Shown piece by piece: positions 1 through 64,000 of a stretch of 64,000 nucleotides of DNA. The DNA is from Catellatospora methionotrophica (lineage in GTDB: Bacteria; Actinomycetota; Actinomycetes; Mycobacteriales; Micromonosporaceae), in contig NZ_JAAOTJ010000012.1 of assembly GCF_011297335.1 (NCBI RefSeq), positions 1-64,000 of the forward strand, read 5' to 3'. The notes beneath the pieces are model-generated. The model saw only the letters and a list, made by a program, of their open reading frames with translations. It had not been told where the DNA came from and searched no databases. Made by a program: the position numbers and the translations under genes. Position 1 is the stretch's first letter. Each line of letters opens with the position of its first letter.

Positions 1-6
1 GATAGA

Positions 7-125
7 GTTACGGCGGTCATGGCGGAGGGGAAACGCCCGGTAACATTCCGAACCCGGAAGCTAAGCCCTCCAGCGCCGATGGTACTGCAACGGGGACGTT
101 GTGGGAGAGTAGGACACCGCCGGAC
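7..125 (+). rRNA. rrf: 5S ribosomal RNA
   Basis: The stretch has the conserved actinobacterial 5S core: a GGGAAACGCCCGG segment, the CCGAACCCGGAAGCTAAG loop, and the 3' GGGAGAGTAGGACACCGCC, with 5' and 3' ends that pair as helix I. Length is about 119 nt, normal for 5S. It is presumably the last gene of a 16S-23S-5S operon whose other genes lie left of the window. Ends are placed by helix pairing and may be off by a few bases. Confidence 0.95.
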
Positions 126-137
126 AATATTCGCAGT

Positions 138-169
138 TCAGGGCCCGACCAGCGATGGTCGGGCCCTGA
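138..169 (+). terminator. Hairpin after 5S rRNA
   Basis: Perfect 13-bp stem TCAGGGCCCGACC / GGTCGGGCCCTGA with a 6-nt loop, 12 bp after the 5S gene. It is followed closely by a second hairpin with a T-run, giving a tandem terminator for the rRNA operon. Confidence 0.75.
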
Positions 170-193
170 CGCGTATCACCACTTCCCCTATTC

Positions 194-218
194 GGGCCCC
201 CTATGCGGGGCCCTTTTT
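194..218 (+). terminator. Rho-independent terminator of the rRNA operon
   Basis: GGGCCCC / GGGGCCC stem with a 6-nt loop followed directly by five T residues (214-218). This is the classical intrinsic terminator form, otherwise rare in this GC-rich window, as expected behind a highly transcribed rRNA operon. Confidence 0.8.
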
Positions 219-237
219 CGTGCCCGCGCAACGGCGA

Positions 238-300
238 TGATCGCTGTTTCGGGTCAGAAGGTGGGGTCCGGACCCAGGTTTTGACCCGAAACAGCGATCA
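238..300 (-). repeat. 63-bp palindromic repeat, copy 1
   Basis: Perfect 19-bp inverted arms, TGATCGCTGTTTCGGGTCA at 238-256 and its complement at 282-300, around a 25-nt centre that holds a smaller palindrome (264-275). Its reverse complement matches the copy at 11234-11296 at 49 of 63 positions by eye, without gaps. It lies between the rRNA terminator and the ligase stop codon (315). No open frame is apparent inside; a non-coding hairpin or non-autonomous repeat is most likely. Confidence 0.8.
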
Positions 301-314
301 AGGCAGGTGGACGG

Positions 315-2459
315 TCATGCGGCGGGCTGGGTCACGCGCGCGACGGTGTGGAGGATGGTCGTGGCGGTGTCGTGGTCGCCGGTGCGGTGCGCGGTGAGCA
401 GCTGGGCGAACTTGTCGGCGTCGAGGATCGGCAGCCCGAGATCGGCGGCCTTGGTGGCCTTGGAGCCGGCGCCGTCGCCGACGACGACGAAGTCGGTCTT
501 CGCCGACACCGAGCCCGAGGACTTGCCGCCCAGTTCCTCGACAGCCTCGTTGCCCTGGTTGCGGGTCAGGCCAGGCACGGAACCGGTGACCACCACGGTC
601 ATCGGTGTCCCGTCCGGGCGGCGCAGCGGCAACCCCGAGCCTGCCGCGCTGTCGGGTGCGGCGTTCACGGCCGGGCCGGTGGGTTCGGTCATGTTGACGC
701 CGTGCCCGGCGAGCTTGGCGATCAGCGGTGCGACCTCGGCGAGTTCGGCGATGATGACGGCGGCCCGTTCGCTGCCGATGCCGTCGACCTGCTCCCATTC
801 GGCCGGGGTCGCGGCGAGGATCGCGTCCATGGTGCCGAAGTGGCGGGCGATGCGGCGCGACAGGGTGCGGCCGGTCATGCGGATGCCGAGGCCGGTCAGC
901 ACCCGGGACAGCGGCCGGGCCTTGGTCGCGGCGATGCTGCCGACGAGGTTCGTCGCCGACACGGTGCCGAGCCGGTCCATCGCGGCCAGGGTGGGCACGT
1001 CGAGGGCGTACAGGTCGGCGGCGTCGGTGATGTGGCCGGTCGCGAGCAGCGCGTCGAGGATCTTCTCGCCGAGCCCTTCGATGTCCATCGCGTCGCGGCT
1101 GGTGTAGTACAGCAGGGTGGCCTTCTCGCCGCAGGCGCGGCCGCGGGCGCAGCGCCACCGCAGGTTGCCGCGGTCGATGTCGCCGCCGCAGCGCGGGCAC
1201 TGCACGGGAGGGCTGTACGGCTCGGCGTCGACGGGCCGGGCCTCGTGCACGGCACCGGTGATCTCCGGGATGACGTCGCCGGCGCGGCGCACGTGCACCG
1301 TGTCACCGGCCCGGACGTCGCGCCGCTCCAGGTCGGTGAAGTTGTGCAGGGTCGCGGAGGTGACCACGACACCGCCGACCTGGACCGGTTCGAGAACGGC
1401 GACGGGGGTGATGACGCCGGTGCGCCCGACCTGCACGTCGATGCGGAGCAGCTTCGTGGTGCGGGTGTCGGCGGGGAACTTGTAGGCGGTGCCCCAGCGC
1501 GGCGCGCGGGTCGAGAAACCGGCCTTGGCCTGGTCGGCGGTGAGGTCGGCTTTGACGACGACGCCGTCGATGCCGAAGCCGAGCTCGCCACGGCGGGCCC
1601 CGAGGGCGGCGACGGCGGCGGTGACCTCGTCGATGTCGGTGCACACGGTGAGCCCGGCGGACGACTGGGCGGTGGTGGCCACGCCGAGGGTGCCCAGGTA
1701 GGCGATCGAAGCGGAGTGGCTGTGGGCGTGCTCGTCGGGCAGTCCGTGGGCGGCGTACGCCATGAAGGACAGCGGGACGTCATAGACCCGCTGGGCCCGC
1801 AGTGATCCGGCGGCTGCCGAGCGCGGGTTGGCGAACACCGGCTCACCGTGCGCGAGCCGCAGGTCGCAGCCCTTGGCGAAGTCGGCGTCGGTCATGTAGA
1901 CCTCGCCGCGCACCTCGATGGTCACCGGCGCGGACAGCCGTGCGGGCAGGCCGGCGACGAGGCGGGCCTGGCTGGTGACGTCCTCGCCGGTGTGGCCGTC
2001 GCCGCGGGTGGCGATCAGCACGAGCCTGCCCTCGGCATACCGGGCGGCGATGGCCAGGCCGTCGATCTTCGGTTCGACGGAGTAGCTGGTCGCGGGGTGA
2101 CCGAGGGCCTTGTCGAGCTTGGCCGCCCAGTCGTGCAGGCCTTCGCTGTTGAAGACGTTGCCGATGCTGAGCATGGGGGTGCTGTGCTCGATGTCGCCGC
2201 CGGGGGTGCCGACGACGGCGGTCGGGGAGTCGGCGACCCGCCAGGCGGGGTGTTCGCGCTCGCTGGCCGTGATCCGGGCGTACAGCGCGTCGTAGTCGGC
2301 GTCGTCGATGCTCTGCTCACCGGCGTAGTACGCGGCAGCGGCGCGGCGGGCCTGCGCGACGGCCGCCTCGTAGTCGTCGCGGCTGGTGTGTGGCAGGGCG
2401 CGGGCCGGGTCGACGATCGGGGCGGTCGCGGTGCCGTCGGTGGTGCGGTCGTCGGACAT
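315..2459 (-). CDS. ligA: NAD-dependent DNA ligase, divergent LigA type
   Basis: Seals nicks in duplex DNA using NAD+. The 714-aa product has the family order: N-terminal Ia-like region, adenylation domain with the K-x-D-G lysine at about residue 131 (EPKIDGLAIAARY), the GRTGVITPVA motif, an OB fold, a zinc site (CPRCGG then CARGRACGEK), helix-hairpin-helix repeats with SRDAMDIEGLG, and a C-terminal BRCT domain. Start chosen at MSDDRTT, the only sensible start before the Ia region. Several usually strict motifs are changed: the zinc region is short and CxRG-like, and HPxxxTPDSPT reads HPAWRVADSPT. It may therefore be a second, accessory ligase rather than the housekeeping copy usually found beside gatCAB. 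It stands alone, divergent from the next gene. Confidence 0.9.
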   Translation of the reverse strand: MSDDRTTDGTATAPIVDPARALPHTSRDDYEAAVAQARRAAAAYYAGEQSIDDADYDALYARITASEREHPAWRVADSPTAVVGTPGGDIEHSTPMLSIGNVFNSEGLHDWAAKLDKALGHPATSYSVEPKIDGLAIAARYAEGRLVLIATRGDGHTGEDVTSQARLVAGLPARLSAPVTIEVRGEVYMTDADFAKGCDLRLAHGEPVFANPRSAAAGSLRAQRVYDVPLSFMAYAAHGLPDEHAHSHSASIAYLGTLGVATTAQSSAGLTVCTDIDEVTAAVAALGARRGELGFGIDGVVVKADLTADQAKAGFSTRAPRWGTAYKFPADTRTTKLLRIDVQVGRTGVITPVAVLEPVQVGGVVVTSATLHNFTDLERRDVRAGDTVHVRRAGDVIPEITGAVHEARPVDAEPYSPPVQCPRCGGDIDRGNLRWRCARGRACGEKATLLYYTSRDAMDIEGLGEKILDALLATGHITDAADLYALDVPTLAAMDRLGTVSATNLVGSIAATKARPLSRVLTGLGIRMTGRTLSRRIARHFGTMDAILAATPAEWEQVDGIGSERAAVIIAELAEVAPLIAKLAGHGVNMTEPTGPAVNAAPDSAAGSGLPLRRPDGTPMTVVVTGSVPGLTRNQGNEAVEELGGKSSGSVSAKTDFVVVGDGAGSKATKAADLGLPILDADKFAQLLTAHRTGDHDTATTILHTVARVTQPAA

Positions 2460-2642
2460 GGTGCGCGGCTCCTTCTCAACCCCGGTCTGCGGCCCAGCCG
2501 GTACGCGAAGGATAGATCCCCGGTGCGACACGGGCGGCCTCCGGCGCTGGTGGGCACGGTGTCCGCGCCCGCAGAGGCGGCCGGTGGCCGCTGCGGCAGA
2601 CAAGGTCTGGTGCGCGGGGTGTCCGGCTTGTACATTCCGGAA

Positions 2643-4376
2643 ATGACACCCGTCGCTGCGTCGCCGGTCGAGTCGGATTCCGGTGGTTCCAAACTGATCA
2701 GCGGGTTGTTGCTGGTCGCGGTCGCCGGTCTGGCGGTGTTGATCGTGCGGTGGCCGGAGCCGCCGCCGGACGTGCAGCCGCCGTCCGCGCCCGCCGAACT
2801 GAGCGTCGGCGAGACGACCTGCACGTCGGTCGCGCTGAGCTGGGCCGCGTCGACCGATGACAGGGAAGTGACCGGCTACGACGTGCACCGCGACGGTCAG
2901 GTCGTGACCAGCGTCGGCGGCGGCACGCGTTCCGCTGTGCTCTCGGACGTCCCCGCAGGCGCCTGGAGCGTGCAGGTCAAGGCGCGCGACGAGGCAGGAA
3001 ACGTGTCCACAGCGGGTCCGACCGTATCGGTGACACCGCCCCAGTGCGGCTCGGACGCCAAGGCCCCGAGTGCGCCCAGCGGGGTCAAGGCCACGGCCGA
3101 CGGCACGACCGTCACCATGACCTGGGACGCCGCGAACGACGACGTGGGGGTCGCGGCGTACGACGTGTTCCGGGACGGGGCGAAGGTCGGCTCCGTCGAC
3201 GGCGGCGGGGGCCCGCAGTTCACCTTCGTCGACCTCGGGGTGCCCGCGTCGGCCAGGCACCGCTACCAGGTCAGCGCCCGGGACGGGCAGGGAAACGGGT
3301 CGTCGCGCAGCGCCGGGGTCGAGGTCACCGCGGGTGCGGTCTGTACGGTGCTGTGCGCGGTCACCCCGGTCGCCGAGGACACCGGGGTCGTGTCGGGCCT
3401 GGCGGTGCTGCCCGACGGCTCGGTGCTCTACGGCAGGCGTGACACCTTCGAGGTCGTCCGGCTCGATCCGGGCACCGGCCAGGCCACGCCGCTGGGCACG
3501 ATGCCGGGAGCGGCGGGCACCGGCGGCGACGGGGGCCTGCTGAGTCTCGCGGTCGCGTCGACGTTCGCCAGGGACCGCTGGCTGTACGTGTTCTACTCGA
3601 CGGCGGCCGACAACCGGGTCGTGCGGCTGCGGCTGCGCGGCGACGAACTGGACGGCGCGTCGATGCAGTCGCTGGTCGTCGGCATCCCGCGGGGGAAGGT
3701 GCACAACGGCGGGCGGTTGCGGTTCGGGCGCGACGGCAGGCTGTACGCGGCGACCGGTGACGCGGGCAATCCGCGCCTGGCCCAGGACCAGCGCAGCCTC
3801 GGGGGCAAGGTGCTGCGGTTCAATCCGGACGGCACGGTCCCGGCGGGCAATCCGTTCGGCGGCTACATCTGGAGCCTCGGCCACCGCAGCCCGCAGGGGC
3901 TGGCCTTCGACGCGCGGGGCCGGTTGTGGGTGCAGGAGTCCGGGGACGGTCTCACGGATGAGACGAACCTCGTCGTGAAGGGCGGCAACTACGGCTGGCC
4001 CGCGTGCGAGGGCACCGAGTCACGGTCCACCGGCGGTTGCGAGACGCCGGGTTTCGTCGCGCCGCGGCTCGGGTTCGCCGCCGCCGAGGGTGGCTGTGGT
4101 GGCATGGCGTTCGTGCGGGACGTCGTCTACCTGGCGTGCGCGGGCAGCTCGCGACTGTACCGGGCCGACCTCGACGGCGACGGCCTGGCCAACGCGCAGC
4201 CGATGCTGGTCGGCGCGTACGGGCGGCTGTTCACGGTCGAGCCCGGTGCCGCGGCACGCTGTGGCTGGTCGGCGGTGCCGGCACCGGCACGCGTTTCCTG
4301 CGCGTCACGCTGCCCCCGGCAGGCTGACCGGCCGCCGATGTGGTGGAGGTGTGGAGACCGCAGGCGGATCGCGTGA
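2643..4376 (+). CDS. Membrane-anchored FnIII plus PQQ sugar-dehydrogenase-like beta-propeller, 3' frameshift
   Basis: Begins with a short cytoplasmic tail and one membrane segment (about residues 18-36), then two fibronectin type III domains (about 48-130 and 140-225). The rest is a propeller of the soluble aldose-sugar dehydrogenase (GSDH) family: GDGGLLSLAV, GKVHNGGRLRFG, LGGKVLRFNPDGT, LGHRSPQGLAFD, GGNYGWPACEG. It probably acts outside the cell on sugars; substrate unknown. After VEPGA (about 4250) the reading frame departs from the family. One base added between 4251 and 4252 restores TLWLV and LRVTLPPAG, ending at 4327. As sequenced the last 25 or so residues are replaced. Start is the ATG preceding the membrane anchor. 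Confidence 0.75.
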   Translation: MTPVAASPVESDSGGSKLISGLLLVAVAGLAVLIVRWPEPPPDVQPPSAPAELSVGETTCTSVALSWAASTDDREVTGYDVHRDGQVVTSVGGGTRSAVLSDVPAGAWSVQVKARDEAGNVSTAGPTVSVTPPQCGSDAKAPSAPSGVKATADGTTVTMTWDAANDDVGVAAYDVFRDGAKVGSVDGGGGPQFTFVDLGVPASARHRYQVSARDGQGNGSSRSAGVEVTAGAVCTVLCAVTPVAEDTGVVSGLAVLPDGSVLYGRRDTFEVVRLDPGTGQATPLGTMPGAAGTGGDGGLLSLAVASTFARDRWLYVFYSTAADNRVVRLRLRGDELDGASMQSLVVGIPRGKVHNGGRLRFGRDGRLYAATGDAGNPRLAQDQRSLGGKVLRFNPDGTVPAGNPFGGYIWSLGHRSPQGLAFDARGRLWVQESGDGLTDETNLVVKGGNYGWPACEGTESRSTGGCETPGFVAPRLGFAAAEGGCGGMAFVRDVVYLACAGSSRLYRADLDGDGLANAQPMLVGAYGRLFTVEPGAAARCGWSAVPAPARVSCASRCPRQADRPPMWWRCGDRRRIA

Positions 4377-4400
4377 AGAGACCGGTCCGCGCGGGTTTCG

Positions 4401-4421
4401 ATACCTAGCTTCTCTAGGTAT
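4401..4421. promoter_or_regulatory. Inverted repeat overlapping a start codon
   Basis: ATACCTAG and CTAGGTAT are perfect 8-bp arms around a 5-nt spacer, and the second arm runs into the ATG of the flavoprotein gene at 4420. TAGCTT at 4406-4411 is placed like a -10 box for a leaderless transcript. A repressor bound here would cover promoter and start together. The DNA-binding partner is not known. Confidence 0.4.
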
Positions 4422-5568
4422 GCAGACTGTGGACGTACTGGTCGTCGGCGCGGGTCTGGCGGGGCTGCACACGGCCCGCCTGCTCGCCCGACGTGAACTG
4501 ACCGTGCTGGTGGTCGACCGCCGCAGGTCGCTGTCGGCGGGCATCCGCACGACCGGGATCTTCGTGCGCCGTACCCTCGAGGATTTCGACCTGCCGGACC
4601 ACCTGCTCGGCCCCGGTGTACGCGATGTGCTGCTGTATCCGCCGTCGCGGCGCGCCCCGATCCGGCTGAGCAGCGACCGCGACGAGTACCGGGTCGCCGA
4701 CATGCCCGGCGTCTACGAGCACGCGCGGCAGTCGGCGCAGGCGGCCGGGGCGCGCGTCCTGCTGGGCGTGCGGTACGACGGCTCGACGGGGGGCGTGGTG
4801 CGGCTCGAAGGCGCGGAACCGGTGCGGGCCCGGTTCATCGTCGGCGCCGATGGGGCGCGCTCGCGGGTCGCCCGTGACCTGGGGCTGGACGTCAACCGGC
4901 GGCTCATCGTCGGCGCGGAACTGGTGCACCCGATCGCGTCGGGTACCACCGTCCCGGCTTTCCACTGCGTGCTGGACCCGCGCGTCGCCCCCGGTTATCT
5001 GGGCTGGGTCATCGACGACGGCCAGCACGCCCACGTCGGCGTCGCCGGATACGCCGACGCGATGCGCACCGGGGTACGCCACCTGCTGGACGAGTTCGCC
5101 GCCGACGCCCCCGGCCGCACCGCCCCGACCGGCCCGGTCGAGCGGCGCGGCGGCCCGATCCCGGTCGGCGGCGTGCTGCGGCGGCTGGCGTGCCCGTCCG
5201 GGCTGCTCGTCGGGGACGCGGCGGGTGCGGTGTCGCCGCTGACCGCGGGCGGGCTCGACCCGTGTCTGCGGATGTCGGAACTGGCCGCGTCGGTCGCGGC
5301 GGGTTACCTGCGCACCGGCGACGAACACCAGCTGCGCCGCTACGACGGCGGCGCGCTGCGCAGCCGGTTCCGGGGGCGGCTGCTGCTGCGCCGCGTGCTC
5401 GCCGGAGTCCGGTCGCCTGCCGCGGCGGAGGTCGCGGTCGCCGCGCTGCGGCTCGGCGCGGGCCGGGCAGCGGCCGCGCGGGTGCTGTTCGGTGACGGCT
5501 CGTTTCCCGACGCGGAGCCGCGGCTCGGCCACCGGGCGGCGGGGCGTGCCGTGCGCAGCGCCGGCTAG
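4420..5568 (+). CDS. FAD-dependent oxidoreductase, geranylgeranyl-reductase-like
   Basis: 382 aa. The N-terminus is a Rossmann FAD-binding fold (VDVLVVGAGLAGLHTARLL), and the second FAD motif GLLVGDAAGAVSPLTAGGLDP is near residue 260, the pattern of p-hydroxybenzoate hydroxylase/geranylgeranyl reductase-type flavoproteins. It probably reduces or hydroxylates a lipid or small aromatic compound; the substrate cannot be read from sequence. ATG 4420 is chosen because the nucleotide-binding motif follows at once; there is no clear ribosome site, so the mRNA may be leaderless. It precedes an AfsR-type regulator by about 130 bp on the same strand. Confidence 0.75.
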   Translation: MQTVDVLVVGAGLAGLHTARLLARRELTVLVVDRRRSLSAGIRTTGIFVRRTLEDFDLPDHLLGPGVRDVLLYPPSRRAPIRLSSDRDEYRVADMPGVYEHARQSAQAAGARVLLGVRYDGSTGGVVRLEGAEPVRARFIVGADGARSRVARDLGLDVNRRLIVGAELVHPIASGTTVPAFHCVLDPRVAPGYLGWVIDDGQHAHVGVAGYADAMRTGVRHLLDEFAADAPGRTAPTGPVERRGGPIPVGGVLRRLACPSGLLVGDAAGAVSPLTAGGLDPCLRMSELAASVAAGYLRTGDEHQLRRYDGGALRSRFRGRLLLRRVLAGVRSPAAAEVAVAALRLGAGRAAAARVLFGDGSFPDAEPRLGHRAAGRAVRSAG

Positions 5569-5697
5569 CGGGTGCCACCTGGAGCCGATGACCGGAGAAC
5601 GCGAAAGCGCCCCTTTCTGACATCACGCGGCGGGCGATTGCCGCCTGTTCTTCCCCTATGGTGGGTTGCTGCCGCAGGGGGACAGGAGGTCGCGCGC

Positions 5698-8436
5698 ATG
5701 CAGGTGAGGCTGCTGGGCTCGGTGGAGGTCGTCGCCGGTGGTGTGGTGCGGCCGGTGCCGGGGCTGCGCCGCAAGGCCGTGCTGGCGATGCTGGGCCTGC
5801 ACCCGGGGCAGATCGTCAGCAGCGACCGGCTCATCGACGCGGTATGGGAGCAGGACACACCCGCCACCGCGCTCAACACGCTGCAACGGCACGTCTCCTA
5901 CCTGCGCGAGCTGCTCGGGGCCAAGGACACGATCGTGGGCAAGGCGTCGGGCTACGTGCTCGACCTCGGTGGCGAGGCGACCGACGTGCTCGCCGCCGAG
6001 CGGCTCATCGCCTCGGCGCGGCAGGCCCCGGATCCGGCCCGCCGCGCCGAGTGCCTGCGCGCCGCGCTCGCACTGTGGCGGGGCAGCCCGCTGACCGGCG
6101 TCACCGCGCTGGGCTGGTTCGCCGAGCAGGCCGCCCACCTGGACGACCTGGCGCACGAGGCGACGCGGTCACTGGCCGAGGCCAGGCTCGCGCTCGGCGA
6201 GCACCAGGAGCTGATCGCGGGCCTGGACCAGCTCGTCGCCGCCCGGCCGTTCGACGAGGACCTCTACCGGCTGCTGATGACCGCGCTGTACCGGTCGGGC
6301 CGGCAGGCCGCCGCGCTGGAGCGGTTCCAGCAGCTCAAGCAGGTGCTCGCCGACGAGCTCGGCATCGATCCCGGCCAGCCGCTGCGGGAACTGGAGACGG
6401 CGATCCTGCGCCAGGACCCGGCGCTGGACGCCCCGGCGCGGATCACGGCCACGGCGGCGACCCCGGTGCCCGCGCAGCTGCCGCTGGTCACCAGGGCGTT
6501 CGCGCCGCGCGTACGGGAACTGGCCCGCCTCGACGCGATGCTCGCCGACAGCCGCGCCGCCGCCGCGATGCTGATCACGGTCGTGTCGGGCACGGCGGGC
6601 GCGGGCAAGACCTCGCTCGCCGTGCACTGGTCCCACCAGGTGCGCCGCCACTTCCCGGACGGCCAGCTCTACGTCGACCTGCGCGGGTTCGGCAGTGGCG
6701 CACTGGCCGACCCGCCCGCGGTGCTGCGGCGTTTCCTCGACGCGTACGGGGTGCCGGGGCATCGCATCCCTGCCGGGCTCGACGAGCTGGCCGCGCTCTA
6801 CCGCAGCGTGCTGGCCGACCGGCGGGTGCTGGTGGTGCTCGACAACGCCCGCGACGCCGAGCAGGTGCGCCCGCTGCTGCCCGGTTCGCCGGGCTGCGCC
6901 GTCGTGGTCACCAGCCGCAACAAGCTCACCGAACTGGTCGCCTTCGAAGGCGCGCAACCGGTCACGCTGGGGCTGCTCACCGACGAGGAGGCCCGCGACC
7001 TGCTGGCGCGGCGCATCGGCGCGGACCGCACGGCTGCCGAGAGCGCGGCGGTGCGCGACATCATCACGCTGTGCGCGCGGCTGCCGCTGGCGCTGGCCCT
7101 GGCCGCGGCGAGCTGCGTGACCCGGCCCGAACTGGCGGTGGGTGAGGTGACCAGCCAGCTGCGCGGGGAGGCGGGGCCGTTCGACGCGCTGCAGAGCGTG
7201 TTCTCCTGGTCCTACCGTGCCGTCGGGCCTGCCGCGGCGCGGCTGTTCCGCCTGCTGGGCCTGCATCCGGGACCGGACTTCACCGAGCCCGTGGCCGCGA
7301 GCCTGACCGGCGCGCCGCCGGCCGCGGTCCGGCCGCTGCTGGCCGAGCTCATCGGGGCGAACCTGTTGCAGGAGACGGTTCCGGGCCGGTACAGCTTCCA
7401 TGACCTGCTGTGGGCGTACGCCCGCGACCGGGCGGACAGCGACGAGGGCGCCGCCGCGCTCGGCGCCGCCGACCGGCGGCTGCGCGACCACTACCTGCAC
7501 ACCGCGGTCCGCGCGGCGATGCTGCTCACCCCGGCCCGGCAGCCGGTCAGCGGACTGGGTCCGCCGGAGGACGGCGTCGTCGTCGCCGCGCCCGGCGACC
7601 GCGACGCGGCCGTGGCCTGGTTCCATGACGAGCGGGCGGCACTGGCGGCCCTGGTGGGCCGGGCGGCCGAGGGCGGCCACGACACGCACGTGTGGCAGCT
7701 GGCCTGGGCCGCGCAGGACTTTCTCGACCGCTGGGGGCACTGGGACGAGCAGGTGGCCAACCAGCTCCTGGCGACCCGGGCGGCCGGGCGGCTCGGGCTG
7801 CCCGCCGCCCAGGGCCACGCGCACATCAGCGCCTCCACGACGTACGCCCGGCTGGGTGACCACGAGCGGGCGCAGGCGCACCTGCAGCAGGCTCTCGAAC
7901 TGTTCGCGGGACTGGGTGACTTCGCCGGTCAGGCCAAGGTGCAGTACCAGCTCGGCTGGCTGTGCAACCGGCAGGGGCGGCACGGCGAGGCGGTGCGCCA
8001 CGCCCGCCAGGCCCTGCGGCTGTACCGGGCGGCCGGGCAGCCGATGATGGCGGCCCGCACGCTGAACTCGCTGGGCTGGGGCTACGCCCTGGCCGGTGAC
8101 TTCGTACGGGCCAGGCCGCGCTGCGAACTGGCGCTGGCCCAGATGCGCCGCCTCGGCGACCTGGCGTTCCAGGCCGGGACCTCCGACAGCCTCGGCTACA
8201 TCCACCACCACCTCGGCAACCACGACCTGGCCATCACGCACTACCTGCGTGCCCTGGAGCTGTACCGGGGGCACGACGACCGCTACTACGAGGCCGACAC
8301 CCTCGACCACCTCGGGGACGCCCACCGGGCAGCGGGCGACCCGGCCGCCGCCCGGTCCGCGTGGGCGCGGGCGGTGGAGCTGTTCGAGCAGCTCGGTCAC
8401 GCCGACGCGGGCCGGGTCCGGCTCAAGCTGGCTTAG
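5698..8436 (+). CDS. AfsR/SARP-family transcriptional regulator with NB-ARC and TPR domains
   Basis: 912 aa. Order: OmpR-like winged helix (1-90, MQVRLLGSVEV), bacterial transcriptional activation domain (95-240, ending DELGIDPGQPLRELE), a STAND/NB-ARC ATPase with P-loop GTAGAGKTS near residue 300 and LLVVLDNARDAEQVRPLLP, then TPR repeats (about 680-905). This is the AfsR layout: ATP-dependent oligomerising activators of secondary metabolism or development. Start ATG 5698 has a good GGAGGT 5-10 nt upstream; the longer frame from 5572 lacks domain support. No biosynthetic cluster adjoins it. A second protein of the same layout lies at 39800-42577. Confidence 0.9.
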   Translation: MQVRLLGSVEVVAGGVVRPVPGLRRKAVLAMLGLHPGQIVSSDRLIDAVWEQDTPATALNTLQRHVSYLRELLGAKDTIVGKASGYVLDLGGEATDVLAAERLIASARQAPDPARRAECLRAALALWRGSPLTGVTALGWFAEQAAHLDDLAHEATRSLAEARLALGEHQELIAGLDQLVAARPFDEDLYRLLMTALYRSGRQAAALERFQQLKQVLADELGIDPGQPLRELETAILRQDPALDAPARITATAATPVPAQLPLVTRAFAPRVRELARLDAMLADSRAAAAMLITVVSGTAGAGKTSLAVHWSHQVRRHFPDGQLYVDLRGFGSGALADPPAVLRRFLDAYGVPGHRIPAGLDELAALYRSVLADRRVLVVLDNARDAEQVRPLLPGSPGCAVVVTSRNKLTELVAFEGAQPVTLGLLTDEEARDLLARRIGADRTAAESAAVRDIITLCARLPLALALAAASCVTRPELAVGEVTSQLRGEAGPFDALQSVFSWSYRAVGPAAARLFRLLGLHPGPDFTEPVAASLTGAPPAAVRPLLAELIGANLLQETVPGRYSFHDLLWAYARDRADSDEGAAALGAADRRLRDHYLHTAVRAAMLLTPARQPVSGLGPPEDGVVVAAPGDRDAAVAWFHDERAALAALVGRAAEGGHDTHVWQLAWAAQDFLDRWGHWDEQVANQLLATRAAGRLGLPAAQGHAHISASTTYARLGDHERAQAHLQQALELFAGLGDFAGQAKVQYQLGWLCNRQGRHGEAVRHARQALRLYRAAGQPMMAARTLNSLGWGYALAGDFVRARPRCELALAQMRRLGDLAFQAGTSDSLGYIHHHLGNHDLAITHYLRALELYRGHDDRYYEADTLDHLGDAHRAAGDPAAARSAWARAVELFEQLGHADAGRVRLKLA

Positions 8437-8875
8437 TGACCAGGCGTGGTCGTGGCATCGGCTGCTCGTTGGCGACGCTGGTGCCGCAGTCGGTCAGGTC
8501 CTCGTCGCACGTCAGCTCGACAGCGTGCATGTCGATCAGGCAGACGTAGGTGAGGTTGCCCCGCAGGTATCCGCCACCGGAGCGGGTGCAGCTCTCTTCG
8601 AGGGGCAGCAGGTCACCGGCGGGACGGAAGCCGCAGCGTGTCTCCAGGCAGTCGAACTCGCCGTCGACCAGGCCGCAGCCGTAGCGGTACGGCGGTCGCG
8701 GGTCCTGGTGGAAGCCGCCCTGCAACTCCGCGCACACCGCGGCCAGAATCTTGGGTTCGATCCCCCCGGCAGGCGGGTCCTCACCGGCGACGGCCGCGCG
8801 GGGCGCGACGGCGACGACGGCGGCGACCAGCACCGCGACGGCTGACAGGCGCAGCATCCTGCTGAGGTGGGCCAC
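8423..8875 (-). CDS. Secreted cysteine-rich hypothetical protein
   Basis: 150 aa from a GTG start with AAGGAGAA upstream. A clear signal peptide (about residues 1-30, ending AAVAGED) precedes a short mature domain with eight cysteines (GCG, DCLE, RCG, SCTR, VCLI, TCDE, DCGT and one earlier), an even number suggesting four disulfides. I do not recognise the family. Its last codons overlap the 3' end of the convergent AfsR-type gene by 14 bp, so mRNAs of the two genes are partly antisense. Confidence 0.7.
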   Translation of the reverse strand: MAHLSRMLRLSAVAVLVAAVVAVAPRAAVAGEDPPAGGIEPKILAAVCAELQGGFHQDPRPPYRYGCGLVDGEFDCLETRCGFRPAGDLLPLEESCTRSGGGYLRGNLTYVCLIDMHAVELTCDEDLTDCGTSVANEQPMPRPRLVTKPA

Positions 8876-8962
8876 GATCGCTGTTCTCCTTCACACGGAA
8901 CGGATTTGCCCCACCCTGACACCCCGTCCTGAAACGGCGCTGATGCGCGTGCGCCGCCGCGG

Positions 8963-9694
8963 TCAGCGCAGGCGTTCCACGGTGACCGGGATCAGGCCCT
9001 GGCCGCGGGCTTCGGTGCGCAGGCGGCACAGTAGCGGGGCGAGAGTGTGCGCGGAGGTGTCGTCGGGGCGGTCGGTGGCCAGGTCGACGGCCCAGGCGAG
9101 GTCGACGCCGATGCGGCGCAGCGTCCAGGTCACCGTCTGCCCGTCCAGAGTGCGCCGGGTGCGCCCGGCTATCCGCTGCGCGGCGTCGTCGGAGCGGTCG
9201 AACGGCTGCATCCGCCACCCGCTGCGCAGCGCGGCCAGCCCGGGTTCGGCCAGCTCGCCCGCGAGCAGCACCCGGTAGATGCGACGGTCGGCGGTGGCCT
9301 GCGCGGGCACCAGGTTCAGCGGCGCGGCCGCGGGCAGGTCCAGCCGGTCCAGGAAGTGGCGGCGCAGCTGCGGTTCGGCGAGCAGGTCACCGCCGCCCAG
9401 CAGCCGGTACGCGGTCTGCGCGCCGGCCCGGCCGACGGGGGTGACCCTGGCCCGCAGCCGGGCGTCCTCGCGCAGGCCCCGGCTGAACGCGGCGGCGCTC
9501 CACCACGTGCCACCCGCCGTCCAACCCGCACTGTCCAGCGCGGACGTGGTGCCGTCGGCGCGCAGAACGAACTCCTCGACGACGATGCCCTCCGGTGGCA
9601 GGGCGCGCTCGCGGGCCCGGAGATTGGGAAACACCAGGTAGTAGTCGAGCTGTTCGGCGACATCGACGGCGGTGGGATGTCTGGCGCGGCTCAT
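8963..9694 (-). CDS. Conserved hypothetical protein
   Basis: 243 aa, soluble, no signal peptide or membrane segment, rich in Arg and Leu with normal third-position GC bias. Start ATG chosen at MSRARHPTAVDVAEQL. Segments such as LDYYLVFPNLRARERALPPE and RRIGVDLAWAVDLATD look like an ordered alpha/beta protein. I cannot assign a family or function. It is transcribed away from the GH12 gene, with a 291-bp divergent intergenic region between them. Confidence 0.6.
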   Translation of the reverse strand: MSRARHPTAVDVAEQLDYYLVFPNLRARERALPPEGIVVEEFVLRADGTTSALDSAGWTAGGTWWSAAAFSRGLREDARLRARVTPVGRAGAQTAYRLLGGGDLLAEPQLRRHFLDRLDLPAAAPLNLVPAQATADRRIYRVLLAGELAEPGLAALRSGWRMQPFDRSDDAAQRIAGRTRRTLDGQTVTWTLRRIGVDLAWAVDLATDRPDDTSAHTLAPLLCRLRTEARGQGLIPVTVERLR

Positions 9695-9832
9695 GGCTCG
9701 ATGGTGCCGCCGCACCCCGTCAGCAGACGGGTTGACACGCCGTGGGCGAAGTGTCGGATATCGATGATTGACCGGCGGGTCGGGGTCACGTCGGTCGATG
9801 CCGTCTTGCGGGCGCAGGTTGACCGCGCCGAC

Positions 9833-9867
9833 GGGAGCGCTTAAGTTTGTTAATACGATAAACTTAA
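9833..9867. promoter_or_regulatory. Candidate operator/promoter upstream of GH12 gene
   Basis: GGGAGCGC (9833-9840) matches half of the CebR cellulose-regulon operator TGGGAGCGCTCCCA known from Streptomyces. It abuts an AT-rich inverted repeat, TTAAGTTT (9841-9848) and AAACTTAA (9860-9867), which stands out in this GC-rich region. Position, about 120 bp before the GH12 start, fits control of that gene. The rest of the 9695-9985 interval shows nothing else I can name. Confidence 0.4.
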
Positions 9868-9985
9868 ATGCGTCGCCTCGGTAAGCCATCCCAGGTCGCA
9901 GCGGTCCGGGCCAAGGCCGCACGTGGTGCCAGCGCGCCGACCGGTCGGACATCCCGGCGACCGACTCCAGAAGGGTCAACCCGTC

Positions 9986-11143
9986 ATGCGCAGAGGCACC
10001 TCCGCCGCCGCGGCCGTCGCGGCGGCCGTCCTGACCGCCGTCGGCACCGGCGTCGTCACGGCACTCCCCTCGTACGCGGCCACCGGCTGCCGCGTCACGT
10101 ACACCGTCGCCAACCAGTGGCCGGGCGGCTTCGGCGCGTCCGTCGCCGTCACCAACCTCGGCGACCCGATCAGCAGCTGGACGCTCGTCTGGTCCTACGC
10201 GGGCGGCCAGCAGGTGACCCAGTACTGGAGCACCGCGCTGACCCAGAGCGGATCCCAGGTCACCGCCCGCAACGTGTCCTACAACGGCTCGCTGGCCACC
10301 GGCGCCAGCACCTCGTTCGGCTTCAACGGATCGTTCACCAGCAGCAACCCGGCACCGGCGAGCTTCACCCTCAACGGCGTCGCCTGCACCGGCGGCGTCT
10401 CCCACTCGCCGACCCCGACCCGGACGGCCGGGCCGTCCCCGTCGCCGTCGCGTTCGGTGACGCCGTCGCCGAGCAGCGGCACCCCGGGCGTGCCGTCCGA
10501 CGCGGTGTGGAGCGCGTCCGGCCAGTGGGACACCTGGGTCAACAACGGCTACACCGTGTACAACAACATCTGGGGCTCCGGGGCCGGTTCGCAGACGGTG
10601 TGGGCCCGCTCCGGCACCAACTGGGGAGTCATCGCCAACCATCCGCGCACGTCGGGCGTGAAGTCCTACCCGCACACGGTCAAGGGCTCGGTCAACCGCA
10701 CGGTCAGCTCGCTGTCGTCGATGACCAGCTCGTTCAACGTGAGCGTGCCCGGCAGTGGCGACTACTCCACGACATACGACATCTGGGCCAACAACTGGGC
10801 CTACGAGGTCATGCTGTGGCTGAACTGGAGCGGCGCGGTCGGGCCGATCGCGGACCAGTACGACGCCGACGGCGCGGTGCCCGCGTTCCGCAACGTCAGC
10901 CTGGGCGGGCACACCTGGAACATCTACCGGGGCTCCAACGGGGCCAACGCGGTGTTCTCGTTCCTGCGTACCAGCAACACCAACTCCGGCACCATCGACC
11001 TGCGCGCGATCATGAACTGGCTGCGCACCCAGGGCTGGTGGGGCGACGTGACCGTCGGCGAGGCCCAGTTCGGCTTCGAGATCAGCGGAACCGCCGGATC
11101 GTCGGCGTTCACGGACAACAGCTTCTCCATCGCGTGGAGCTGA
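9986..11143 (+). CDS. Secreted GH12 endoglucanase with N-terminal CBM2
   Basis: 385 aa. Signal peptide (about 1-31, ending SYAAT), a family 2 carbohydrate-binding module (32-135, cysteine-bounded, TNLGDPISSWTLVWSY), a Ser/Thr/Pro linker (about 138-170), then a GH12 beta-jelly-roll domain. GH12 signatures include VYNNIWG, YEVMLWLNW with the nucleophile Glu, and FGFEISG with the acid/base Glu. GH12 enzymes cut beta-1,4-glucan or xyloglucan. ATG 9986 has AGAAGGG 9 nt upstream and begins the signal peptide; longer frames do not. A strong hairpin follows the gene. Monocistronic. Confidence 0.93.
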   Translation: MRRGTSAAAAVAAAVLTAVGTGVVTALPSYAATGCRVTYTVANQWPGGFGASVAVTNLGDPISSWTLVWSYAGGQQVTQYWSTALTQSGSQVTARNVSYNGSLATGASTSFGFNGSFTSSNPAPASFTLNGVACTGGVSHSPTPTRTAGPSPSPSRSVTPSPSSGTPGVPSDAVWSASGQWDTWVNNGYTVYNNIWGSGAGSQTVWARSGTNWGVIANHPRTSGVKSYPHTVKGSVNRTVSSLSSMTSSFNVSVPGSGDYSTTYDIWANNWAYEVMLWLNWSGAVGPIADQYDADGAVPAFRNVSLGGHTWNIYRGSNGANAVFSFLRTSNTNSGTIDLRAIMNWLRTQGWWGDVTVGEAQFGFEISGTAGSSAFTDNSFSIAWS

Positions 11144-11152
11144 CGGCCTGAC

Positions 11153-11185
11153 GGGTGTCCGTCCGCTCCCACCGGACGGACACCC
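11153..11185 (+). terminator. Hairpin after GH12 gene
   Basis: Perfect 13-bp stem GGGTGTCCGTCCG / CGGACGGACACCC with a 7-nt loop, 10 bp after the GH12 stop. No T-run, as is common for actinobacterial terminators. Confidence 0.7.
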
Positions 11186-11233
11186 CCTCCGTCCTGGTGA
11201 GTACCCCGCCCTGCCTGGGTGCCGAGCCGCCGA

Positions 11234-11296
11234 TGATCGTCGTTTCTGGTCATGATCTGCGGTCACACGCCACTTTCTGACCCGAAACAGCGATCT
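11234..11296 (+). repeat. 63-bp palindromic repeat, copy 2
   Basis: Imperfect palindrome: TGATCGTCGTTTCTGGTCA pairs with TGACCCGAAACAGCGATCT at 15 of 19 positions. It aligns end to end with the reverse complements of copies 1 (49/63) and 3 (46/63), including the central GATCTGCGGT shared exactly with copy 3. Lies between the GH12 terminator and the next gene. Confidence 0.75.
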
Positions 11297-11405
11297 CCCC
11301 AGGCGCGCGGGCCACGCGGACGCGCCCGGCGGTGGTGGCGTCGGCGGAGCGTGAGACGGCTCGCACGGTCTTGTGGTCGGGGACGCACTTGGTGATGCTG
11401 GCCTG

Positions 11406-12035
11406 ATGCAACCGCCTTCCGGCCGTCGTGATCGGACCGCGCTGGTCATCGTCGGCGTCGTGCTGCTGGTCGTGGTCGTCCTCGTGGTCTGCCTGGTCGG
11501 CGGTGCGGCGGCGTACTTCGGGCTGCGCAGCGGGCCTGCCGTCGCCTCGCCGAGCGTGTCGCCGGTGGCGGCGGCCCCCTCGATCCCGCCGCCCCCGCCG
11601 CCGAGCGCGGCCCCGGCCGACTGCCTGATCGGCGACTGGCGCGAGACGTCGTACACGGTCAAGTGGGAGATCTACGGCAACCGGGTCCAGTTCACTGGCT
11701 CGGGAACGCTGATGCGCATCAAGGCCGACGGCACGATGAGCACCGTCGACAAGACGACCCGGCGCGGCGCGTACCAGGGCGACCGGTACGAGATGATCCA
11801 CAGCGGCACGACGTCGCTGCACTACGTGGCCGACGACAAGACGATCAACTACAGCAGTCCCGTCACCACCGGCACGACCGTCCTGAAGGTCAACGGCCGC
11901 CAGCGCGCCAGCCAGAGGCTCGAAGCCACGATCACACCCGAGACCTACCACTGCAAGGGCGACGAGCTGCGCCTGTTCGGCGCGGCCTACTCCAGCGAGT
12001 GGCAGCGCATCCTCCCACCGGGCGAGCCTGTCTAG
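11406..12035 (+). CDS. Membrane-anchored lipocalin-like hypothetical protein
   Basis: 209 aa. A short positively charged N-terminus and one membrane segment (about 12-36) are followed by a Pro/Ser-rich spacer (about 43-68). The extracellular domain of about 135 aa starts CLIGDWRETSY and alternates short beta strands, like a lipocalin-type barrel; it has two cysteines (CLIGD and YHCKG) that may pair. Start is uncertain: ATG 11406 is used, but an in-frame GTG at 11373 would add 11 residues. Function unknown. It is convergent with the TetR gene, whose end overlaps by 4 bp. Confidence 0.65.
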   Translation: MQPPSGRRDRTALVIVGVVLLVVVVLVVCLVGGAAAYFGLRSGPAVASPSVSPVAAAPSIPPPPPPSAAPADCLIGDWRETSYTVKWEIYGNRVQFTGSGTLMRIKADGTMSTVDKTTRRGAYQGDRYEMIHSGTTSLHYVADDKTINYSSPVTTGTTVLKVNGRQRASQRLEATITPETYHCKGDELRLFGAAYSSEWQRILPPGEPV

Positions 12036-12622
12036 GCTGTGGCCGACGAGGTCTCCCAGGTGCGGATGAGGTCGCCGACGCGGCGCAGGGCGGTGCGTAC
12101 GCGCTGGGTCCAGCCGTCGTCGCCGAGCAGGATCATCGCCTCGCCGCCGAGGAACGAGGTGCCGACCAGGACGGCGATGTCGGCGGCGGTGAACGGGCCG
12201 AGGGAGCCGATCCGGGTCTCGGCCTCGCGGGCGACCTCTTCGAGCAGGGTCAGCCAGCCCTGCAGCATGGCGAGCACCGCCTGCGCCACCTTGGCGTCGG
12301 ACCAGCCCGCGGCGATCATCTCCTGCAGCACGCGTACGTAGCCCGAGGCCAGGTCGTCGTCGAGGAAGTCGCAGGCCTGCTCGTAGCGCCGCCACAGGGG
12401 TTCGGAGGCGGCGTACATCTGCCGCTGCCGGTCGACCAGCCGCGCGTTCTCGTGGTCGAGCAGGGCCAGGACCATGCCCTGCCTGCCGCCGAAGTGGTAG
12501 TGGATCTGGCTGAGGGAGACGCCGGCCTGGTCGGCCACCTTGCGGGTGGACAGGTTCGCGTAGCCCTCGGCGAGCAGACATGACCGGGCCGATTCCATGA
12601 TCTTCAACGATGCGCTGGTCAA
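12032..12622 (-). CDS. TetR/AcrR-family repressor
   Basis: 196 aa. N-terminal TetR helix-turn-helix, STRKVADQAGVSLSQIHYHFGGRQGMVLALLDHE (about residues 25-58), then an all-helical ligand-binding domain. Start taken as TTG 12622, which keeps the full first helix; ATG 12598 is an alternative. It is divergent from a membrane methyltransferase-like gene, and two identical 18-bp palindromes fill the 82-bp gap. The obvious model is autorepression plus repression of the divergent operon until an unknown ligand binds. Confidence 0.88.
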   Translation of the reverse strand: MTSASLKIMESARSCLLAEGYANLSTRKVADQAGVSLSQIHYHFGGRQGMVLALLDHENARLVDRQRQMYAASEPLWRRYEQACDFLDDDLASGYVRVLQEMIAAGWSDAKVAQAVLAMLQGWLTLLEEVAREAETRIGSLGPFTAADIAVLVGTSFLGGEAMILLGDDGWTQRVRTALRRVGDLIRTWETSSATA

Positions 12623-12635
12623 TCGATACCCCTTG

Positions 12636-12653
12636 TTCGGTCGGTCGACCGAA
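12636..12653. promoter_or_regulatory. TetR operator, site 1
   Basis: TTCGGTCGGTCGACCGAA, containing the 12-bp perfect palindrome TCGGTCGACCGA. Sits 14 bp from the regulator start codon. Identical to site 2. Confidence 0.75.
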
Positions 12654-12670
12654 TGTTAGCGTACCGCAGA

Positions 12671-12688
12671 TTCGGTCGGTCGACCGAA
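12671..12688. promoter_or_regulatory. TetR operator, site 2
   Basis: Second exact copy of the 18-bp site, 35 bp (about three helical turns) from site 1 and just before the ribosome site of the 12705 gene. Same-face spacing suggests cooperative binding. Confidence 0.75.
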
Positions 12689-12704
12689 CGAAGGGGAGGA
12701 TCCC

Positions 12705-13457
12705 ATGCTCCGGCGGATTCTGGCAGTCGGCTACGGCGTGCTCGCCTATGCCGCGTTTCTCGCCGCGATCGTGTACACGATCGGTTTCCTGGCGAACTTC
12801 GCCGTGCCCAAGGGCGTCGACGACGGTGTCACCGGCACCGTCTGGCTCGCGGTGGCGATCGACGCCGGGCTGCTGGGCCTCTTCGCCGTGCAGCACAGCG
12901 TGATGGCGCGGCCGTGGTTCAAGCGGTGGTGGACCCGCTTCGTGCCCGCGGCGGTCGAGCGCAGCACGTTCGTGCTGCTGTCCAGTCTGGCCGTCGGTTT
13001 GCTGCTGTGGCAGTGGCGGCCGCTGACCGCGCAGATGTGGTCGGTCGAGGCGATGTGGCTGCGGACGCTGCTGTGGACGGTGTGCGGGCTCGGCTGGGGG
13101 CTGCTCGTGCTGAGCACGTTCGTCATCGGGCACTTCGACCTGTTCGGGCTGCGCCAGGTGCTGGCCCGCGCCCGCGACACCGCGTACGCCGAGCCCGGTT
13201 TCCGGCAGCCGCTGCTCTACCGGATCGTCCGCCACCCGATCATGGTCGGCTTCATCGTCGCGTTCTGGGCGACCCCGGACATGACCGCCGGGCACCTGCT
13301 GTTCGCGGCGGCCGGGACGGGATACATCCTGATCGGGGTGCGGTTCGAGGAGCATGACCTGCGTAGGAGCCTGGGGGAGCCGTACGAGCGCTATGCCCGG
13401 CAGGTGCCGGGGTTCATCCCGCGGGTGCGCGCGGCCGCGGAGCGGGCGGAGGTCTGA
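12705..13457 (+). CDS. Membrane methyltransferase-like protein of the MddA/NnrU/ICMT group
   Basis: 250 aa with five or six membrane segments. The C-terminus carries the group signature LLYRIVRHPIMVGFIVAFWATP ... YILIGVRFEEHDLRRSLGEPYERYARQVPGFIP, in which the HP and EE-x-D-L residues bind S-adenosylmethionine in relatives such as methanethiol S-methyltransferase (MddA) and isoprenylcysteine carboxyl methyltransferase. Probable role: methylation of a thiol or lipophilic substrate in the membrane. Strong ribosome site AGGGGAGGA. It is under the twin TetR operators and lies 2 bp before the fusion gene, so the two are almost surely co-transcribed. Confidence 0.75.
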   Translation: MLRRILAVGYGVLAYAAFLAAIVYTIGFLANFAVPKGVDDGVTGTVWLAVAIDAGLLGLFAVQHSVMARPWFKRWWTRFVPAAVERSTFVLLSSLAVGLLLWQWRPLTAQMWSVEAMWLRTLLWTVCGLGWGLLVLSTFVIGHFDLFGLRQVLARARDTAYAEPGFRQPLLYRIVRHPIMVGFIVAFWATPDMTAGHLLFAAAGTGYILIGVRFEEHDLRRSLGEPYERYARQVPGFIPRVRAAAERAEV

Positions 13458-13459
13458 GG

Positions 13460-15607
13460 ATGCGGGCCCGGGAGGCGGACGCGGACGGGTTCGTCGAGCA
13501 CGACGGGGTGCGGATCCACTACGAGGTGTACGGCGACGGCGAGGTCACCCTGCTGCTCATGCCGACCTGGACCGTCATCGACAAACGGTTCTGGAAGGCG
13601 CAGGTGCCCTACCTGTCCCGCCACCACCGGGTCGTGGTCTACGACGGACCCGGCAACGGCCGCTCCGACCGCCCGCTCGATCCGGCCGCCTACGGGCAGG
13701 ACCCTCAGGTGGCGTACGCCCTGAAGGTCCTCGACGCCACCGGGACCGCCCGTGCGGTCCCGGTGGCGCTGTCCATGGCCGCGAACTGGGCCCTCGGGCT
13801 CGCCGCCGAGCATCCCGACCGCGTCCACGGCACCGTCCTGATCGGCCCGACGGTGCCGATCGCGAGCCCGCCCGACTCGCCCCGAGCCGCCTTCAACAGG
13901 GTCGACGGACCTGCCCCGGCGATCGCCCCGTCCCGGGTGCCGGTGCTCGGCGAGGACCCGGCCGAGGGCTGGCTCAAGTACAACCGCGAGTACTGGAAGC
14001 AGGACTACGACGACTTCCTGTGGTTCTTCTTCGGCCAGTGCTTCCCGGAACCGCACTCCACCAAGCAGATCGAGGACGCCGTCGGCTGGGGCAGGCAGAC
14101 CGCGCCGGAGGTGCTGATCGCCAAGAGCCACGTGCCCTGGCCGGACAACCGCACCCTCACCGGCTGGTGCGAGCGCATCAAGAGCCCGCTGCTGCTGATC
14201 CACGGCGACGACGACCGGATCAGCCCGGTGCACCGCAGCCGGGTGTTGGCCGAACTGACCGGCGCCGAGCTGGTGACCGTTGCGGGCGCGGGCCACATTC
14301 CGCTGGCCCGCGACCCGGTGCAGGTCAACCTGCTGCTGCACCGGTTCGCGTCGCGGTTTAGGGTCCCGGCGTCGCAGCGGCGGACCTGGTCGCGGTTCGG
14401 GCACCGGCGCAAACGGGTGCTGTATCTCAGCTCGCCGATCGGGCTGGGCCACGCCCGCCGTGACGTGGCCATCGCCGAGCAGCTGCGGCTGCGCCACCCG
14501 GACGTGCGGATCGACTGGCTCGCCCAGCATCCGGTGACGCGGGTGCTGGAGCAGGCCGGGGAGCGGGTGCATCCGGCGAGCCGGTGGCTGGCCAACGAGT
14601 CCGCGCACATCGAGAGCGAGGCGGGCGAGCACGACCTGCACTGCTTCGAGGCGCTGCGGCGGATGGACGAGGTGCTGGTCGCGAACTTCATGGTGTTCCA
14701 CGACGTGGTCCGCGAGACCGACTACGACCTGGTGGTCGGGGACGAGGCATGGGACGTCGACCATTTCCTGCACGAGAACCCGGAGCTGAAGCGGTTCGCG
14801 TACGCGTGGTTCACCGACTTCGTCGGGTTTCTGCCGATGCCCGACGGCGGGCCGCGCGAGGCCATGGTGGCGGCGGACTACAACGCGGAGATGATCGAGC
14901 ACATCGCGCGGTATCCGAGGATCAGGGACCGGGCCGTGTTCGTGGGCGACCCCGACGACGTCGTCGACGAGCGGTTCGGCCCGGATCTGCCGATGATCCG
15001 GGAATGGACGCGCGAGCACTACGACTTCGCCGGCTACGTCACCGGGTTCGATCCGGGCACGGTCGCCGATCGGGCGGCGCTGCGTGCCGAGCTCGGTTAC
15101 CGGCCCGACGAGCGGGTGTGCGTGGTCACCGTCGGCGGGTCCGGGGTGGGCCACCACCTCCTGCGCCGGGTCGCCGACGCCCATCGCGAGGCGGCCAGGC
15201 TGGTGCCGGGGCTGCGGATGCTGGTGGTCACCGGCCCGCGCATCGACCCGTCGGCGGTCGCGGCCGCCGACGGGCTCGACGTGCGGGCGTACGTGCCGGA
15301 TCTGCACCGGCACCTGGCAGCGAGTGACCTGGCGGTCGTCCAGGGCGGACTCACCACGTGCATGGAACTGACCGCCGCCCGCCGCCCGTTCATCTACGTG
15401 CCGCTGCGGCACCACTTCGAGCAGAACTTCCATGTGGCGCACCGGCTGCGGCGTCACGGGGCCGGGCTGCGGCTCGACTACGACGACCTGACGCCGGAGA
15501 CCCTCGCCCACGCGATCGCCGCCGAGATCGGACGGGAGGTCGACTACCGGCCGGTGCACGGCGACGGCGCGGCCCGCGCCGCGGGCATGCTGGCGGAGCT
15601 GCTGTGA
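13460..15607 (+). CDS. Alpha/beta hydrolase fused to GT1-like glycosyltransferase
   Basis: 715 aa, two enzymes in one chain. Residues 15-300 form an alpha/beta hydrolase: oxyanion loop region, nucleophile at about Ser105 (VPVALSMAANW), acid in LLIHGDDDRI near 250, and His279 in GAGHIPLARDP. The nucleophile elbow is A-L-S-M-A rather than G-x-S-x-G. Residues 317-715 resemble UDP-glycosyltransferase/MurG-type folds: VLYLSSPIGLGHARRD at the N-terminal loop, VCVVTVGGSGVGHHLLRR, and the donor-binding stretch LAASDLAVVQGGLTTCMELTAARRPFIYVPL. No signal peptide. With the upstream methyltransferase and the TetR regulator it suggests tailoring or detoxification of a small hydrophobic compound; substrate unknown. 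Confidence 0.8.
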   Translation: MRAREADADGFVEHDGVRIHYEVYGDGEVTLLLMPTWTVIDKRFWKAQVPYLSRHHRVVVYDGPGNGRSDRPLDPAAYGQDPQVAYALKVLDATGTARAVPVALSMAANWALGLAAEHPDRVHGTVLIGPTVPIASPPDSPRAAFNRVDGPAPAIAPSRVPVLGEDPAEGWLKYNREYWKQDYDDFLWFFFGQCFPEPHSTKQIEDAVGWGRQTAPEVLIAKSHVPWPDNRTLTGWCERIKSPLLLIHGDDDRISPVHRSRVLAELTGAELVTVAGAGHIPLARDPVQVNLLLHRFASRFRVPASQRRTWSRFGHRRKRVLYLSSPIGLGHARRDVAIAEQLRLRHPDVRIDWLAQHPVTRVLEQAGERVHPASRWLANESAHIESEAGEHDLHCFEALRRMDEVLVANFMVFHDVVRETDYDLVVGDEAWDVDHFLHENPELKRFAYAWFTDFVGFLPMPDGGPREAMVAADYNAEMIEHIARYPRIRDRAVFVGDPDDVVDERFGPDLPMIREWTREHYDFAGYVTGFDPGTVADRAALRAELGYRPDERVCVVTVGGSGVGHHLLRRVADAHREAARLVPGLRMLVVTGPRIDPSAVAAADGLDVRAYVPDLHRHLAASDLAVVQGGLTTCMELTAARRPFIYVPLRHHFEQNFHVAHRLRRHGAGLRLDYDDLTPETLAHAIAAEIGREVDYRPVHGDGAARAAGMLAELL

Positions 15608-15611
15608 GGAC

Positions 15612-16085
15612 TCAGTCCAGGGGTCCGTCGCCAGGTCCGTCGGGGTCGTCGACGACGTGCATCGCGGCCTCCTCGGCGCTCGCGCCGCCGCCGTCGATGC
15701 CCACGTCCCACGCGACCGAGTCGGCCTGCTCGTCCTCGCCGAAACCCTGGTCGTCGGCGACCAGGCGGCCCGCGCGGGGCTCGCGCTCGTAGCCGCGCCG
15801 GATCAGCTCGTCCTCGTCGGGGTCGGCGGTCTCCGCGTACGGGTCGATGTCGGGCTCCTCCTCGGCGAGGTGCTGCTCCAGCGACTCCCCGGCCAGGGCC
15901 TCCGCCGCCGTGGTGCCGAAGCGGTTGGCCCCGGACCAGTGGTCGGCGGCCACCACGCCCGTGTCGAGCGGATCGGCGACCCGGTCGTCGTCGAGGGTGT
16001 CCGAGGCGTCCAGCACGCCCTCGTCCTCGATGGCGTCCCACTGCTCGATGCCGTCGATGTCGTCCTGCCCGCTGTCCTGGCTCAT
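15612..16085 (-). CDS. DUF5709-family acidic protein
   Basis: 157 aa, very acidic (Asp/Glu-rich), no membrane segment. It has the conserved run DDRVADPLDTGVVAADHW, then LAGESLEQHLAEEEPDIDP and YEREPRAGRLVADDQG, typical of the actinobacterial DUF5709 family. Function is not known. Start MSQDSGQ has GGAGGAG immediately upstream; the frame extends further but without support. Convergent with the fusion gene, 4 bp between stop codons. Confidence 0.8.
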   Translation of the reverse strand: MSQDSGQDDIDGIEQWDAIEDEGVLDASDTLDDDRVADPLDTGVVAADHWSGANRFGTTAAEALAGESLEQHLAEEEPDIDPYAETADPDEDELIRRGYEREPRAGRLVADDQGFGEDEQADSVAWDVGIDGGGASAEEAAMHVVDDPDGPGDGPLD

Positions 16086-16163
16086 GGCTCCTCCCGGCTC
16101 CACTCGGTGCGGCCGGTCAAAGGCCAGCATAACCCGGCGCATACCCGCAATAAGGGCTCGTAT

Positions 16164-18170
16164 TCACAGCCGCTGCCGCTGGCCGAGATCCTTCAGCCAG
16201 CGGACGAGCTGCCGGTGGACCGCATCAGCCCCGTCAAGGGGCGGGGCGGCCGTCCAGGCGGCCGGGTGGATCAGCACCGGGCGGGTCTGCCAGCCGCCCA
16301 GCCCGCCGTGGCAGCCGACCAGCTCCTCGAACGCGGCCACCTCGCCGGTCGCGGGGTCGAGCAGGCTGTTGAGCACGATGTCGCCGACGTGCGGCAGCGT
16401 GTCGTGGCGGCGCAGGTCGGCGGCGGCGTGCGGGCCGAACGCGGCCAGCGGATCGGCGCCGTCGACCCGCCCGTCGGCAAGATGGCGCACCCCGTCGCGG
16501 CCGAGGACGACCGCGCCGCGCGCTCGTGACCGGACCATGGCGAACCCGACGCCCGGGTGGCTGACCAGCCCGGTGAGCAGGTTCGGATGCCGGGCCTCGA
16601 TCTCCTCCAGGGTCAGGCGGCCGGGTTCGCGGGCGAGATACACCATGCCCAGGTTGCCGGACGCGACCACGACCAGGTCCGTGCCCGCGGCAGGGGCGGG
16701 TTCGTCGCGGCCGCGCAGCACGCTGCCGGTCAGCCTGCCGACGAGCCGCCGCTCGCCGCTCACCTCGGCGAGCAGGGCACTGACCCGGCCCCACTGCTCG
16801 GCGTCGCCGGCCGTGACCAGCTCCGTGTCCTCGGGCGAAATCAGCCGCCTGACCAGCGCCTCCAGCGTCATCCCGTAGCGCTGCAGGAACGTCGCGCCCT
16901 GGCTCTGCCCGTGGTCGGACAGGACCACGAGATGGTACGGGCGCGGCGCGGCGGCCGCGAGCTTCTCCAGCGTGCCCAGCACCCAGTCGATGCCGTCCAG
17001 CGAGGCCAGCGACTCGGCCCGGGTCGGCCCCGCGTGATGGGCGATCTCGTCGTAGTCGACGAAGTCGCAGTAGACCGACGGCGCGCCCCGCATCATGTGC
17101 TCGGCGGCCAGGTTCAGGTTCAGGTCGCGCAGCAGCACATTGGTCACCCCGCGCAGGGCAACGTACGACGCGGCCCGGTGCACCCGGGGCTCGATGTCGC
17201 GGGCCCGCTGCCGCCGGGCCTGGAACACCTCCTTGACCATCTCCCCGCAGGTCAGCACCAGCGAGCGGGTCAGCCCGAACGGGTCGACGAGGTACGCGCT
17301 GACCTCGCGGGTCGGGCCGCGCCGGGCGCCCTTGCGGCTCACCGTGCTCATCGTCAGCAGGCTGGTCGGCGCATCGCCGGAGAAGACGTTGGACAGGCTC
17401 ACCCCGCCGTCGGCGAGCAGGCCCCGGCCGTCGGTGAAGCCCTGCTCGACGTACTCGGCGTCCTTGGGGTGGTTGGTGACGACGAGGCGGCCGGTCTCCT
17501 TCTCCAGCCAGCGGAAGGCGGGCACGTGCGCGCTGGCCCCGTGCAGCAGCCCGGCCTGGCTGGCCGGGGTCGTGGCGGGCAGTTGGGCGTGCCATTCGGC
17601 CAGGACGTGGCTGCCCGACCGGATCCAGCGGGTCAGCGTCGGCAGGTTGCCCGCCTGGATCGCCCAGCGGGCCAGCGGGGCCGACAGGCCGTCGATCTGG
17701 ATCATCACGACGCCGGGGACCGCGCTGGGCACGGCCTCGCGGCGGGTCTTGCTCGTGGTCCGCAGCAGATGCGCCAGCACCGCTGAGTCGTCGCCGGCGG
17801 TGACCACCCACATGCCCGCACTGACCAGGACGGAGTAGATCCACGACGCCCAGAACGCGGGCCAGAAGCCGTTCACCTGGATGTGCGGGGCCAGGGACAG
17901 GGCCAGGTAGACCAGCACGGCTTGGATCGCCAGCCAGCCCGCCACCACCCCGGCCCAGCCCAGCCGCGCCGCGAACGCGGCCAGCGTCGGCCGTAGCACC
18001 GCGGCGGCGAGCGCGAGCAGCACCGCCGCCGCCAGCACGTCCCAGCCGGTGCTCGCGGACAGTCCCGGCGTGACGGCGATCGCGATGCTCAGCGCCGCCC
18101 AGTCCAGCAGCAGGACCGGCAGCACCGTACGCAGCCGGGTGCCCGCGCGGCGCAGGCTCAGTTCTGCCAC
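16164..18170 (-). CDS. Membrane-bound phosphodiesterase/nucleotide pyrophosphatase-like protein
   Basis: 668 aa. Four membrane segments in the first 130 or so residues (holin-like superfamily IV type) are followed by a large alkaline-phosphatase-superfamily domain: MIQIDGLSAPL (metal Asp), PATTPASQAGLLHG (nucleophile Thr/Ser region), DFVDYDEIAHHAG and VVLSDHGQSQG (metal Asp/His). This is the type I phosphodiesterase fold; it may hydrolyse a phosphodiester or nucleotide at the cell surface. GTG 18170 is chosen because the first helix follows; it overlaps the end of the upstream MBL-fold gene by 13 bp, so the two form an operon. Confidence 0.82.
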   Translation of the reverse strand: MAELSLRRAGTRLRTVLPVLLLDWAALSIAIAVTPGLSASTGWDVLAAAVLLALAAAVLRPTLAAFAARLGWAGVVAGWLAIQAVLVYLALSLAPHIQVNGFWPAFWASWIYSVLVSAGMWVVTAGDDSAVLAHLLRTTSKTRREAVPSAVPGVVMIQIDGLSAPLARWAIQAGNLPTLTRWIRSGSHVLAEWHAQLPATTPASQAGLLHGASAHVPAFRWLEKETGRLVVTNHPKDAEYVEQGFTDGRGLLADGGVSLSNVFSGDAPTSLLTMSTVSRKGARRGPTREVSAYLVDPFGLTRSLVLTCGEMVKEVFQARRQRARDIEPRVHRAASYVALRGVTNVLLRDLNLNLAAEHMMRGAPSVYCDFVDYDEIAHHAGPTRAESLASLDGIDWVLGTLEKLAAAAPRPYHLVVLSDHGQSQGATFLQRYGMTLEALVRRLISPEDTELVTAGDAEQWGRVSALLAEVSGERRLVGRLTGSVLRGRDEPAPAAGTDLVVVASGNLGMVYLAREPGRLTLEEIEARHPNLLTGLVSHPGVGFAMVRSRARGAVVLGRDGVRHLADGRVDGADPLAAFGPHAAADLRRHDTLPHVGDIVLNSLLDPATGEVAAFEELVGCHGGLGGWQTRPVLIHPAAWTAAPPLDGADAVHRQLVRWLKDLGQRQRL

Positions 18171-18916
18171 GTCATGCCACGGCCCGGGGCCAGCAGCCGC
18201 ACCTCGGTGGGCAGTTCGCGGTCGGCGACGGCGTGGGCGAAGGCGCGGGCGGGTTCGTGCATCCGGTCGCGGTAGAAGGGTTGCAGCCCCAGGGGGAGCA
18301 GGGTGCCCCAGTGCACGGGCACGGCGTGGCGCGGCCGCAGCAGGGCGACGGCGTCGGCTGCCCGCTGCGGGTTGAGGTGTCCGGGCCCGAGGCTCGGACC
18401 CCAGCCCGCCACCGGGATCAGGGCCAGGTCGAGATCGGGACACAGGCCGCGCATCCCTGCGTACAGGTCGGTGTCGCCCGCGAAGTAGACGGCGGTGTCC
18501 GCGGACTCGATGAGGTAACCGACCGCGGCGGTCCGGGGCCCGAACGGCTCCCGCTTGCCGTCGTGCGCGGCCGGGGTCGCGGTGATCGTCACCGTGTCGT
18601 ACGTGTGGGACTCGCCGACCCGCAGCGTGACGATCTGCTGGAAGCCGTGCCGCCGCAGGAAGTCGTAGGCCCCGTCCGGCGCGACGATCCGCACGTTCGG
18701 GTCGAGCAGCGCCAGCGAGGCCAGGTCACAGTGATCGTGGTGCAGGTGGGACAGGACGACGACGTCGACGTCGGCGTGGTCGCCCGGCGCCACCGGGGCG
18801 GCGACCCGGCGCAGGAACATCAGCCGCCTGCGCAGCATCGGATCGGTGAGCACCCGGACGCCGCCGAGGTCGAGCAGCACCGTCGAATGGCCGAGGAACA
18901 CCAGCGATGACGTCAC
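18158..18916 (-). CDS. MBL-fold metal-dependent hydrolase, UlaG/NAPE-PLD-like
   Basis: 252 aa. H-x-H-x-D-H metal motif at 57-62 (SHLHHDHCD), further ligands in ATPAAHDG and FAGDTDLY, and a C-terminal His in PVHWGT. This set matches the L-ascorbate-lactonase/NAPE-phospholipase D branch of metallo-beta-lactamases. GTG 18916 is preferred because GGAAGGA lies 5 nt upstream; ATG 18994 would add an unconserved tail. It overlaps the downstream phosphodiesterase, so the pair may act in turn on phosphodiester or phospholipid substrates. Confidence 0.82.
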   Translation of the reverse strand: MTSSLVFLGHSTVLLDLGGVRVLTDPMLRRRLMFLRRVAAPVAPGDHADVDVVVLSHLHHDHCDLASLALLDPNVRIVAPDGAYDFLRRHGFQQIVTLRVGESHTYDTVTITATPAAHDGKREPFGPRTAAVGYLIESADTAVYFAGDTDLYAGMRGLCPDLDLALIPVAGWGPSLGPGHLNPQRAADAVALLRPRHAVPVHWGTLLPLGLQPFYRDRMHEPARAFAHAVADRELPTEVRLLAPGRGMTWQN

Positions 18917-19058
18917 GTGGGGTCCTTCCGGCAGGCGACACGTGCCCTTCGAATGTCGCACCGTCCACGCCGTGCCGTGCCGGAAACCCCGCATTGCCGC
19001 CTACGAAGCCGCCAGGGCCTACTCCAGCACCAGCAGGCAGGCCCGTGCCCGGCCCAGC

Positions 19059-20507
19059 TCAGTACTCCCCGGCCGGGATCCGCACTCCGAAGACCCTGCG
19101 CAGCGCGACCCGGGCGGCGTGGAAGCCGCACATGCCGTGCACACCGGGTCCGGGCGGCGTGGACGCCGAGCACAGAAACACGGCCGGGTCCGGGGTGGCG
19201 TAGGGGACCGGTGCGAAGGTCGGCCGGAACAGCAGCCGCAGACCGTCGCAGCGGCCGCCGGCGATGTCGCCGCCGAGGTAGTTCGGGTTGCGTCGGGCCA
19301 CCTCGGGCGGCCCGGCGACGGCACGGGCGAGCACCAGGTCGGCGAAGCCGGGCGCGAACCGTTCCAGCTGGGCCTCGATCGCGTGGGTGAGGTTGCCGGT
19401 CCAGCCGTTGGGGACCTGGGCGTACACCCAGAACACGTGCGCGCCGTCCGGGGCCCGGGTGGGGTCGCACACGCTGGGCTGCGCCGTGATCAGGAACGGC
19501 GGGTCCGGCGCGCCGCCGCGGTGCACGGTCCGCAGCGCGGCGGCGATGTCGGTGTCGTACGGGCCGACGTGCACCGTGCCCGCCCGGCGGCAGGCCGGTG
19601 ACGTCCACGGGACCGGCCCCGACAGCGCATAATCGATCTTGTACACGGCCGGGCCGGGCCGCGCGCGCAGCAGCCGGTCGCGGTAACGCCGCGGCAGCCG
19701 GGAACCCGCCAGCACGGCGAGGTGCTGCGGCGCGACGTCGAGCAGATAAGCCCGTGCTCGCGGCAGCTCGTCGAGACTGGTCACGGGATGCCCGGTGTAG
19801 ATGCGCCCGCCCAGCTCCCGCAAATAGGAGGCCAGCGCGTCGGCGACGGCCTGCGACCCGCCGCGCGGCAGTGGCCAGCCGACGGCGTGCGCGGCCAGCG
19901 CGAACAGCAGTGCGACGCCGCCGGTGGCGGGTGTGTCCAGCGGCGAGGTCGTGTGCGCGGCCATCCCGGCCAGCAGCGCCCGCCCGCGCGCACCCGCCAG
20001 GCGGCGCAGCAGGACCGCGGCGGGCAGCGCGGCGGTCGCGCCGAACCGGGCCAGCAGCAGCGGATGGCGGGGCAGCACGCCCAGCGGCGGGCGCAGCACG
20101 TCGGGCGCCAGCTCGTCCCAGCGGTCCAGGAACGGTCTGACCAGCCGCCGGTATGGCTCGGCGTCGATCGTCAGCGAGGCGGCCGTCTGTGCCACGGAAC
20201 GGGCCAGCGTCGCCGCGGTGCCGTCCGGCAGCGGGTGCGCCAGCGCGATGTCCGGATGCAGCCAGCGCAGGCCGTGCTCCGCCAGCGGCCAGGACCGGAA
20301 CACCGGTGAACCCGCGCCCAGCGGGTGCACGGCGGAGCACGGGTCATGCCGGAAGCCCGGCAGGGTCAGTTCCTCGGTGCGCGCCCCGCCACCGACGGTC
20401 TGCGCCGCCTCGTAGACGCTGACCCGCAGACCGGCCTGGGCCAGGGTCACCGCGGCGGCGAGCCCGTTGGGCCCGGCGCCCACCACGACCGCATCGACGT
20501 CGTCCAC
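19059..20507 (-). CDS. Phytoene-desaturase-like FAD/NAD(P) oxidoreductase
   Basis: 482 aa from GTG. N-terminal dinucleotide motif [21 protein letters not shown] (7-27), followed by [35 protein letters not shown], as in CrtI/NDP-type desaturase homologues (COG1233). C-terminus has [27 protein letters not shown], the region that closes over FAD. These proteins oxidise lipids or carotenoid-like compounds; no carotenoid genes are adjacent, so the substrate is open. Stands alone on the minus strand. Confidence 0.85.
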
Positions 20508-20587
20508 ATCGCCACCAGCCGTCCTGTGCTCGGAGCATCAGGTGCGTACCCCGATGCGGAGCCGGTCACACGTGCGGCCGGGGATGC

Positions 20588-20857
20588 TCAGGGCTGCGGC
20601 GGCGGGTTCGCGCCGAACTTCTCCAGGACCTGCCCGGCGTCAGTCTGCAGCGCGCTGGCGAGTTCGACCAGGGCCCGCGCGGCCGCGAGGTCGTCGCCGA
20701 CCCGGGCCAGGTCCAGGTCGCGGGGGTGGCGGTGGGCCGTGCCCGTGGCCTCCAGCACCGCTCCGTCGCGGCGCAGCCGGGCCACCGCGTACGTGCTGCG
20801 CTCCTCGCTGTCCTCTTCGATGTCCAGCTCGATGATCCAGCGCGTCCTGTTCGCCAT
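20588..20857 (-). CDS. DUF1876-family small protein
   Basis: 89 aa: MANRTRWIIELDIEEDSEE... with TYAVARLRRDGAVLEATGTAHRHPRDLDLARVGDDLAAARALVELASAL. This is the DUF1876 (dsRBD-like fold) family, common and multi-copy in actinobacteria; function unknown. Very strong ribosome site (GGAGGTGGAGG). Two overlapping, mutually exclusive GC hairpins lie 35-93 bp upstream, which may control expression. Confidence 0.85.
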   Translation of the reverse strand: MANRTRWIIELDIEEDSEERSTYAVARLRRDGAVLEATGTAHRHPRDLDLARVGDDLAAARALVELASALQTDAGQVLEKFGANPPPQP

Positions 20858-20891
20858 CCTCCACCTCCGGGTGCGCCTTTCATTCTGCCTC

Positions 20892-20950
20892 GCGGGCGCG
20901 TGCCGGCACGCGCCCGCAGGTCCCGCACGATCGTGCGGGACCTGCGGGCG
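20892..20950 (-). other. Two mutually exclusive long hairpins
   Basis: A 26-bp inverted repeat (20892-20917; 12-bp arms, 2-nt centre) and a 40-bp perfect palindrome (20911-20950) share the 7 bases 20911-20917, so only one full structure can form at a time. They sit between the Pro-rich peptide gene and the DUF1876 gene on the minus strand. No T-run follows. Possible terminator, attenuator or dyad-symmetric protein site. Confidence 0.7.
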
Positions 20951-20964
20951 CCCGGGTCAGGCCG

Positions 20965-21111
20965 TCACATGGGCGGCGGCGGCACGGGCGGGATGGGTGA
21001 CGGGGACGGCGGTGCCGGTACAGGCGGCGGCCCCGGCAGCGGCGGCTGAGGCGGCTCCGGCGCCGGTACGGGCGGCTGCATGGGATCGCTCGGATCGGTG
21101 ATGGTCGACAT
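20965..21111 (-). CDS. Proline-rich 48-aa peptide
   Basis: Short frame MSTITDPSDPMQPPVPAPEP... in which Pro is nearly half of residues 11-48. No signal peptide, membrane segment or cysteine. Support comes from a strong ribosome site, GGAGG about 6 nt before the ATG, and from the 35-93-bp gap with hairpins leading into the DUF1876 gene. Function unknown; could bind SH3- or WW-like partners or be disordered. The Pro-rich make-up in a GC-rich genome could also arise by chance, hence modest confidence. Confidence 0.5.
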   Translation of the reverse strand: MSTITDPSDPMQPPVPAPEPPQPPLPGPPPVPAPPSPSPIPPVPPPPM

Positions 21112-21253
21112 CTTCTGCCTCCTGCTGACGATGACAGTGCCGTACCCCGGAACCGGACTCCGCGAAACCGGGCCGCCCGGAAGTTCGGCCGCCGTTGGGC
21201 GGTATGCGACCGGTTGCGCTGGGTAGGAGGGGAGCACACGAGGAGGTTGAGCG

Positions 21254-21580
21254 ATGTCGCTGCACCCGGAGGAGAAGGCACGTCTCGACGGGCTGGCCGA
21301 GTTCACCCGCGCCAGCGATCCGGTCTTCGCGGTCGGGCTGAGCAACGGCGTCGCCTGCCCGCCGGTCGAGTACCGCAGGCGCACCGCCGTGCGGGTCGGC
21401 TACGGACTGGCCGTCGCGGCGGTCGGTCTGGCGATCTTCCTACTGCTGGTGGGATGGCTCGGCGGCGGGCTGGTCGCGCTGTTCGCCGCCGCCGGTGCGG
21501 GCACGGCCGCCCGGCGCTGCGCGCGGCAGCCCGGACTGCTCGGTCCGGGCCACCGAGGGGTGCAGGACATCCCGGCCTGA
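21254..21580 (+). CDS. DUF3040-family membrane protein
   Basis: 108 aa. Cytoplasmic N-terminus opening MSLHPEEKARLDGLAE, the DUF3040 signature (E-x-x-L-x-x-I/L-E type), then two close membrane segments (about 57-75 and 77-93) and a charged tail. Family members are small inner-membrane proteins of actinobacteria with no known role. Ribosome site GAGG about 8 nt upstream. Single gene, divergent from the Pro-rich peptide gene. Confidence 0.8.
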   Translation: MSLHPEEKARLDGLAEFTRASDPVFAVGLSNGVACPPVEYRRRTAVRVGYGLAVAAVGLAIFLLLVGWLGGGLVALFAAAGAGTAARRCARQPGLLGPGHRGVQDIPA

Positions 21581-21615
21581 CGGTGCCGAGCGGTGACATC
21601 GCCTCTTTGTCTGTC

Positions 21616-21630
21616 CCGAAACGATTTCGG
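21616..21630. promoter_or_regulatory. CCGAAA-CGA-TTTCGG palindrome
   Basis: Perfect 6-bp arms with a 3-bp centre, 150 bp before the lectin-metalloprotease gene. The CGAAA/TTTCG core is typical of LacI-family operators. No LacI gene is in the window. Confidence 0.4.
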
Positions 21631-21782
21631 CCGATTTTTCTTGCCGCTGTCGCATGCCCATTGACCTCGGGAACTGTCCCGGATGCACGATGGTGATCGA
21701 TGGCGGTGTATTGCGCACCGGCGCGGCGGTCAGTTTAATCACGGGCGGGTAGGCGTTCGTTCACACCTCGAAGGATGTGATC

Positions 21783-22940
21783 ATGCATCAGCCCGGACGT
21801 GTCCGTGCTCTCGCCTGCACCCTCGCCACGGCGGTCGTCTCGTTCGCCGTCGTCGTGCTGGCCGGAGCCCAACCCGCGCAGGCCGCGACGGCCTTCACCT
21901 CGACCGCGGTGAGTCAGAACGGCGGCAACTGCGCGACCCTGCCGAACAACAGCACCGCCAACGGCACCCAGCTCATCCAGTCGGCCTGCAACGGCGCAGC
22001 CGGCCAGAACCTCACCTTCACGCCGGTGAGCGGGACCGTCGACCAGTACACGGTCGCCACCGCGACCGCCGGCAAGTGCGTGGACGTCAACGGGGCGTCC
22101 ACGGCCGACAACGCCACGATCATCCAGTGGACCTGCCACAGCAACCCCAACCAGCGGGTACGCCTGGTGCCCGTGGCGATCTCCGGCACGGACAAGACGT
22201 TCAGCCTGCAGCCGGTGCACTCGGGCAAGTGCGTCGTGCCCGCGGCGGGCTCGGCGAGCGCCGGTGCCGGACTGGTCCAGCTGCCGTGCGGTTCGGCGAC
22301 CTCGCGGGTGTGGCGGCTGTCCGGCTACAGCACCGGCGGCACGCCGACCACCCCACCGGAGAAGACCGTACGGGTGTACTGGCTCAAGCCCTCGGACGTG
22401 GCGTACGACCAGCGCTGGCCCGACGGCATCGCGAACGTGATGCGGGAGGCGCAGCGCTACTACCGCCAGGAGCTGGGCAGGACGTTCACGCTCAACACCA
22501 CGGTCGTCGAGGTGGTCAACGGCGACCACGTGAAGTCCTGGTACGAGAACACGCCCAACGGCGGTGACCGCTACTGGTGGTCGGTGTTCAACATGGAGGA
22601 CGAGCTGCGCCGCAAGCTGTCGCTGCGTGCCCCCGACACCCGCTGGATCAACGTCGGCCTGATCAGCGCGGAAGGGCCCGGCGCGGGCGGTGGCGGCGGT
22701 GGCGGCTGGGTGATCCTGTGCCAGCACGACGCGGACGGGGCAGCGGGCGTGAACGGTCCCATGAACCGCTGGTACGGCGGCATGGTGCACGAACTCGGCC
22801 ACGCGTTCGGCCTGCCCGACGCGGCGTCGACGGACGGCACCCCCATGTCGGCGTCGTTCTACAGCTACCCGAACACCCACTTCAGCCAGGCGCAGAAGAC
22901 CCAGATCCTCAACGGGCCGTACGGGAGTTTCCTGTCCTGA
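21783..22940 (+). CDS. Secreted ricin-type lectin plus metzincin-like metalloprotease
   Basis: 385 aa. Signal peptide (about 1-34, ending AQAAT). Residues 40-180 form a ricin-type beta-trefoil (repeats with CNGAAGQNLTF, AGKCVDVNG, SGKCVVPA, and QxW-like ends), expected to bind sugars. After a TPP linker, residues 195-385 are a protease-like domain with MVHELGHAFGLPD near 337-349, the H-E-x-x-H-x-x-G-x-x-D zinc motif of metzincins such as snapalysin, and a later Met (PMSASF) suitable as the Met-turn. Likely secreted protease anchored to glycans. ATG 21783 has GAAGGA upstream. Confidence 0.82.
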   Translation: MHQPGRVRALACTLATAVVSFAVVVLAGAQPAQAATAFTSTAVSQNGGNCATLPNNSTANGTQLIQSACNGAAGQNLTFTPVSGTVDQYTVATATAGKCVDVNGASTADNATIIQWTCHSNPNQRVRLVPVAISGTDKTFSLQPVHSGKCVVPAAGSASAGAGLVQLPCGSATSRVWRLSGYSTGGTPTTPPEKTVRVYWLKPSDVAYDQRWPDGIANVMREAQRYYRQELGRTFTLNTTVVEVVNGDHVKSWYENTPNGGDRYWWSVFNMEDELRRKLSLRAPDTRWINVGLISAEGPGAGGGGGGGWVILCQHDADGAAGVNGPMNRWYGGMVHELGHAFGLPDAASTDGTPMSASFYSYPNTHFSQAQKTQILNGPYGSFLS

Positions 22941-22948
22941 CGGTTCGG

Positions 22949-22977
22949 GCGGCCGTGCGGATCATCCGCACGGCCGC
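22949..22977 (+). terminator. Hairpin after lectin-metalloprotease gene
   Basis: Perfect 13-bp stem GCGGCCGTGCGGA / TCCGCACGGCCGC with a 3-nt loop, 8 bp after the stop codon. No T-run. Confidence 0.75.
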
Positions 22978-23065
22978 CGCGACGACAGCGCCGCCACCGG
23001 GGACGTGACGCGGGAGCGGGCGGCATGACCGGCGGATTCGGGCGGGCCAGGGTAAGACTGTTCAC

Positions 23066-23194
23066 GTGACTTCGTCGAAGCTGGCGGTGATGAGCGTGAT
23101 GAGTGACGGTGAGATCGCCCGGTTGCCCACGCCGCCGCGTGGTGAGATCCGGCCGCGGGCGCTGACGGTGCCGAGGCCCGGGGCGGCCGGATGA
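23066..23194 (+). CDS. Possible 42-aa upstream peptide coupled to phosphoesterase
   Basis: GTG 23066 opens a frame ending in TGA at 23192-23194, giving an ATGA overlap with the phosphoesterase start, as in translational coupling. In-frame ATGs at 23090 and 23099 allow shorter forms. The predicted peptide contains SDGEIARLPTPPRGEIRPRA. No good ribosome site is visible, so it may be only a reading-frame accident. Confidence 0.3.
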   Translation: MTSSKLAVMSVMSDGEIARLPTPPRGEIRPRALTVPRPGAAG

Positions 23195-24003
23195 AGCCCG
23201 CGAACGTGCGCATCGCGCAGATCTCCGACCTGCACTTCGGCCGCGACGTCGCCGAGGTCGCCCAGACGCTGCTAGCGGAGCTGCACGAGGCCGCGCCGAC
23301 GATGATCGCGGTGTGCGGCGACCTGACCCAGCGGGCGCGGGACGCGGAGTTCCGGGCGGCGCGCGCCTTCCTGGACGGGCTGCCCGCACCGGCGCTGGTC
23401 GTGCCCGGCAACCACGATCTGCCCGGCTGGCAGGTGTGGTCCCGGTTCACGCGGCCGTGGCGGCCGTGGCGGCGGCACCTGAGCACCGATCCGCGCGGCG
23501 CGACCGCGCACACGGCCGACGGGCTGGTCGCGGTGGGCGTCAACACGGCCCGGCAGTGGGGCCCGCATCCCGACTGGTCACGGGGCCGGATCGACGCGGG
23601 GCAGCTCGCCGCCATCGAGGCGCAGTTCGATCACGCGCCCGGCGACGACCTGCGCGTGGTCGTCGCACACCACCCGTTCCTGCTGACCGAGGCGGGACTG
23701 CACCGGGGCCTGGTCGGCCGGTCGAAGACGGCCCTGCGCCGGCTGCGACGGCGCGCGGACCTGCTGCTGGGCGGGCACATTCATCTGGCGTACAGCGGTG
23801 TCGTCGACGGCCTGGTCGTGGCGCAGAGCGGCACGGCCTGCTCCGACCGGCTCAAGGGTGAGCCCAACAGCTACAACCTGATCGAGGCCGACGGCGACCG
23901 GCTGTCGGTGACCACGCACCACTGGGACGGCGCGCGTTTCGACACCCGCCGTCGCGCCGACTACGCCCGCGACGGCCACGAATGGACCGTGGCGTCGGAC
24001 TGA
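23191..24003 (+). CDS. Calcineurin-like metallophosphoesterase
   Basis: 270 aa with the full binuclear metal set: ISDLHFG (D-x-H, about 10-14), VCGDLTQ (GD), VPGNHDLPGW (GNHD), VVAHHPFLL (H) and LGGHIHLAYSG (GH-x-H). This fits the class III cyclic-nucleotide/CpdA-like phosphoesterase group; exact substrate unknown. No signal peptide, so cytoplasmic. There is no Shine-Dalgarno of note, consistent with coupling to the short frame that ends on its ATG. Confidence 0.85.
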   Translation: MKPANVRIAQISDLHFGRDVAEVAQTLLAELHEAAPTMIAVCGDLTQRARDAEFRAARAFLDGLPAPALVVPGNHDLPGWQVWSRFTRPWRPWRRHLSTDPRGATAHTADGLVAVGVNTARQWGPHPDWSRGRIDAGQLAAIEAQFDHAPGDDLRVVVAHHPFLLTEAGLHRGLVGRSKTALRRLRRRADLLLGGHIHLAYSGVVDGLVVAQSGTACSDRLKGEPNSYNLIEADGDRLSVTTHHWDGARFDTRRRADYARDGHEWTVASD

Positions 24004-24015
24004 ACCCGGGGCGGG

Positions 24016-24065
24016 TTGACATCCGCGGCTCGGCTATCGATTATCGATACGATCGATAATCGATA
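24016..24065 (+). promoter_or_regulatory. Promoter with overlapping operator for DUF2975-XRE operon
   Basis: TTGACA (24016-24021) and GATTAT (24039-24044) form a -35/-10 pair with a 17-bp spacer. A nearly continuous palindrome with perfect 14-bp arms, TATCGATTATCGAT (24035-24048) and its complement (24052-24065), covers the -10 and start region. It is very AT-rich for this genome. Best guess: operator of the XRE regulator at 24643. Confidence 0.7.
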
Positions 24066-24077
24066 CTTGGAGGCTCG

Positions 24078-24643
24078 GTGCGCCGCGACCTGCTGGTGAT
24101 CTTCCAGTTCCTGTCCTTCCTCGGCTGGCTGTACCTGCTGCTCCAACTGCTGTTCGACGGCTACCGCGTGCTCAACGGCGAGCCGGTGCAGACGACGCTC
24201 GTCGGTGGTCCCGAGGCCCCCTGCCGGACCTCGCCGCGGGCGTCTCGCTGGGCCGGGTCGGCGACGCGACCGTGCACCTGGCGCATCCGACCTGGCCGCA
24301 GCGATGGCTGTGGCTCGCCGCCACCGCCCCCGGCACGCTGGTGTTGATGACCGCGCTGATCCTCATCAACATCACGGTGCACCGCGCCCGTCACCGCGGC
24401 CCGTTCACCGCGGGCACGGTCACACTGCTCCGCCTGACCGCTGTGGTGTTGTTGACGGGCGCCGCCGCCGACCTGGTGGCGGAGAACGCTCGCATCGCGC
24501 TCTCCGAGCGGCTCGGCGGCGGTTCGACCAATCTGCTGGGCTACCCCGTCGGGTGGGTCTTCGGCGCCTTCATCTGCTTCGTGGTCGCCGAGATGATCAA
24601 ACGGGGGGTCTTGCTGTCCCGGGAACTGGAAGCGGTGATCTAG
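24078..24643 (+). pseudogene. DUF2975-like membrane protein gene, one-base frameshift
   Basis: GTG 24078 with TTGGAGG upstream gives RRDLLVIFQFLSFLGWLYLLLQLL, a first membrane helix. The frame then breaks in a run of five C (24217-24221). Adding one C restores PLPDLAAGVSLGRVG and the frame that holds three more membrane segments and ends SRELEAVI at 24643. A four-helix protein followed by a short XRE regulator is the classic DUF2975-YozG pair. As sequenced the protein would be truncated and unrelated after about residue 47. A homopolymer indel from sequencing is a real alternative to a mutation. Confidence 0.7.
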
Positions 24644-24909
24644 TGCCACCCGAGGATGAGCACGAGGTCGTCGTACACCTCGACCGCCTGCTCGCCGAGC
24701 GGTCCATGACCGTCACCGAGCTGTCCGAGGCGGTCGGGATCAGCGTGGCCAACCTCCACGTGCTGAAGAACGGGCGGGCCAAGGCGATCCGCTTCTCGAC
24801 CCTCACCGCCCTGTGCCGTGCGCTCGACTGCCAGCCCGGAGACCTGTTCACCGTCCCCGGCGAGGTCAGTCGCCCGCCTCACGCAGGCGCGCCCGCTCCT
24901 GCTCGATGA
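24643..24909 (+). CDS. XRE-family regulator, YozG-like
   Basis: 88 aa. Compact Cro/C1-type helix-turn-helix: MTVTELSEAVGISVANLHVLKNGRAKAIRFSTLTALCRALDCQPGDLF, which matches the YozG group that is paired with DUF2975 proteins. GTG 24643 shares its G with the TAG of the upstream frame, so translation is coupled. It likely binds the 14-bp-arm palindrome at 24035-24065 and represses its own operon. Its 3' end overlaps the convergent helicase gene by 44 bp. Confidence 0.85.
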   Translation: MPPEDEHEVVVHLDRLLAERSMTVTELSEAVGISVANLHVLKNGRAKAIRFSTLTALCRALDCQPGDLFTVPGEVSRPPHAGAPAPAR

Positions 24910-27019
24910 TCTGGTGCTCGGCGGCGCGGGTGCCCGCGCCGTCGCTCACGTCGACGGCCTGGGCGTTGGCGTCCTTGGCGGCGCTGGGCCGGGCGTACTC
25001 GTCGAACAGCGCGGCCTTGCCCGCGACCAGCTCCCGCATGCTGGTGTCCACGGTGTCCTCGGCGATCAGCCGGAACACCTGCACCGGCCGCACCTGGCCC
25101 ATCCGGTGGCAGCGCGCGATGGCCTGCTCCTCGGTGCTGGGCTTCCACTGCGGCTCGACCAGGATCACCACCGACGCGGTCTGCAGGTTCAGGCCCACCC
25201 CGCCGACCTCGATCTGGCTGACCAGCACCGCCGGGCGGCGGCTGGCGGTGAACGCGTCGATGACCTGCTGGCGCTGCAACGGTGGCGTCGAGCCGGTCAG
25301 CGGGCCGTGCGCGCGGCTGCCCAGCGCCTCGGCGACCGCGGCGAGCACGTCGCGGAAGTAGGAGAACACCAGGACCTTGTGCCCCCCGGCCAGGGCCTCG
25401 GCCGTGATCTCGCGGATGTGGTCGAGTTTGGTCGACGTCGCCGCCGGGTCGCCGAACGTGGCCCGGCGCATCGTCATGAACCGCCCCTCCCACACCGCCT
25501 TGCGGTAGGTGGTCAGCTCGTCCGGGGCCAGGGTCACCGGCTGCACGGTCTCGATCCGGCCGGGTAGCTCGCCGAGCACGTCGGACTGGTTACGGCGCAG
25601 GTACACCGGGGCGATGGCGGAGCGGAACGCGTCGGGCGTGGTCGCCGCGGCCGCCTCGCGGGCGACGTCGGGGTTGACGTGCTCGGTGAGCACCGCGAAC
25701 TCCTCGACCCGGTTCTCCAGCGGGGTGCCGGTCAGCAGCGCGACCCGCTCGGCCCGCTCGATGAGACGGCGGCCGTGCCGGGTGCGCTTGGCGTCCGGGT
25801 TCTTGATGTAGTGGGCCTCGTCGAACGCCGCCATGGCGACCCTGGTGTCGCCGAGGTCGAGCCGCTCCAGGGCCGTGTACGCGGTCACGCCGACGCCGCC
25901 CTTGGCCCGCCACACGGCAGTGTTCTTGGCGGTGTCGTTGCCGTACAGCAGGCGCGGGGTCAGTTTGCAGTGGCGGCGGATCTCGTGCATCCAGTTGCCC
26001 GCCAGGCTCGGCGGGCAGACCACCAGGAAGTGCCGCTCGCCCTGCGCGGCCAGGTGGCACATGACCGCCAGCGTCTCTACGGTCTTACCCAGCCCCATCT
26101 CGTCGCCGAGGATCACCCGCCGTTGCACGATCATGAACCGGGCGCCGAACGACTGGTAGCCGCGCAGCGTCGAGTTCAGCAGGCTGGTGTCCAGCCGCAG
26201 CTCGTCGATGCGGGCGGCGTCGTCGGCCGACAGGCGACCGTCCGGGCCGCTGCCGGTCCGCTCGCCGGTGACCTCGGCCAGCAGCGTCAGGTAGGTCGCG
26301 GCGTCGCTCTGGTACTTGCGCCACAGCTGGGTGTCGGTCGGCTCGCGGTCCAGGGCGGTGGCGGCGGCGAGCATCCGGGTGCGGGCGGCGTCGAGCTTCG
26401 GCGAGCGCAGCGCCGTCTCCAGCGCGTGCAGCGCCGCGACGTCCTCCTGGCGGCCCTGCCGGCCGCGGAACAGGCTGCGCCAGCGGCTGTTGGCCCGCCG
26501 GGCGGCGTCGATGCTGCCGGTGAGGGCGGCGTGCAGTTCGCCGGTCCGGCCGAGTACGGGACGCACCCGGCGGCGGACCAGCGCCAGCCGGTGCAGCGAG
26601 CGCAGCAGGTGCGTGTCGCCGGGGGAGCGGCGGTCGGGATCGGGGCGCAGCACCGTGTCGGCTTCGACAGACGCTGACAGGGCCTCGATCGCGGCCTCGA
26701 TCTGGCCGACGGTGGTCCGCCCGATGCCGGGGACCTGGTGCAGCTGGTGCCGCCGGGTGATGAGCTGGCCGACCGTGGTGAAACCGGCCGCCCGCAGCGG
26801 CCCGAGGCGCAGCTTGCCGTCGGCGGTCTCCCGCAGGCGCGCCAGGTCGGCCTGGTGCAGGCGCTCCTCCAGCAGCTGCCTGCGGTGGCTCGCGGCCAGC
26901 TCGCGGATCTCGGCGACGAGGCCCGGCTCGGCGTCGAGCAGCGTCCGGGCCACCCGCTGCGTGTCGGCGGCTTCGGTGACCAGGGCACGCGCCTCACGGC
27001 TGCGGGCAGCGGCGACCAT
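24866..27019 (-). CDS. SNF2-family DEAD/DEAH helicase
   Basis: 717 aa. N-terminal 300 residues contain helix-hairpin-helix-like PGIGRTTVGQIEAAIEAL and a helical region. The SNF2 ATPase core follows: GDEMGLGKTVETLAVM (motif I, about residue 305), AAFDEAHYIKN (DEAH, motif II), LLTGTPLENRVEEF (III), then KVLVFSYFRDVL, LVSQIEVGGVGLNLQTAS and HRMGQVRPVQVFRL (motifs V and VI). It should translocate on duplex DNA to remodel protein-DNA complexes, perhaps in repair. Start ATG 27019 has GGGAGACGAGG upstream; the frame to 27256 is longer but unconserved in character. Single gene. Confidence 0.88.
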   Translation of the reverse strand: MVAAARSREARALVTEAADTQRVARTLLDAEPGLVAEIRELAASHRRQLLEERLHQADLARLRETADGKLRLGPLRAAGFTTVGQLITRRHQLHQVPGIGRTTVGQIEAAIEALSASVEADTVLRPDPDRRSPGDTHLLRSLHRLALVRRRVRPVLGRTGELHAALTGSIDAARRANSRWRSLFRGRQGRQEDVAALHALETALRSPKLDAARTRMLAAATALDREPTDTQLWRKYQSDAATYLTLLAEVTGERTGSGPDGRLSADDAARIDELRLDTSLLNSTLRGYQSFGARFMIVQRRVILGDEMGLGKTVETLAVMCHLAAQGERHFLVVCPPSLAGNWMHEIRRHCKLTPRLLYGNDTAKNTAVWRAKGGVGVTAYTALERLDLGDTRVAMAAFDEAHYIKNPDAKRTRHGRRLIERAERVALLTGTPLENRVEEFAVLTEHVNPDVAREAAAATTPDAFRSAIAPVYLRRNQSDVLGELPGRIETVQPVTLAPDELTTYRKAVWEGRFMTMRRATFGDPAATSTKLDHIREITAEALAGGHKVLVFSYFRDVLAAVAEALGSRAHGPLTGSTPPLQRQQVIDAFTASRRPAVLVSQIEVGGVGLNLQTASVVILVEPQWKPSTEEQAIARCHRMGQVRPVQVFRLIAEDTVDTSMRELVAGKAALFDEYARPSAAKDANAQAVDVSDGAGTRAAEHQIIEQERARLREAGD

Positions 27020-27256
27020 CGTGACCTCGTCTCCCTTCTGCCGCGCCAGGACGGCACGGCCACGGACTCTACGTGCCGCGGGCCCGTCCGGTGGCCGAGC
27101 CCCGAGCGCCGCCGCACCGGCTTCGCCGGCGCTCACGGCCTGCCGTTCGCCATCCCCATGCCCACCGGGCCGCGCCGTCACGCCTGGGTCAGGGCTGTGC
27201 GGGTACGCGCCGATGGCGCTGACGCGGCACGTGGACTGTGCCGCGTCAGCGGTCAC

Positions 27257-28438
27257 TCAGCGGCGGAAGGCGGTGTCCGCCAGGTGCGGGCGTACGGCGG
27301 CGCGGGTCGTGGCGGGCTGCTCGCCGCACAGTTGCGCGGTCAGCATCGCGAAGGTGGCGTCGGCGATCGGGTCGGGCTGTCCCGGCGCGACGTAGTGGGT
27401 CATGTTCTGTGCGACGGTGACCTGGCGGCGGCCGTCGGGGCTGTGCCAGGAGATCGTGGCGTGGCCGAGCACGAGGCCGTCGTGGCCCCAGACCAGCCCG
27501 CACGGCAGCGCGTTGGAGTACAGGCCGAGGCCGTAGCCGCCGTACTCGGGCGCGCCGGGCACCCACGGCACGGTGGTCTGCATCTGGGCGAGCTGGGCGG
27601 GCCGCAGCAGCCTGCCGGTCAGCAGCGCCCGGTAGAACGTGTTGAGGTCACCGGTGGTGGACACGATCTCCCCGGCGGCCCACGCCCAGGACATGTTGTA
27701 GTCGGCGAAGTCGGCCAGCACGCCGTCGTACCAGGGGATGTAGGCGGCGGCGTGCGGGCCGTGGATGCGCTCGCCGGTGCCGGGCAGGTAGGTCTCGCGC
27801 AGGCCCAGCGGCCGGATGATCCGCCTGCTGATCTCGTGGGCGACGGTACGCCCGGTGACCTTCTCCAGGATCATTCCGGCGAGCACGTAGTTGGTGTTCG
27901 AGTAGTTCCAGGTCGCGCCCGGGGCGTTGGTCGGGGGCTGGCCGAGCCCGATCGCGGCCAGTTCGGCCGGGGTGAACGTACGGTGGCGGTTCTCCTCCAG
28001 CGAGGCGTCGGTGGCGAAGATGACGTGGTCGTAGTCGGCGATGCCGCTGGTGTGGTTGAGCAGCATCCGGACGGTGACCCCGTCGACGGCGTACGCCGGA
28101 AGGTAGCGGCCCAGCGGCGCGTCGAGCCGCAGCCGCCCCTCCCCGGCTAGCTGGAGCAGCACGGTGGCGGTGAAGGTCTTGGTGATGCTGCCGACGCGGT
28201 GGCGCATGCCGGGCCGGGTCGGCGCGCCGGTGGTGACGTCGGCCACTCCGGCGGCTGCGGACTGCCGGTGGCGGCCGTCGGCGGCCTGGGCGAACACGCC
28301 GGGCATACCGGCGGCGGTGATCGCTTCCAGTTGCGGGCGCAGGGTCGAGCCGGTGGCGGCCCCGGCGGGTGCGGCCCCGGCCAGCAGGGCGAGCGCGACG
28401 GCGGCGCCGAAAGCGGCACGGATGGGCGTTCTGGACAT
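27257..28438 (-). CDS. Secreted serine hydrolase, beta-lactamase/DD-peptidase family
   Basis: 393 aa. Signal peptide (about 1-28, ending AGAAT). Class C beta-lactamase fold with S-x-x-K in GSITKTFTAT (catalytic Ser and Lys), Y-x-N in WNYSNTNYVLAG, and the third motif HDG in WGHDGLVLG. Such proteins are DD-carboxypeptidases or esterases (S12 family); real beta-lactamase activity is possible but not implied. Excellent ribosome site AGGGGAGGG. Divergent from the ABC exporter genes. Confidence 0.87.
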   Translation of the reverse strand: MSRTPIRAAFGAAVALALLAGAAPAGAATGSTLRPQLEAITAAGMPGVFAQAADGRHRQSAAAGVADVTTGAPTRPGMRHRVGSITKTFTATVLLQLAGEGRLRLDAPLGRYLPAYAVDGVTVRMLLNHTSGIADYDHVIFATDASLEENRHRTFTPAELAAIGLGQPPTNAPGATWNYSNTNYVLAGMILEKVTGRTVAHEISRRIIRPLGLRETYLPGTGERIHGPHAAAYIPWYDGVLADFADYNMSWAWAAGEIVSTTGDLNTFYRALLTGRLLRPAQLAQMQTTVPWVPGAPEYGGYGLGLYSNALPCGLVWGHDGLVLGHATISWHSPDGRRQVTVAQNMTHYVAPGQPDPIADATFAMLTAQLCGEQPATTRAAVRPHLADTAFRR

Positions 28439-28589
28439 ATTTCCCTCCCCTTTGGACAGAGTCCATGGTGTCCGACGCCGGTTGCCGTGCCGTCGGTCCG
28501 GCGAGGGACGCTGTTGTCGGTCTCGGGGTGGACCCGTTCTCGTCCTGGCGGTGGACGCCGGGCTTGCCCCCGCCGAGCACACTGTGCGG

Positions 28590-29507
28590 ATGGGCAATGT
28601 GATCACCGATGGTGAGATCGTCGTGTCCGGCTTGACCAAGCACTACAAACAGGTCAAAGCCGTCGACGGCCTCTCGTTCACCATCCAGCCGGGTCGGGTG
28701 ACCGGCTTCCTCGGACCGAACGGCGCAGGCAAGACCACCACGTTACGAATGATCCTGAATCTGGTGTCGCCCACCGCGGGCACCGCGACGATCGGCGGCT
28801 CCCGCTACGCCGACCTCGCCGAGCCGCTGCACGCGGTCGGTGCGGTGCTGGAGGCCTCCAGCGCGCACAAGGGCCGCACCGGCCGCAACCACCTGCGGGT
28901 GGTCTGCGCCGCGGCGGGCCTGCCGGACTCCCGCGCCGACGAGGCGCTGGAACTGGTCGGGCTGACCCCTGCGGCCAAGCGCAAGTTCAAGGGCTACTCG
29001 CTGGGTATGCGCCAGCGGCTCGGCATCGCCGCCGCGATGCTCGGCGACCCGCGCGTGCTCATCCTCGACGAGCCCGCCAACGGCCTGGACCCCGAGGGCA
29101 TCCGCTGGATGCGCGACCTGCTCCAGAAGCTCGCCGGTGAGGGCCGCACCATCCTGGTCTCCAGCCACCTGCTCTCGGAGATGGAACTGCTGGCCGACGA
29201 CGTCGTCATCATCGCCGCGGGCCGGCTCGTGGCGCAGGGCACCGTGGCCGAGGTGATCGGCAAGGCGGGCACCGCGGGCACGGTACGCGTCCGCACGCCC
29301 CACCCCGACACGCTGCTCGGCGCGCTCGACGGCATCGGCAGCAGCCACGGCGACGACGGCGCGCTGCTGCTGACCGGGGTCACCGCCGAGCAGGTCGGCG
29401 ACGCCGCGCTGCGCGCCGGGGTGGCCATCCACGAGCTGGTCACCGAACGTCCCGACCTGGAGCGCGTCTTCCTCGACCTCACCGCGGGCAAGGAGGCGAT
29501 CCGATGA
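28590..29507 (+). CDS. ABC transporter ATP-binding protein
   Basis: 305 aa. Walker A GPNGAGKTT, signature KGYSLGMRQRLGIAAAML, Walker B VLILDEPANGLDPEG, and switch His in ILVSSHLL. C-terminal extension of 90 residues is typical of drug/lantibiotic-type exporters (CcmA/BcrA). It overlaps the next gene by 4 bp (ATGA), forming a two-gene exporter. The start is ambiguous because no ribosome site is seen; GTG 28584 or a leaderless ATG are options. Substrate unknown. Confidence 0.9.
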   Translation: MGNVITDGEIVVSGLTKHYKQVKAVDGLSFTIQPGRVTGFLGPNGAGKTTTLRMILNLVSPTAGTATIGGSRYADLAEPLHAVGAVLEASSAHKGRTGRNHLRVVCAAAGLPDSRADEALELVGLTPAAKRKFKGYSLGMRQRLGIAAAMLGDPRVLILDEPANGLDPEGIRWMRDLLQKLAGEGRTILVSSHLLSEMELLADDVVIIAAGRLVAQGTVAEVIGKAGTAGTVRVRTPHPDTLLGALDGIGSSHGDDGALLLTGVTAEQVGDAALRAGVAIHELVTERPDLERVFLDLTAGKEAIR

Positions 29508-30343
29508 GGCTCATCCGCAGCGAGTTCCTGAAGATCCGTACGACCAACGTGTGGTGGCTGTTCGCGCTCGGCGCGATCGGCCTGCTCGTGCTGGCGTTCG
29601 CGATCAACGCGCTGAACATGCACTTCGGCGTCCTGCAGCCGCCCGCCGAGGCGGGCCAGCAGATGGACCCGGAGTCGGCGGCGGCGCTGGCGGCGCTGGC
29701 CGAGCCCGTCGCGCTGACCTCCTACATGGTGACCTCGGGGCAGTACTTCGGCCTGATGTTCGTCATGCTGCTGGGCATCATCACGGTCACCAACGAGTTC
29801 CACCACCAGACCGCGACGACGACGTTCCTGGCGACCCCGCACCGGACCTCGGTCATCCTGGCCAAGGCCGCGGCGGGCAGCATCTTCGGCCTCGTGCTGT
29901 GGCTCGTCACGACGGCCCTGACGGTGCCCGCGACCGCGATCTTCCTCAACGCCGAGGGCGTCACCCCGATGCTGGGCGACGGGGACGTCATCCGGGCTGT
30001 CCTGCTCAACGGCCTGGCGTACGCGCTGTGGGCGCTGATCGGCATCGGCATCGGCGTGCTCATCCGCAGCCAGATCGGCGCGACCATCACCGCGATGGTC
30101 GTCTACACCGTCGGCACGGTCGCGGTGTCGATCATCATCAACGTGCTGACCAACCTGCTGGACTGGGACTGGCTCGCCGACGTCCAGTGGGCCATGCCGT
30201 CCCTGGCGTCGGGCCTGATGACCAGCGGCACCAGCCTGCCCGGCCAGCCGGACTACTGGGTCGGCGCGCTGGTGCTGGTCGGCTGGGCGGTGGTCACCGG
30301 CCTCGTCGGCACCCTGCTGACCCGCAGCCGCGACGTGTCCTGA
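29504..30343 (+). CDS. ABC-2 type exporter permease
   Basis: 279 aa with six membrane segments and a long extracytoplasmic loop after the first (about 40-75). The conserved NEFHHQTATTTFLATPHRTSVILAKA sits in the intracellular loop, as in ABC-2 permeases of the BcrB/YhaP group. It pairs with the upstream ATPase to form the export channel. A GC hairpin follows. Confidence 0.88.
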   Translation: MRLIRSEFLKIRTTNVWWLFALGAIGLLVLAFAINALNMHFGVLQPPAEAGQQMDPESAAALAALAEPVALTSYMVTSGQYFGLMFVMLLGIITVTNEFHHQTATTTFLATPHRTSVILAKAAAGSIFGLVLWLVTTALTVPATAIFLNAEGVTPMLGDGDVIRAVLLNGLAYALWALIGIGIGVLIRSQIGATITAMVVYTVGTVAVSIIINVLTNLLDWDWLADVQWAMPSLASGLMTSGTSLPGQPDYWVGALVLVGWAVVTGLVGTLLTRSRDVS

Positions 30344-30355
30344 CCGGATGATGCG

Positions 30356-30384
30356 GGGCCCGCGCCGGCGACGGCTGCGGGCCC
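30356..30384 (+). terminator. Hairpin after ABC exporter operon
   Basis: GGGCCCGC / GCGGGCCC stem of 8 bp with a 13-nt loop, 12 bp after the permease stop. Confidence 0.6.
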
Positions 30385-30432
30385 TGTGTCGTTTCCGGCT
30401 CACCACCACGACTTTTGTCGATCTATCTAAAA

Positions 30433-30440
30433 GTTCGAAC
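30433..30440. promoter_or_regulatory. GTTCGAAC palindrome upstream of sugar-binding lipoprotein
   Basis: AAAAGTTCGAACATTT lies in an AT-rich patch (30418-30460) about 170 bp before the start codon. It is a possible regulator site. The rest of this 261-bp interval shows no gene. Confidence 0.3.
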
Positions 30441-30604
30441 ATTTGCAGTAGAAGATATGGACACGGTGTGGGAAAGCTCGTAACGTGTGCGACACCCAGC
30501 CGAGTCTGACTTGATCAACAGTCGTTCGGCCCGGTGCGTCATCGTTCCGGTAGCCGTCGGCGCACCCGCGATGACGTCTCGATCCTCACGAATCGGAGAC
30601 CGCC

Positions 30605-31648
30605 ATGGCAGGCCATTCGCGTCGCTCGGTCATCGCCGGCGTGGCCGTCGCGGGTGCGACGGCGCTGGTGGCGGGCTGCTCCGGCGGCGGCGAGGACCCT
30701 CCGGCGGCGCAGCCGCTCGCGGGTGGCGGCCCCGGCCAGAACACGGCACCCGGCAGGCGCGTGGTGATCGGCTTCTCCGCGCCGGCGGCTGATCACGGCT
30801 GGCTGGCGGCGATCACCAACAACGCCCGGCGGCAGGCGCGGGCCTTGCCCGACGTCGAGTTCAAGATGGTCGCGTCGGGGGCGAACGCGGGTGCCCAGCG
30901 TGCCGCGCTGTCCACGCTGATCGCCGAGCGGCCCGACGTGATCGTCGTGCTGCCGCACGACGGCAAGGAGTTGAACGCGTTCGGGGTGGAGGCCATGCGG
31001 GCCGGTGTGCCGGTGGTCAACCTCGACCGGGCCTTTCCCGACCCCGCGGCGTTCCGGCTGCAGATCAAGGGCGACAACTACGGCATGGGCGTGGCAGCCG
31101 CCCGGCACATCATCTCCCGGCTGCGGACGCGCAAGGTGGAGCAGCCGGTGATCGCCGAGATCGCCGGGCTGGACTTTCTGGAGCTGACCCAGGAGCGGTC
31201 CCGCGGGTTCAGGGACACGCTGGCCGCGGCGGGGATGTCGGTGGCCAACCGGCGCGCGGCCGCGTTCACGGCCGACTCGGGCCAGCGCGAGGCGGCCCAC
31301 CTGCTGCAGGCGCTGCCACACCTGCACGCCGTGTGGAACCACGACGACGATCAGGGTGTCGGGGTGCTGGCCGCCGTCGAGGCCGCCAAGCGCGGCGAGT
31401 TCTTCATGGTGGGCGGGGCCGGATCGCGGCAGGCGATGCAGACGATCCAGGCGGGCGGCACAGTGCTGGAGGCCACCGTCACCTACAGCCCGTCCATGGC
31501 GTCGTCGGCGATCCTGCTGGCCAGGCTGATCGCGCAGGACCGGGGGCTGGCGGACCTGGCCGAGTTCGAGGTCCCCCGGCAGCTCGTGCTGGCGGCGGAG
31601 ACGGTGACCCGCGACAACGCCGACGACTACCTCCACTTCGGATTCTGA
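30605..31648 (+). CDS. Type I periplasmic sugar-binding lipoprotein, RbsB-like
   Basis: 347 aa. The N-terminus has a twin-arginine pair (HSRRSVIAG) and lipobox ALVAGC with lipid Cys25, so it is anchored outside the membrane. The mature part has the ribose-binding fold: RVVIGFSAPAADHGWLAAITNNARRQA, RPDVIVVLPHDGKEL, VPVVNLDRAFPD, HAVWNHDDDQGVGVLAAVE. It should capture a monosaccharide or similar ligand. It is 220 bp upstream of MalF/MalG-like permeases, which normally pair with the other class of binding protein, so partnership is uncertain. Confidence 0.85.
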   Translation: MAGHSRRSVIAGVAVAGATALVAGCSGGGEDPPAAQPLAGGGPGQNTAPGRRVVIGFSAPAADHGWLAAITNNARRQARALPDVEFKMVASGANAGAQRAALSTLIAERPDVIVVLPHDGKELNAFGVEAMRAGVPVVNLDRAFPDPAAFRLQIKGDNYGMGVAAARHIISRLRTRKVEQPVIAEIAGLDFLELTQERSRGFRDTLAAAGMSVANRRAAAFTADSGQREAAHLLQALPHLHAVWNHDDDQGVGVLAAVEAAKRGEFFMVGGAGSRQAMQTIQAGGTVLEATVTYSPSMASSAILLARLIAQDRGLADLAEFEVPRQLVLAAETVTRDNADDYLHFGF

Positions 31649-31698
31649 GGCCTGTCCTACCGGTGGCATCTTTTGCATGATCGGGCAGAAGTTGAGCT

Positions 31699-31713
31699 GG
31701 TTTCGGCGAAACC
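31699..31713. promoter_or_regulatory. GGTTTCG-G-CGAAACC operator
   Basis: Perfect 7-bp arms with a single central base, a LacI/ROK-style site about 155 bp before the sugar permease genes. It suggests substrate-controlled expression. The regulator gene is not adjacent. Confidence 0.55.
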
Positions 31714-31868
31714 TCTGGACGCCATCGATCAGAGCCCATAACCTCACGACGACTTCGCATCGTCAGACACCGGCGTGATCGGCGCACGCCCTGTCGGTAC
31801 TCGTACTGCAGGAAGAGAGCACCGATCCATGCGCCGTTCCGCCATGCCCGCACCCGGGAGCGCCGGCA

Positions 31869-32837
31869 GTGCCTGTCACTGACCAGCCCGCCGCCCGGCT
31901 CTGGACCAAGCCGGTGCCCGTGCCGCACCGCAGGCCCCGGCGCAGCATCCTGCACCGGGAGAGCGTCGCCGGATACCTGCTGCTCACCCCCTGGCTCACC
32001 GGGCTCGCCGCGATCACGATCCTGCCGGTCCTGTACTCGCTGGCCCTCAGCTTCACCGACTACAACGTCATCACCGGCGAGCTCGACTGGATCGGGCTGG
32101 CCAACTACGAGCGCATGTTCACCGCCGACCCCCGGTACTGGCGCTCGGTCCAGGTCACGGTCGTATTCGTCGCGGTGTCCGTGCCGCTCAAACTGGGCCT
32201 CGCGATGGCGGTCGCCGCGCTGCTCAACGGCCGCCGCCGCGCGGCGGGCACGCTGCGCGCCATGGTCTACCTGCCGTCGCTGCTCGGCGTCAGCGTCGCC
32301 CTGGCCATCACCTGGCGCACCATGTTCGACAGCGGCGGCGCCGTCAACCAGGTGCTCGGCGTCTTCGGCGTGCCGGACCGGTCCTGGGCCACCGAACCCG
32401 ACACGGCGCTGGCGACCCTGATCCTGCTCGCCGCCTGGCAGTTCGGCGGACCCATGGTGATCTACCTGGCCGCCATGGGGCAGATCCCCACCGACTACGC
32501 CGAATCGGCCCGGCTCGACGGCGCGGGCCGGTGGCGGATCCTGCGCAGCGTGACCCTGCCCGCCCTGAGCCCGGTCATCCTGCTCACCGTGGTCATGGAG
32601 ACGATCGCGGCGTTCCAGGGCTTCACCGCCGCGTTCGTGTTCGGCGACGGCGGCGGCGGACCCGGCGATGCGACCCTGACGTACACGCTCTACCTGTACC
32701 TGCGCGGCTTCGCCGGCCTGGAGATGGGCTACGCCTCGGCGATGGCCTGGGTGTTCCTGGTCGCGGTCGGCGCCCTCACCGCGCTCATCTTCTGGACCAG
32801 CCGCTGGTGGGTCCACTACCCCGGAGGACGCCCGTGA
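31869..32837 (+). CDS. Sugar ABC transporter permease, MalF/UgpA-like
   Basis: 322 aa, six membrane segments. The cytoplasmic EAA loop reads DYAESARLDGAGRWRILRSVTLPALSP, the docking site for the ATPase in carbohydrate-uptake (CUT1) importers. GTG 31869 has GGGAG 9 nt upstream. Overlaps the next permease by 4 bp. Neither an ATP-binding subunit nor a CUT1-type binding protein is encoded here; a shared MsmK-like ATPase is common in actinobacteria. Confidence 0.9.
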   Translation: MPVTDQPAARLWTKPVPVPHRRPRRSILHRESVAGYLLLTPWLTGLAAITILPVLYSLALSFTDYNVITGELDWIGLANYERMFTADPRYWRSVQVTVVFVAVSVPLKLGLAMAVAALLNGRRRAAGTLRAMVYLPSLLGVSVALAITWRTMFDSGGAVNQVLGVFGVPDRSWATEPDTALATLILLAAWQFGGPMVIYLAAMGQIPTDYAESARLDGAGRWRILRSVTLPALSPVILLTVVMETIAAFQGFTAAFVFGDGGGGPGDATLTYTLYLYLRGFAGLEMGYASAMAWVFLVAVGALTALIFWTSRWWVHYPGGRP

Positions 32838-33721
32838 GCCTGCCCGTCGCGACGCCGGGCACGGGCCGCCTCGCCCGCGCCGCGACCGTCACCGTCCTGG
32901 TCGTGGTCCTGCTGGTCCTCGCCTACCCGCTGCTGTGGATCCTGGCGTCGTCGCTGCGCTCGGCGGGCGAGACGGCGACCGGGATGAGCCTGTGGCCGCA
33001 GGAGTTCACCTGGTCCAACTACGCCGCGGGCTGGTCGGGGATCAACGGGGTCGGCTTCGGCCGGTTCTTCCTCAACAGCACCGTGGTCGCCGTCGGAGCG
33101 GTGACGGGCAACGTCGTCACCTGCCTGCTGGCCGCTTTCGCCTTCGCCCGGCTGCGGTTCCCGCTGCGCCGCTTCTGGTACGCGATCGTCATCGGCACCC
33201 TGCTGCTGCCGCAGCACGTCCTCATGGTGCCGCAGTACATGATCTTCCGCGAGCTGGGCTGGCTGAACACCCCGCTGCCCCTGATCGTCCCGAAGCTGCT
33301 GGCCGCCGACTCGTTCTTCATCTTCCTCATCGTGCAGTTCCTGCGGTCGCTGCCGGAGAGCTACGACGAGTACGCCCGCGCCGACGGCGCCAGCCCATGG
33401 CAGCTGTTCCGTCACGTGATCCTGCCGCTGAGCCGCCCCGCGATCACCGCCACCGCGATCCTGACGTTCATCTGGACCTGGAACGACTTCTTCCCCCAAC
33501 TGGTGTACCTGCCGATGGTCGAGGACTCCACCGCGCCGTCCGGGCTGCACCAGTACGCGGTCGCGGGCGGGCTCAGCGCCCCGGGGCCGATGTTCGCCAT
33601 GGCCGTGCTGTCGCTGCTGCCCGTGCTGCTGTTCTTCGTCGCGTTCCAGCGCCACCTGACGTCCTCGGCCGCACCGGGCCGGATGGCAGCGAACCTGTCC
33701 CGCCAGCGAGCCCGCCGCTAG
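32834..33721 (+). CDS. Sugar ABC transporter permease, MalG/UgpE-like
   Basis: 295 aa, six membrane segments, EAA motif SYDEYARADGASPWQLFRHVILPLSRP. It is the second channel subunit, paired with the upstream MalF-like protein (GTGA overlap). The product transports a sugar or oligosaccharide, plausibly one released by the window's GH11 and GH12 enzymes, though this is inference. Convergent with the methyltransferase gene. Confidence 0.9.
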   Translation: MSLPVATPGTGRLARAATVTVLVVVLLVLAYPLLWILASSLRSAGETATGMSLWPQEFTWSNYAAGWSGINGVGFGRFFLNSTVVAVGAVTGNVVTCLLAAFAFARLRFPLRRFWYAIVIGTLLLPQHVLMVPQYMIFRELGWLNTPLPLIVPKLLAADSFFIFLIVQFLRSLPESYDEYARADGASPWQLFRHVILPLSRPAITATAILTFIWTWNDFFPQLVYLPMVEDSTAPSGLHQYAVAGGLSAPGPMFAMAVLSLLPVLLFFVAFQRHLTSSAAPGRMAANLSRQRARR

Positions 33722-33747
33722 GGAGGGCGCGGCAGGTTCGCTGCGGC

Positions 33748-34593
33748 TCAGCCGTGGATCGCCGCGCTCGGAGCAGGTTCACCGGATCGGGCGGCGGTGT
33801 AGACGACGGTCAGCCGCGGGTCCTCGACCCGCCCGCCCAGGTCGTCGACGAGTCCGGCGAGCCGGGACAGGAACTGCTCACGGTCGCCGGGGGACAGCTC
33901 GGCGATGTTGGGAAACGTCGACCACAGGTCGCGCGCGCTCTGCGGGGTCAGCACCTGCTGCCAGGAGATCACGTCCACCGTGACGTCCCCGAACCACCCG
34001 CCCGAGGTCAGCTGACGCCGCCACCGGTCGGTGTCCAGCATGTACGAACGGCTCTGCCGGTAACCCGCCTCGGCGGGCAGCAGATCGCGATACACCGCGT
34101 CGAGCCGGTCCCGGAAGACCGTCGGCCGCTCGACGTCGCCGAAATCGGTCCACCACACGGCCAGCCATCCGCCCGGCCGGACCAGCTCGCCGATCTTGCC
34201 GGTCGAGGTGACCGGATCGAGCCAGTGCAGCGCGGTCGCCGCGACCGCCAGGTCGAACGGGCCGGTGAGGGCGGCCGTCTCGAAGTCGGAGATCGTGACG
34301 TCGAGCCGGTCGCCGCCGTGCTCGGCGGTGAGGATCGCGGCCAGGTGCTCGCCGGGTTCGACCGCGACGACGTGCGCACCGGCGGCCAGCAGCGAACCGG
34401 TCGCCAGGCCGTTGCCCGCGCCGATCTCCAGCACCCGTACGCCCGGCCGCAGCCCGCAGCGCTCGGCCAGGATCGTGAACACCTCACCGGGGTACGGCGG
34501 GCGGCCGCGATGGTAGACGCTCGCACCCGCGTTGAACGACATCCGGCGGTGGGAAGGCGGGGTCGGCCCGCTGCTCGCACTGTCATCTGGCAT
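33748..34593 (-). CDS. Class I SAM-dependent methyltransferase
   Basis: 281 aa. Opens with SFNAGASVYHRGRPPYP, common in this methyltransferase group (UbiE/trans-aconitate type). Motif I is VRVLEIGAGNGLATGSLLAAG, followed by VVAVEPGEHL (acidic residue for ribose), FDLAVAATALHWLDP and LVRPGGWLAVWW. Substrate unknown. ATG 34593 is used; upstream frame residues are not conserved in style. Divergent from the NUDIX gene. Confidence 0.85.
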   Translation of the reverse strand: MPDDSASSGPTPPSHRRMSFNAGASVYHRGRPPYPGEVFTILAERCGLRPGVRVLEIGAGNGLATGSLLAAGAHVVAVEPGEHLAAILTAEHGGDRLDVTISDFETAALTGPFDLAVAATALHWLDPVTSTGKIGELVRPGGWLAVWWTDFGDVERPTVFRDRLDAVYRDLLPAEAGYRQSRSYMLDTDRWRRQLTSGGWFGDVTVDVISWQQVLTPQSARDLWSTFPNIAELSPGDREQFLSRLAGLVDDLGGRVEDPRLTVVYTAARSGEPAPSAAIHG

Positions 34594-34716
34594 GAAACCA
34601 TCCTGACCGGATCCGGCAGGCCATGGCACGCACCCCGAGCCGCCAGGAGTGTCGAGTGGGCGAGACGATCACCCGATGCCCGGAGCCGGAGCTCCGGCGT
34701 GCAGGAGAGGACTAGC

Positions 34717-35220
34717 GTGGGATCCATGCCGGAACGTCACTCGCACTGCTCCTACTGCGGCAGCGCCTACGCCGCCGACCTGGCCTGGCCACGCCGGTGT
34801 GAGGCCTGCGAGCAGGTCAGTTACGTGAACCCGGTGCCGGTCGCCGTCGCCGTGCTGCCGGTCGGCGACGGGCTGCTCGGCGTGCGGCGGGTCATCCCGC
34901 CCGGCGCGGGACGGGTGGCGCTGCCCGGGGGCTTCATCGACCTCGGTGAGTCGTGGCAGGAGGCCGTGGTCCGGGAGCTCCGGGAGGAGACCGAGATCCG
35001 AGCCGACGCCGGTGACGTGACCCTCTACGACACCCTGAGCGCTCCGGACGGCACGCTGCTGGTGTTCGGGCTGCTGCCGCGCCGCGAGGTCGCCGACCTG
35101 CCCGCGCCGGTCGCCAACGCGGAATCGGCGGGCTGGGAGCTGGTCACCGCCGCCACCCCGCTCGCCTTCAGCCTGCACACCGCGGTCGCAGCCCGCTACT
35201 TCGCCGCGCTCGCCGCCTGA
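34717..35220 (+). CDS. NUDIX hydrolase with N-terminal zinc ribbon
   Basis: 167 aa. CSYCGS and RCEACE give a four-cysteine zinc ribbon (about 11-32). The Nudix box GGFIDLGESWQEAVVRELREETEI (about 68-91) has all catalytic residues. NUDIX proteins hydrolyse nucleoside diphosphate derivatives; ribbon-bearing ones include NADH pyrophosphatases. GTG 34717 is preferred because AGGAGAGG ends 6 nt before it; ATG 34726 is possible. Confidence 0.87.
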   Translation: MGSMPERHSHCSYCGSAYAADLAWPRRCEACEQVSYVNPVPVAVAVLPVGDGLLGVRRVIPPGAGRVALPGGFIDLGESWQEAVVRELREETEIRADAGDVTLYDTLSAPDGTLLVFGLLPRREVADLPAPVANAESAGWELVTAATPLAFSLHTAVAARYFAALAA

Positions 35221-35319
35221 GCGACGTCTGGCAGACGCCGCCGGGACGGTGCCCACCAGCCGTCGCCGTCGATCCGGACGGCCGGGCAACCATCGGGACG
35301 CCTGAACCGTGGTAGGACC

Positions 35320-35844
35320 GTGACGGACCCGAGTAAGGCAATGACGAGCGCGGACGCGGCGTACGTGGCCTTCGTCGAGACTGCCTGGCCGCGACATCTG
35401 CGGCTGGCGCTGCTGTTGACAGGCGACCGGTGGCAGGCCGAGGAACTGCTCCAGGACAGTCTCGTGAAGTTGTACGAGCGGTGGCGGCGGCTGTCGCGCA
35501 CCGACGACCTCCACGCGTACCTGCGCAAGGTGCTGGTGAACAACCACACCTCGCTGTGGCGACGGCGACGGCGCGAGAACCTGGTCGCCGACGTGCCCGA
35601 ACACGCCGTCGCGGACGGCCCGGCCGGGCCGGACGCGCTGGTCCTGCGCGACGCGCTGCGGGCGCTGCCACCCCGGCAACGCGCGGTCGTGGTGCTGCGC
35701 CACTACGAGGACCTGCCCGAACGCGAGGTCGCCCAGGTGCTCGGCTGTGCCGTCGGCACCGTGAAGAGCCAGCACGCCAAGGCGATCGCCAAGCTCCGGC
35801 AGGCGATGACCGACGTCGCACCCCACTTCGAGAAGAGCAGGTGA
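35320..35844 (+). CDS. SigE-family ECF RNA polymerase sigma factor
   Basis: 174 aa. Sigma region 2 (YVAFVETAWPRHLRLALLLTGDRWQAEELLQDSLVKLYERW) and region 4 (ALPPRQRAVVVLRHYEDLPEREVAQVLGCAVGTVKSQHAKAI) are complete; this is the SigE (SACE_1 type) group of actinobacterial ECF factors. Starts at GTG 35320, with AGGA nearby, or ATG 35341. GTGA overlap with the following membrane protein marks a sigma/regulator pair. Confidence 0.9.
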   Translation: MTDPSKAMTSADAAYVAFVETAWPRHLRLALLLTGDRWQAEELLQDSLVKLYERWRRLSRTDDLHAYLRKVLVNNHTSLWRRRRRENLVADVPEHAVADGPAGPDALVLRDALRALPPRQRAVVVLRHYEDLPEREVAQVLGCAVGTVKSQHAKAIAKLRQAMTDVAPHFEKSR

Positions 35845-36704
35845 TCCCGTTGTACGACATCGACGAGCAGCTTTCGCACGGCATGCGCGAACTAGCCGCG
35901 ACCGGACCCGAGTCGACGCCGCCCACCGGGCTGCTGCTGGCACGGGGACAGCGGGCACGCCGCCGCCGGACGGCCCTGACGGCCACCTCGCTGGCCCTGG
36001 TCGCCGTCGGCGCCGTCACCGGGGTGGCCGTGGCGAACCGCCCGGCGGCTCCGGCGGTCACGGCCGACCCGACCTGGGTCAGCGCCCCCGGCACGTCGCC
36101 GGAACTGGAGCTGGTCGCCGCGATCACGAACAGCCAGAACATCAGCTTCCGCCTGCGGACCACGGCCGGGAGCAGGGGGAACGGCGGCAAGGTAGAGGCG
36201 TCGGCGAATCCCGGGTCGGGTGTCACCGTCACCGCCTTCGATCCCGCCACCGCGAACGGCTACCTGCGTGGCGGCGGTCCGGTGCCGTTCGAGATGCGCC
36301 TGGTCGACGGCGTGCGCTACGACAATTACGGCCGGGGATGGCGGCAGCACATGGGCAGGCACCGGACGCTGGCCACCGACTCGGACGAGTTGCGCGGGCA
36401 GCTCAGCCTGACCGCCGACGCGGGACAACTGCTGAAGGCGCTGCGTGAGGGCGAGGCCCGAGTGACCAAGACCGGGGCGGCCACCTACCGCTTCGAGTCG
36501 ACGCGGCCGGTGACCGGCGGCACGGCGAAGCTGGTCGGGGACATCACCGTCGGCGGTGACAAGCGGATCGCACGGATCGCGTACGACTGGGCGCTGACCG
36601 ACAGGAGTGGCCACGTCAGCGGCAACACGGCGGTTCTGGAGTACTCCGGCTACGGCGAACCGGTGATCGTCGAGCGGCCCGCCCACGCGGAACTCGTTCC
36701 CTGA
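35841..36704 (+). CDS. Membrane protein paired with SigE-type sigma factor
   Basis: 287 aa. Cytoplasmic N-terminus of about 40 residues (DIDEQLSHGMRELAATGPE), one membrane segment (about 43-64), then an extracellular domain of 220 residues rich in beta structure. Coupled by GTGA overlap to the sigma gene. By position it is the likely anti-sigma or signal-sensing partner, although it lacks a zinc HxxxCxxC motif. A strong terminator follows. Confidence 0.75.
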   Translation: MIPLYDIDEQLSHGMRELAATGPESTPPTGLLLARGQRARRRRTALTATSLALVAVGAVTGVAVANRPAAPAVTADPTWVSAPGTSPELELVAAITNSQNISFRLRTTAGSRGNGGKVEASANPGSGVTVTAFDPATANGYLRGGGPVPFEMRLVDGVRYDNYGRGWRQHMGRHRTLATDSDELRGQLSLTADAGQLLKALREGEARVTKTGAATYRFESTRPVTGGTAKLVGDITVGGDKRIARIAYDWALTDRSGHVSGNTAVLEYSGYGEPVIVERPAHAELVP

Positions 36705-36719
36705 CAGCCGTGACAGGAA

Positions 36720-36759
36720 CCGCAGCCGCCCCGCGACCGTGCGTCGGGGGCGGCTGCGG
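36720..36759. terminator. Bidirectional terminator
   Basis: Perfect 13-bp stem CCGCAGCCGCCCC / GGGGCGGCTGCGG with a 14-nt loop, filling the gap between two convergent genes (stops at 36704 and 36764). Confidence 0.8.
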
Positions 36760-36763
36760 TCGG

Positions 36764-38047
36764 TCAGTGCGGTGACCCGGTCACGGTGCCCGTGGTGCGG
36801 GCCTGCTCGGCGGCCCAGACCACCCGGTGGCTGGCCAGGCTCGCGGCCGCGTCGGAGTGCAGCACGGACGCGTCGCCGGTCGCCACGGCTTTGAGGAAGG
36901 CGTCCATGATGCCCTCGTCACCGCCGCCGTGGCCGTCCCCGGCGGTGCCGCCGGCGAGCGTGCCGGTGTCGACGGTGTGCTGCTCGCCGGTGCGGAAGTC
37001 GGTGACGTGCAGCAGGCGGCCGTCGCCGTCGACGTAGCCGTGGGTGCCGAACAGTCGGGTGCGCCGGTGCTCCATCGGGGTGAACGCGGTCATCGTGAAC
37101 GTGCAGGTCGCCCCGTCGGGGAACTCCATCGTGACGACCTGGTGGTCGACGACGTTGTTGTCGCTGCCGTAGACGCAGCGCCCGTAAGGCCCGGTGCGCA
37201 GCGCGGCGTCGATGCCCGCCTCGGTGTGGTCGGTGGTGACCGCCGACAGGGGCCAGAACTCGCGGGCCGGGTCGCCCAGGCAGGAGCGGTAGAGCCGGGG
37301 CGCGGAGTACGGGCAGGTCCGTTCGAGCGGGCAGTCCAGGCAGTTGTCGGCGGCTTCGGCGGGGCGCTGCTCGGGCCGGAAGTGCGCGAGACCGCCGAAC
37401 GAGCTGACCCGGCTGGGTGTCGCGCCGACCAGGTACAGCAGCCAGTCGATGTCGTGGCATGACTTGGTGAGCAGCAGCGGCGCGGAGGTGTCGGCGTTGT
37501 TCCAGTGCCCGCGTACGAACGAGTGCGCGAAGTGCCACCAGCCGATCGGCTCCAGGTGCTGGACGTTGACCAGCTTGCCGATCGTGCCGCCGTCGAGCAG
37601 CGCTTTCAGCGCCCGCGTGTAGGGCGTGTAGCGCAGCACGTGGCAGACGGCGAGCATGACCCCGGCGGCGTCGACGGCGGCGGCGATGCGCAGCGCGTCG
37701 GGTTCGGTGGTCGCCATCGGCTTTTCCAGGAGTATGTGGTAGCCCAGTCCGGCGAAGGCCACGGCCGGGTCGGCGTGCATCCGGTCCTGGGTCGCGATGA
37801 CCGCCGCGTCACCTAGCCGCCCGGCGGCGGTGAGCTCGGCCCAGTCGGTGAACACCTGGTCGGGGGGCACGTCGAACTCGGCGGCGAAGGCCGCGCGGCG
37901 GGCCGGGTCGGGCTCGGCGACGGCCACCACGCGGGCCGCCCCCGTGGCGGCCGCGCGGCGGGCGTATCCGATGCCGCGCAGCCCGGCCCCTGCCACGACC
38001 AGCCGCACTCCGTCAACTGTCATCCTGGCCGTCCCGTGGGTCGTCAC
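36764..38047 (-). CDS. Gfo/Idh/MocA-family oxidoreductase
   Basis: 427 aa. Rossmann motif RLVVAGAGLRGIGYARRA, then HILLEKPMATTEPDALRIA with the catalytic Lys-Pro pair of the family. A cysteine patch, CLDCPLERTCPYSAPRLYRSC, lies in the C-terminal half and marks a distinct branch. It should oxidise or reduce a sugar or inositol-like substrate with NAD(P). GTG 38047 is preferred because GGAGA lies 9 nt upstream; ATG 38023 is an alternative. Divergent from a ROK regulator and very likely controlled by it. Confidence 0.87.
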   Translation of the reverse strand: MTTHGTARMTVDGVRLVVAGAGLRGIGYARRAAATGAARVVAVAEPDPARRAAFAAEFDVPPDQVFTDWAELTAAGRLGDAAVIATQDRMHADPAVAFAGLGYHILLEKPMATTEPDALRIAAAVDAAGVMLAVCHVLRYTPYTRALKALLDGGTIGKLVNVQHLEPIGWWHFAHSFVRGHWNNADTSAPLLLTKSCHDIDWLLYLVGATPSRVSSFGGLAHFRPEQRPAEAADNCLDCPLERTCPYSAPRLYRSCLGDPAREFWPLSAVTTDHTEAGIDAALRTGPYGRCVYGSDNNVVDHQVVTMEFPDGATCTFTMTAFTPMEHRRTRLFGTHGYVDGDGRLLHVTDFRTGEQHTVDTGTLAGGTAGDGHGGGDEGIMDAFLKAVATGDASVLHSDAAASLASHRVVWAAEQARTTGTVTGSPH

Positions 38048-38070
38048 TTATGAAGGTCTCCATAATAAGT
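38046..38070. promoter_or_regulatory. Operator between Gfo/Idh/MocA and ROK genes
   Basis: ACTTAT (38046-38051) and ATAAGT (38065-38070) flank an inner imperfect palindrome TTATGAAGGTCTCCATAA (38048-38065; 5-bp perfect ends). The inner site overlaps the ribosome site of the GTG 38047 gene. AT-rich for this genome. Confidence 0.6.
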
Positions 38071-38104
38071 AACATCACTGCGCGGTATGCGAAAGGGGCA
38101 GGTG

Positions 38105-39283
38105 GTGGCCGAACAGCTCGCGGGCGGGGACCTCTCACGGTTGCGGCAGCTCAACGCGCTCGCGGTGGTGCGTGTACTGCGCGGTCGGTCGGCGCTGACC
38201 CTGACCGAGCTGTCCCGCGAGACCGGCTTGTCCCGGCCGTCCACGCAGGACGTGGTGTCGCAGCTCCAGCACCAGGGCTGGCTGGAGGAGGTGCGGCCCG
38301 AGCCGGGGGTGATGGGCCGCCCGGCGCGGCGCTACCGGTTCCGCTCCGACGCCGGCTGGGTGCTCGGCGTCGACGTCGGCGGGCACACCGTCCGGGTGCT
38401 GGCCGCCGACCTGGACGGCGACGTCGGGCACGCGGTGCGCGTCGCCGTGGCGATCACCGCGGGCCGCGCCGAACGCCTGGCCGCCGTCGATGCCGCGGTC
38501 GCCGAGTGCCTGGCCGGGGCCGGGCTGACCGGTGCTGACATCTGGGCAGCCACGGTCGGCACCAGCGGGCTGGTCGACGCGGCGGGCCAGGTGGTGCTGT
38601 CGGTGGCGTACCCGCAGTGGACCGGTGTGCGGCTGGCGAAGCACGTGGAGCGGTTGGTCGGCGGGGCTGTGCTGGTGGACAACGACAGCAGGCTCGCGGC
38701 CCTGGCCGAGACGTGGCGGGGCGTGGCGCGCGACGCGGCGCACGTGGTGTACCTGCTGGCAGGCCTGCGTACCGGTGCCGGCCTGATCGTCGACGGCCGG
38801 CTGCACCGCGGGTTCGGGCGGGCCGCGGGCGAGATCGGGGCGCTGCCCGAGCTGGGCTGGATCCGCGCGCCGGAGCTGCTGCGGGGGTGGACCGGGGTGC
38901 CCGCCGGGACCGACCCCGACGACGTGGCCGGGCTCGTCTTCGCCGCCGCGCGCGAAGGTGACCGTACGGCCGCCGCCGTAGTGGGCCGGTACGCCAGGGA
39001 GCTGGCGCTGGGCGCGGCGGCCCTGGTCCTGGCGCTCGACCCGCAGCTGGTGGTGCTCGGCGGAGGCTTCTCCCGTTCGGCTGACGTGCTGCTCGGCCCG
39101 CTGCGCCGGGAGATCGAGCAACGGTGCGTACGCCTCCCGGAGATCGTCGCTTCGACGCTCGGCGACGACGCGGTAGCCCTCGGGGCGGTGAAACTGTCAC
39201 TGGACCATCTGCGCGAGCACCTGTTCGACCCGCGCACCGGGCTGGCGTCACCTGTCCCACCCGCGCGTCGACTCATCGCGTAG
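38105..39283 (+). CDS. ROK-family transcriptional regulator
   Basis: 392 aa. Winged helix N-terminus (LTLTELSRETGLSRPSTQDVVSQLQHQGWLEE), then the ROK sugar-kinase-like fold: VLGVDVGGHTVRVLAADLDG (phosphate motif) and VLVDNDSRLAAL. The usual ROK zinc/His segment (G-E-x-G-H ... C-x-C-G-x-x-G-C) is absent, replaced by GEIGALPELGWIRAPELLRG. It is thus a repressor that has lost kinase features. GTG 38105 has AAAGGGG 6 nt before it; ATG 38087 is the alternative. Confidence 0.85.
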   Translation: MAEQLAGGDLSRLRQLNALAVVRVLRGRSALTLTELSRETGLSRPSTQDVVSQLQHQGWLEEVRPEPGVMGRPARRYRFRSDAGWVLGVDVGGHTVRVLAADLDGDVGHAVRVAVAITAGRAERLAAVDAAVAECLAGAGLTGADIWAATVGTSGLVDAAGQVVLSVAYPQWTGVRLAKHVERLVGGAVLVDNDSRLAALAETWRGVARDAAHVVYLLAGLRTGAGLIVDGRLHRGFGRAAGEIGALPELGWIRAPELLRGWTGVPAGTDPDDVAGLVFAAAREGDRTAAAVVGRYARELALGAAALVLALDPQLVVLGGGFSRSADVLLGPLRREIEQRCVRLPEIVASTLGDDAVALGAVKLSLDHLREHLFDPRTGLASPVPPARRLIA

Positions 39284-39323
39284 CGCCGGGGAGGCCGCCT
39301 CGTCGGCTGGACCTCCCCGGCGC
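39283..39323. terminator. Bidirectional terminator after ROK gene
   Basis: 12-bp stem GCGCCGGGGAGG / CCTCCCCGGCGC with a 17-nt loop, between convergent stops at 39283 and 39330. Confidence 0.75.
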
Positions 39324-39329
39324 TCGGGA

Positions 39330-39674
39330 TCAGCAGCGCTTGAAGCTGCCGTGGTCGTTCAGGTGGTCGTCGAAGACCCAGCCGTAGGTCTCCGTGCCGG
39401 CGATGCGTACGTGCGTCCAGGTGTTGCCGGACTCGTTCGTGGTGAAGCAGTGGTAGTACAGCATCGTGCTCGCGCCGACGGTGCGCACCGTGCCGCACGA
39501 CTCGTGCGGGCCGCTGCGGATCGGCGAGGAGTCCAATGTGTATCCGGAATCACTGTCCTTATTGGACCACGAGTGGCTGCCGCAGTTAGCCGAGGCGGGT
39601 GCGGCGAGCGCGGTGACCGTACCGGCCACCACCAGCGGAATCGCGGCCGCTGCGGTGAGAAGACGACGCTTCAT
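39330..39674 (-). CDS. Small secreted SH3-like protein
   Basis: 114 aa with a clean signal peptide (about 1-29, ending APASAN). The mature 85 residues contain four cysteines (NCGSH, ESCGT, YHCFT, FKRC) and the pattern TWTHVRIAGTETYGWVFDDHLNDHGS, typical of short actinobacterial secreted SH3-like domains that may touch the cell wall. Ribosome site GGAGG upstream. Single gene. Confidence 0.8.
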   Translation of the reverse strand: MKRRLLTAAAAIPLVVAGTVTALAAPASANCGSHSWSNKDSDSGYTLDSSPIRSGPHESCGTVRTVGASTMLYYHCFTTNESGNTWTHVRIAGTETYGWVFDDHLNDHGSFKRC

Positions 39675-39799
39675 GAGACCTCCTGGGGTCCGGGCTTGGT
39701 CTGACGTCGTCGATATTGGCGGTCGACCGTGTGCGCAACATGTGGTTAATCTTTGTTCCCGCTGTATTCGCTGGTGAAAAGTTGCGGCCTGGGGGCTTG

Positions 39800-42577
39800 A
39801 TGAGGTTTCGCGTACTCGGGCCGGTGGAGGTCAACGACGGGACGGCGTGGCTGTCGGCGGGTCCGGCCAAGGCGCGGGCCCTGCTGGCCGCGCTGCTGGT
39901 CGACGCCGACCGGATCGTCGGGGTCGACCAGCTCTCCGACCGGTTGTGGGGGCAGTCCCCGCCCCGCACGGCCGCCAACCAGATCCACGGCTACGTCGCC
40001 AGGCTGCGCCGCGCCCTGGCCGACGCCGACGGGCGGGTGCTGATGACCCGGCCGCCCGGCTACCGCCTCGCCGTCGCACCGGCCGATCTGGACGCCGACC
40101 TGTTCACCGCGGGTGCCGCGGCGGGCACGGCGGCGCTGCGCTCCGGTGACCCGGCGAGCGCGTCGACCCTGCTCACCCAGGCCCTCGCGCACTGGCGCGG
40201 CCGGGCGTACGCCGACGTGCCACCCGCCGCCGCGGTGGCCGCCGAGGCGGGTCGCCTGGAGGAGGAGCGGCTCGCCGCACTGGAGGCCCGCATCGACGCC
40301 GACCTGCTGTGCCACCGCCACCCCCAGCTCATCGGCGAGCTGACGCTGCTCGTCGAGGAGCACCCGTTCCGCGAACAGCTGTGGCACCACCAGATGCTGG
40401 CCCTGTACCGCTGCGGCAGGCAGGCCGACGCGCTCAACGCCTACCAGCGGCTGCGCACCCTGCTCGACGAGGAACTGGGGGTGGTTCCCAGCGCGCCGCT
40501 GCGCGAGCTGCACCAGCGGATCCTGTCCACCGACCCGGCCCTGGACGCGCCGTCGCCACCCGCGGTCGCGTTGGGGGCGGCTCCGCACCACCCGACGATC
40601 GTGCCACGGCAGCTGCCCGCCGCCTGCGGGGCGTTCGTCGGGCGGTCGGGGCAGCTGCGCGAACTCGACCTGCTCGCCGGGCGGCCGGGCGCGCTGGCGG
40701 TCATCAGCGGAACCGCCGGGGTCGGCAAGACCTCGCTGGCCGTGCACTGGGCCCACCGCAACGCCGACCGCTACCCCGACGGGCAGCTGTATGTGAACCT
40801 GCACGGGCACGATCCCGCGCGCGCCGCGACGAGCCCGGTCAGCGCGCTGCACGGACTCCTTGAGGCGCTGCTTCCCGCCGGTGAGCGCATACCCTTCGAG
40901 GAGCAGGCCAAAGCCGCCCTGTACCGCAGCCTCACCGTGGACCGGCGGCTGCTGGTCGTGCTCGACAACGCCCGTGACGCCGAGCAGGTGCGCCCGCTGC
41001 TGCCCGCGGCACCGGGCTGCCTCGTGATCGTCACCAGCCGGGACCAGATGCAGGGCCTGGTAGCGGGGGAGGCGGCGCACTCGCTGACCCTCGACGTCTT
41101 CTCCGCCGCCGACGCGCACCGGCTGCTCGTACACCGGCTGGGCCGGGACCGGATCGACGCCGAGCAGACCGCGGTGGACACGCTCATCGCCAGGTGTGCC
41201 GGGCTGCCGCTGGCGCTGGCGGTCGTCGTCGCACACGCGGCGACCTACCCCTCGTTCTCCCTCGCCGAGCTGGCCGCCGAACTCGACGGCGACGCCCGCC
41301 TGAACGCGCTCGACCGCGGCGACCTCGCCACCGACGTACGGGCCGCGTTCGCCTGCTCGATGCGCACCCTCAGCGAGGGCGCGGGCGAGCTGTTCCGCCG
41401 CCTGTCCCTGCATCCCGGCCCGGACATCTCCCTGGCGGCCGCCGCCGCGATCGCCGACGCGCCCCCGGCGGCGGCCCGTACGCTGCTCGACGAACTGACC
41501 CGCGCGCACCTCATCGAGCAGCACGCGCCGAGCCGCTTCACGTTCCACGACCTGCTGCGCGTCTACGCCCGCGAACTCCTGCACGAGCACGACACCCCGG
41601 CCGTGCGGCGCGCGGCCACGACCCGCTACCTCGACCACTACCTGGACACCGCGCTGCTCGGCGTCCGGCTGCTCGCGCCGAGGCGGCCCTGCCCGCTGCG
41701 GCGCGCGCCCGGCCGGCCCGAGGACCTGGCCGACGCGGCCAGGGCCCAGGCCTGGTTCGTCGTCGAGCACACCGTGCTGATGGCGGTGCAACAGGCGGCG
41801 GCCGTCGACGGCGCGGACACCCACACCTGGCAGCTCGCCTGGGCGCTGGCGACCTTCCAAGACCGGCAGGGGTTCTGGCACGACTGGATGGCAGCCCAGC
41901 AGCTCGGCGTTGCCGCCGCCGAGCACGGCGGCGACCCGGCCGCCCGCGCCCACAGCAGGCGGGGACTCGGCCGGGCGCTGGCCACCGTGGGCCGCCATGA
42001 CGACGCGATCGGCTGCCTCGAACAGGCGCTCGCCCTCCTGCACGACGAGCCCGCCCAGGAAGGCCAGATCCACCTGGACATCGCGCTCGCCCTGGAGACG
42101 GCCGGGCGTTCGGCGGAGGCGCTGGCGCGCGCCGAGCAGAGCGTGCCGCTGTTCGAGCGGGCCGGCGGCGGCCATGCCCTGGGCATCGCGCTCAACTGCA
42201 CGGGCTGGTATCACGCGCTGGCCGGCCACTACGACAGCTGCGTCGAGTACTGCCTGCGCGCGCTGGCGCTGCTGCACGACACCGACGACCGGCGCGGCCG
42301 CGCCGCGACCCACGACAGCCTCGGGTACGCGTACCAGCGGCTCGGCAGTTCCGGTCTCGCCGCCGACCACCTGCGGCGGGCAGTCGCGTTGTTCCAGGAG
42401 ACCGGCGACCGGCACGGGACCGCCGACGCCCTCGACCACCTGGGCGAATGCCTGGCCGCGGCAGGGGACCAGGCACAGGCCGAGCACGCGTGGCAGCAGT
42501 CGCTGGCCATATTCGAGTTCCTGGACCATCCCGGCGCGGTGGAGATCCGCGGCAAACTCCTGGCGCTCGCCCGCTGA
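39800..42577 (+). CDS. AfsR/SARP-family transcriptional regulator with NB-ARC and TPR domains
   Basis: 925 aa. OmpR-like winged helix (MRFRVLGPVEVNDG), BTAD domain to about 245 (DEELGVVPSAPLRELHQRIL), NB-ARC ATPase with P-loop GTAGVGKTS near residue 303 and LLVVLDNARDAEQVRPLLP, then TPR repeats from about 690. Same order and many identical stretches as the protein at 5698-8436, so the two are paralogues. ATG 39800 follows a G-rich ribosome site. No secondary-metabolite cluster adjoins. Confidence 0.9.
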   Translation: MRFRVLGPVEVNDGTAWLSAGPAKARALLAALLVDADRIVGVDQLSDRLWGQSPPRTAANQIHGYVARLRRALADADGRVLMTRPPGYRLAVAPADLDADLFTAGAAAGTAALRSGDPASASTLLTQALAHWRGRAYADVPPAAAVAAEAGRLEEERLAALEARIDADLLCHRHPQLIGELTLLVEEHPFREQLWHHQMLALYRCGRQADALNAYQRLRTLLDEELGVVPSAPLRELHQRILSTDPALDAPSPPAVALGAAPHHPTIVPRQLPAACGAFVGRSGQLRELDLLAGRPGALAVISGTAGVGKTSLAVHWAHRNADRYPDGQLYVNLHGHDPARAATSPVSALHGLLEALLPAGERIPFEEQAKAALYRSLTVDRRLLVVLDNARDAEQVRPLLPAAPGCLVIVTSRDQMQGLVAGEAAHSLTLDVFSAADAHRLLVHRLGRDRIDAEQTAVDTLIARCAGLPLALAVVVAHAATYPSFSLAELAAELDGDARLNALDRGDLATDVRAAFACSMRTLSEGAGELFRRLSLHPGPDISLAAAAAIADAPPAAARTLLDELTRAHLIEQHAPSRFTFHDLLRVYARELLHEHDTPAVRRAATTRYLDHYLDTALLGVRLLAPRRPCPLRRAPGRPEDLADAARAQAWFVVEHTVLMAVQQAAAVDGADTHTWQLAWALATFQDRQGFWHDWMAAQQLGVAAAEHGGDPAARAHSRRGLGRALATVGRHDDAIGCLEQALALLHDEPAQEGQIHLDIALALETAGRSAEALARAEQSVPLFERAGGGHALGIALNCTGWYHALAGHYDSCVEYCLRALALLHDTDDRRGRAATHDSLGYAYQRLGSSGLAADHLRRAVALFQETGDRHGTADALDHLGECLAAAGDQAQAEHAWQQSLAIFEFLDHPGAVEIRGKLLALAR

Positions 42578-42620
42578 AGCCCCCGGCCGCGCCGGTCAGC
42601 ACAGAAACCGGGCGACGGAG

Positions 42621-43220
42621 TCAGCGGCCCTCGCGTTCCAGTCGTTCCTGCCGCCGGGCGAGCACCGTGCCGAGGCTGACCTCGGTGGTCTGCCTCCGGT
42701 AGTGGTCGCGCGCGTCGGGCCGGAGCAGCTGCAGGCAGCCGAGGATCAGCAGGGCCAGCTCGGCGGCGGTCAGCGCGCTGCGTACGCCGGGATGCCAGGC
42801 CGGGATGAGGCCGAGTTCGGTCAGCGACCACCAGCGTTGCGTACCGTCGGCGGGGGCCGCGTAGTCGGGGTTGACGGTGACGCCGCAGGAGAGCACGAAC
42901 AGCGCCACCGAACCGGCGATCCACACCAGATTGCGGGCCACTGCGTACGGGCGGCGGATGAGCAGGCCCACCACCCCGAAGACGACCACGAGCGCCCCGG
43001 CCACCCGAGCGTTCCACCACAGCCCCAACTCGATGGTGTCCACCACCAGTCGCGGATCGGCGACCTGCGCCGCGATGGGGGAGGCCAGGAAGCCGGGCGC
43101 CTCGTCAGCCAGCCGGGCCAGGCCGATCACCGTGACGATGACGTCGACCAGGGCCACCGTCGCCAGGGCGACCAGCAGGTACGAGGAGAGCCAGACGGGT
43201 CTGGGCAGAGGTTGCGCCAT
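42621..43220 (-). CDS. Four-helix membrane protein, unknown function
   Basis: 199 aa with four predicted membrane segments (about 11-35, 70-88, 95-112, 146-165) and a charged, Arg-rich C-terminal tail (RRQTTEVSLGTVLARRQERLE). Conserved-looking periplasmic loop ADPRLVVDTIELGLWWNARV. No known domain that I recognise. Convergent with the AfsR-type gene. Confidence 0.65.
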   Translation of the reverse strand: MAQPLPRPVWLSSYLLVALATVALVDVIVTVIGLARLADEAPGFLASPIAAQVADPRLVVDTIELGLWWNARVAGALVVVFGVVGLLIRRPYAVARNLVWIAGSVALFVLSCGVTVNPDYAAPADGTQRWWSLTELGLIPAWHPGVRSALTAAELALLILGCLQLLRPDARDHYRRQTTEVSLGTVLARRQERLEREGR

Positions 43221-43344
43221 GGAGGTGCCTTCGCGTCGACGGGTGGCTGTGGACGCTAGCCACCCGTACGACGCTCAGCAACCGGATTCGGCGGCACCCC
43301 GTCAGGCCGCCGGCCCCGCCCGCCCCGGCGGCGGCGTCCGGTCG

Positions 43345-44259
43345 TCAGTCGGGCAGGCGGACCAGGCAGTACTCGGTGTTCGGCGTCGGCGGCGTGCTGA
43401 ACCGGGCGTTGACCGCGTACAGGTGGCCGCCGAACGGTGCGATCGTCGAGGGGCAGTCGAGGTCGGCGTCACCGATCCGCGCCACCGGCGTCGCCCGCGA
43501 CAGGTCGTGGCTCAGCCGGAACTTCGACACGCTGTCGCCACCGGGCCGTACGACGTAGAGCGTGTTGCCGCGCAGCAGCAGGCCGTCCGCACCCGCCACG
43601 GACGCGCGGCCGGTGTCGATCCGCTTGGCGGCGCGGGTCACCGGGTCGAACGCGTACAGGCGTCCGGCGGCGGCCTGCGCGATGATCAGGCAGCCGTTCC
43701 ACGCCACGGCGACGCCCTTGTTGCACGCGCCGGCGTCACCGAGGCCACGCGGCAGGGCCAGGGTCCGCACGCCCTCGGAGCCGGGCAGTTGGCCGTGGCG
43801 GCCGAGGCCGACGCAGTACACCTTGCCCTGGTCGGCGTCGGTGAAGAAGACCTTCCCGGAGGTGGCGGCGACCCCGTGGACGTTGCCGCCGAGCGGATAC
43901 ATGGCCAGGCAGGTGCCCGACTCGTCGTAGACCGCGGCGCCGCCCATCGTGCCGCAGCCGGCCCAGATCCGGCAGGACGTGTCGAACGCCAGCCCGGTCG
44001 CCTGGCCGCCGGAACTGCCCGCGACCAGCGGCATGCCGCCACCGGTACGCAGGTCGACGCAGTGGATCGCGCCGTCGCCCAGTGAGCTGACGTATGCCTT
44101 CGTGCCGCTGCCGCGGGTGATGCCCTGGGGGCAGAACCCGTCCGGGAGGCCGATGACGGCCGGCGGGCGGGACGGGCGGTGGGCCTGTGCCGCCGATGCG
44201 CCGACGACGGCTCCGACGGGTGCGGCCAGTGCCGCGGCCAGCAGTGTGCGCCTGTGCAT
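43345..44259 (-). CDS. Secreted SMP-30/gluconolactonase-like beta-propeller
   Basis: 304 aa. Signal peptide with an RR pair (MHRRTLLAAALAAPVG, probably Tat or Sec, ends near 27). The mature part carries repeated strands of a six-bladed propeller: LPDGFCPQGITRGSGTKAYVSSLGDGAIHCVD, GQATGLAFDTSCRIWAG, NVHGVAATSGKVFFTDAD. Family members are lactonases or binding proteins; no catalytic role can be confirmed. Single gene. Confidence 0.75.
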   Translation of the reverse strand: MHRRTLLAAALAAPVGAVVGASAAQAHRPSRPPAVIGLPDGFCPQGITRGSGTKAYVSSLGDGAIHCVDLRTGGGMPLVAGSSGGQATGLAFDTSCRIWAGCGTMGGAAVYDESGTCLAMYPLGGNVHGVAATSGKVFFTDADQGKVYCVGLGRHGQLPGSEGVRTLALPRGLGDAGACNKGVAVAWNGCLIIAQAAAGRLYAFDPVTRAAKRIDTGRASVAGADGLLLRGNTLYVVRPGGDSVSKFRLSHDLSRATPVARIGDADLDCPSTIAPFGGHLYAVNARFSTPPTPNTEYCLVRLPD

Positions 44260-44398
44260 GGGAACTCCATCACTCGGGGGTGGGATGTGTCCCATTGGTA
44301 GCGTGTGCGGCGCGGCTGAAGTTGTTCCAGAATGCCCGTCCCGCGTCCGGGCTGGTCGGCACGTCGTGTCCACAGCCGACTGAGCTGTTTCGAAGAAG

Positions 44399-44429
44399 CC
44401 CGGTGGCGCCGCCCGAGGACGCCACCGGG
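44399..44429 (-). terminator. Hairpin at 3' end of MetE-like gene
   Basis: 10-bp stem CCCGGTGGCG / CGCCACCGGG with an 11-nt loop, just past the stop at 44437 on the minus strand. Confidence 0.65.
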
Positions 44430-44436
44430 CCCCTCA

Positions 44437-45498
44437 TCAGACGCCCAGCGCCGCGGCGGCCAGCGCCGTCCCCTCCAGCCGAGCACGGACCTTGGCGAAG
44501 GCCGTCTCGCGCGACGTCGACGTGTCGTCGCCGAAGGGCGCGAAACCGCAGTCGTCGGTGGTGCCCAGCCGCTCGGTGCCCAGGTGCTCGGCGGCCCGCA
44601 GGACCCGGTCGCGGACCTGCTGCGCGGTCTCGACCACCGGGTGGATCGGGTCGGTCACGCCGACGAAGATCTGCTGGCCGTCGCGGGCGTGCTCACCGAC
44701 GATCCGCAGCACCCGGTCGGGGTCGGCCTCGCTGGCGAGCTGCAGGAAGAACGCGCCCGCGTCCAGGGCGAACAGCCGCGGCAGCAGCAGCGCGTAGTCG
44801 ACGTCGGCGCTGTGCGTGGAGTCCTGGTCGCCGCCGGGGCAGGTGTGCACGCCGATCCGGGCCCGCTCGGCGTCGTCGAACCGGGCCAGCACCCGGTTGT
44901 TGAGGTCGATGAACGAGTCGAGCACGCCGCCGGACGGGTCCAGCTTCAGGGCCAGCCGCCCCTCGGTGAAGTCGATCTGGACCCGGTGCGCCCCGCCGTC
45001 CAGCGCGCTGCGGATGTCGGCTTCGGCCTCGTCGACCAGGTCGGCGAGGAAACTGTCCCGGTCGTAGCCGTCGATGCCGTCCTGCGGGTAGAGCAGGCTC
45101 AGCGCCGAGGCGGCGATGACCGCCTGCTTGACCGGGACGGTGGCGTGCCGTTGCGCCGCCGTGAGGTAGGAGCCGGACCGGACGCCGTAGCGGAACGGCG
45201 CGGCGGTGAGGCGGGGCAGCTGGCGGGTGTGCCCGTCGGCGAAGGGGATGACCGCGCCGTCGGGGTCCAGTGCCAGGCCTGCCAGGGGGTAGGTGGCGAA
45301 GCTGGGTTTGCTCTGCTCGCCGTCGGTGACGACGGGCGATCCGAGTTCCTCCAGCCGCTTGACGGTGTCGCGGACGGCCGCGTCGTGCAGGTCCTGGAGT
45401 GCTTCCGACGAGATCCGGCCTGCGGCGTGCCCGGCCGCGGCGGCCTGCAGCTCGGCGGAGCGGGGGATGCTGCCGATGGGTTCGGTGGGGATGCTCAT
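44437..45498 (-). CDS. MetE-like cobalamin-independent methyltransferase, C-terminal type
   Basis: 353 aa, corresponding to the C-terminal catalytic half of MetE. Zinc ligands look conserved: His and Cys in VHTCPGGD and Cys in TTDDCGFAPF. Substrate-site features TEPIGSIPRS at the start and DGEQSKPSF are also present. Such stand-alone proteins include methionine synthases using other donors and coenzyme-M epoxyalkane relatives, so the exact methyl donor and acceptor are open. Start MSIPTEPIGS. Followed by a hairpin. Confidence 0.8.
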   Translation of the reverse strand: MSIPTEPIGSIPRSAELQAAAAGHAAGRISSEALQDLHDAAVRDTVKRLEELGSPVVTDGEQSKPSFATYPLAGLALDPDGAVIPFADGHTRQLPRLTAAPFRYGVRSGSYLTAAQRHATVPVKQAVIAASALSLLYPQDGIDGYDRDSFLADLVDEAEADIRSALDGGAHRVQIDFTEGRLALKLDPSGGVLDSFIDLNNRVLARFDDAERARIGVHTCPGGDQDSTHSADVDYALLLPRLFALDAGAFFLQLASEADPDRVLRIVGEHARDGQQIFVGVTDPIHPVVETAQQVRDRVLRAAEHLGTERLGTTDDCGFAPFGDDTSTSRETAFAKVRARLEGTALAAAALGV

Positions 45499-45654
45499 GC
45501 CGCGAGTCTAATGTGGATTGTCGTGAAGACTGGGGATATGAGATTGTTTGAGATGAATGTTGGGTTACGCGCCGGTGCGGCACGGGGTCGCCTGCCCACA
45601 CAACGAACCGGACCCGGTCGCGTCACGGGCGCGGCGGGTCGGGGTTCGGCAGGG

Positions 45655-48405
45655 TCAGCGGGTGAGCGCGGAGGTGACCTCGGTGCGCGAGGTGACGCCG
45701 AGTTTGCGCAGGATGCTGGAGACGTGCACGGCCGCGGTCTTCGGCGAGATGTAGAGGCGGCGGGCCAGTTCGGCGTTGGTGAGGCCGTCGGCCACCAGCA
45801 CGGCGACCTCGCGTTCGCGGGTGGTCAGCGCGGCGACGCCGGTGACCGTGTGACGGCCGTCGGCGGGAGCAAGGCCGAGCTGCGTACGCAACTGCGCGAG
45901 GTGTTCGACCCGCCAGCCGCCCCAGCGCCGCAGCAGCTCCCCGGCCCGCTCGACGCTGTCGGCGGCTTCGGGATCGCGGCCCAGGGCCAGCAGGCAGCGG
46001 GCGACGCCCAGGTGGGCGGTGCCGCGTACGGACAGGGCGAGCATGGGGGACTCGGCCACCGAGCGGTAGCCGTCCAGGGACGCCGTGCTCTGCCCGCAGA
46101 CCTCGGCGAGCTGCGCCTCGACCAGGGCCCGCCAGTGGTCCCAGACCTGCCCGTCGAGCAGTTCCTCGGCGAGCTGCTTGAGCCGGGGCAGTGGCAGCCC
46201 GGCATGCAGTGCCGCGGACAGCAGGTCGTGGGCCTGCTCGCCGCTGCGCCACGGCTGGCGGCGCAGCCCTTCCAGCACCGGTGCGACCAGGGTCTCGGCG
46301 CGGTCGAGGTCGTCGCGGCGGCAGGCGAGGTGGAAGCCGAGGCAGTCGAGCACCATCGGGTCGACCTTCTCGATCCCGGCGAGGTCGGTCAGCAGGCGCT
46401 GCACCCGGTCGAGCGCGCCGGATTCCAGGCACAGCCCGGCGAGGAACACGGCGTGGTAGTCGGCGCGGCGGCCGGAGTACTGGTAGCCGCGGTCGCGGGA
46501 GCGGCCCTCGTCGAGCGCGCCGATCGCGGCCTGCAGGTCGCCTTCGCGCATGGCCAGGCGGGCGCGGCCCTGGAAGTACGCCGCGACGGCCAGCGACTCG
46601 AACCCGGCCCGCTCGGCGTCGCCGCGCATCCGTTCCAGCAGTTCGGCCTGCTCGGTCAGGGAGGCCGTCTGCGGCATGTTGACCAGCCGGTTCAGTGCCC
46701 GCGCGGCGAGCACCCACTCGCCCAGTTTCTCGGCCTCGTCGACGAGCCCGGACAGGATGGTCCGGCCTTCCTCGGAGCGGTCCGGGTAGCCCGACAGCAC
46801 GGTGCCCTTCTCGACGAGGGCGGCGAGCCGGATCTGCGGCAGGTCGAACTGGGCGGCCAGGGCCAGCGCCCGGTCGGCCCAGTCGAGCGCGGCGTCGTCG
46901 TGGTCGCGCAGCATCGCCGACTGCGCGACGGCGGTCATCGCGCGTGCCTTGTCCGCGCCCGGCGGCAGCTGGGCGATGAGCCGTTCGATCTCGGCGGTGA
47001 CGCGTTCCATCCACGGCTCGTCGTCGGCCTCCCAGGCGAGCCGGATGAGCAGGTAGAGCGCGTCGGCGCGGTCGGTCGGGCCGGTGGACAGGTCGCGCCA
47101 GCGCTGGGCGTATCCGGCGGTGTCGTCGAGCAGCCCGGCCAGCCATGCCGCGCGGGCGGCCGCTGACAGCAGGGTCAGGTCCTCGGGGTCCTCGGCCATG
47201 CCCATCTCGGCCAGCTGCAGTGCCTGGTACGCCGACCCGATGGCCAGGTACAGCACAGCTCCCCGGCGTGCGGCCGAGACCATGTCGGCGTACCGGCCGG
47301 CGGCCTGGGCGTGGTGGGCGATCAGGGCCGGGTCGGCGTCGCCGCCGTCGAGCAGCGCCTCCAGGGCGCTCTCGTGCAGGCGGCGGCGCTGGCGGCCGAG
47401 CATCTGCCCGGTGATGGCCTCGCGCACCAGCGCGTGCCGGAAGCTGAACTCGTCCTCGCCCGCCTCGACCAGCACCCCGCGTACGACCAGGTCGCGCAGG
47501 ACGCCGATGAGCTCGTTCTCGCCCGCGCCGGTGACGGTCGCGAGCAGGTCGAACGGGGCCCGGCGGCCGAGCACCGCGGCGGCTTCGACGACCCGCTGCG
47601 CGTCGGCGTCGAGGCTGGCGACCTGGCGGCGCAGCACCTCGGCCAGGCTCCACGGCAGCGGCTGCTCGACCAGGGAGTCGAGGTCCTCGGGCTGGCACGA
47701 GCCGAGCAGTTCCTCCAGGAAGAACGGGTTGCCGCCGGTGCGGTGGTACAGCGCGGCGGCGGTGCGGTACGACACCGGTTTGCCGGTCACGGTGGCCAGC
47801 AGCGCCGCGGTCTCGGCCTCGGTCAGCCGCTCCAGGCGCAGGTGCGCGACGGCGTGGCGGCGCTCCATGCGCTCCAGCAGCGACGCGAGCGGGTGGCGGC
47901 TGCTGACCTCGTCGGGCCGGTACGTGCCGATGAGCAGGCGGGGGCCGTCGGCATCGGCCAGGCGCTCGAACAGCGCGGCGCTCTCGGAGTCGGCCCAGTG
48001 CAGGTCCTCGAACACGATCACCGACGGATCGCTGCCGACCAGGTCGGCGACGAGGTCGAGGCCGGTGTGCAGGCGCTCGACGGGGCTGCGGCGGGCGTCG
48101 GTCAGCGCGGTGACCTGGTCCGGGTCGACGCGGGTGCCGTCGGTGCCGTCGAGCGCGTCGAGCAGCAGCTCGTACGGCCGGGCCAGGGAGTCGGGTTCGG
48201 CCTGGCCGACGAGGACCACGGCCTGCTCGGGCAGGGTGGGCAGCAGCTCGCGGACGAGCCTGGTCTTGCCGATGCCGGGTTCGCCGCCGACGAACACCAC
48301 CGCCGGGCGGCGTGACGCCACCAGCTGCGTCAGCTGACGCAGCTCGCGGTCCCGCCCGACCATCGTCGAGCTCGCCCCACCTCGCTGACTTCCCACGCGC
48401 GACAC
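45655..48405 (-). CDS. LuxR-family regulator of the LAL (MalT-like) group
   Basis: 916 aa. AAA/STAND ATPase at the N-terminus with P-loop [15 protein letters not shown] (40-54) and Walker [15 protein letters not shown]. The long middle part is helical with TPR-like repeats, and residues 855-916 are a LuxR helix-turn-helix, [48 protein letters not shown] proteins activate secondary metabolism or sugar genes on binding a ligand and ATP. GTG 48405 or ATG 48363 may start it. Confidence 0.9.
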
Positions 48406-48668
48406 ACTACCGGCGCAGACGGACAGGCCCGCGGGCCTTTTCGGGCTCCCGGACCTGTGTGCTCGCTCTCATCGGCCACACGCTGACAGGCGGCCGACGA
48501 GGCCGCGACAGGGCGGCTTCGTCCATGACGTCTCGTGTCGCATCGGCGGCGGTAAATAGCCCCTTCTCGCGCCCGGGACATCGGAGTATCGCTTTCGGAG
48601 GGTGCGGGAAACGGGCTTTCCCATGGCTAGTGACCTGGGTCACCTGTTGCCTTCCCTGATATTGCAGG

Positions 48669-48687
48669 AACGGTAAGCCTTACCTAA
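48669..48687. promoter_or_regulatory. Iron box (DmdR/IdeR-type operator)
   Basis: On the minus strand it reads TTAGGTAAGGCTTACCGTT, 14 of 19 positions matching the DmdR/IdeR consensus TTAGGTTAGGCTAACCTAA. It lies 39 bp before the siderophore-binding lipoprotein gene, so iron repression of that operon is expected. The rest of 48406-48725 holds no recognisable gene. Confidence 0.7.
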
Positions 48688-48725
48688 GTTTAGGCAGCCC
48701 TTCCTCAGTCAGAACGGATTCCCCC

Positions 48726-49730
48726 ATGCGCATCTGGCGCCCGATCGTCGCCGCGGCGGTGCTGAGCCTGACGCTCGCCGCCTGTGGCTCGACCGACACC
48801 CCGGCCGCGACCCCCACCTCGGCCGGCCCCTGGCAGTTCACCAACGGCAACGGCGAGGTCGTCAAGGCCGACAAGACCCCGACCCGCATCATCGCCCACG
48901 CCGGTGAGGCCGCCGCGCTGATGTCCTTCGGCATCAAGCCCGTCGGCGTCTACGCCGACGAGTCGGTCAAGACCGACCCCAACCTCAAGGACCTCGACCT
49001 CACCGGTATCGAGATCCTCGGCGAGGAGTGGGGCAAGATCGACGTCGAGAAGGCCGCCTCGCTGCGCCCCGACCTGATCGTCGGCGACTGGTGGCCCGCC
49101 GAGAAGGCCCACAGCGGCCTCGAAGAGGGCGTCGACGAGAAGAGCAAGAAGCTCAAGGAGCTGGCCCCGGTCGTCGGCGTGTCCCAGGGCAAGTCGATCG
49201 TCGACCTCGCCGAGGGCTACGAGAAGCTGGCCGTGAGCCTCGGCGCCAAGGTGGACGCCCCCGAGATCGCCGCGTCGAAGAAGAAGTTCAGCGACGCCGT
49301 CGAGGCGTTCAAGACCGCCGTCGCGAGCAAGCCGAACCTGACCGTGCTGGCCATGTCCCCGGCCGACGACAAGGTCTACGTCGCCAACCCGGAGTACGCC
49401 CCGGAGCTGCTGGACTTCCAGAAGTGGGGTTTGAAGGTCGTCAACCCCGACAAGCCCGACCCCGGTTTCCCGTACTGGGAGAACCTGAGCTGGGAGAACG
49501 CCGACAAGTACCAGCCCGACCTGATCCTGTGGGACGGCCGCTCCTACACTGCCACCGCCAACGCCGAGTGGGGCAAGAAGCAGCCGACGTGGTTCGCCAT
49601 CAAGGCCGCCAAGGCCGGCGCCGTCGCCTCCTGGCCCGCGTACTGGCTGCACACCTACGGCCACTTCGCCGCCGAGCTGGACAAGCTCACCACGGCGATC
49701 AAGGCCGCGGGCGAGAACGTCGGCAGCTGA
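48726..49730 (+). CDS. Iron-siderophore-binding lipoprotein
   Basis: 334 aa. Lipobox LTLAAC with lipid Cys20. FecB/FepB-like class III binding protein: TPTRIIAHAGEAAALMSFGIKPVGVY and ASLRPDLIVGDWWP. It should deliver a ferric siderophore to the membrane importer encoded just downstream. First gene of a four-gene operon; iron box 39 bp upstream. Codon use is Lys-rich compared with neighbours, as expected for an abundant surface lipoprotein. Confidence 0.9.
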   Translation: MRIWRPIVAAAVLSLTLAACGSTDTPAATPTSAGPWQFTNGNGEVVKADKTPTRIIAHAGEAAALMSFGIKPVGVYADESVKTDPNLKDLDLTGIEILGEEWGKIDVEKAASLRPDLIVGDWWPAEKAHSGLEEGVDEKSKKLKELAPVVGVSQGKSIVDLAEGYEKLAVSLGAKVDAPEIAASKKKFSDAVEAFKTAVASKPNLTVLAMSPADDKVYVANPEYAPELLDFQKWGLKVVNPDKPDPGFPYWENLSWENADKYQPDLILWDGRSYTATANAEWGKKQPTWFAIKAAKAGAVASWPAYWLHTYGHFAAELDKLTTAIKAAGENVGS

Positions 49731-49740
49731 TCCACCGCAC

Positions 49741-50769
49741 ATGAGCAGCTCAACAGTACGAGCGCGGCGAGCTCTGGCCCTCGGGCCCGGGCTCGCCGCG
49801 CTCGGCGCGATCCTCGCCCTGGTCGCCTTCGCCAGCATCACCCTCGGCTCGCGTGACATCGGCCTGTCCGATGTGCTGCGCGCCCTGTTCGGGCTCGACG
49901 GCGACGGCTCCATCGAGCACACCGTCACCGTCGACATGCGCGTGCCGCGCACCCTGCTGGGCATCGGAGTCGGCGCGGGACTGGGCGTGGCCGGGGCGGT
50001 CCTGCAGGGCGTCACCCGTAACCCGCTCGCCGACACCGGCATCATGGGCGTCAACTCCGGCGCGGCCGCCTTCGTGGTCCTGGCCATCACCGTGCTCGGC
50101 GTACGCGGCGTCGGCGTCTACATCTGGTTCGCGTTCGCCGGGGCGATCCTGGCGACCCTGCTGGTGTACGCCATCGCCTCACTGGGCCGCGAAGGCGCGA
50201 CGCCGGTCAAGCTCGCGCTGGCCGGGGCGGCCGTGACGGCGGGCATGGGCTCGCTGACCACCGGCATCGTCATGACCAACGTGGACGCCCTCAACGAGCT
50301 GCGGTTCTGGCAGGTCGGGTCACTCGCCGGACGGTACGCCCCGATCCTGTCCGGGGTAGCGCCGTTCCTGATCGTCGGCCTGGTCGCCTCGCTGGCCTGC
50401 GGGCGGGCGCTCAACGGCCTGGCCCTGGGCGAGGACACCGCGCGCGGCCTGGGTCAGCGCGTCGGCCTGACCCGTGCCGCCGCGTTCGCGATCGTCGCCG
50501 TGCTCGCCGGAGCCGCGACCGCCGCCTGCGGGCCCATCGTCTTCGTCGGCCTGATCGTGCCGCACCTGGCCCGGTTCATCTGCGGACCCGACTACCGCTG
50601 GATCCTGCCGTACTCGATGCTGCTGTCGCCGATCGTGCTGCTGCTCGCCGACATCGTCGGCCGGGTCGTCGCCCGCCCCGGCGAGCTGCAGGTCGGTGTC
50701 GTGCTCGGCGTGCTGGGCGCGCCCGTGTTCATCGGCATCGTCCGCTACGGCAGGTTGTCGGAGGCCTGA
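49741..50769 (+). CDS. FecCD-family siderophore permease, first subunit
   Basis: 342 aa, nine or ten membrane segments. FecCD features RVPRTLLGIGVGAGLGVAGAVLQGVTRNPLADTGIMGVNSGAA near the N-terminus and GPIVFVGLIVPHLARFICGPDYRWILPYS in the coupling region. It forms half of the importer channel. 10 bp after the lipoprotein gene and one base before the next permease. Confidence 0.92.
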   Translation: MSSSTVRARRALALGPGLAALGAILALVAFASITLGSRDIGLSDVLRALFGLDGDGSIEHTVTVDMRVPRTLLGIGVGAGLGVAGAVLQGVTRNPLADTGIMGVNSGAAAFVVLAITVLGVRGVGVYIWFAFAGAILATLLVYAIASLGREGATPVKLALAGAAVTAGMGSLTTGIVMTNVDALNELRFWQVGSLAGRYAPILSGVAPFLIVGLVASLACGRALNGLALGEDTARGLGQRVGLTRAAAFAIVAVLAGAATAACGPIVFVGLIVPHLARFICGPDYRWILPYSMLLSPIVLLLADIVGRVVARPGELQVGVVLGVLGAPVFIGIVRYGRLSEA

Positions 50770-50770
50770 A

Positions 50771-51829
50771 ATGACAGCTACCGCGACCCGCACCAGCCCC
50801 GCCACCGCGGCCACCCTGCGGGCCACCCGCCGCCACCGCGCCGTGCGCGCGTTCACCGCGACGACCGGCCTCGCCGCCGCCGTGGCCGCGCTGTTCGTGC
50901 TCACCATGATGGTCGGCAGCTTCCGCCTCACCGCCACCGAGGTCGTCACGTCAGTGCTGCACCTGGCCGACAACCCCAGCGTCGACTTCGTGGTACGCGG
51001 CCTGCGCCTGCCGACCGCCCTGTCGGCGCTGACCGTCGGCCTGGCCCTCGGTGCGTCCGGCACCGTGTTCCAGCAGCTGCTGCGCAACCCGCTCGCGTCA
51101 CCGGACTTCGTCGGCATCACCTCCGGCGCGAGCCTGGCCGCCGTCAGCGGCATCGTGCTGTTCCAGGTCGGCGGCCTGGCCGTCTGCCTGCTGGCCCTGG
51201 GCGGAGCGATCTGCGCGGCCCTGGTCATGTACGTGCTGGCCTGGCGCGACGGCGTCAGCGGCTACCGGTTCATCCTCATCGGCATCGGCGTCGCCGTGTT
51301 CTTCGAAGGCCTCACCGGCTACATGCTGATCAAGGCCGAGCTGTTCGAGGCGCGGCAGGCGATGCACTGGCTGACCGGCTCGGTCGGCCAGGCCAGCGAC
51401 GACGAGCTGAGACTGCTCGGCGGCGCGCTGGTCGTGCTGCTGCCGCTGGCCGTGCTCCTGTCGCGCAAGCTGCGCGTGCTCGAACTCGGCGACGACACCG
51501 CCCGCGCGCTCGGTTCCCGCGTCGAGCTGATCCGCGCCGCGCTGCTGGCCACGGCCGTGCTGCTCGTCGCGCTCGCGGTCGCGGTCGCCGGGCCGATCGT
51601 GTTCGTCGCGCTGGTCGCCGGGCCGATCGCCAACCGCCTGCTCGGCCCCGCCACCGGCGGCATCGTCGCGGCGTCCCTGGTCGGCGCGATGCTGCTGCTC
51701 ATCGCCGACCTGGTCGCCGTGCACCTGCTGCCGACCCCGCTGCCGACCGGCGTGGTCACCGGCGCGGTCGGCGCACCGTACCTGCTGTGGCTGCTGGCCA
51801 CGACCAACCGGAGAGGAGCAGGCGGATGA
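50771..51829 (+). CDS. FecCD-family siderophore permease, second subunit
   Basis: 352 aa with nine or ten membrane segments. LRLPTALSALTVGLALGASGTVFQQLLRNPLASPDFVGITSGASLA matches the FepG-type partner, and VAGPIVFVALVAGPIANRLLGP is its coupling region (the usual PHxxR is replaced by PIANR). It pairs with the upstream permease and overlaps the ATPase gene by 4 bp. Confidence 0.92.
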   Translation: MTATATRTSPATAATLRATRRHRAVRAFTATTGLAAAVAALFVLTMMVGSFRLTATEVVTSVLHLADNPSVDFVVRGLRLPTALSALTVGLALGASGTVFQQLLRNPLASPDFVGITSGASLAAVSGIVLFQVGGLAVCLLALGGAICAALVMYVLAWRDGVSGYRFILIGIGVAVFFEGLTGYMLIKAELFEARQAMHWLTGSVGQASDDELRLLGGALVVLLPLAVLLSRKLRVLELGDDTARALGSRVELIRAALLATAVLLVALAVAVAGPIVFVALVAGPIANRLLGPATGGIVAASLVGAMLLLIADLVAVHLLPTPLPTGVVTGAVGAPYLLWLLATTNRRGAGG

Positions 51830-52602
51830 GCCGACTGCGCGCCGAAGGCCTCACCCTCGGCTACGACGCCGACCCGATCATCCGCGACCTCGACGTCACC
51901 GTGCTCGACGGCAAGGTCACCGCGATCGTCGGCGCGAACGCCTGCGGCAAGTCCACGCTGCTGCGCGGCCTGGCCCGGCTGCTGCGCTCGCGCGAGGGCA
52001 ACGTCCTGCTCGACGGCAAGGCCATGGCCGACCTGAGCACCCTGCAGGTCGCGAAGGTGCTCGGGCTGCTGCCGCAGAGCCCGCTCGCCCCCGACGGCAT
52101 CACCGTCGCCGACCTGGTCTCCCGTGGCCGCTACCCGCACCAGGGCTGGTTCCGCACCTGGAACGACCGCGACCATGACGCGGTCGCCCGCGCGCTCGAC
52201 GCCACCGGCACCGCGGACCTGGTCGACCGGCCGCTGCGGGCGCTGTCCGGCGGCCAGCGCCAGCGGGTCTGGATCGCGATGGCCCTGGCCCAGGACACCG
52301 ACCTGCTGCTGCTCGACGAGCCGACGACCTACCTGGACATCAACCACCAGGTGGAGCTGCTCCGGCTGCTGCGCGACCTGAACGGCCGCAGCGGCAAGAC
52401 GATCGTCGCGGTGCTGCACGACATCAACCTGGCCAGCCGGTACTGCGACCACATCATCGCGATGTCCGGCGGCGCGATCGTCGCCGAGGGCCCGCCCGGC
52501 GAGGTCATCACGGCCGAGCTGATCGCGAAGGTGTTCGGCCTGGCCTGCGTGATCGTGCCCGATCCGGTGGCGGGCACGCCGATCATCGTCCCGGCCGCGT
52601 AG
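51826..52602 (+). CDS. Siderophore ABC importer ATP-binding protein
   Basis: 258 aa. Walker A GANACGKST (usually GANGCGKST), signature RALSGGQRQRVWIAMALAQ, Walker B LLLLDEPTTYLDINHQ, switch His VAVLHDINLASRYCDH. FepC/FhuC type. Completes a binding protein-two permeases-ATPase set. No siderophore biosynthesis genes are in the window, so it may take up a siderophore made elsewhere in the genome or by other species. Confidence 0.93.
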   Translation: MSRLRAEGLTLGYDADPIIRDLDVTVLDGKVTAIVGANACGKSTLLRGLARLLRSREGNVLLDGKAMADLSTLQVAKVLGLLPQSPLAPDGITVADLVSRGRYPHQGWFRTWNDRDHDAVARALDATGTADLVDRPLRALSGGQRQRVWIAMALAQDTDLLLLDEPTTYLDINHQVELLRLLRDLNGRSGKTIVAVLHDINLASRYCDHIIAMSGGAIVAEGPPGEVITAELIAKVFGLACVIVPDPVAGTPIIVPAA

Positions 52603-52711
52603 GCACCGTGCGGGCCGCCCGCGACGGGGGGCCGACCCACCCGGTGCCGTGACGTGGCGCACGATCGACCGCGGCGAGGTGTGCCCGGCCCGGCCCCGGG
52701 TAGGGTGGATC

Positions 52712-53398
52712 ATGACCTCGGACAGATCACGGCAGGCGGCGGCGATCGTCGCCATCGGTGCGGTCGTGGGCACCGCCGCCGTGGTGTACGCGCTCGGCGT
52801 GCTGCCGGAGCCGTGGACGCGGGGCTACATCAGTGAGGGCGGTGTCGCCACCAGCCCGCGCGACGGCCTCTACCGGCTCGGCATCCTGGCCCTGGCCGGA
52901 TCACTGGCCCTGCTCGGGGTGGCGCTGCGGCGGCTGGTGCCGTTCGTCTTCGCGATGCTGGTCACCGCCGGGGTCTTCGGCGGCGTCTCCTCGGCGGTCT
53001 CGTGTACGCCCGGCTGCCCGCTGCCGCCCTACGAACCCTCCACGCCGACGGATCTGGTGCACGCCGGGGCGAGCGTGGTCGCCGTGGGACTGGCGGTGCT
53101 GGCGATGGGCGTGGTGGCCCTGATCTCGCTGCAGTCGGTGCTGCGTACCAGTGCGCGGTGGTTCTTCGCGGTGACCCTGCCGCTGGCCCTGGTGCTGGTC
53201 TACGGCCTGCTCGCGATCGGCCGGGGCACGTTCACCAGCGTGCTGGAACGGGTCGCGCTCGTGCCGGTGGTGGCCTGGGTCGTGGTCACCGGCGTGCTGC
53301 TCTGCCGCCTGCCCGCTCCCAGCAGGGCGGACACACCGCGCTGGACGGCCGACAGCCGGGCGGGCCGGGACGTCCAAGATCGGGCTACGGCCGGATAG
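52712..53398 (+). CDS. DUF998-family membrane protein
   Basis: 228 aa, six membrane segments, with the DUF998 features TRGYISEGGVATSPRDGLYRLGILALAGSLALLG and PTDLVHAGASVVAVGLAV. Function unknown; members are common in actinobacteria. ATG 52712 chosen; the frame extends upstream without clear start support. Independent of the iron operon, 109 bp upstream. Confidence 0.8.
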   Translation: MTSDRSRQAAAIVAIGAVVGTAAVVYALGVLPEPWTRGYISEGGVATSPRDGLYRLGILALAGSLALLGVALRRLVPFVFAMLVTAGVFGGVSSAVSCTPGCPLPPYEPSTPTDLVHAGASVVAVGLAVLAMGVVALISLQSVLRTSARWFFAVTLPLALVLVYGLLAIGRGTFTSVLERVALVPVVAWVVVTGVLLCRLPAPSRADTPRWTADSRAGRDVQDRATAG

Positions 53399-53448
53399 CC
53401 GACAGACGGCGGCGACCCCCTCGCGACAGATCACCGGTCTGCTGCACT

Positions 53449-53943
53449 ATGTCGACCGTGGACATTCTTGGACCCGTGCTCGGATTCCTCGGCGGCGCGC
53501 TGGCCGTCGGGCTCGGCTTCCTGCAGTGGCGGCGCACCGAGCGCAACCGGCGCACCCGCGAGCTGAGCCAGCGCAGCGCGGCCGCCATCGAAGAGCTGCA
53601 GACGCGCCTGCGGCAGCTGCAGATCCTGTCGCGGGGCGGGGCGATCTCAGCGGAGGCGCTGGGGGAGCAGACCAGGCACCTCAACATCTTCCTGATCGAG
53701 AAGCGCAGCGTGCTGGACGCGGAGATCGAGACCGCGGCCCGCGACTACCTCGCCGCACTCGCCGACATCCACCGGGAGATCGCCACAGCGGCGACCGCCA
53801 CCCAGGAGGACTGGGCCAATACGGCGGCCCGCCCGCAGAGCGAGACCGAGGCGCTGCGCGGCGCCGTCGAACGGATGGAGGCGGCCGAGACCGCCCTGAC
53901 CGGCCGCCTGCACCGGGCCTGGGAGAACACGCCCGCTGCCTGA
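53449..53943 (+). CDS. Membrane-anchored coiled-coil hypothetical protein
   Basis: 164 aa. One N-terminal membrane segment (about 5-22) and a cytoplasmic charged helical region (25-155) with heptad-like Leu/Ala spacing. No recognised domain. ATG 53449 has weak ribosome-site support; GTG 53458 is possible. A perfect bidirectional terminator follows. Confidence 0.6.
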   Translation: MSTVDILGPVLGFLGGALAVGLGFLQWRRTERNRRTRELSQRSAAAIEELQTRLRQLQILSRGGAISAEALGEQTRHLNIFLIEKRSVLDAEIETAARDYLAALADIHREIATAATATQEDWANTAARPQSETEALRGAVERMEAAETALTGRLHRAWENTPAA

Positions 53944-53949
53944 TCACGG

Positions 53950-53990
53950 CCCGTGGGCAGCGGCGGGGTGCCTCCGCCGCTGCCCACGGG
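53950..53990. terminator. Bidirectional terminator
   Basis: Perfect 17-bp stem (53950-53966 and 53974-53990) with a 7-nt loop, between convergent genes ending at 53943 and 54003. Strongest single hairpin of this kind in the window. Confidence 0.85.
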
Positions 53991-54002
53991 TGCTTGTGGC
54001 GG

Positions 54003-55265
54003 TCAGCCGACGTGCACCGCGGCCGGTTCGGCCAGGACGTCGTCGAACCGGGCCGTGCGCACCACCAGCACGCCGATCAGCAGTGCCGCGGTCATCCCGG
54101 CGAGGATGACCGCGGTCATCGCCAGGGCGTCGGCGCCCAGCACCCCGACCATCGGCGCGGCGACAGCCCCCACCCCGAACTGGACCGCGCCCAGCAGTGC
54201 CGCTGCGGTCCCGGCCGCCTCGCCGTGGCGCGACATGGCCAGGGCGGGCGCGTTGGGCAGGGCCAGGCCGCTGGCGGCCAGCACCGCCCACAGGGCGACC
54301 AGCAGTGCGGGCAGCCCGCCGAGGCCGGTGACGGCGAAGACGACCAGCACCGCGGCCGCGCCGGACCCGGCGACCAGCGCGCCGACGAGGATGCGCTGCG
54401 GGGTGAACCGGCGCAGCAGCCGTACGTTGAGCTGCGTCGCGCCGATGAGCCCGACCGCGCCCGCGCCGAACACGAGCGCGAACTGCTGCTCGTCCAGGCC
54501 GTACTGCTGCTGGAACACGAACGACGAACCGGCCACGTACGCGAACAGCCCGGCCATCGCCAGGCCCGCCACCAGCACCAGCCCCACGAACGTGCGGTCC
54601 CGCAGCAGCGTGCCGTACATGCGCAGCGTGCCCGACGCGCCGCCGGTGTGCCGCCGCTCCGGCGGCAGGGTCTCACGCAGGCCGAACACCGCCACCAGGG
54701 TCAGCGCGACGCCGAACCCGGCCAGCACCACGAACACGCCCCGCCACTGCGTCCAGCGCAGCACCGCCCCGCCCAGCGTCGGCGCGAGCACCGGCGCGGC
54801 TCCCATGACGAGCATCAGCCGGGAGAAGAGCTGGGCGAACGCGGTCCCGCTGAACAGGTCCCGGACCACCGCCATGGCCACCACCGACGACGCCGCGACG
54901 CCGAGCCCCTGCAGGACCCGCAGCCCGCCCAGGGTCACCACGTCGGGGGCGACGACGCACAGCGCGGAGGCGATCACGTGCAGCACCAGGCCCGCGATGA
55001 GCGGGCGGCGGCGGCCGTACGCGTCGGACAGCGGCCCGACGACGAGCTGCCCCAGGCCGAGCCCGGCGAGGGTGCCGGTCAGCGTGAGCTGCACCGCGGT
55101 CGAGGTCGTGGCGAGGTCGTCGGTGATCGCGGGCAGCGCGGGCAGGTACATGTCGATGGTCAGCGGCCCGATCGCGATCAGCGAGCCGAGGACGAGGACC
55201 AGCCGCAGCCGCTGCCCGCCGCTCATGAGGTCGCCGGGCATGGACGTGGCGGGAGTGGAGGTCAC
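54003..55265 (-). CDS. Bcr/CflA-family MFS drug efflux transporter
   Basis: 420 aa, twelve membrane segments. The first segment carries IGPLTIDMYLPALPAI and the loop has GPLSDAYGRRRPLIAGLV, typical of Bcr/CflA drug/H+ antiporters (chloramphenicol, bicyclomycin and similar). GTG 55265 start. Substrate not predictable. Single gene. Confidence 0.88.
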   Translation of the reverse strand: MTSTPATSMPGDLMSGGQRLRLVLVLGSLIAIGPLTIDMYLPALPAITDDLATTSTAVQLTLTGTLAGLGLGQLVVGPLSDAYGRRRPLIAGLVLHVIASALCVVAPDVVTLGGLRVLQGLGVAASSVVAMAVVRDLFSGTAFAQLFSRLMLVMGAAPVLAPTLGGAVLRWTQWRGVFVVLAGFGVALTLVAVFGLRETLPPERRHTGGASGTLRMYGTLLRDRTFVGLVLVAGLAMAGLFAYVAGSSFVFQQQYGLDEQQFALVFGAGAVGLIGATQLNVRLLRRFTPQRILVGALVAGSGAAAVLVVFAVTGLGGLPALLVALWAVLAASGLALPNAPALAMSRHGEAAGTAAALLGAVQFGVGAVAAPMVGVLGADALAMTAVILAGMTAALLIGVLVVRTARFDDVLAEPAAVHVG

Positions 55266-55359
55266 GCTGACAACAACTGGATACCGGCGGGTATGTTCCC
55301 CGACTGTCGGGAGATGGCGCAGATCACAGGGGGTCTTCAGCCGCTGCCCGGCCGCGGTT

Positions 55360-56187
55360 TCAGGCGGTCACGGGTGAGCCCGACAGGAATCGGGAGACGG
55401 GCCGGACGAACTCGTCGTGGGCGGCCGCCGGGGCGTCGTGGCCCGCGCCCGCGATGATGACGGCCTGGCCGTGCGGCACCGCCTCGGCCAGCGTGCGGCA
55501 GTTCTCGGCGAAGTGCTCGGGGCTGCGGGCACCTGCGGCGAGCAGGACCTCGGCGGTGATCGTGGCGTAGTCCCCGGCCGGGCCGTCGTGCTCGCGGACA
55601 CGGCGGATCTCCGGGGCCACGGTGGGCAGCAGCGCGGCGGCCGCGCGCGGGCCCGACCGGCGCAGCATCATCTGGTTGACCAGCACGGACATGCCGTACG
55701 GCAGCCTGGCGGCCGGTCCGCCGGCCGAGGTCCCCCGGCTCAGCAGCGTCAGCGCGCGGGCCGGGTCACCGTCGCGTACGGCCTGCTCGAAGGCGTCGAG
55801 GAAGTCGTAGGACGGCCGCCCGTTGACGGACACGGTCGGGTCGTACACGGCGATGCGGTACAGCGGGAGGGTGAGACCGGCGCGCAGCGCGAGGAAGCCG
55901 CCGCTGCCGTGGCCGAGGATGCTGCGCGCACCGGTGTGCTTGAGCACGGCGGACAGGTCGGCCAGATCGGTGGCCAGCGTCTCGGCACCGGTGAGCGGGG
56001 CCGCGTCGGGCAGGCCACGGCGGGGGTAGAGGTGCACCGTGAAGCGGTGTTCCAGCGCGTCCGCCAGCGGGAGGTAGTGCGCCAGCGGGACGCCACCGCC
56101 GTGCAGGACGACGACGTCGGGCCCCGTGCCCGTCGTATGCAGCGCGACCGGCGAACCGTCTGCTGACGTGATCATTTCGACCCGCAT
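55360..56187 (-). CDS. Alpha/beta-fold hydrolase
   Basis: 275 aa. Oxyanion motif VVVLHGGGVPLAHY, nucleophile Ser in ILGHGSGGFLAL, and catalytic His in IIAGAGHDAPAAAHDEF; the acid residue lies before it in the last quarter. Typical esterase or epoxide-hydrolase-like fold; substrate unknown. ATG 56187 has GGAGGGGGCT upstream; the longer frame to 56250 is not supported. Confidence 0.85.
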   Translation of the reverse strand: MRVEMITSADGSPVALHTTGTGPDVVVLHGGGVPLAHYLPLADALEHRFTVHLYPRRGLPDAAPLTGAETLATDLADLSAVLKHTGARSILGHGSGGFLALRAGLTLPLYRIAVYDPTVSVNGRPSYDFLDAFEQAVRDGDPARALTLLSRGTSAGGPAARLPYGMSVLVNQMMLRRSGPRAAAALLPTVAPEIRRVREHDGPAGDYATITAEVLLAAGARSPEHFAENCRTLAEAVPHGQAVIIAGAGHDAPAAAHDEFVRPVSRFLSGSPVTA

Positions 56188-56300
56188 CGAGCCCCCTCCG
56201 GCGGCGAACGTGTCAGCAATGTTAGGCCCAGTACTCCGGTCGAGGTTCACTGACCGCGACGGCCCTGCTCGGTGCCGATCTCGGCTAAAGTAGCGGGCAT

Positions 56301-56585
56301 ATGGCTACTTATCGAAGTCCCGCAGTGCTGCTGTCCGCTGACGGCACCAGAACGTCCGGCACCGCCGCCCTCTTCTCCGAGCCTGGGCGAAAGGGTGGCC
56401 TTCGTCCCTGGGCGGGCGATTTCCGGGTCGCGACCGAGTCCGCGGGCGTAGAGATCCCCGTGGGCATGGCCCTCACGCTGGAGATGCCCGACGGCAGGTC
56501 CGGCAAGGTCGTCGTGCAGAGCCGCAAGGGCGGCTCCAAGAACACCATCCTGGCGCTGATGGGCGAGGACCAGGCCCCCTTCTGA
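56301..56585 (+). CDS. Small hypothetical protein
   Basis: 94 aa, soluble, beta-rich with many Gly, Arg and Lys residues. It has the balanced strand pattern VEIPVGMALTLEMPDGRSGKVVVQSRKGG, which may be a small OB- or PilZ-like barrel, but I cannot assign it. ATG 56301; no strong ribosome site. A hairpin terminator follows. Confidence 0.6.
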   Translation: MATYRSPAVLLSADGTRTSGTAALFSEPGRKGGLRPWAGDFRVATESAGVEIPVGMALTLEMPDGRSGKVVVQSRKGGSKNTILALMGEDQAPF

Positions 56586-56605
56586 ACACCCGCAGACCGA
56601 CCTGA

Positions 56606-56637
56606 CAGGGGTTCCGCACCGGCGTGCGGGACCCCTG
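56606..56637 (+). terminator. Hairpin after 56301-56585
   Basis: 13-bp stem CAGGGGTTCCGCA / TGCGGGACCCCTG with one G-T wobble and a 6-nt loop, lying between convergent genes. Confidence 0.7.
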
Positions 56638-56650
56638 CCAGCTGTCCGGG

Positions 56651-57103
56651 TCAGCTCACGGCCTTCTTCACCAGCGCCGCGATCCGGGTCTCGTCGGCGG
56701 CGGTCAGCTTCGTCAGCGCGTACGCCGTCGGCCACATCGTCCCGTCGTCGAGCGAGGCGACGTCGTTGAAGCCGAGCGTGCAGTACCGGGTCTTGAACTT
56801 CTGCGCGTTCTGGAAGAAGCAGAGCACCTTGCCGTCGCGGGCGTACGCGGGCATGCCGTACCAGAGCCGGGCGGTCAGGTCCGGGGCGTTCTCCTTGATG
56901 ATCGCGTGCAGGCGCTCGGCGATGGCCCGGTCCGCGTCGCCCATCTCGGCGATCTTCTCCAGGACGGCGCTCTCCTCGTCGGCCTTGGCGCCCCGGGGGC
57001 GGCGGGCGGCGGCTTTCAGCTCGCCGGCGCGGTCCTTCATCGCGCCCCGCTCCTCCTCGGTGAACCCGTCGTACTTCTCCGCCGCGGGCTTCGAGCTCTT
57101 CAT
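56651..57103 (-). CDS. DUF1801-family protein
   Basis: 150 aa. Lys/Arg-rich helical N-terminus ([32 protein letters not shown]) then the DUF1801 (YdhG-like) fold: [31 protein letters not shown] and [26 protein letters not shown]. Family function is not settled. Ribosome site GAGGAG about 6 nt before ATG. Single gene. Confidence 0.82.
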
Positions 57104-57200
57104 GGTCGTACTCCTCACCTCGATGTCGTGCCTCCAGCATCCCGCCGGGCCGTCCACCGGGCATCCGTGGTGAGCACGGAACCGGCCACGTAGCGCGACG

Positions 57201-57638
57201 TCAGCTGACGCAGAACTCGTTGCCCTCCGGGTCGTGCAGGGTCACGAAGTAGAAGGGGTCGTCGGGTTCGTCGCCGCGGGTGCGCTGCTGGACCTGCGCG
57301 CCCGCCGCGACCAGCGCGGTGACCGTGGCCTCCACGATCGCGATCCGCTGTGCCAGGCCGAGCGTGTCGTCGCGGCCGGTGGGATAGAGGTCCAGGTGCA
57401 GCCGGTTCTTGCCGGCCTTGCCTTCCGGCACCTGCTGGAACCACAGCGGCGGGCGCAGCCCTTCCGGGTCGAACAGCCGGTTGTCGAACGCCGCCTCATC
57501 GCCCAGCCTGTGGCGGTAGTGGGCGTGCCAGGGGGCTGGGCCGTCGGGCGGCACGGGCTGGTAGCCCAGCGCCAGAGACCAGAACCGCGCGAGCCGCGCC
57601 GGGTCGTTCGCATCGATGGTGAGCTGCCAGAACGTCAC
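57201..57638 (-). CDS. VOC-family protein (glyoxalase/bleomycin-resistance-like)
   Basis: 145 aa. Two beta-alpha-beta-beta-beta repeats typical of the VOC fold: [30 protein letters not shown] and [12 protein letters not shown]...[25 protein letters not shown]...[15 protein letters not shown]. Metal ligands His, Glu and similar are visible (LHLDL, NEFCV). The GTG at 57638 is chosen because the fold begins there; a longer frame to 57695 adds unmatched sequence. Function not known. Confidence 0.8.
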
Positions 57639-57767
57639 CGGCCCGACGCTACACCGCACCGCCGACAACCCAGCGTCAAGCCAAAGCAGTCCCACGCCTG
57701 CCTGACCGCCAACACCACGCCCCCCGACGACCGAAGCGGCGGTGTGGTCCGAGCCCGCATCGGAGAA

Positions 57768-57830
57768 AGATCGCTGTTTGCGGTCGATTCCTCGGGTGTA
57801 ACCGCAGATCTTGACCGCAAACAGTGATCA
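57768..57830 (-). repeat. 63-bp palindromic repeat, copy 3
   Basis: Arms AGATCGCTGTTTGCGGTCGA and TTGACCGCAAACAGTGATCA pair with a few mismatches. Compared with copy 1, the CG at arm positions 13-14 is GC here, and the pairing bases 50-51 have changed to match. The reverse complement aligns with copy 2 at 46/63 positions, with GATCTGCGGT identical. It lies 3' of the xylanase gene. Confidence 0.75.
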
Positions 57831-57868
57831 AGCCTGGTGTGGGGAGCGCACGTGGATGCAGTGGGGAC

Positions 57869-57905
57869 AGAGGTGGGGACACCGTAATCCGGTGCCCCCA
57901 CCTCT
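57869..57905 (-). terminator. Hairpin after GH11-CE4 gene
   Basis: AGAGGTGGGG-CACCG / CGGTG-CCCCACCTCT, a 15-16-bp stem with minor mismatch and a 4-nt loop, just past the stop at 57911 on the minus strand. Confidence 0.75.
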
Positions 57906-57910
57906 GGTGA

Positions 57911-59827
<1,917 letters not shown>

Positions 59828-59952
59828 CTACTCGGGAGGCCTGGCATCGCCAGGGCGGGTGCGGGGGCGACGGCCGGAGCGCCGGGGCGGTGACGCTCAC
59901 GTCCATCGATAGATGCATCGTCACCAGCGCCGATCGTCAAGTCAACGACTTC

Positions 59953-60074
59953 CGGGAACTTTCGGTTGATGCTTGACCGCTAAAGAGCTGATAAGGATGC
60001 TGATGGAAACGGTTCGCCGTTGTCTCTATAGGACAAGCAGCAGCGCCTTCACCAAGAAGTCTCGGAACTTTCGA
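59953..60074. promoter_or_regulatory. Two CGGAACTTTCG-type elements upstream of xylanase
   Basis: CGGGAACTTTCGG (59953-59965) and TCGGAACTTTCGA (60062-60074) are near copies about 109 bp apart, roughly 135-250 bp upstream of the xylanase start. GAAA/TTTC-type repeats have been described upstream of Streptomyces xylanase genes. They could serve a xylan-responsive repressor. The 378-bp interval to 60196 also holds TTGTC/GACAA arms (60020-60036) and no gene. Confidence 0.45.
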
Positions 60075-60196
60075 GGGTAACGCTCTGGGCGCGTCGCCGA
60101 AGTTCTTGGAAATCCCGCCGCGCATGCTGTCGAATGCGCACCGGGCGTTCGACGTACAGGTGTACCGACAACGCGGCAACAGGAAGGCGGCCCGAC

Positions 60197-60553
60197 ATGG
60201 CCCAGTACGCGGTTCTCATCTACGCGGGCGACTCCGCCCACAGTTCCGACGCCACCGCCGAGGACACCGCGGTGCACGATCGGCACGCGCAGGAGCTGGA
60301 GCGCTCCGGTGCGGTGGTGGCGGCGTACGCCCTGACGCCCCGGGACCTGGCGACCTCGGTGCGCGGCGACGCCGTCACCGACGGCCCGTTCGTGGACACC
60401 AAGGAGATCGTCGCCGGGTTCTACATCCTCGAAGCGGCCGACCTCGACGAGGCGCTGGCCATCGCCCGGCTCAACCCGGCCTGCCGGCTCGGCGGCGGCG
60501 TCGAGGTGCGCCCGGTCGCCGGTGGCGGGTTCGTGCAGCGCCCGGCGGCATGA
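60197..60553 (+). CDS. YCII-family protein, partner of ECF sigma
   Basis: 118 aa. YCII fold: AQYAVLIYAGDSA, GAVVAAYALTPRDLATSVRGDAVTDGPFVDTKEIVAGFYILEAADLDEALAIA. In actinobacteria such DGPF-containing proteins sit beside SigJ/ECF42-type sigma factors and are thought to act as their partners. AGGAAGG precedes the ATG. ATGA overlap with the sigma gene. Confidence 0.88.
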   Translation: MAQYAVLIYAGDSAHSSDATAEDTAVHDRHAQELERSGAVVAAYALTPRDLATSVRGDAVTDGPFVDTKEIVAGFYILEAADLDEALAIARLNPACRLGGGVEVRPVAGGGFVQRPAA

Positions 60554-61818
60554 GCGACCACGCCGCCGTCGCCGCGGCGATCGCCGACGCGCACCGTCGC
60601 GAGTGGACCCGCGTGCTCGCCGCGACGGTGCGCGTCGCCGGTGACCTGGACCTGGCCGAGGAGTGCGTCCAGGAGGCGTACGCGGCCGCGCTGCGCGGCT
60701 GGCCCCGCGACGGTGTGCCGAGCAGCCCCGCGGCGTGGCTGACGACCACGGCTCGGCGGCGTGCCGTGGACGCGCTACGGCGCGCGGGGACACTGCGGTC
60801 GAAGCTCCCGCTGCTGGTGGAGCCCGAGGAGTCCGTGACCGACGCGCGGGACGACGGCGCCGACGCCGTGCCCGACGACCGGCTGCGGCTGATCTTCACC
60901 TGCTGCCATCCTGCGCTCGCACAGGAAGCCCAGGTCGCGCTGACCCTGCGGCTGGTCTGCGGCGTGCCGACACCAGACGTGGCCAAGGCGTTCCTGGTGC
61001 CGGAGACGACCATGGCGGCCCGCGTCACCCGGGCGAAGAAGAAGATCACCGGCGCCCGCATCCCGTACCGCGTGCCGCGCCCCGCCGAACTGCCCGACCG
61101 CCTGCGTGCCGTCCTCGCCGTGGTCCACCTGCTGTTCACCACCGGGCACACCGCCCCCTCGGGCCCGGACCTGGTCCGCGCCGACCTGGTCGACCGGGCC
61201 CTGCACCTGGCCCGGATGCTGCACGAACTCATGCCCGACGAGCCCGAGGCGCGTGGCCTGCTCGCCCTGCTGCTGGTCACCGACGCGCGCCGGGCCACCC
61301 GGCTCGACGACACCGGCCGGCTGCGACGGCTTCCGGAACAGGACCGGTCCCGCTGGGACCGCGCGGCGATGGCCGAGGCCCACGACCTGATCGTGGCCGG
61401 GCTGCGCGGCGGCCGCGCCGGGCGCTACGTGCTGCAGGCCGCGATCGCCTCGCTGTACGCGCAGGCGCCCTCCTTCGACCGGACCGACTGGCCGCAGCTC
61501 GTGACGCTGTACGACCGGCTGCTGGAGGTCTGGCCCTCGCCCGTCGTCGCGCTCAACCGCACGGTGCCGCTGGCCATGGCCGCTGGGCTACAGGCCGCGC
61601 TCGCCGAGGTGGAGCGGCTGGAATCCGATCCGGTCCTCGCGGGCTACCACTACCTGCCCGCCGTCAAGGCGGATCTGCTGCGGCGCACCGGACAGCTCGC
61701 GTTGGCGCGGCAGGCCTACGCCGGTGCACTGGCGCTCGCGGCGAACGAGACCGAGCGGGCGTTCCTGTCCGAACAGCTGGCAGAGCTGGACCCGGCCGGG
61801 CGGCCCGGCCTGGTTTGA
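60550..61818 (+). CDS. ECF sigma factor with C-terminal DUF6596-like domain (ECF42)
   Basis: 422 aa, far longer than a plain ECF sigma. Regions 2 and 4 (WTRVLAATVRVAGDLDLAEECVQEAYAAAL and QEAQVALTLRLVCGVPTPDVAKAFLVPETTMAARVTRAKKKI) are followed by a helical TPR-like domain (about 190-415; LVALNRTVPLAMA, GYHYLPAVKADLLRRTG) that replaces an anti-sigma factor in this group. Overlaps the YCII gene by 4 bp. Target promoters unknown. Confidence 0.9.
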   Translation: MSDHAAVAAAIADAHRREWTRVLAATVRVAGDLDLAEECVQEAYAAALRGWPRDGVPSSPAAWLTTTARRRAVDALRRAGTLRSKLPLLVEPEESVTDARDDGADAVPDDRLRLIFTCCHPALAQEAQVALTLRLVCGVPTPDVAKAFLVPETTMAARVTRAKKKITGARIPYRVPRPAELPDRLRAVLAVVHLLFTTGHTAPSGPDLVRADLVDRALHLARMLHELMPDEPEARGLLALLLVTDARRATRLDDTGRLRRLPEQDRSRWDRAAMAEAHDLIVAGLRGGRAGRYVLQAAIASLYAQAPSFDRTDWPQLVTLYDRLLEVWPSPVVALNRTVPLAMAAGLQAALAEVERLESDPVLAGYHYLPAVKADLLRRTGQLALARQAYAGALALAANETERAFLSEQLAELDPAGRPGLV

Positions 61819-61887
61819 ACGGCGGCCCGCGTGGATATCAACGGCCAAGCGGCTAGTTCAGCCGGTGCGGGTCCCAGGGAGCTATCC

Positions 61888-62067
61888 GTGTATCTGTTCG
61901 ATGCTGACAGCGTGGTCGTGAGCACTGCCGCCGAACTCCTCCGCGTGCACCAGCCGGTCATGGCGGGCGGCCCGTACTGCGGCAGCTGCGGCGAGCTGGC
62001 GCCGTGCCCGGTGGCCGCCAACGCCCAGCAGATCCAGGACGCCGCGCAGCTCGCCGCCGAGCAGTAG
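61888..62067 (+). CDS. Small cysteine-containing hypothetical protein
   Basis: 59 aa from GTG with AGGGAG about 7 nt upstream: YLFDADSVVVSTAAELLRVHQPVMAGGPYCGSCGELAPCPVAANAQQI. Three cysteines (C-x-x-C plus one) could bind a metal. A longer frame from GTG 61831 is less likely. No known family. It ends 4 bp before the convergent questin-oxidase-like gene. Confidence 0.6.
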   Translation: MYLFDADSVVVSTAAELLRVHQPVMAGGPYCGSCGELAPCPVAANAQQIQDAAQLAAEQ

Positions 62068-62070
62068 GGC

Positions 62071-63114
62071 TCAGCCGCGCACGATCAGGTCGTTGGCGTA
62101 CGCGGCCACGTCCAGCACCGCCTGTTCGCCGGTGCGCCGGTGCACGTCCAGGGCGGCGTCGATGAACTTGATCCCGTGCGAGTCCTGGTCGTGCAGCCCT
62201 CGTGCCATCAGGTCGGCGGCGTCGACGGCGGCCCGGTCCGGCATCGGCTGCGCCGTCGCGGGCGAGTACGCGCTCGTCACCGCGGCCGTGGCGGCCCAGG
62301 CGGCCTGCACGCTCGGCTCCCACAGCGCCGTGGGCAGCACCGGCAGCACGCGGGCGATCGCGTTGGGCGCGGTGGCCGCGTGCACCAGCATCACCGGGTT
62401 GCCGTGGCCGTGCGTGCCGAAGCGCAGCACGGCCGCCTCGACGATCGCGGCGAGCCGGGCAGGCTCGGCCGTGCCCGCGCCGGGGACCGCCCCGGCCGAC
62501 GCTGCCCAGCCGGGCAGGTCCGCGAGCTGCGCCAGCCGGGTGCGGATGCCCGACCACTGGTGCGGCACGCGGGGGACCGCGTCCAATGCCGAGCGCGGGT
62601 CGGTCGACCGGTACGGGCCCTTGCCCGCCGGTGCCAGCGGCTGCCAGCGGGCGGCCCAGTAACCGAGGCCCGCGCCGAGCTCGGCGACCCGCGCGGGGGT
62701 GGCCGAGCCGTCCTGCTCGGCGTCGAGCAGGGCGCGGACGGCGTGCCCGACCCTGATCACACCATGGGTGGCCCCGGCCGCCACACCTGGTAGCAGCCTC
62801 GGCCACCATTCGACCAGCACCTCGCGCCAGGGGCGTTCGGTGAGCTGCCGTGCGAAGAAGGTCAGCCAGTCGCCGGTGCGCACCGGGTCGCCCAGCGGCT
62901 CACGCCACTGCCCGGCGGAGATGCGCTGGATGCCGCGCGGGCGTTCGCTGAGCCGGTCGGCGTAGCCGTCGATCCAGGCGTGCACCCGCGCCCCGTGCCC
63001 GTGGCGGACCAGCGCCTCGGCGGCCATCGGGGCGTGATTGGACAGCCAGCCGTCACGCTCCGGGCCGGTCTGCTGCAGTCGCTGGTATACCTCGTCGAGA
63101 ACCCCGTCTGTCAT
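62071..63114 (-). CDS. Questin-oxidase-like protein (DUF4243)
   Basis: 347 aa from ATG (GTG 63120 would add two residues). The N-terminal SNHAPMAAEALVRHGHGARVHAWIDGYADRL is the questin oxidase-like family hallmark, and HAATAPNAIARVLPVLP and ADLMARGLHDQDSHGIKFIDAALD continue the fold. Fungal relatives are Baeyer-Villiger-type oxidases; the bacterial role is unknown. No ribosome site is obvious. Confidence 0.8.
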   Translation of the reverse strand: MTDGVLDEVYQRLQQTGPERDGWLSNHAPMAAEALVRHGHGARVHAWIDGYADRLSERPRGIQRISAGQWREPLGDPVRTGDWLTFFARQLTERPWREVLVEWWPRLLPGVAAGATHGVIRVGHAVRALLDAEQDGSATPARVAELGAGLGYWAARWQPLAPAGKGPYRSTDPRSALDAVPRVPHQWSGIRTRLAQLADLPGWAASAGAVPGAGTAEPARLAAIVEAAVLRFGTHGHGNPVMLVHAATAPNAIARVLPVLPTALWEPSVQAAWAATAAVTSAYSPATAQPMPDRAAVDAADLMARGLHDQDSHGIKFIDAALDVHRRTGEQAVLDVAAYANDLIVRG

Positions 63115-63223
63115 GTTCACGAGCTTGCAACCTCAACAACGCTTGAAGTCAAGCGAGGCATGATCTGCGGATACAGTAGTGGCGGTCGATGCCGCCGACC
63201 CTCACTGCTGATCGGAGCCGAGG

Positions 63224-63799
63224 ATGAGCGCTCAGCGTAACAAGGCGCTGCCTGCCGCGATCGTGCTGTTCGTGCTGGCCGCGGTCGGTGTGGCGGCGGA
63301 CCTGGCGGGTCTGGTCAGCTTCTCGACGGGGCTGAACTTTCCCGACTTCTTCGATCGGCCGCAGGTCGCCGGATCGGCCGCGCCGACTGCCGTGACCAGC
63401 CCCGCACCTGTCGGCCGACCGGCGCGTACGACCGCTGCGGCCAAGCCCGCCACGCCGGGTGCGAAGACCGTGCGGCTGTCGGTCGCCGTCGATCCGGGCA
63501 GCTGGGAGAGTGTGCTGTCGTTCAAGGTGACCGTCCGCAACGCCACCCCGGGCGGGCAGGTGGCGGTCGAGGTCATCCTGCCGGGCAAGCGGGACGGCTC
63601 GGGGGCCTGCCCGAAGCTGACGGCCGGGCCCTGCGCGGTCGCGTACGCCGACAACTACGTGGCCGACGCGGCCGGGGTCTGCGAGATCTACTTCCCGTGG
63701 GAGGGCGGCGGCCACGAGAAGGGCTGGTACGACGTGGTCGCCTACGACGACCGGACAGGCCGTGTCGAACGGGTACGGCGCGCGTTCGAGGTCTACTGA
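63224..63799 (+). CDS. Membrane-anchored hypothetical protein
   Basis: 191 aa. One membrane segment near the N-terminus (about 8-29), a Pro/Ala/Thr spacer (50-80), and a beta-rich domain (80-191) with two or three cysteines (GACPKLTAGPCAV, GVCEIYF). No recognised family. Convergent with, and overlapping by 7 bp, the gene at the right edge. Confidence 0.6.
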   Translation: MSAQRNKALPAAIVLFVLAAVGVAADLAGLVSFSTGLNFPDFFDRPQVAGSAAPTAVTSPAPVGRPARTTAAAKPATPGAKTVRLSVAVDPGSWESVLSFKVTVRNATPGGQVAVEVILPGKRDGSGACPKLTAGPCAVAYADNYVADAAGVCEIYFPWEGGGHEKGWYDVVAYDDRTGRVERVRRAFEVY

Positions 63800-64000
63800 G
63801 GCGGCAGGTCCCACTCCTCGACCGGGGGAGTGTCGGCGTCGTTGTAGATGGTGAACGTGGTGTGCGCGACCTTGCCGGTGACACGGTCCTTCGCGTACAC
63901 GAGGTAGGTTCCGACGACGTCGGTCGCCGCCGACCGGTAGGCCACCGCCGGGAACCACTCGGTGTCCAGCGTCGCGACACCGAGGTTGTTCGCGGTCGTG
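63793..64000 (-). CDS. 3' part of a gene cut by the window edge
   Basis: Open frame running off the right edge on the minus strand, about 68 codons to TAG at 63793-63795. The end encodes TANNLGVATLDTEWFPAVAY ... KVAHTTFTIYNDADTPPVEEWDLPPQ, strand-rich and secreted-like in composition. Not identifiable from this fragment. Overlaps the convergent gene ending at 63799. Confidence 0.5.
   Translation of the reverse strand, partial: TTANNLGVATLDTEWFPAVAYRSAATDVVGTYLVYAKDRVTGKVAHTTFTIYNDADTPPVEEWDLPPQ

Follow-up and report, generated by a model that had tools for sequence, protein, structure and literature searches.

F1, a REP-like intergenic palindrome of near-constant length at gene 3' ends in Catellatospora

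Three palindromes in the window and their neighbours

The stretch of DNA considered here, hereafter the window, comprises the first 64,000 nucleotides of contig NZ_JAAOTJ010000012.1 of Catellatospora methionotrophica. At its left end, the 5S rRNA gene (9..125, + strand; Rfam RF00001) faces the convergent gene of the NAD-dependent DNA ligase, ligA (315..2459, - strand), and the spacer between the two holds copy 1 of a palindrome that is denoted F1 (236..302, no strand assigned, conserved unit at 237-301), about 13 nt from the ligA stop. Two further copies, likewise without a strand, are found in tandem contexts: copy 2 (11232..11298) lies 3' of a GH12/CBM2 gene (9986-11143, + strand), and copy 3 (57766..57832) lies 3' of a GH11/deacetylase/CBM2 gene (57911-59827, - strand). 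An earlier note on this DNA had placed three 63-bp elements at 238-300, 11234-11296 and 57768-57830, with perfect arms of 19 bp in copy 1; both the coordinates and the arms proved correct, and only the unit was drawn slightly short, conservation extending over about 65 bp, from column 2 to column 66 in alignment A1, which has 67 columns. The elements indeed align without gaps over their whole length, as had been claimed, but the accompanying remark that copies 1 and 3 have to be reversed says little: because the elements are palindromes, the orientation of the copies carries little meaning. Between copies 1 and 2, 83 nt in direct register are 71% identical, and 79 nt in inverted register are 76% identical; for copies 2 and 3, the inverted match covers 63 nt at 73% identity.

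A weight matrix trained on 70 copies of F1, including the window's three, gives copies 1, 2 and 3 scores of 96, 84 and 78, respectively; the highest control score is -46 after shuffling of the window and -54 after its reversal. A 17-base half-site pattern with up to three mismatches matches the window 9 times against 1.2 expected, a count reached in 0 of 100 shuffles. When folded as RNA of the + strand, the three copies yield z-scores of -9.9, -4.7 and -8.7, respectively. The adjoining genes encode the 5S rRNA, ligA, the GH12 enzyme with CBM2, a glyoxalase-like protein, a protein without a Pfam match, and the GH11/deacetylase/CBM2 protein; the claim that no transposase is adjacent to any copy thus stands.

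Two other features of the window deserve mention. Between divergent genes, at 12633-12691, there is a palindrome, GTTCGGTCGGTCGACCGAA...TTCGGTCGGTCGACCGAAC, that belongs to this single locus and is kept in five relatives; it looks like a regulator's double operator. Inside the one predicted GH11/polysaccharide deacetylase/CBM2 gene, a 287-nt direct repeat with 89% identity (57918-58204 and 58848-59134) is probably a duplicated carbohydrate-binding module.

Architecture, copy number and taxonomic spread

With its single-base centre, F1 forms a palindrome of odd length, about 65 bp in all. Its half reads GATCGCTGTTT-nn-GGTC-nnnAnnTnnGGTn, in which GATC, GGTC and GGTC begin at intervals of 13 bp, in addition to an outer A(A/T) pair. 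When the spacer of the first, exact pattern was left free between 20 and 36, the 31 distinct sites listed in the C. methionotrophica genome showed a single length throughout. From anchor to anchor, F1 measures 61 bp in 70 of 70 copies from this genome and in 20 of 22 copies from other species, figures to be read with the fact that the ungapped matrix misses copies with indels: one match of 68 nt is listed in C. methionotrophica (C11:86020-86087), and copies with indels are present in three relatives (G003, G005 and G010).

The genome of C. methionotrophica (8.39 Mb, 56 contigs) contains 191 fixed-length F1 sites with at most three mismatches, and the reversed-pattern control finds 0. Model R1, which, like the weight matrix, derives mainly or wholly from copies of this genome, finds F1 in all 11 Catellatospora genomes, with at least 65-126 matches in each, both strands counted. 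Outside the genus, at E <= 1e-4, 28 of 30 genomes gave no match, and the other two gave 1 and 2 weak ones. The exact pattern, searched across 84,980 species with one genome each, occurs in 28 stretches, all of them from Catellatospora. The earlier note had suggested a count of copies in this genome and its relatives, and had named a lack of further copies, or of homologues, as the outcome that would speak against a family; neither came about, and the shared ancestry of the copies as a dispersed family is strongly supported by the 191 sites together with the homologues in every Catellatospora genome. An origin from phages or plasmids was considered and rejected, as no exact match was found in viral contigs and no match in plasmid and phage collections.

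In the complete genome G007, 65 of the 88 F1 sites among the matches listed lie in the dnaA-proximal half, 31 of them in the quarter nearest to dnaA, and 6 in the farthest quarter; this gradient may only follow the density of core genes. Contig C1 of C. methionotrophica, 1.64 Mb long, has neither a perfect half-site nor an F1 site among the matches listed for its first 1.28 Mb. Four pairs of F1 copies in G007 are separated by only about 94-115 bp (C1 50907/51012 and 8204140/8204255; C9 region 28765/28859 and 99923/100028).

Placement relative to genes

Using gene calls from a purpose-written script, 85 copies from C. methionotrophica were found to comprise 37 between convergent genes, 37 between tandem genes, 2 between divergent genes, 1 inside a predicted gene and 8 unclassified. 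F1 is, accordingly, a high-copy dispersed intergenic palindrome, with 74 of 77 classified copies in convergent or tandem spacers. The tandem copies keep to the end of the preceding gene: 34 of 37 are closer to the upstream stop, with a median of 43 nt separating them from that stop and of 161 nt from the following start. A set of 118 distinct copies from several species includes 43 convergent, 54 tandem and 4 divergent ones, 2 inside a predicted gene and 15 unclassified, and all four divergent copies represent one orthologous slot. The background of gene pairs at least 80 bp apart is made up of 84 convergent, 134 divergent and 325 tandem pairs.

This preference for gene 3' ends can be read in several ways. 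If F1 were bound as duplex DNA by a nucleoid-associated or chromosome-organising protein specific to the genus, which we hold to be improbable, the periodic GATC, GGTC and GGTC of each half and the conservation of sequence inside the arms would find a natural place, and so would the concentration of the listed G007 sites in the origin-proximal half; such a protein, however, does not need promoter-side avoidance or closeness to stop codons. Alternatively, F1 might be a selfish, non-autonomous palindrome of the REP/REPIN kind that was spread by some single-strand transposase, of the HUH type or other, in which case gene 3' ends would be the insertion sites that are tolerated. We consider such a selfish origin possible though unlikely.

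Intactness, age and mobility

Relics of F1 were sought in 956,741 bases of C. methionotrophica sequence, namely the window, 40 stretches selected by F1 hits and the F1-rich C9 region, a selection that inflates the frequency of F1 but not the absence of relics inside these stretches. There, 78 sites score above 45 and none between -30 and 45; between -45 and -30 there are 6 sites, as compared with 3 in the reversed control. Of half-sites, 156 lie within whole elements and 0 alone. At the same time, the copies are by no means alike: the mean pairwise identity of the 85 copies is 0.76, with a single pair identical at 64 or more of the 67 positions and 13 pairs at 61, so that, as judged from sequence, the F1 copies of this genome are not recent. 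Because an unconstrained insertion family that has diverged to this extent should show relics and truncated copies, we infer that purifying selection, or else continual correction, keeps F1 intact.

At 7 offsets of the element boundary, direct repeats of 2, 3, 4, 5, 6, 8 and 9 bp beside the 85 copies are not clearly above the control (3 against 1.4 in partner-swapped controls at 4 bp; 2 against 0.4 at 5 bp), which leaves target-site duplication without clear indication. The flanks show no GTAG or CGTC tag either: with both sides of the 85 copies pooled, no base rises above 0.58 at any of the 12 positions next to the element. Y1 transposases (PF01797), the search for which had been proposed in the earlier note in the form of a co-occurring RayT/transposase, are present in only 6 of the 11 Catellatospora genomes; five of the nine matching loci, inspected over about 3.3 kb each, contain no F1, and genome G006 combines the absence of any Y1 match with at least 126 listed F1 matches. 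A link of F1 to RAYTs was rejected on these grounds, Y1 being neither universal nor adjacent in the five loci. Likewise rejected was an active MITE or REPIN, for want of clear target duplications, tags, relics and recent copies. The non-autonomous element offered in that note is, as a currently active one, unsupported, and it is further opposed by the solitary near-identical pair and by the 6 of 88 listed G007 sites in the origin-distal quarter.

These observations weigh against the selfish reading, which nevertheless draws on a resemblance: dispersed multicopy families, their placement, paired changes in stems and the co-existence of several families are all REP-like as far as REPs are described in the main survey (PMC3733652). 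Moreover, the missing Y1 gene does not bar a REP-like origin, because the same survey describes a CGTC super-family of REPs that lacks association with a transposase.

Persistence and paired changes at orthologous places

The spacer between 5S rRNA and ligA holds a palindrome element in C. methionotrophica (G000), G002, G006 and G010; in G005, an element lies beside ligA at a contig end, and the elements of G005 and G010 contain small indels. The 5S side of this locus aligns well, whereas in G002 and G010 the alignment is poor from the element to ligA; in G006, the locus aligns throughout at 81%. In the G003 stretch inspected, 5S rRNA and ligA are not neighbours, and no element turned up there.

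A broader view is provided by the C9 region (113 kb in C. methionotrophica and 109-120 kb in five relatives), in which 78 gene spacers had anchors in each of the six genomes. At the 68 convergent or tandem spacers, palindromes of the same family (families F1-F8, described below, pooled) coincide 107 times, as compared with a mean of 17.9 and a maximum of 37 in the permutation control. Persistence is not universal: the F1 copies of C. methionotrophica at 40218 and 65078 of this region have no F1 counterpart at that place in G002, G003, G006 and G010, and at one spot that bears a palindrome in other genomes, the convergent stops of G010 are a mere 10 bp apart. In 46 orthologous pairs of F1, ungapped identity is 0.784 within the element, 0.422 in the adjoining 15+15 nt and 0.360 in random flank pairs; the ungapped count was used since gapped flank identity is uninformative (0.803 against 0.775 when shuffled).

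The orthologous copies differ in a characteristic manner. In the outer columns 2-27, 825 of 1037 initially paired cells are unchanged, 143 have changed on one side, 6 have changed on both sides without remaining complementary, and 63 have changed on both sides and are still complementary, as against 6.3 expected if the sides were independent, although the cells themselves are not independent inasmuch as genome pairs share sequences. One slot illustrates this trend, its arms reading CGGGTC/GACCCG, CGTGTC/GACACG or CGCGTC/GACGCG depending on the species. Among the 85 copies of C. methionotrophica, matched double changes are in clear excess at columns 2, 3, 10, 12, 15-17, 21 and 22. Both halves are conserved at the inner columns 28-33, but these 85 copies show no matched double changes there beyond what composition predicts, in keeping with a protein that reads duplex DNA; the comparison of orthologues, at odds with this result, reveals 9 paired changes against 1.4 expected in 193 cells, which counts against such a protein. 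Under the nucleoid-protein explanation, the covariation of the arms would stem from arm-to-arm copying of imperfect palindromes during replication and not from selection for folding, and arm covariation by itself does not separate an RNA hairpin from a DNA hairpin or from such copying. Our preferred reading, set out below, would have selection preserve the folding of F1, be it as a 3' hairpin of the RNA or as a DNA hairpin or cruciform.

Tests for RNA and terminators

The earlier note had listed a structured RNA among its options. This is possible to the extent that the arms covary, but there is no match to an Rfam family: above the gathering threshold, only the 5S rRNA was found in the window, and in seven loci of the C9 region none of the four Rfam matches is at an F1 site. 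These matches, near palindromes of that region, are two Actino-pnp elements (L097:55-112 and L112:7805-7863), a guanidine-III riboswitch (L097:17357-17416) and a borderline guanidine-II riboswitch (L096:8629-8674). On the sense strand of tandem copies, G-U outnumbers A-C by 51 to 33 (two-sided p 0.04); convergent copies taken in arbitrary orientation show the same skew, 46 to 25 (p 0.014). With the arbitrary-orientation control skewed as well, the G-U excess does not by itself show selection at the RNA level.

The strong hairpins between convergent genes, with z-scores of -4.7 to -9.9, could suggest ordinary bidirectional intrinsic terminators, each a hairpin with a U-tract, that resemble one another by chance. 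F1 stems, however, are not followed by a T-run (over the 12 positions next to the element, the frequency of T is 0.03-0.22), and, with a stem that lacks a U-tract, F1 was rejected as a canonical terminator. In addition, the long shared sequence, centre included, the fixed length and the species dialects described below go beyond what a terminator needs; in particular, the strict conservation of sequence inside the paired arms exceeds the needs of a plain terminator. Taken with these features, chance resemblance of ordinary terminators is very improbable. Ordinary-looking hairpin terminators do exist ahead of F1 at the 5S locus, and U-tract terminators were seldom detected in Catellatospora by the scan used. 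They occupy 8 of 96 convergent slots, namely 2 of 35 with F1, 3 of 36 with another palindrome and 3 of 25 with no palindrome; the idea that palindromes replace U-tract terminators was dropped, since no trade-off was seen, terminators showing no clear depletion in the slots that hold a palindrome. Here too, the C. methionotrophica stretches other than the window had been selected by F1 hits.

A species dialect at column 17/51

The pair at columns 17 and 51 is G-C in 72 of the 85 copies of C. methionotrophica, T-A in 6 and mixed in 7, a count that favours this genome's own dialect, given that many of the copies first came to light through patterns with an obligatory GGTC. In G007, the same pair is T-A in 34 of 34 copies, even though the search model came from C. 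methionotrophica. The contiguous C9 region, where the listing is small but free of the GGTC bias, gives 8 G-C pairs among 10 in C. methionotrophica, along with one T-A and one mixed pair, as against T-A in 12 of 12 in G007. Columns 15-16, variable in C. methionotrophica, are a nearly fixed CG in G007. As some orthologous places are common to both genomes, the change of dialect was coordinated over dispersed sites, and the sequences point to recognition in trans or to genome-wide conversion. Even so, identity is highest between orthologues (0.767), lower between copies of the same genome (0.709) and lowest between unrelated copies of different genomes (0.674).

Such a lock of the dialect would also be expected if F1 were bound by a nucleoid protein, and a selfish palindrome could acquire it through co-evolution with its transposase, as RAYTs and REPs are reported to co-evolve (PMC2817692; PMC8266576, as far as these sources go).

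Other palindrome families and the occupancy of slots

F1 is not alone. A motif-free search of the C9 region yielded seven further dispersed palindrome families, F2-F8, and among the REP-like intergenic palindromes of near-constant length seen in Catellatospora, F1 is the most frequent. Families F2 (AGACGTTGGCCTAT...), F3 (GCAACTCTTAAAGAGTCGCGGC...), F4 (GTTGATCATGAACTTATGG...) and F5-F8 are present in several Catellatospora species (loci L094-L133), largely occupy the same 3'-end niche as F1 and have near-constant lengths. Between anchors, the copies of C. methionotrophica measure 59 in F2 (21/21), 61 in F3 (20/22), 62 in F4 (4/4) and 48 in F8 (14/21); in other species, the prevailing lengths are 59 in F2 (17/20), 61 in F3 (10/10), 61 in F4 (21/21), 67 in F6 (10/11) and 48 in F8 (16/16). 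With a free spacer, the F4 pattern is found in 10 of 11 Catellatospora genomes, C. methionotrophica being the exception, and in 0 of 30 others.

In the C9 region of the six genomes, long palindromes are present in 50 of 68 convergent, 60 of 240 tandem and 5 of 76 divergent spacers. The corresponding numbers for the window region in five genomes are 4 of 29, 4 of 97 and 6 of 54, a regional difference which implies that a palindrome is not obligatory in convergent spacers. In six genomes of other genera, the numbers are 3 of 20, 6 of 60 and 0 of 25; this comparison covers 20-40 kb each from the 6 of 11 samples in which the gene caller left 10-30% as intergenic (samples G013, G014, G020, G023 and G024 were left out). 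Single slots that hold different families in different species provide clear examples of exchange. Family swapping above chance was rejected for convergent slots, where permutations gave 45.5 swaps as compared with the 22 observed, no more than the generally high occupancy of such slots predicts. For tandem slots, the 15 swaps observed stand against 9.2, and 97 of 3000 permutations reached 15.

Interpretation

Taken together, these data lead us to favour, tentatively and at somewhat less than even probability, the view that F1 is a REP-like palindrome of gene 3' ends, the folding of which is kept by selection, and which co-evolves with a putative trans-acting factor and punctuates transcription units. 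A factor encoded in the genome would recognise the palindrome by its sequence, and the most likely role of F1 would be to mark the places where converging or consecutive transcripts end. F1 might act in both directions, terminating or insulating transcription and/or protecting the 3' ends of RNA. The copies would have been scattered by some past copying process, of which no present activity was seen. What speaks against this reading is the lack of a U-tract, the G-U skew shared by the arbitrary-orientation control, the regional occupancy of spacers, the terminators that show no trade-off with palindromes and that precede F1 at the 5S locus, and an arm sequence conserved more strictly than a plain terminator would need.

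A more far-reaching scenario, which we regard as rather doubtful, would extend this view to a gene-end punctuation system of Catellatospora, in which several unrelated families of near-constant length each have a co-evolving trans-acting factor of their own, with switching of arms and replacement in slots; F1-F4 share about 61 bp between anchors in such a system, and F6 and F8 have lengths of their own. If this were true, a factor could bring about a switch of both arms in concert throughout the genome, as from G-C to T-A at column 17/51.

Comparison with known systems

We found no description of these palindromes in the literature, at the level of titles and abstract openings, and the word Actinobacteria is absent from the main text of both REP surveys (PMC3733652 and PMC2817692). 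Within what the first of these covers, REPs are high-copy intergenic palindromes of 20-40 bp, with several families per genome, and are described chiefly in Proteobacteria; in REP-rich genomes, they lie near the 3' ends of convergent or co-directional ORFs and have alternative complementary bases in their stems, and Table 1 there lists the CGTC super-family without an associated transposase gene (PMC3733652). The GTAG REPs are linked to RAYT/TnpAREP transposases.

F1 shares with REPs, as so described, its high copy number, its intergenic location at gene 3' ends, the multiplicity of families and the alternative complementary stem bases. It differs from them in size, with 61 bp from anchor to anchor and about 65 bp conserved, in the lack of a GTAG or CGTC tag and in that the 11 genomes do not all share a Y1 gene. 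Among the options of the earlier note, the REP-like site fits best by placement and structure, and falls short in size, tag and the presence of Y1 in 6 of 11 genomes only. By analogy, F1 would work most like REPs; it is not classed as a REP because size and tag do not agree and the genomes lack a shared Y1 gene, the last point weighing less since the CGTC super-family, according to the survey, also lacks a transposase association.

ERIC, Correia/NEMIS and SMAG are miniature hairpin elements, dispersed and palindromic, that are transcribed at gene ends. F1 is set apart from them, by this general description, in that it has no clear target duplication; nor has it a viral (exact), plasmid or phage match. 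With bidirectional intrinsic terminators, F1 shares a hairpin between convergent genes, but unlike them it has no U-tract, is of fixed length and carries a sequence common to unrelated loci.

The copies at orthologous places with paired changes in their arms, along with the switch of dialect, help to separate 'selfish' palindromes from 'maintained' ones, and the F1 dialects of C. methionotrophica and G007 offer concrete baits for finding the factor that would read them. In sum, F1 resembles an actinobacterial counterpart of REPs, about twice as long, devoid of the tag and of a universal Y1 gene, and likewise represented by several families.
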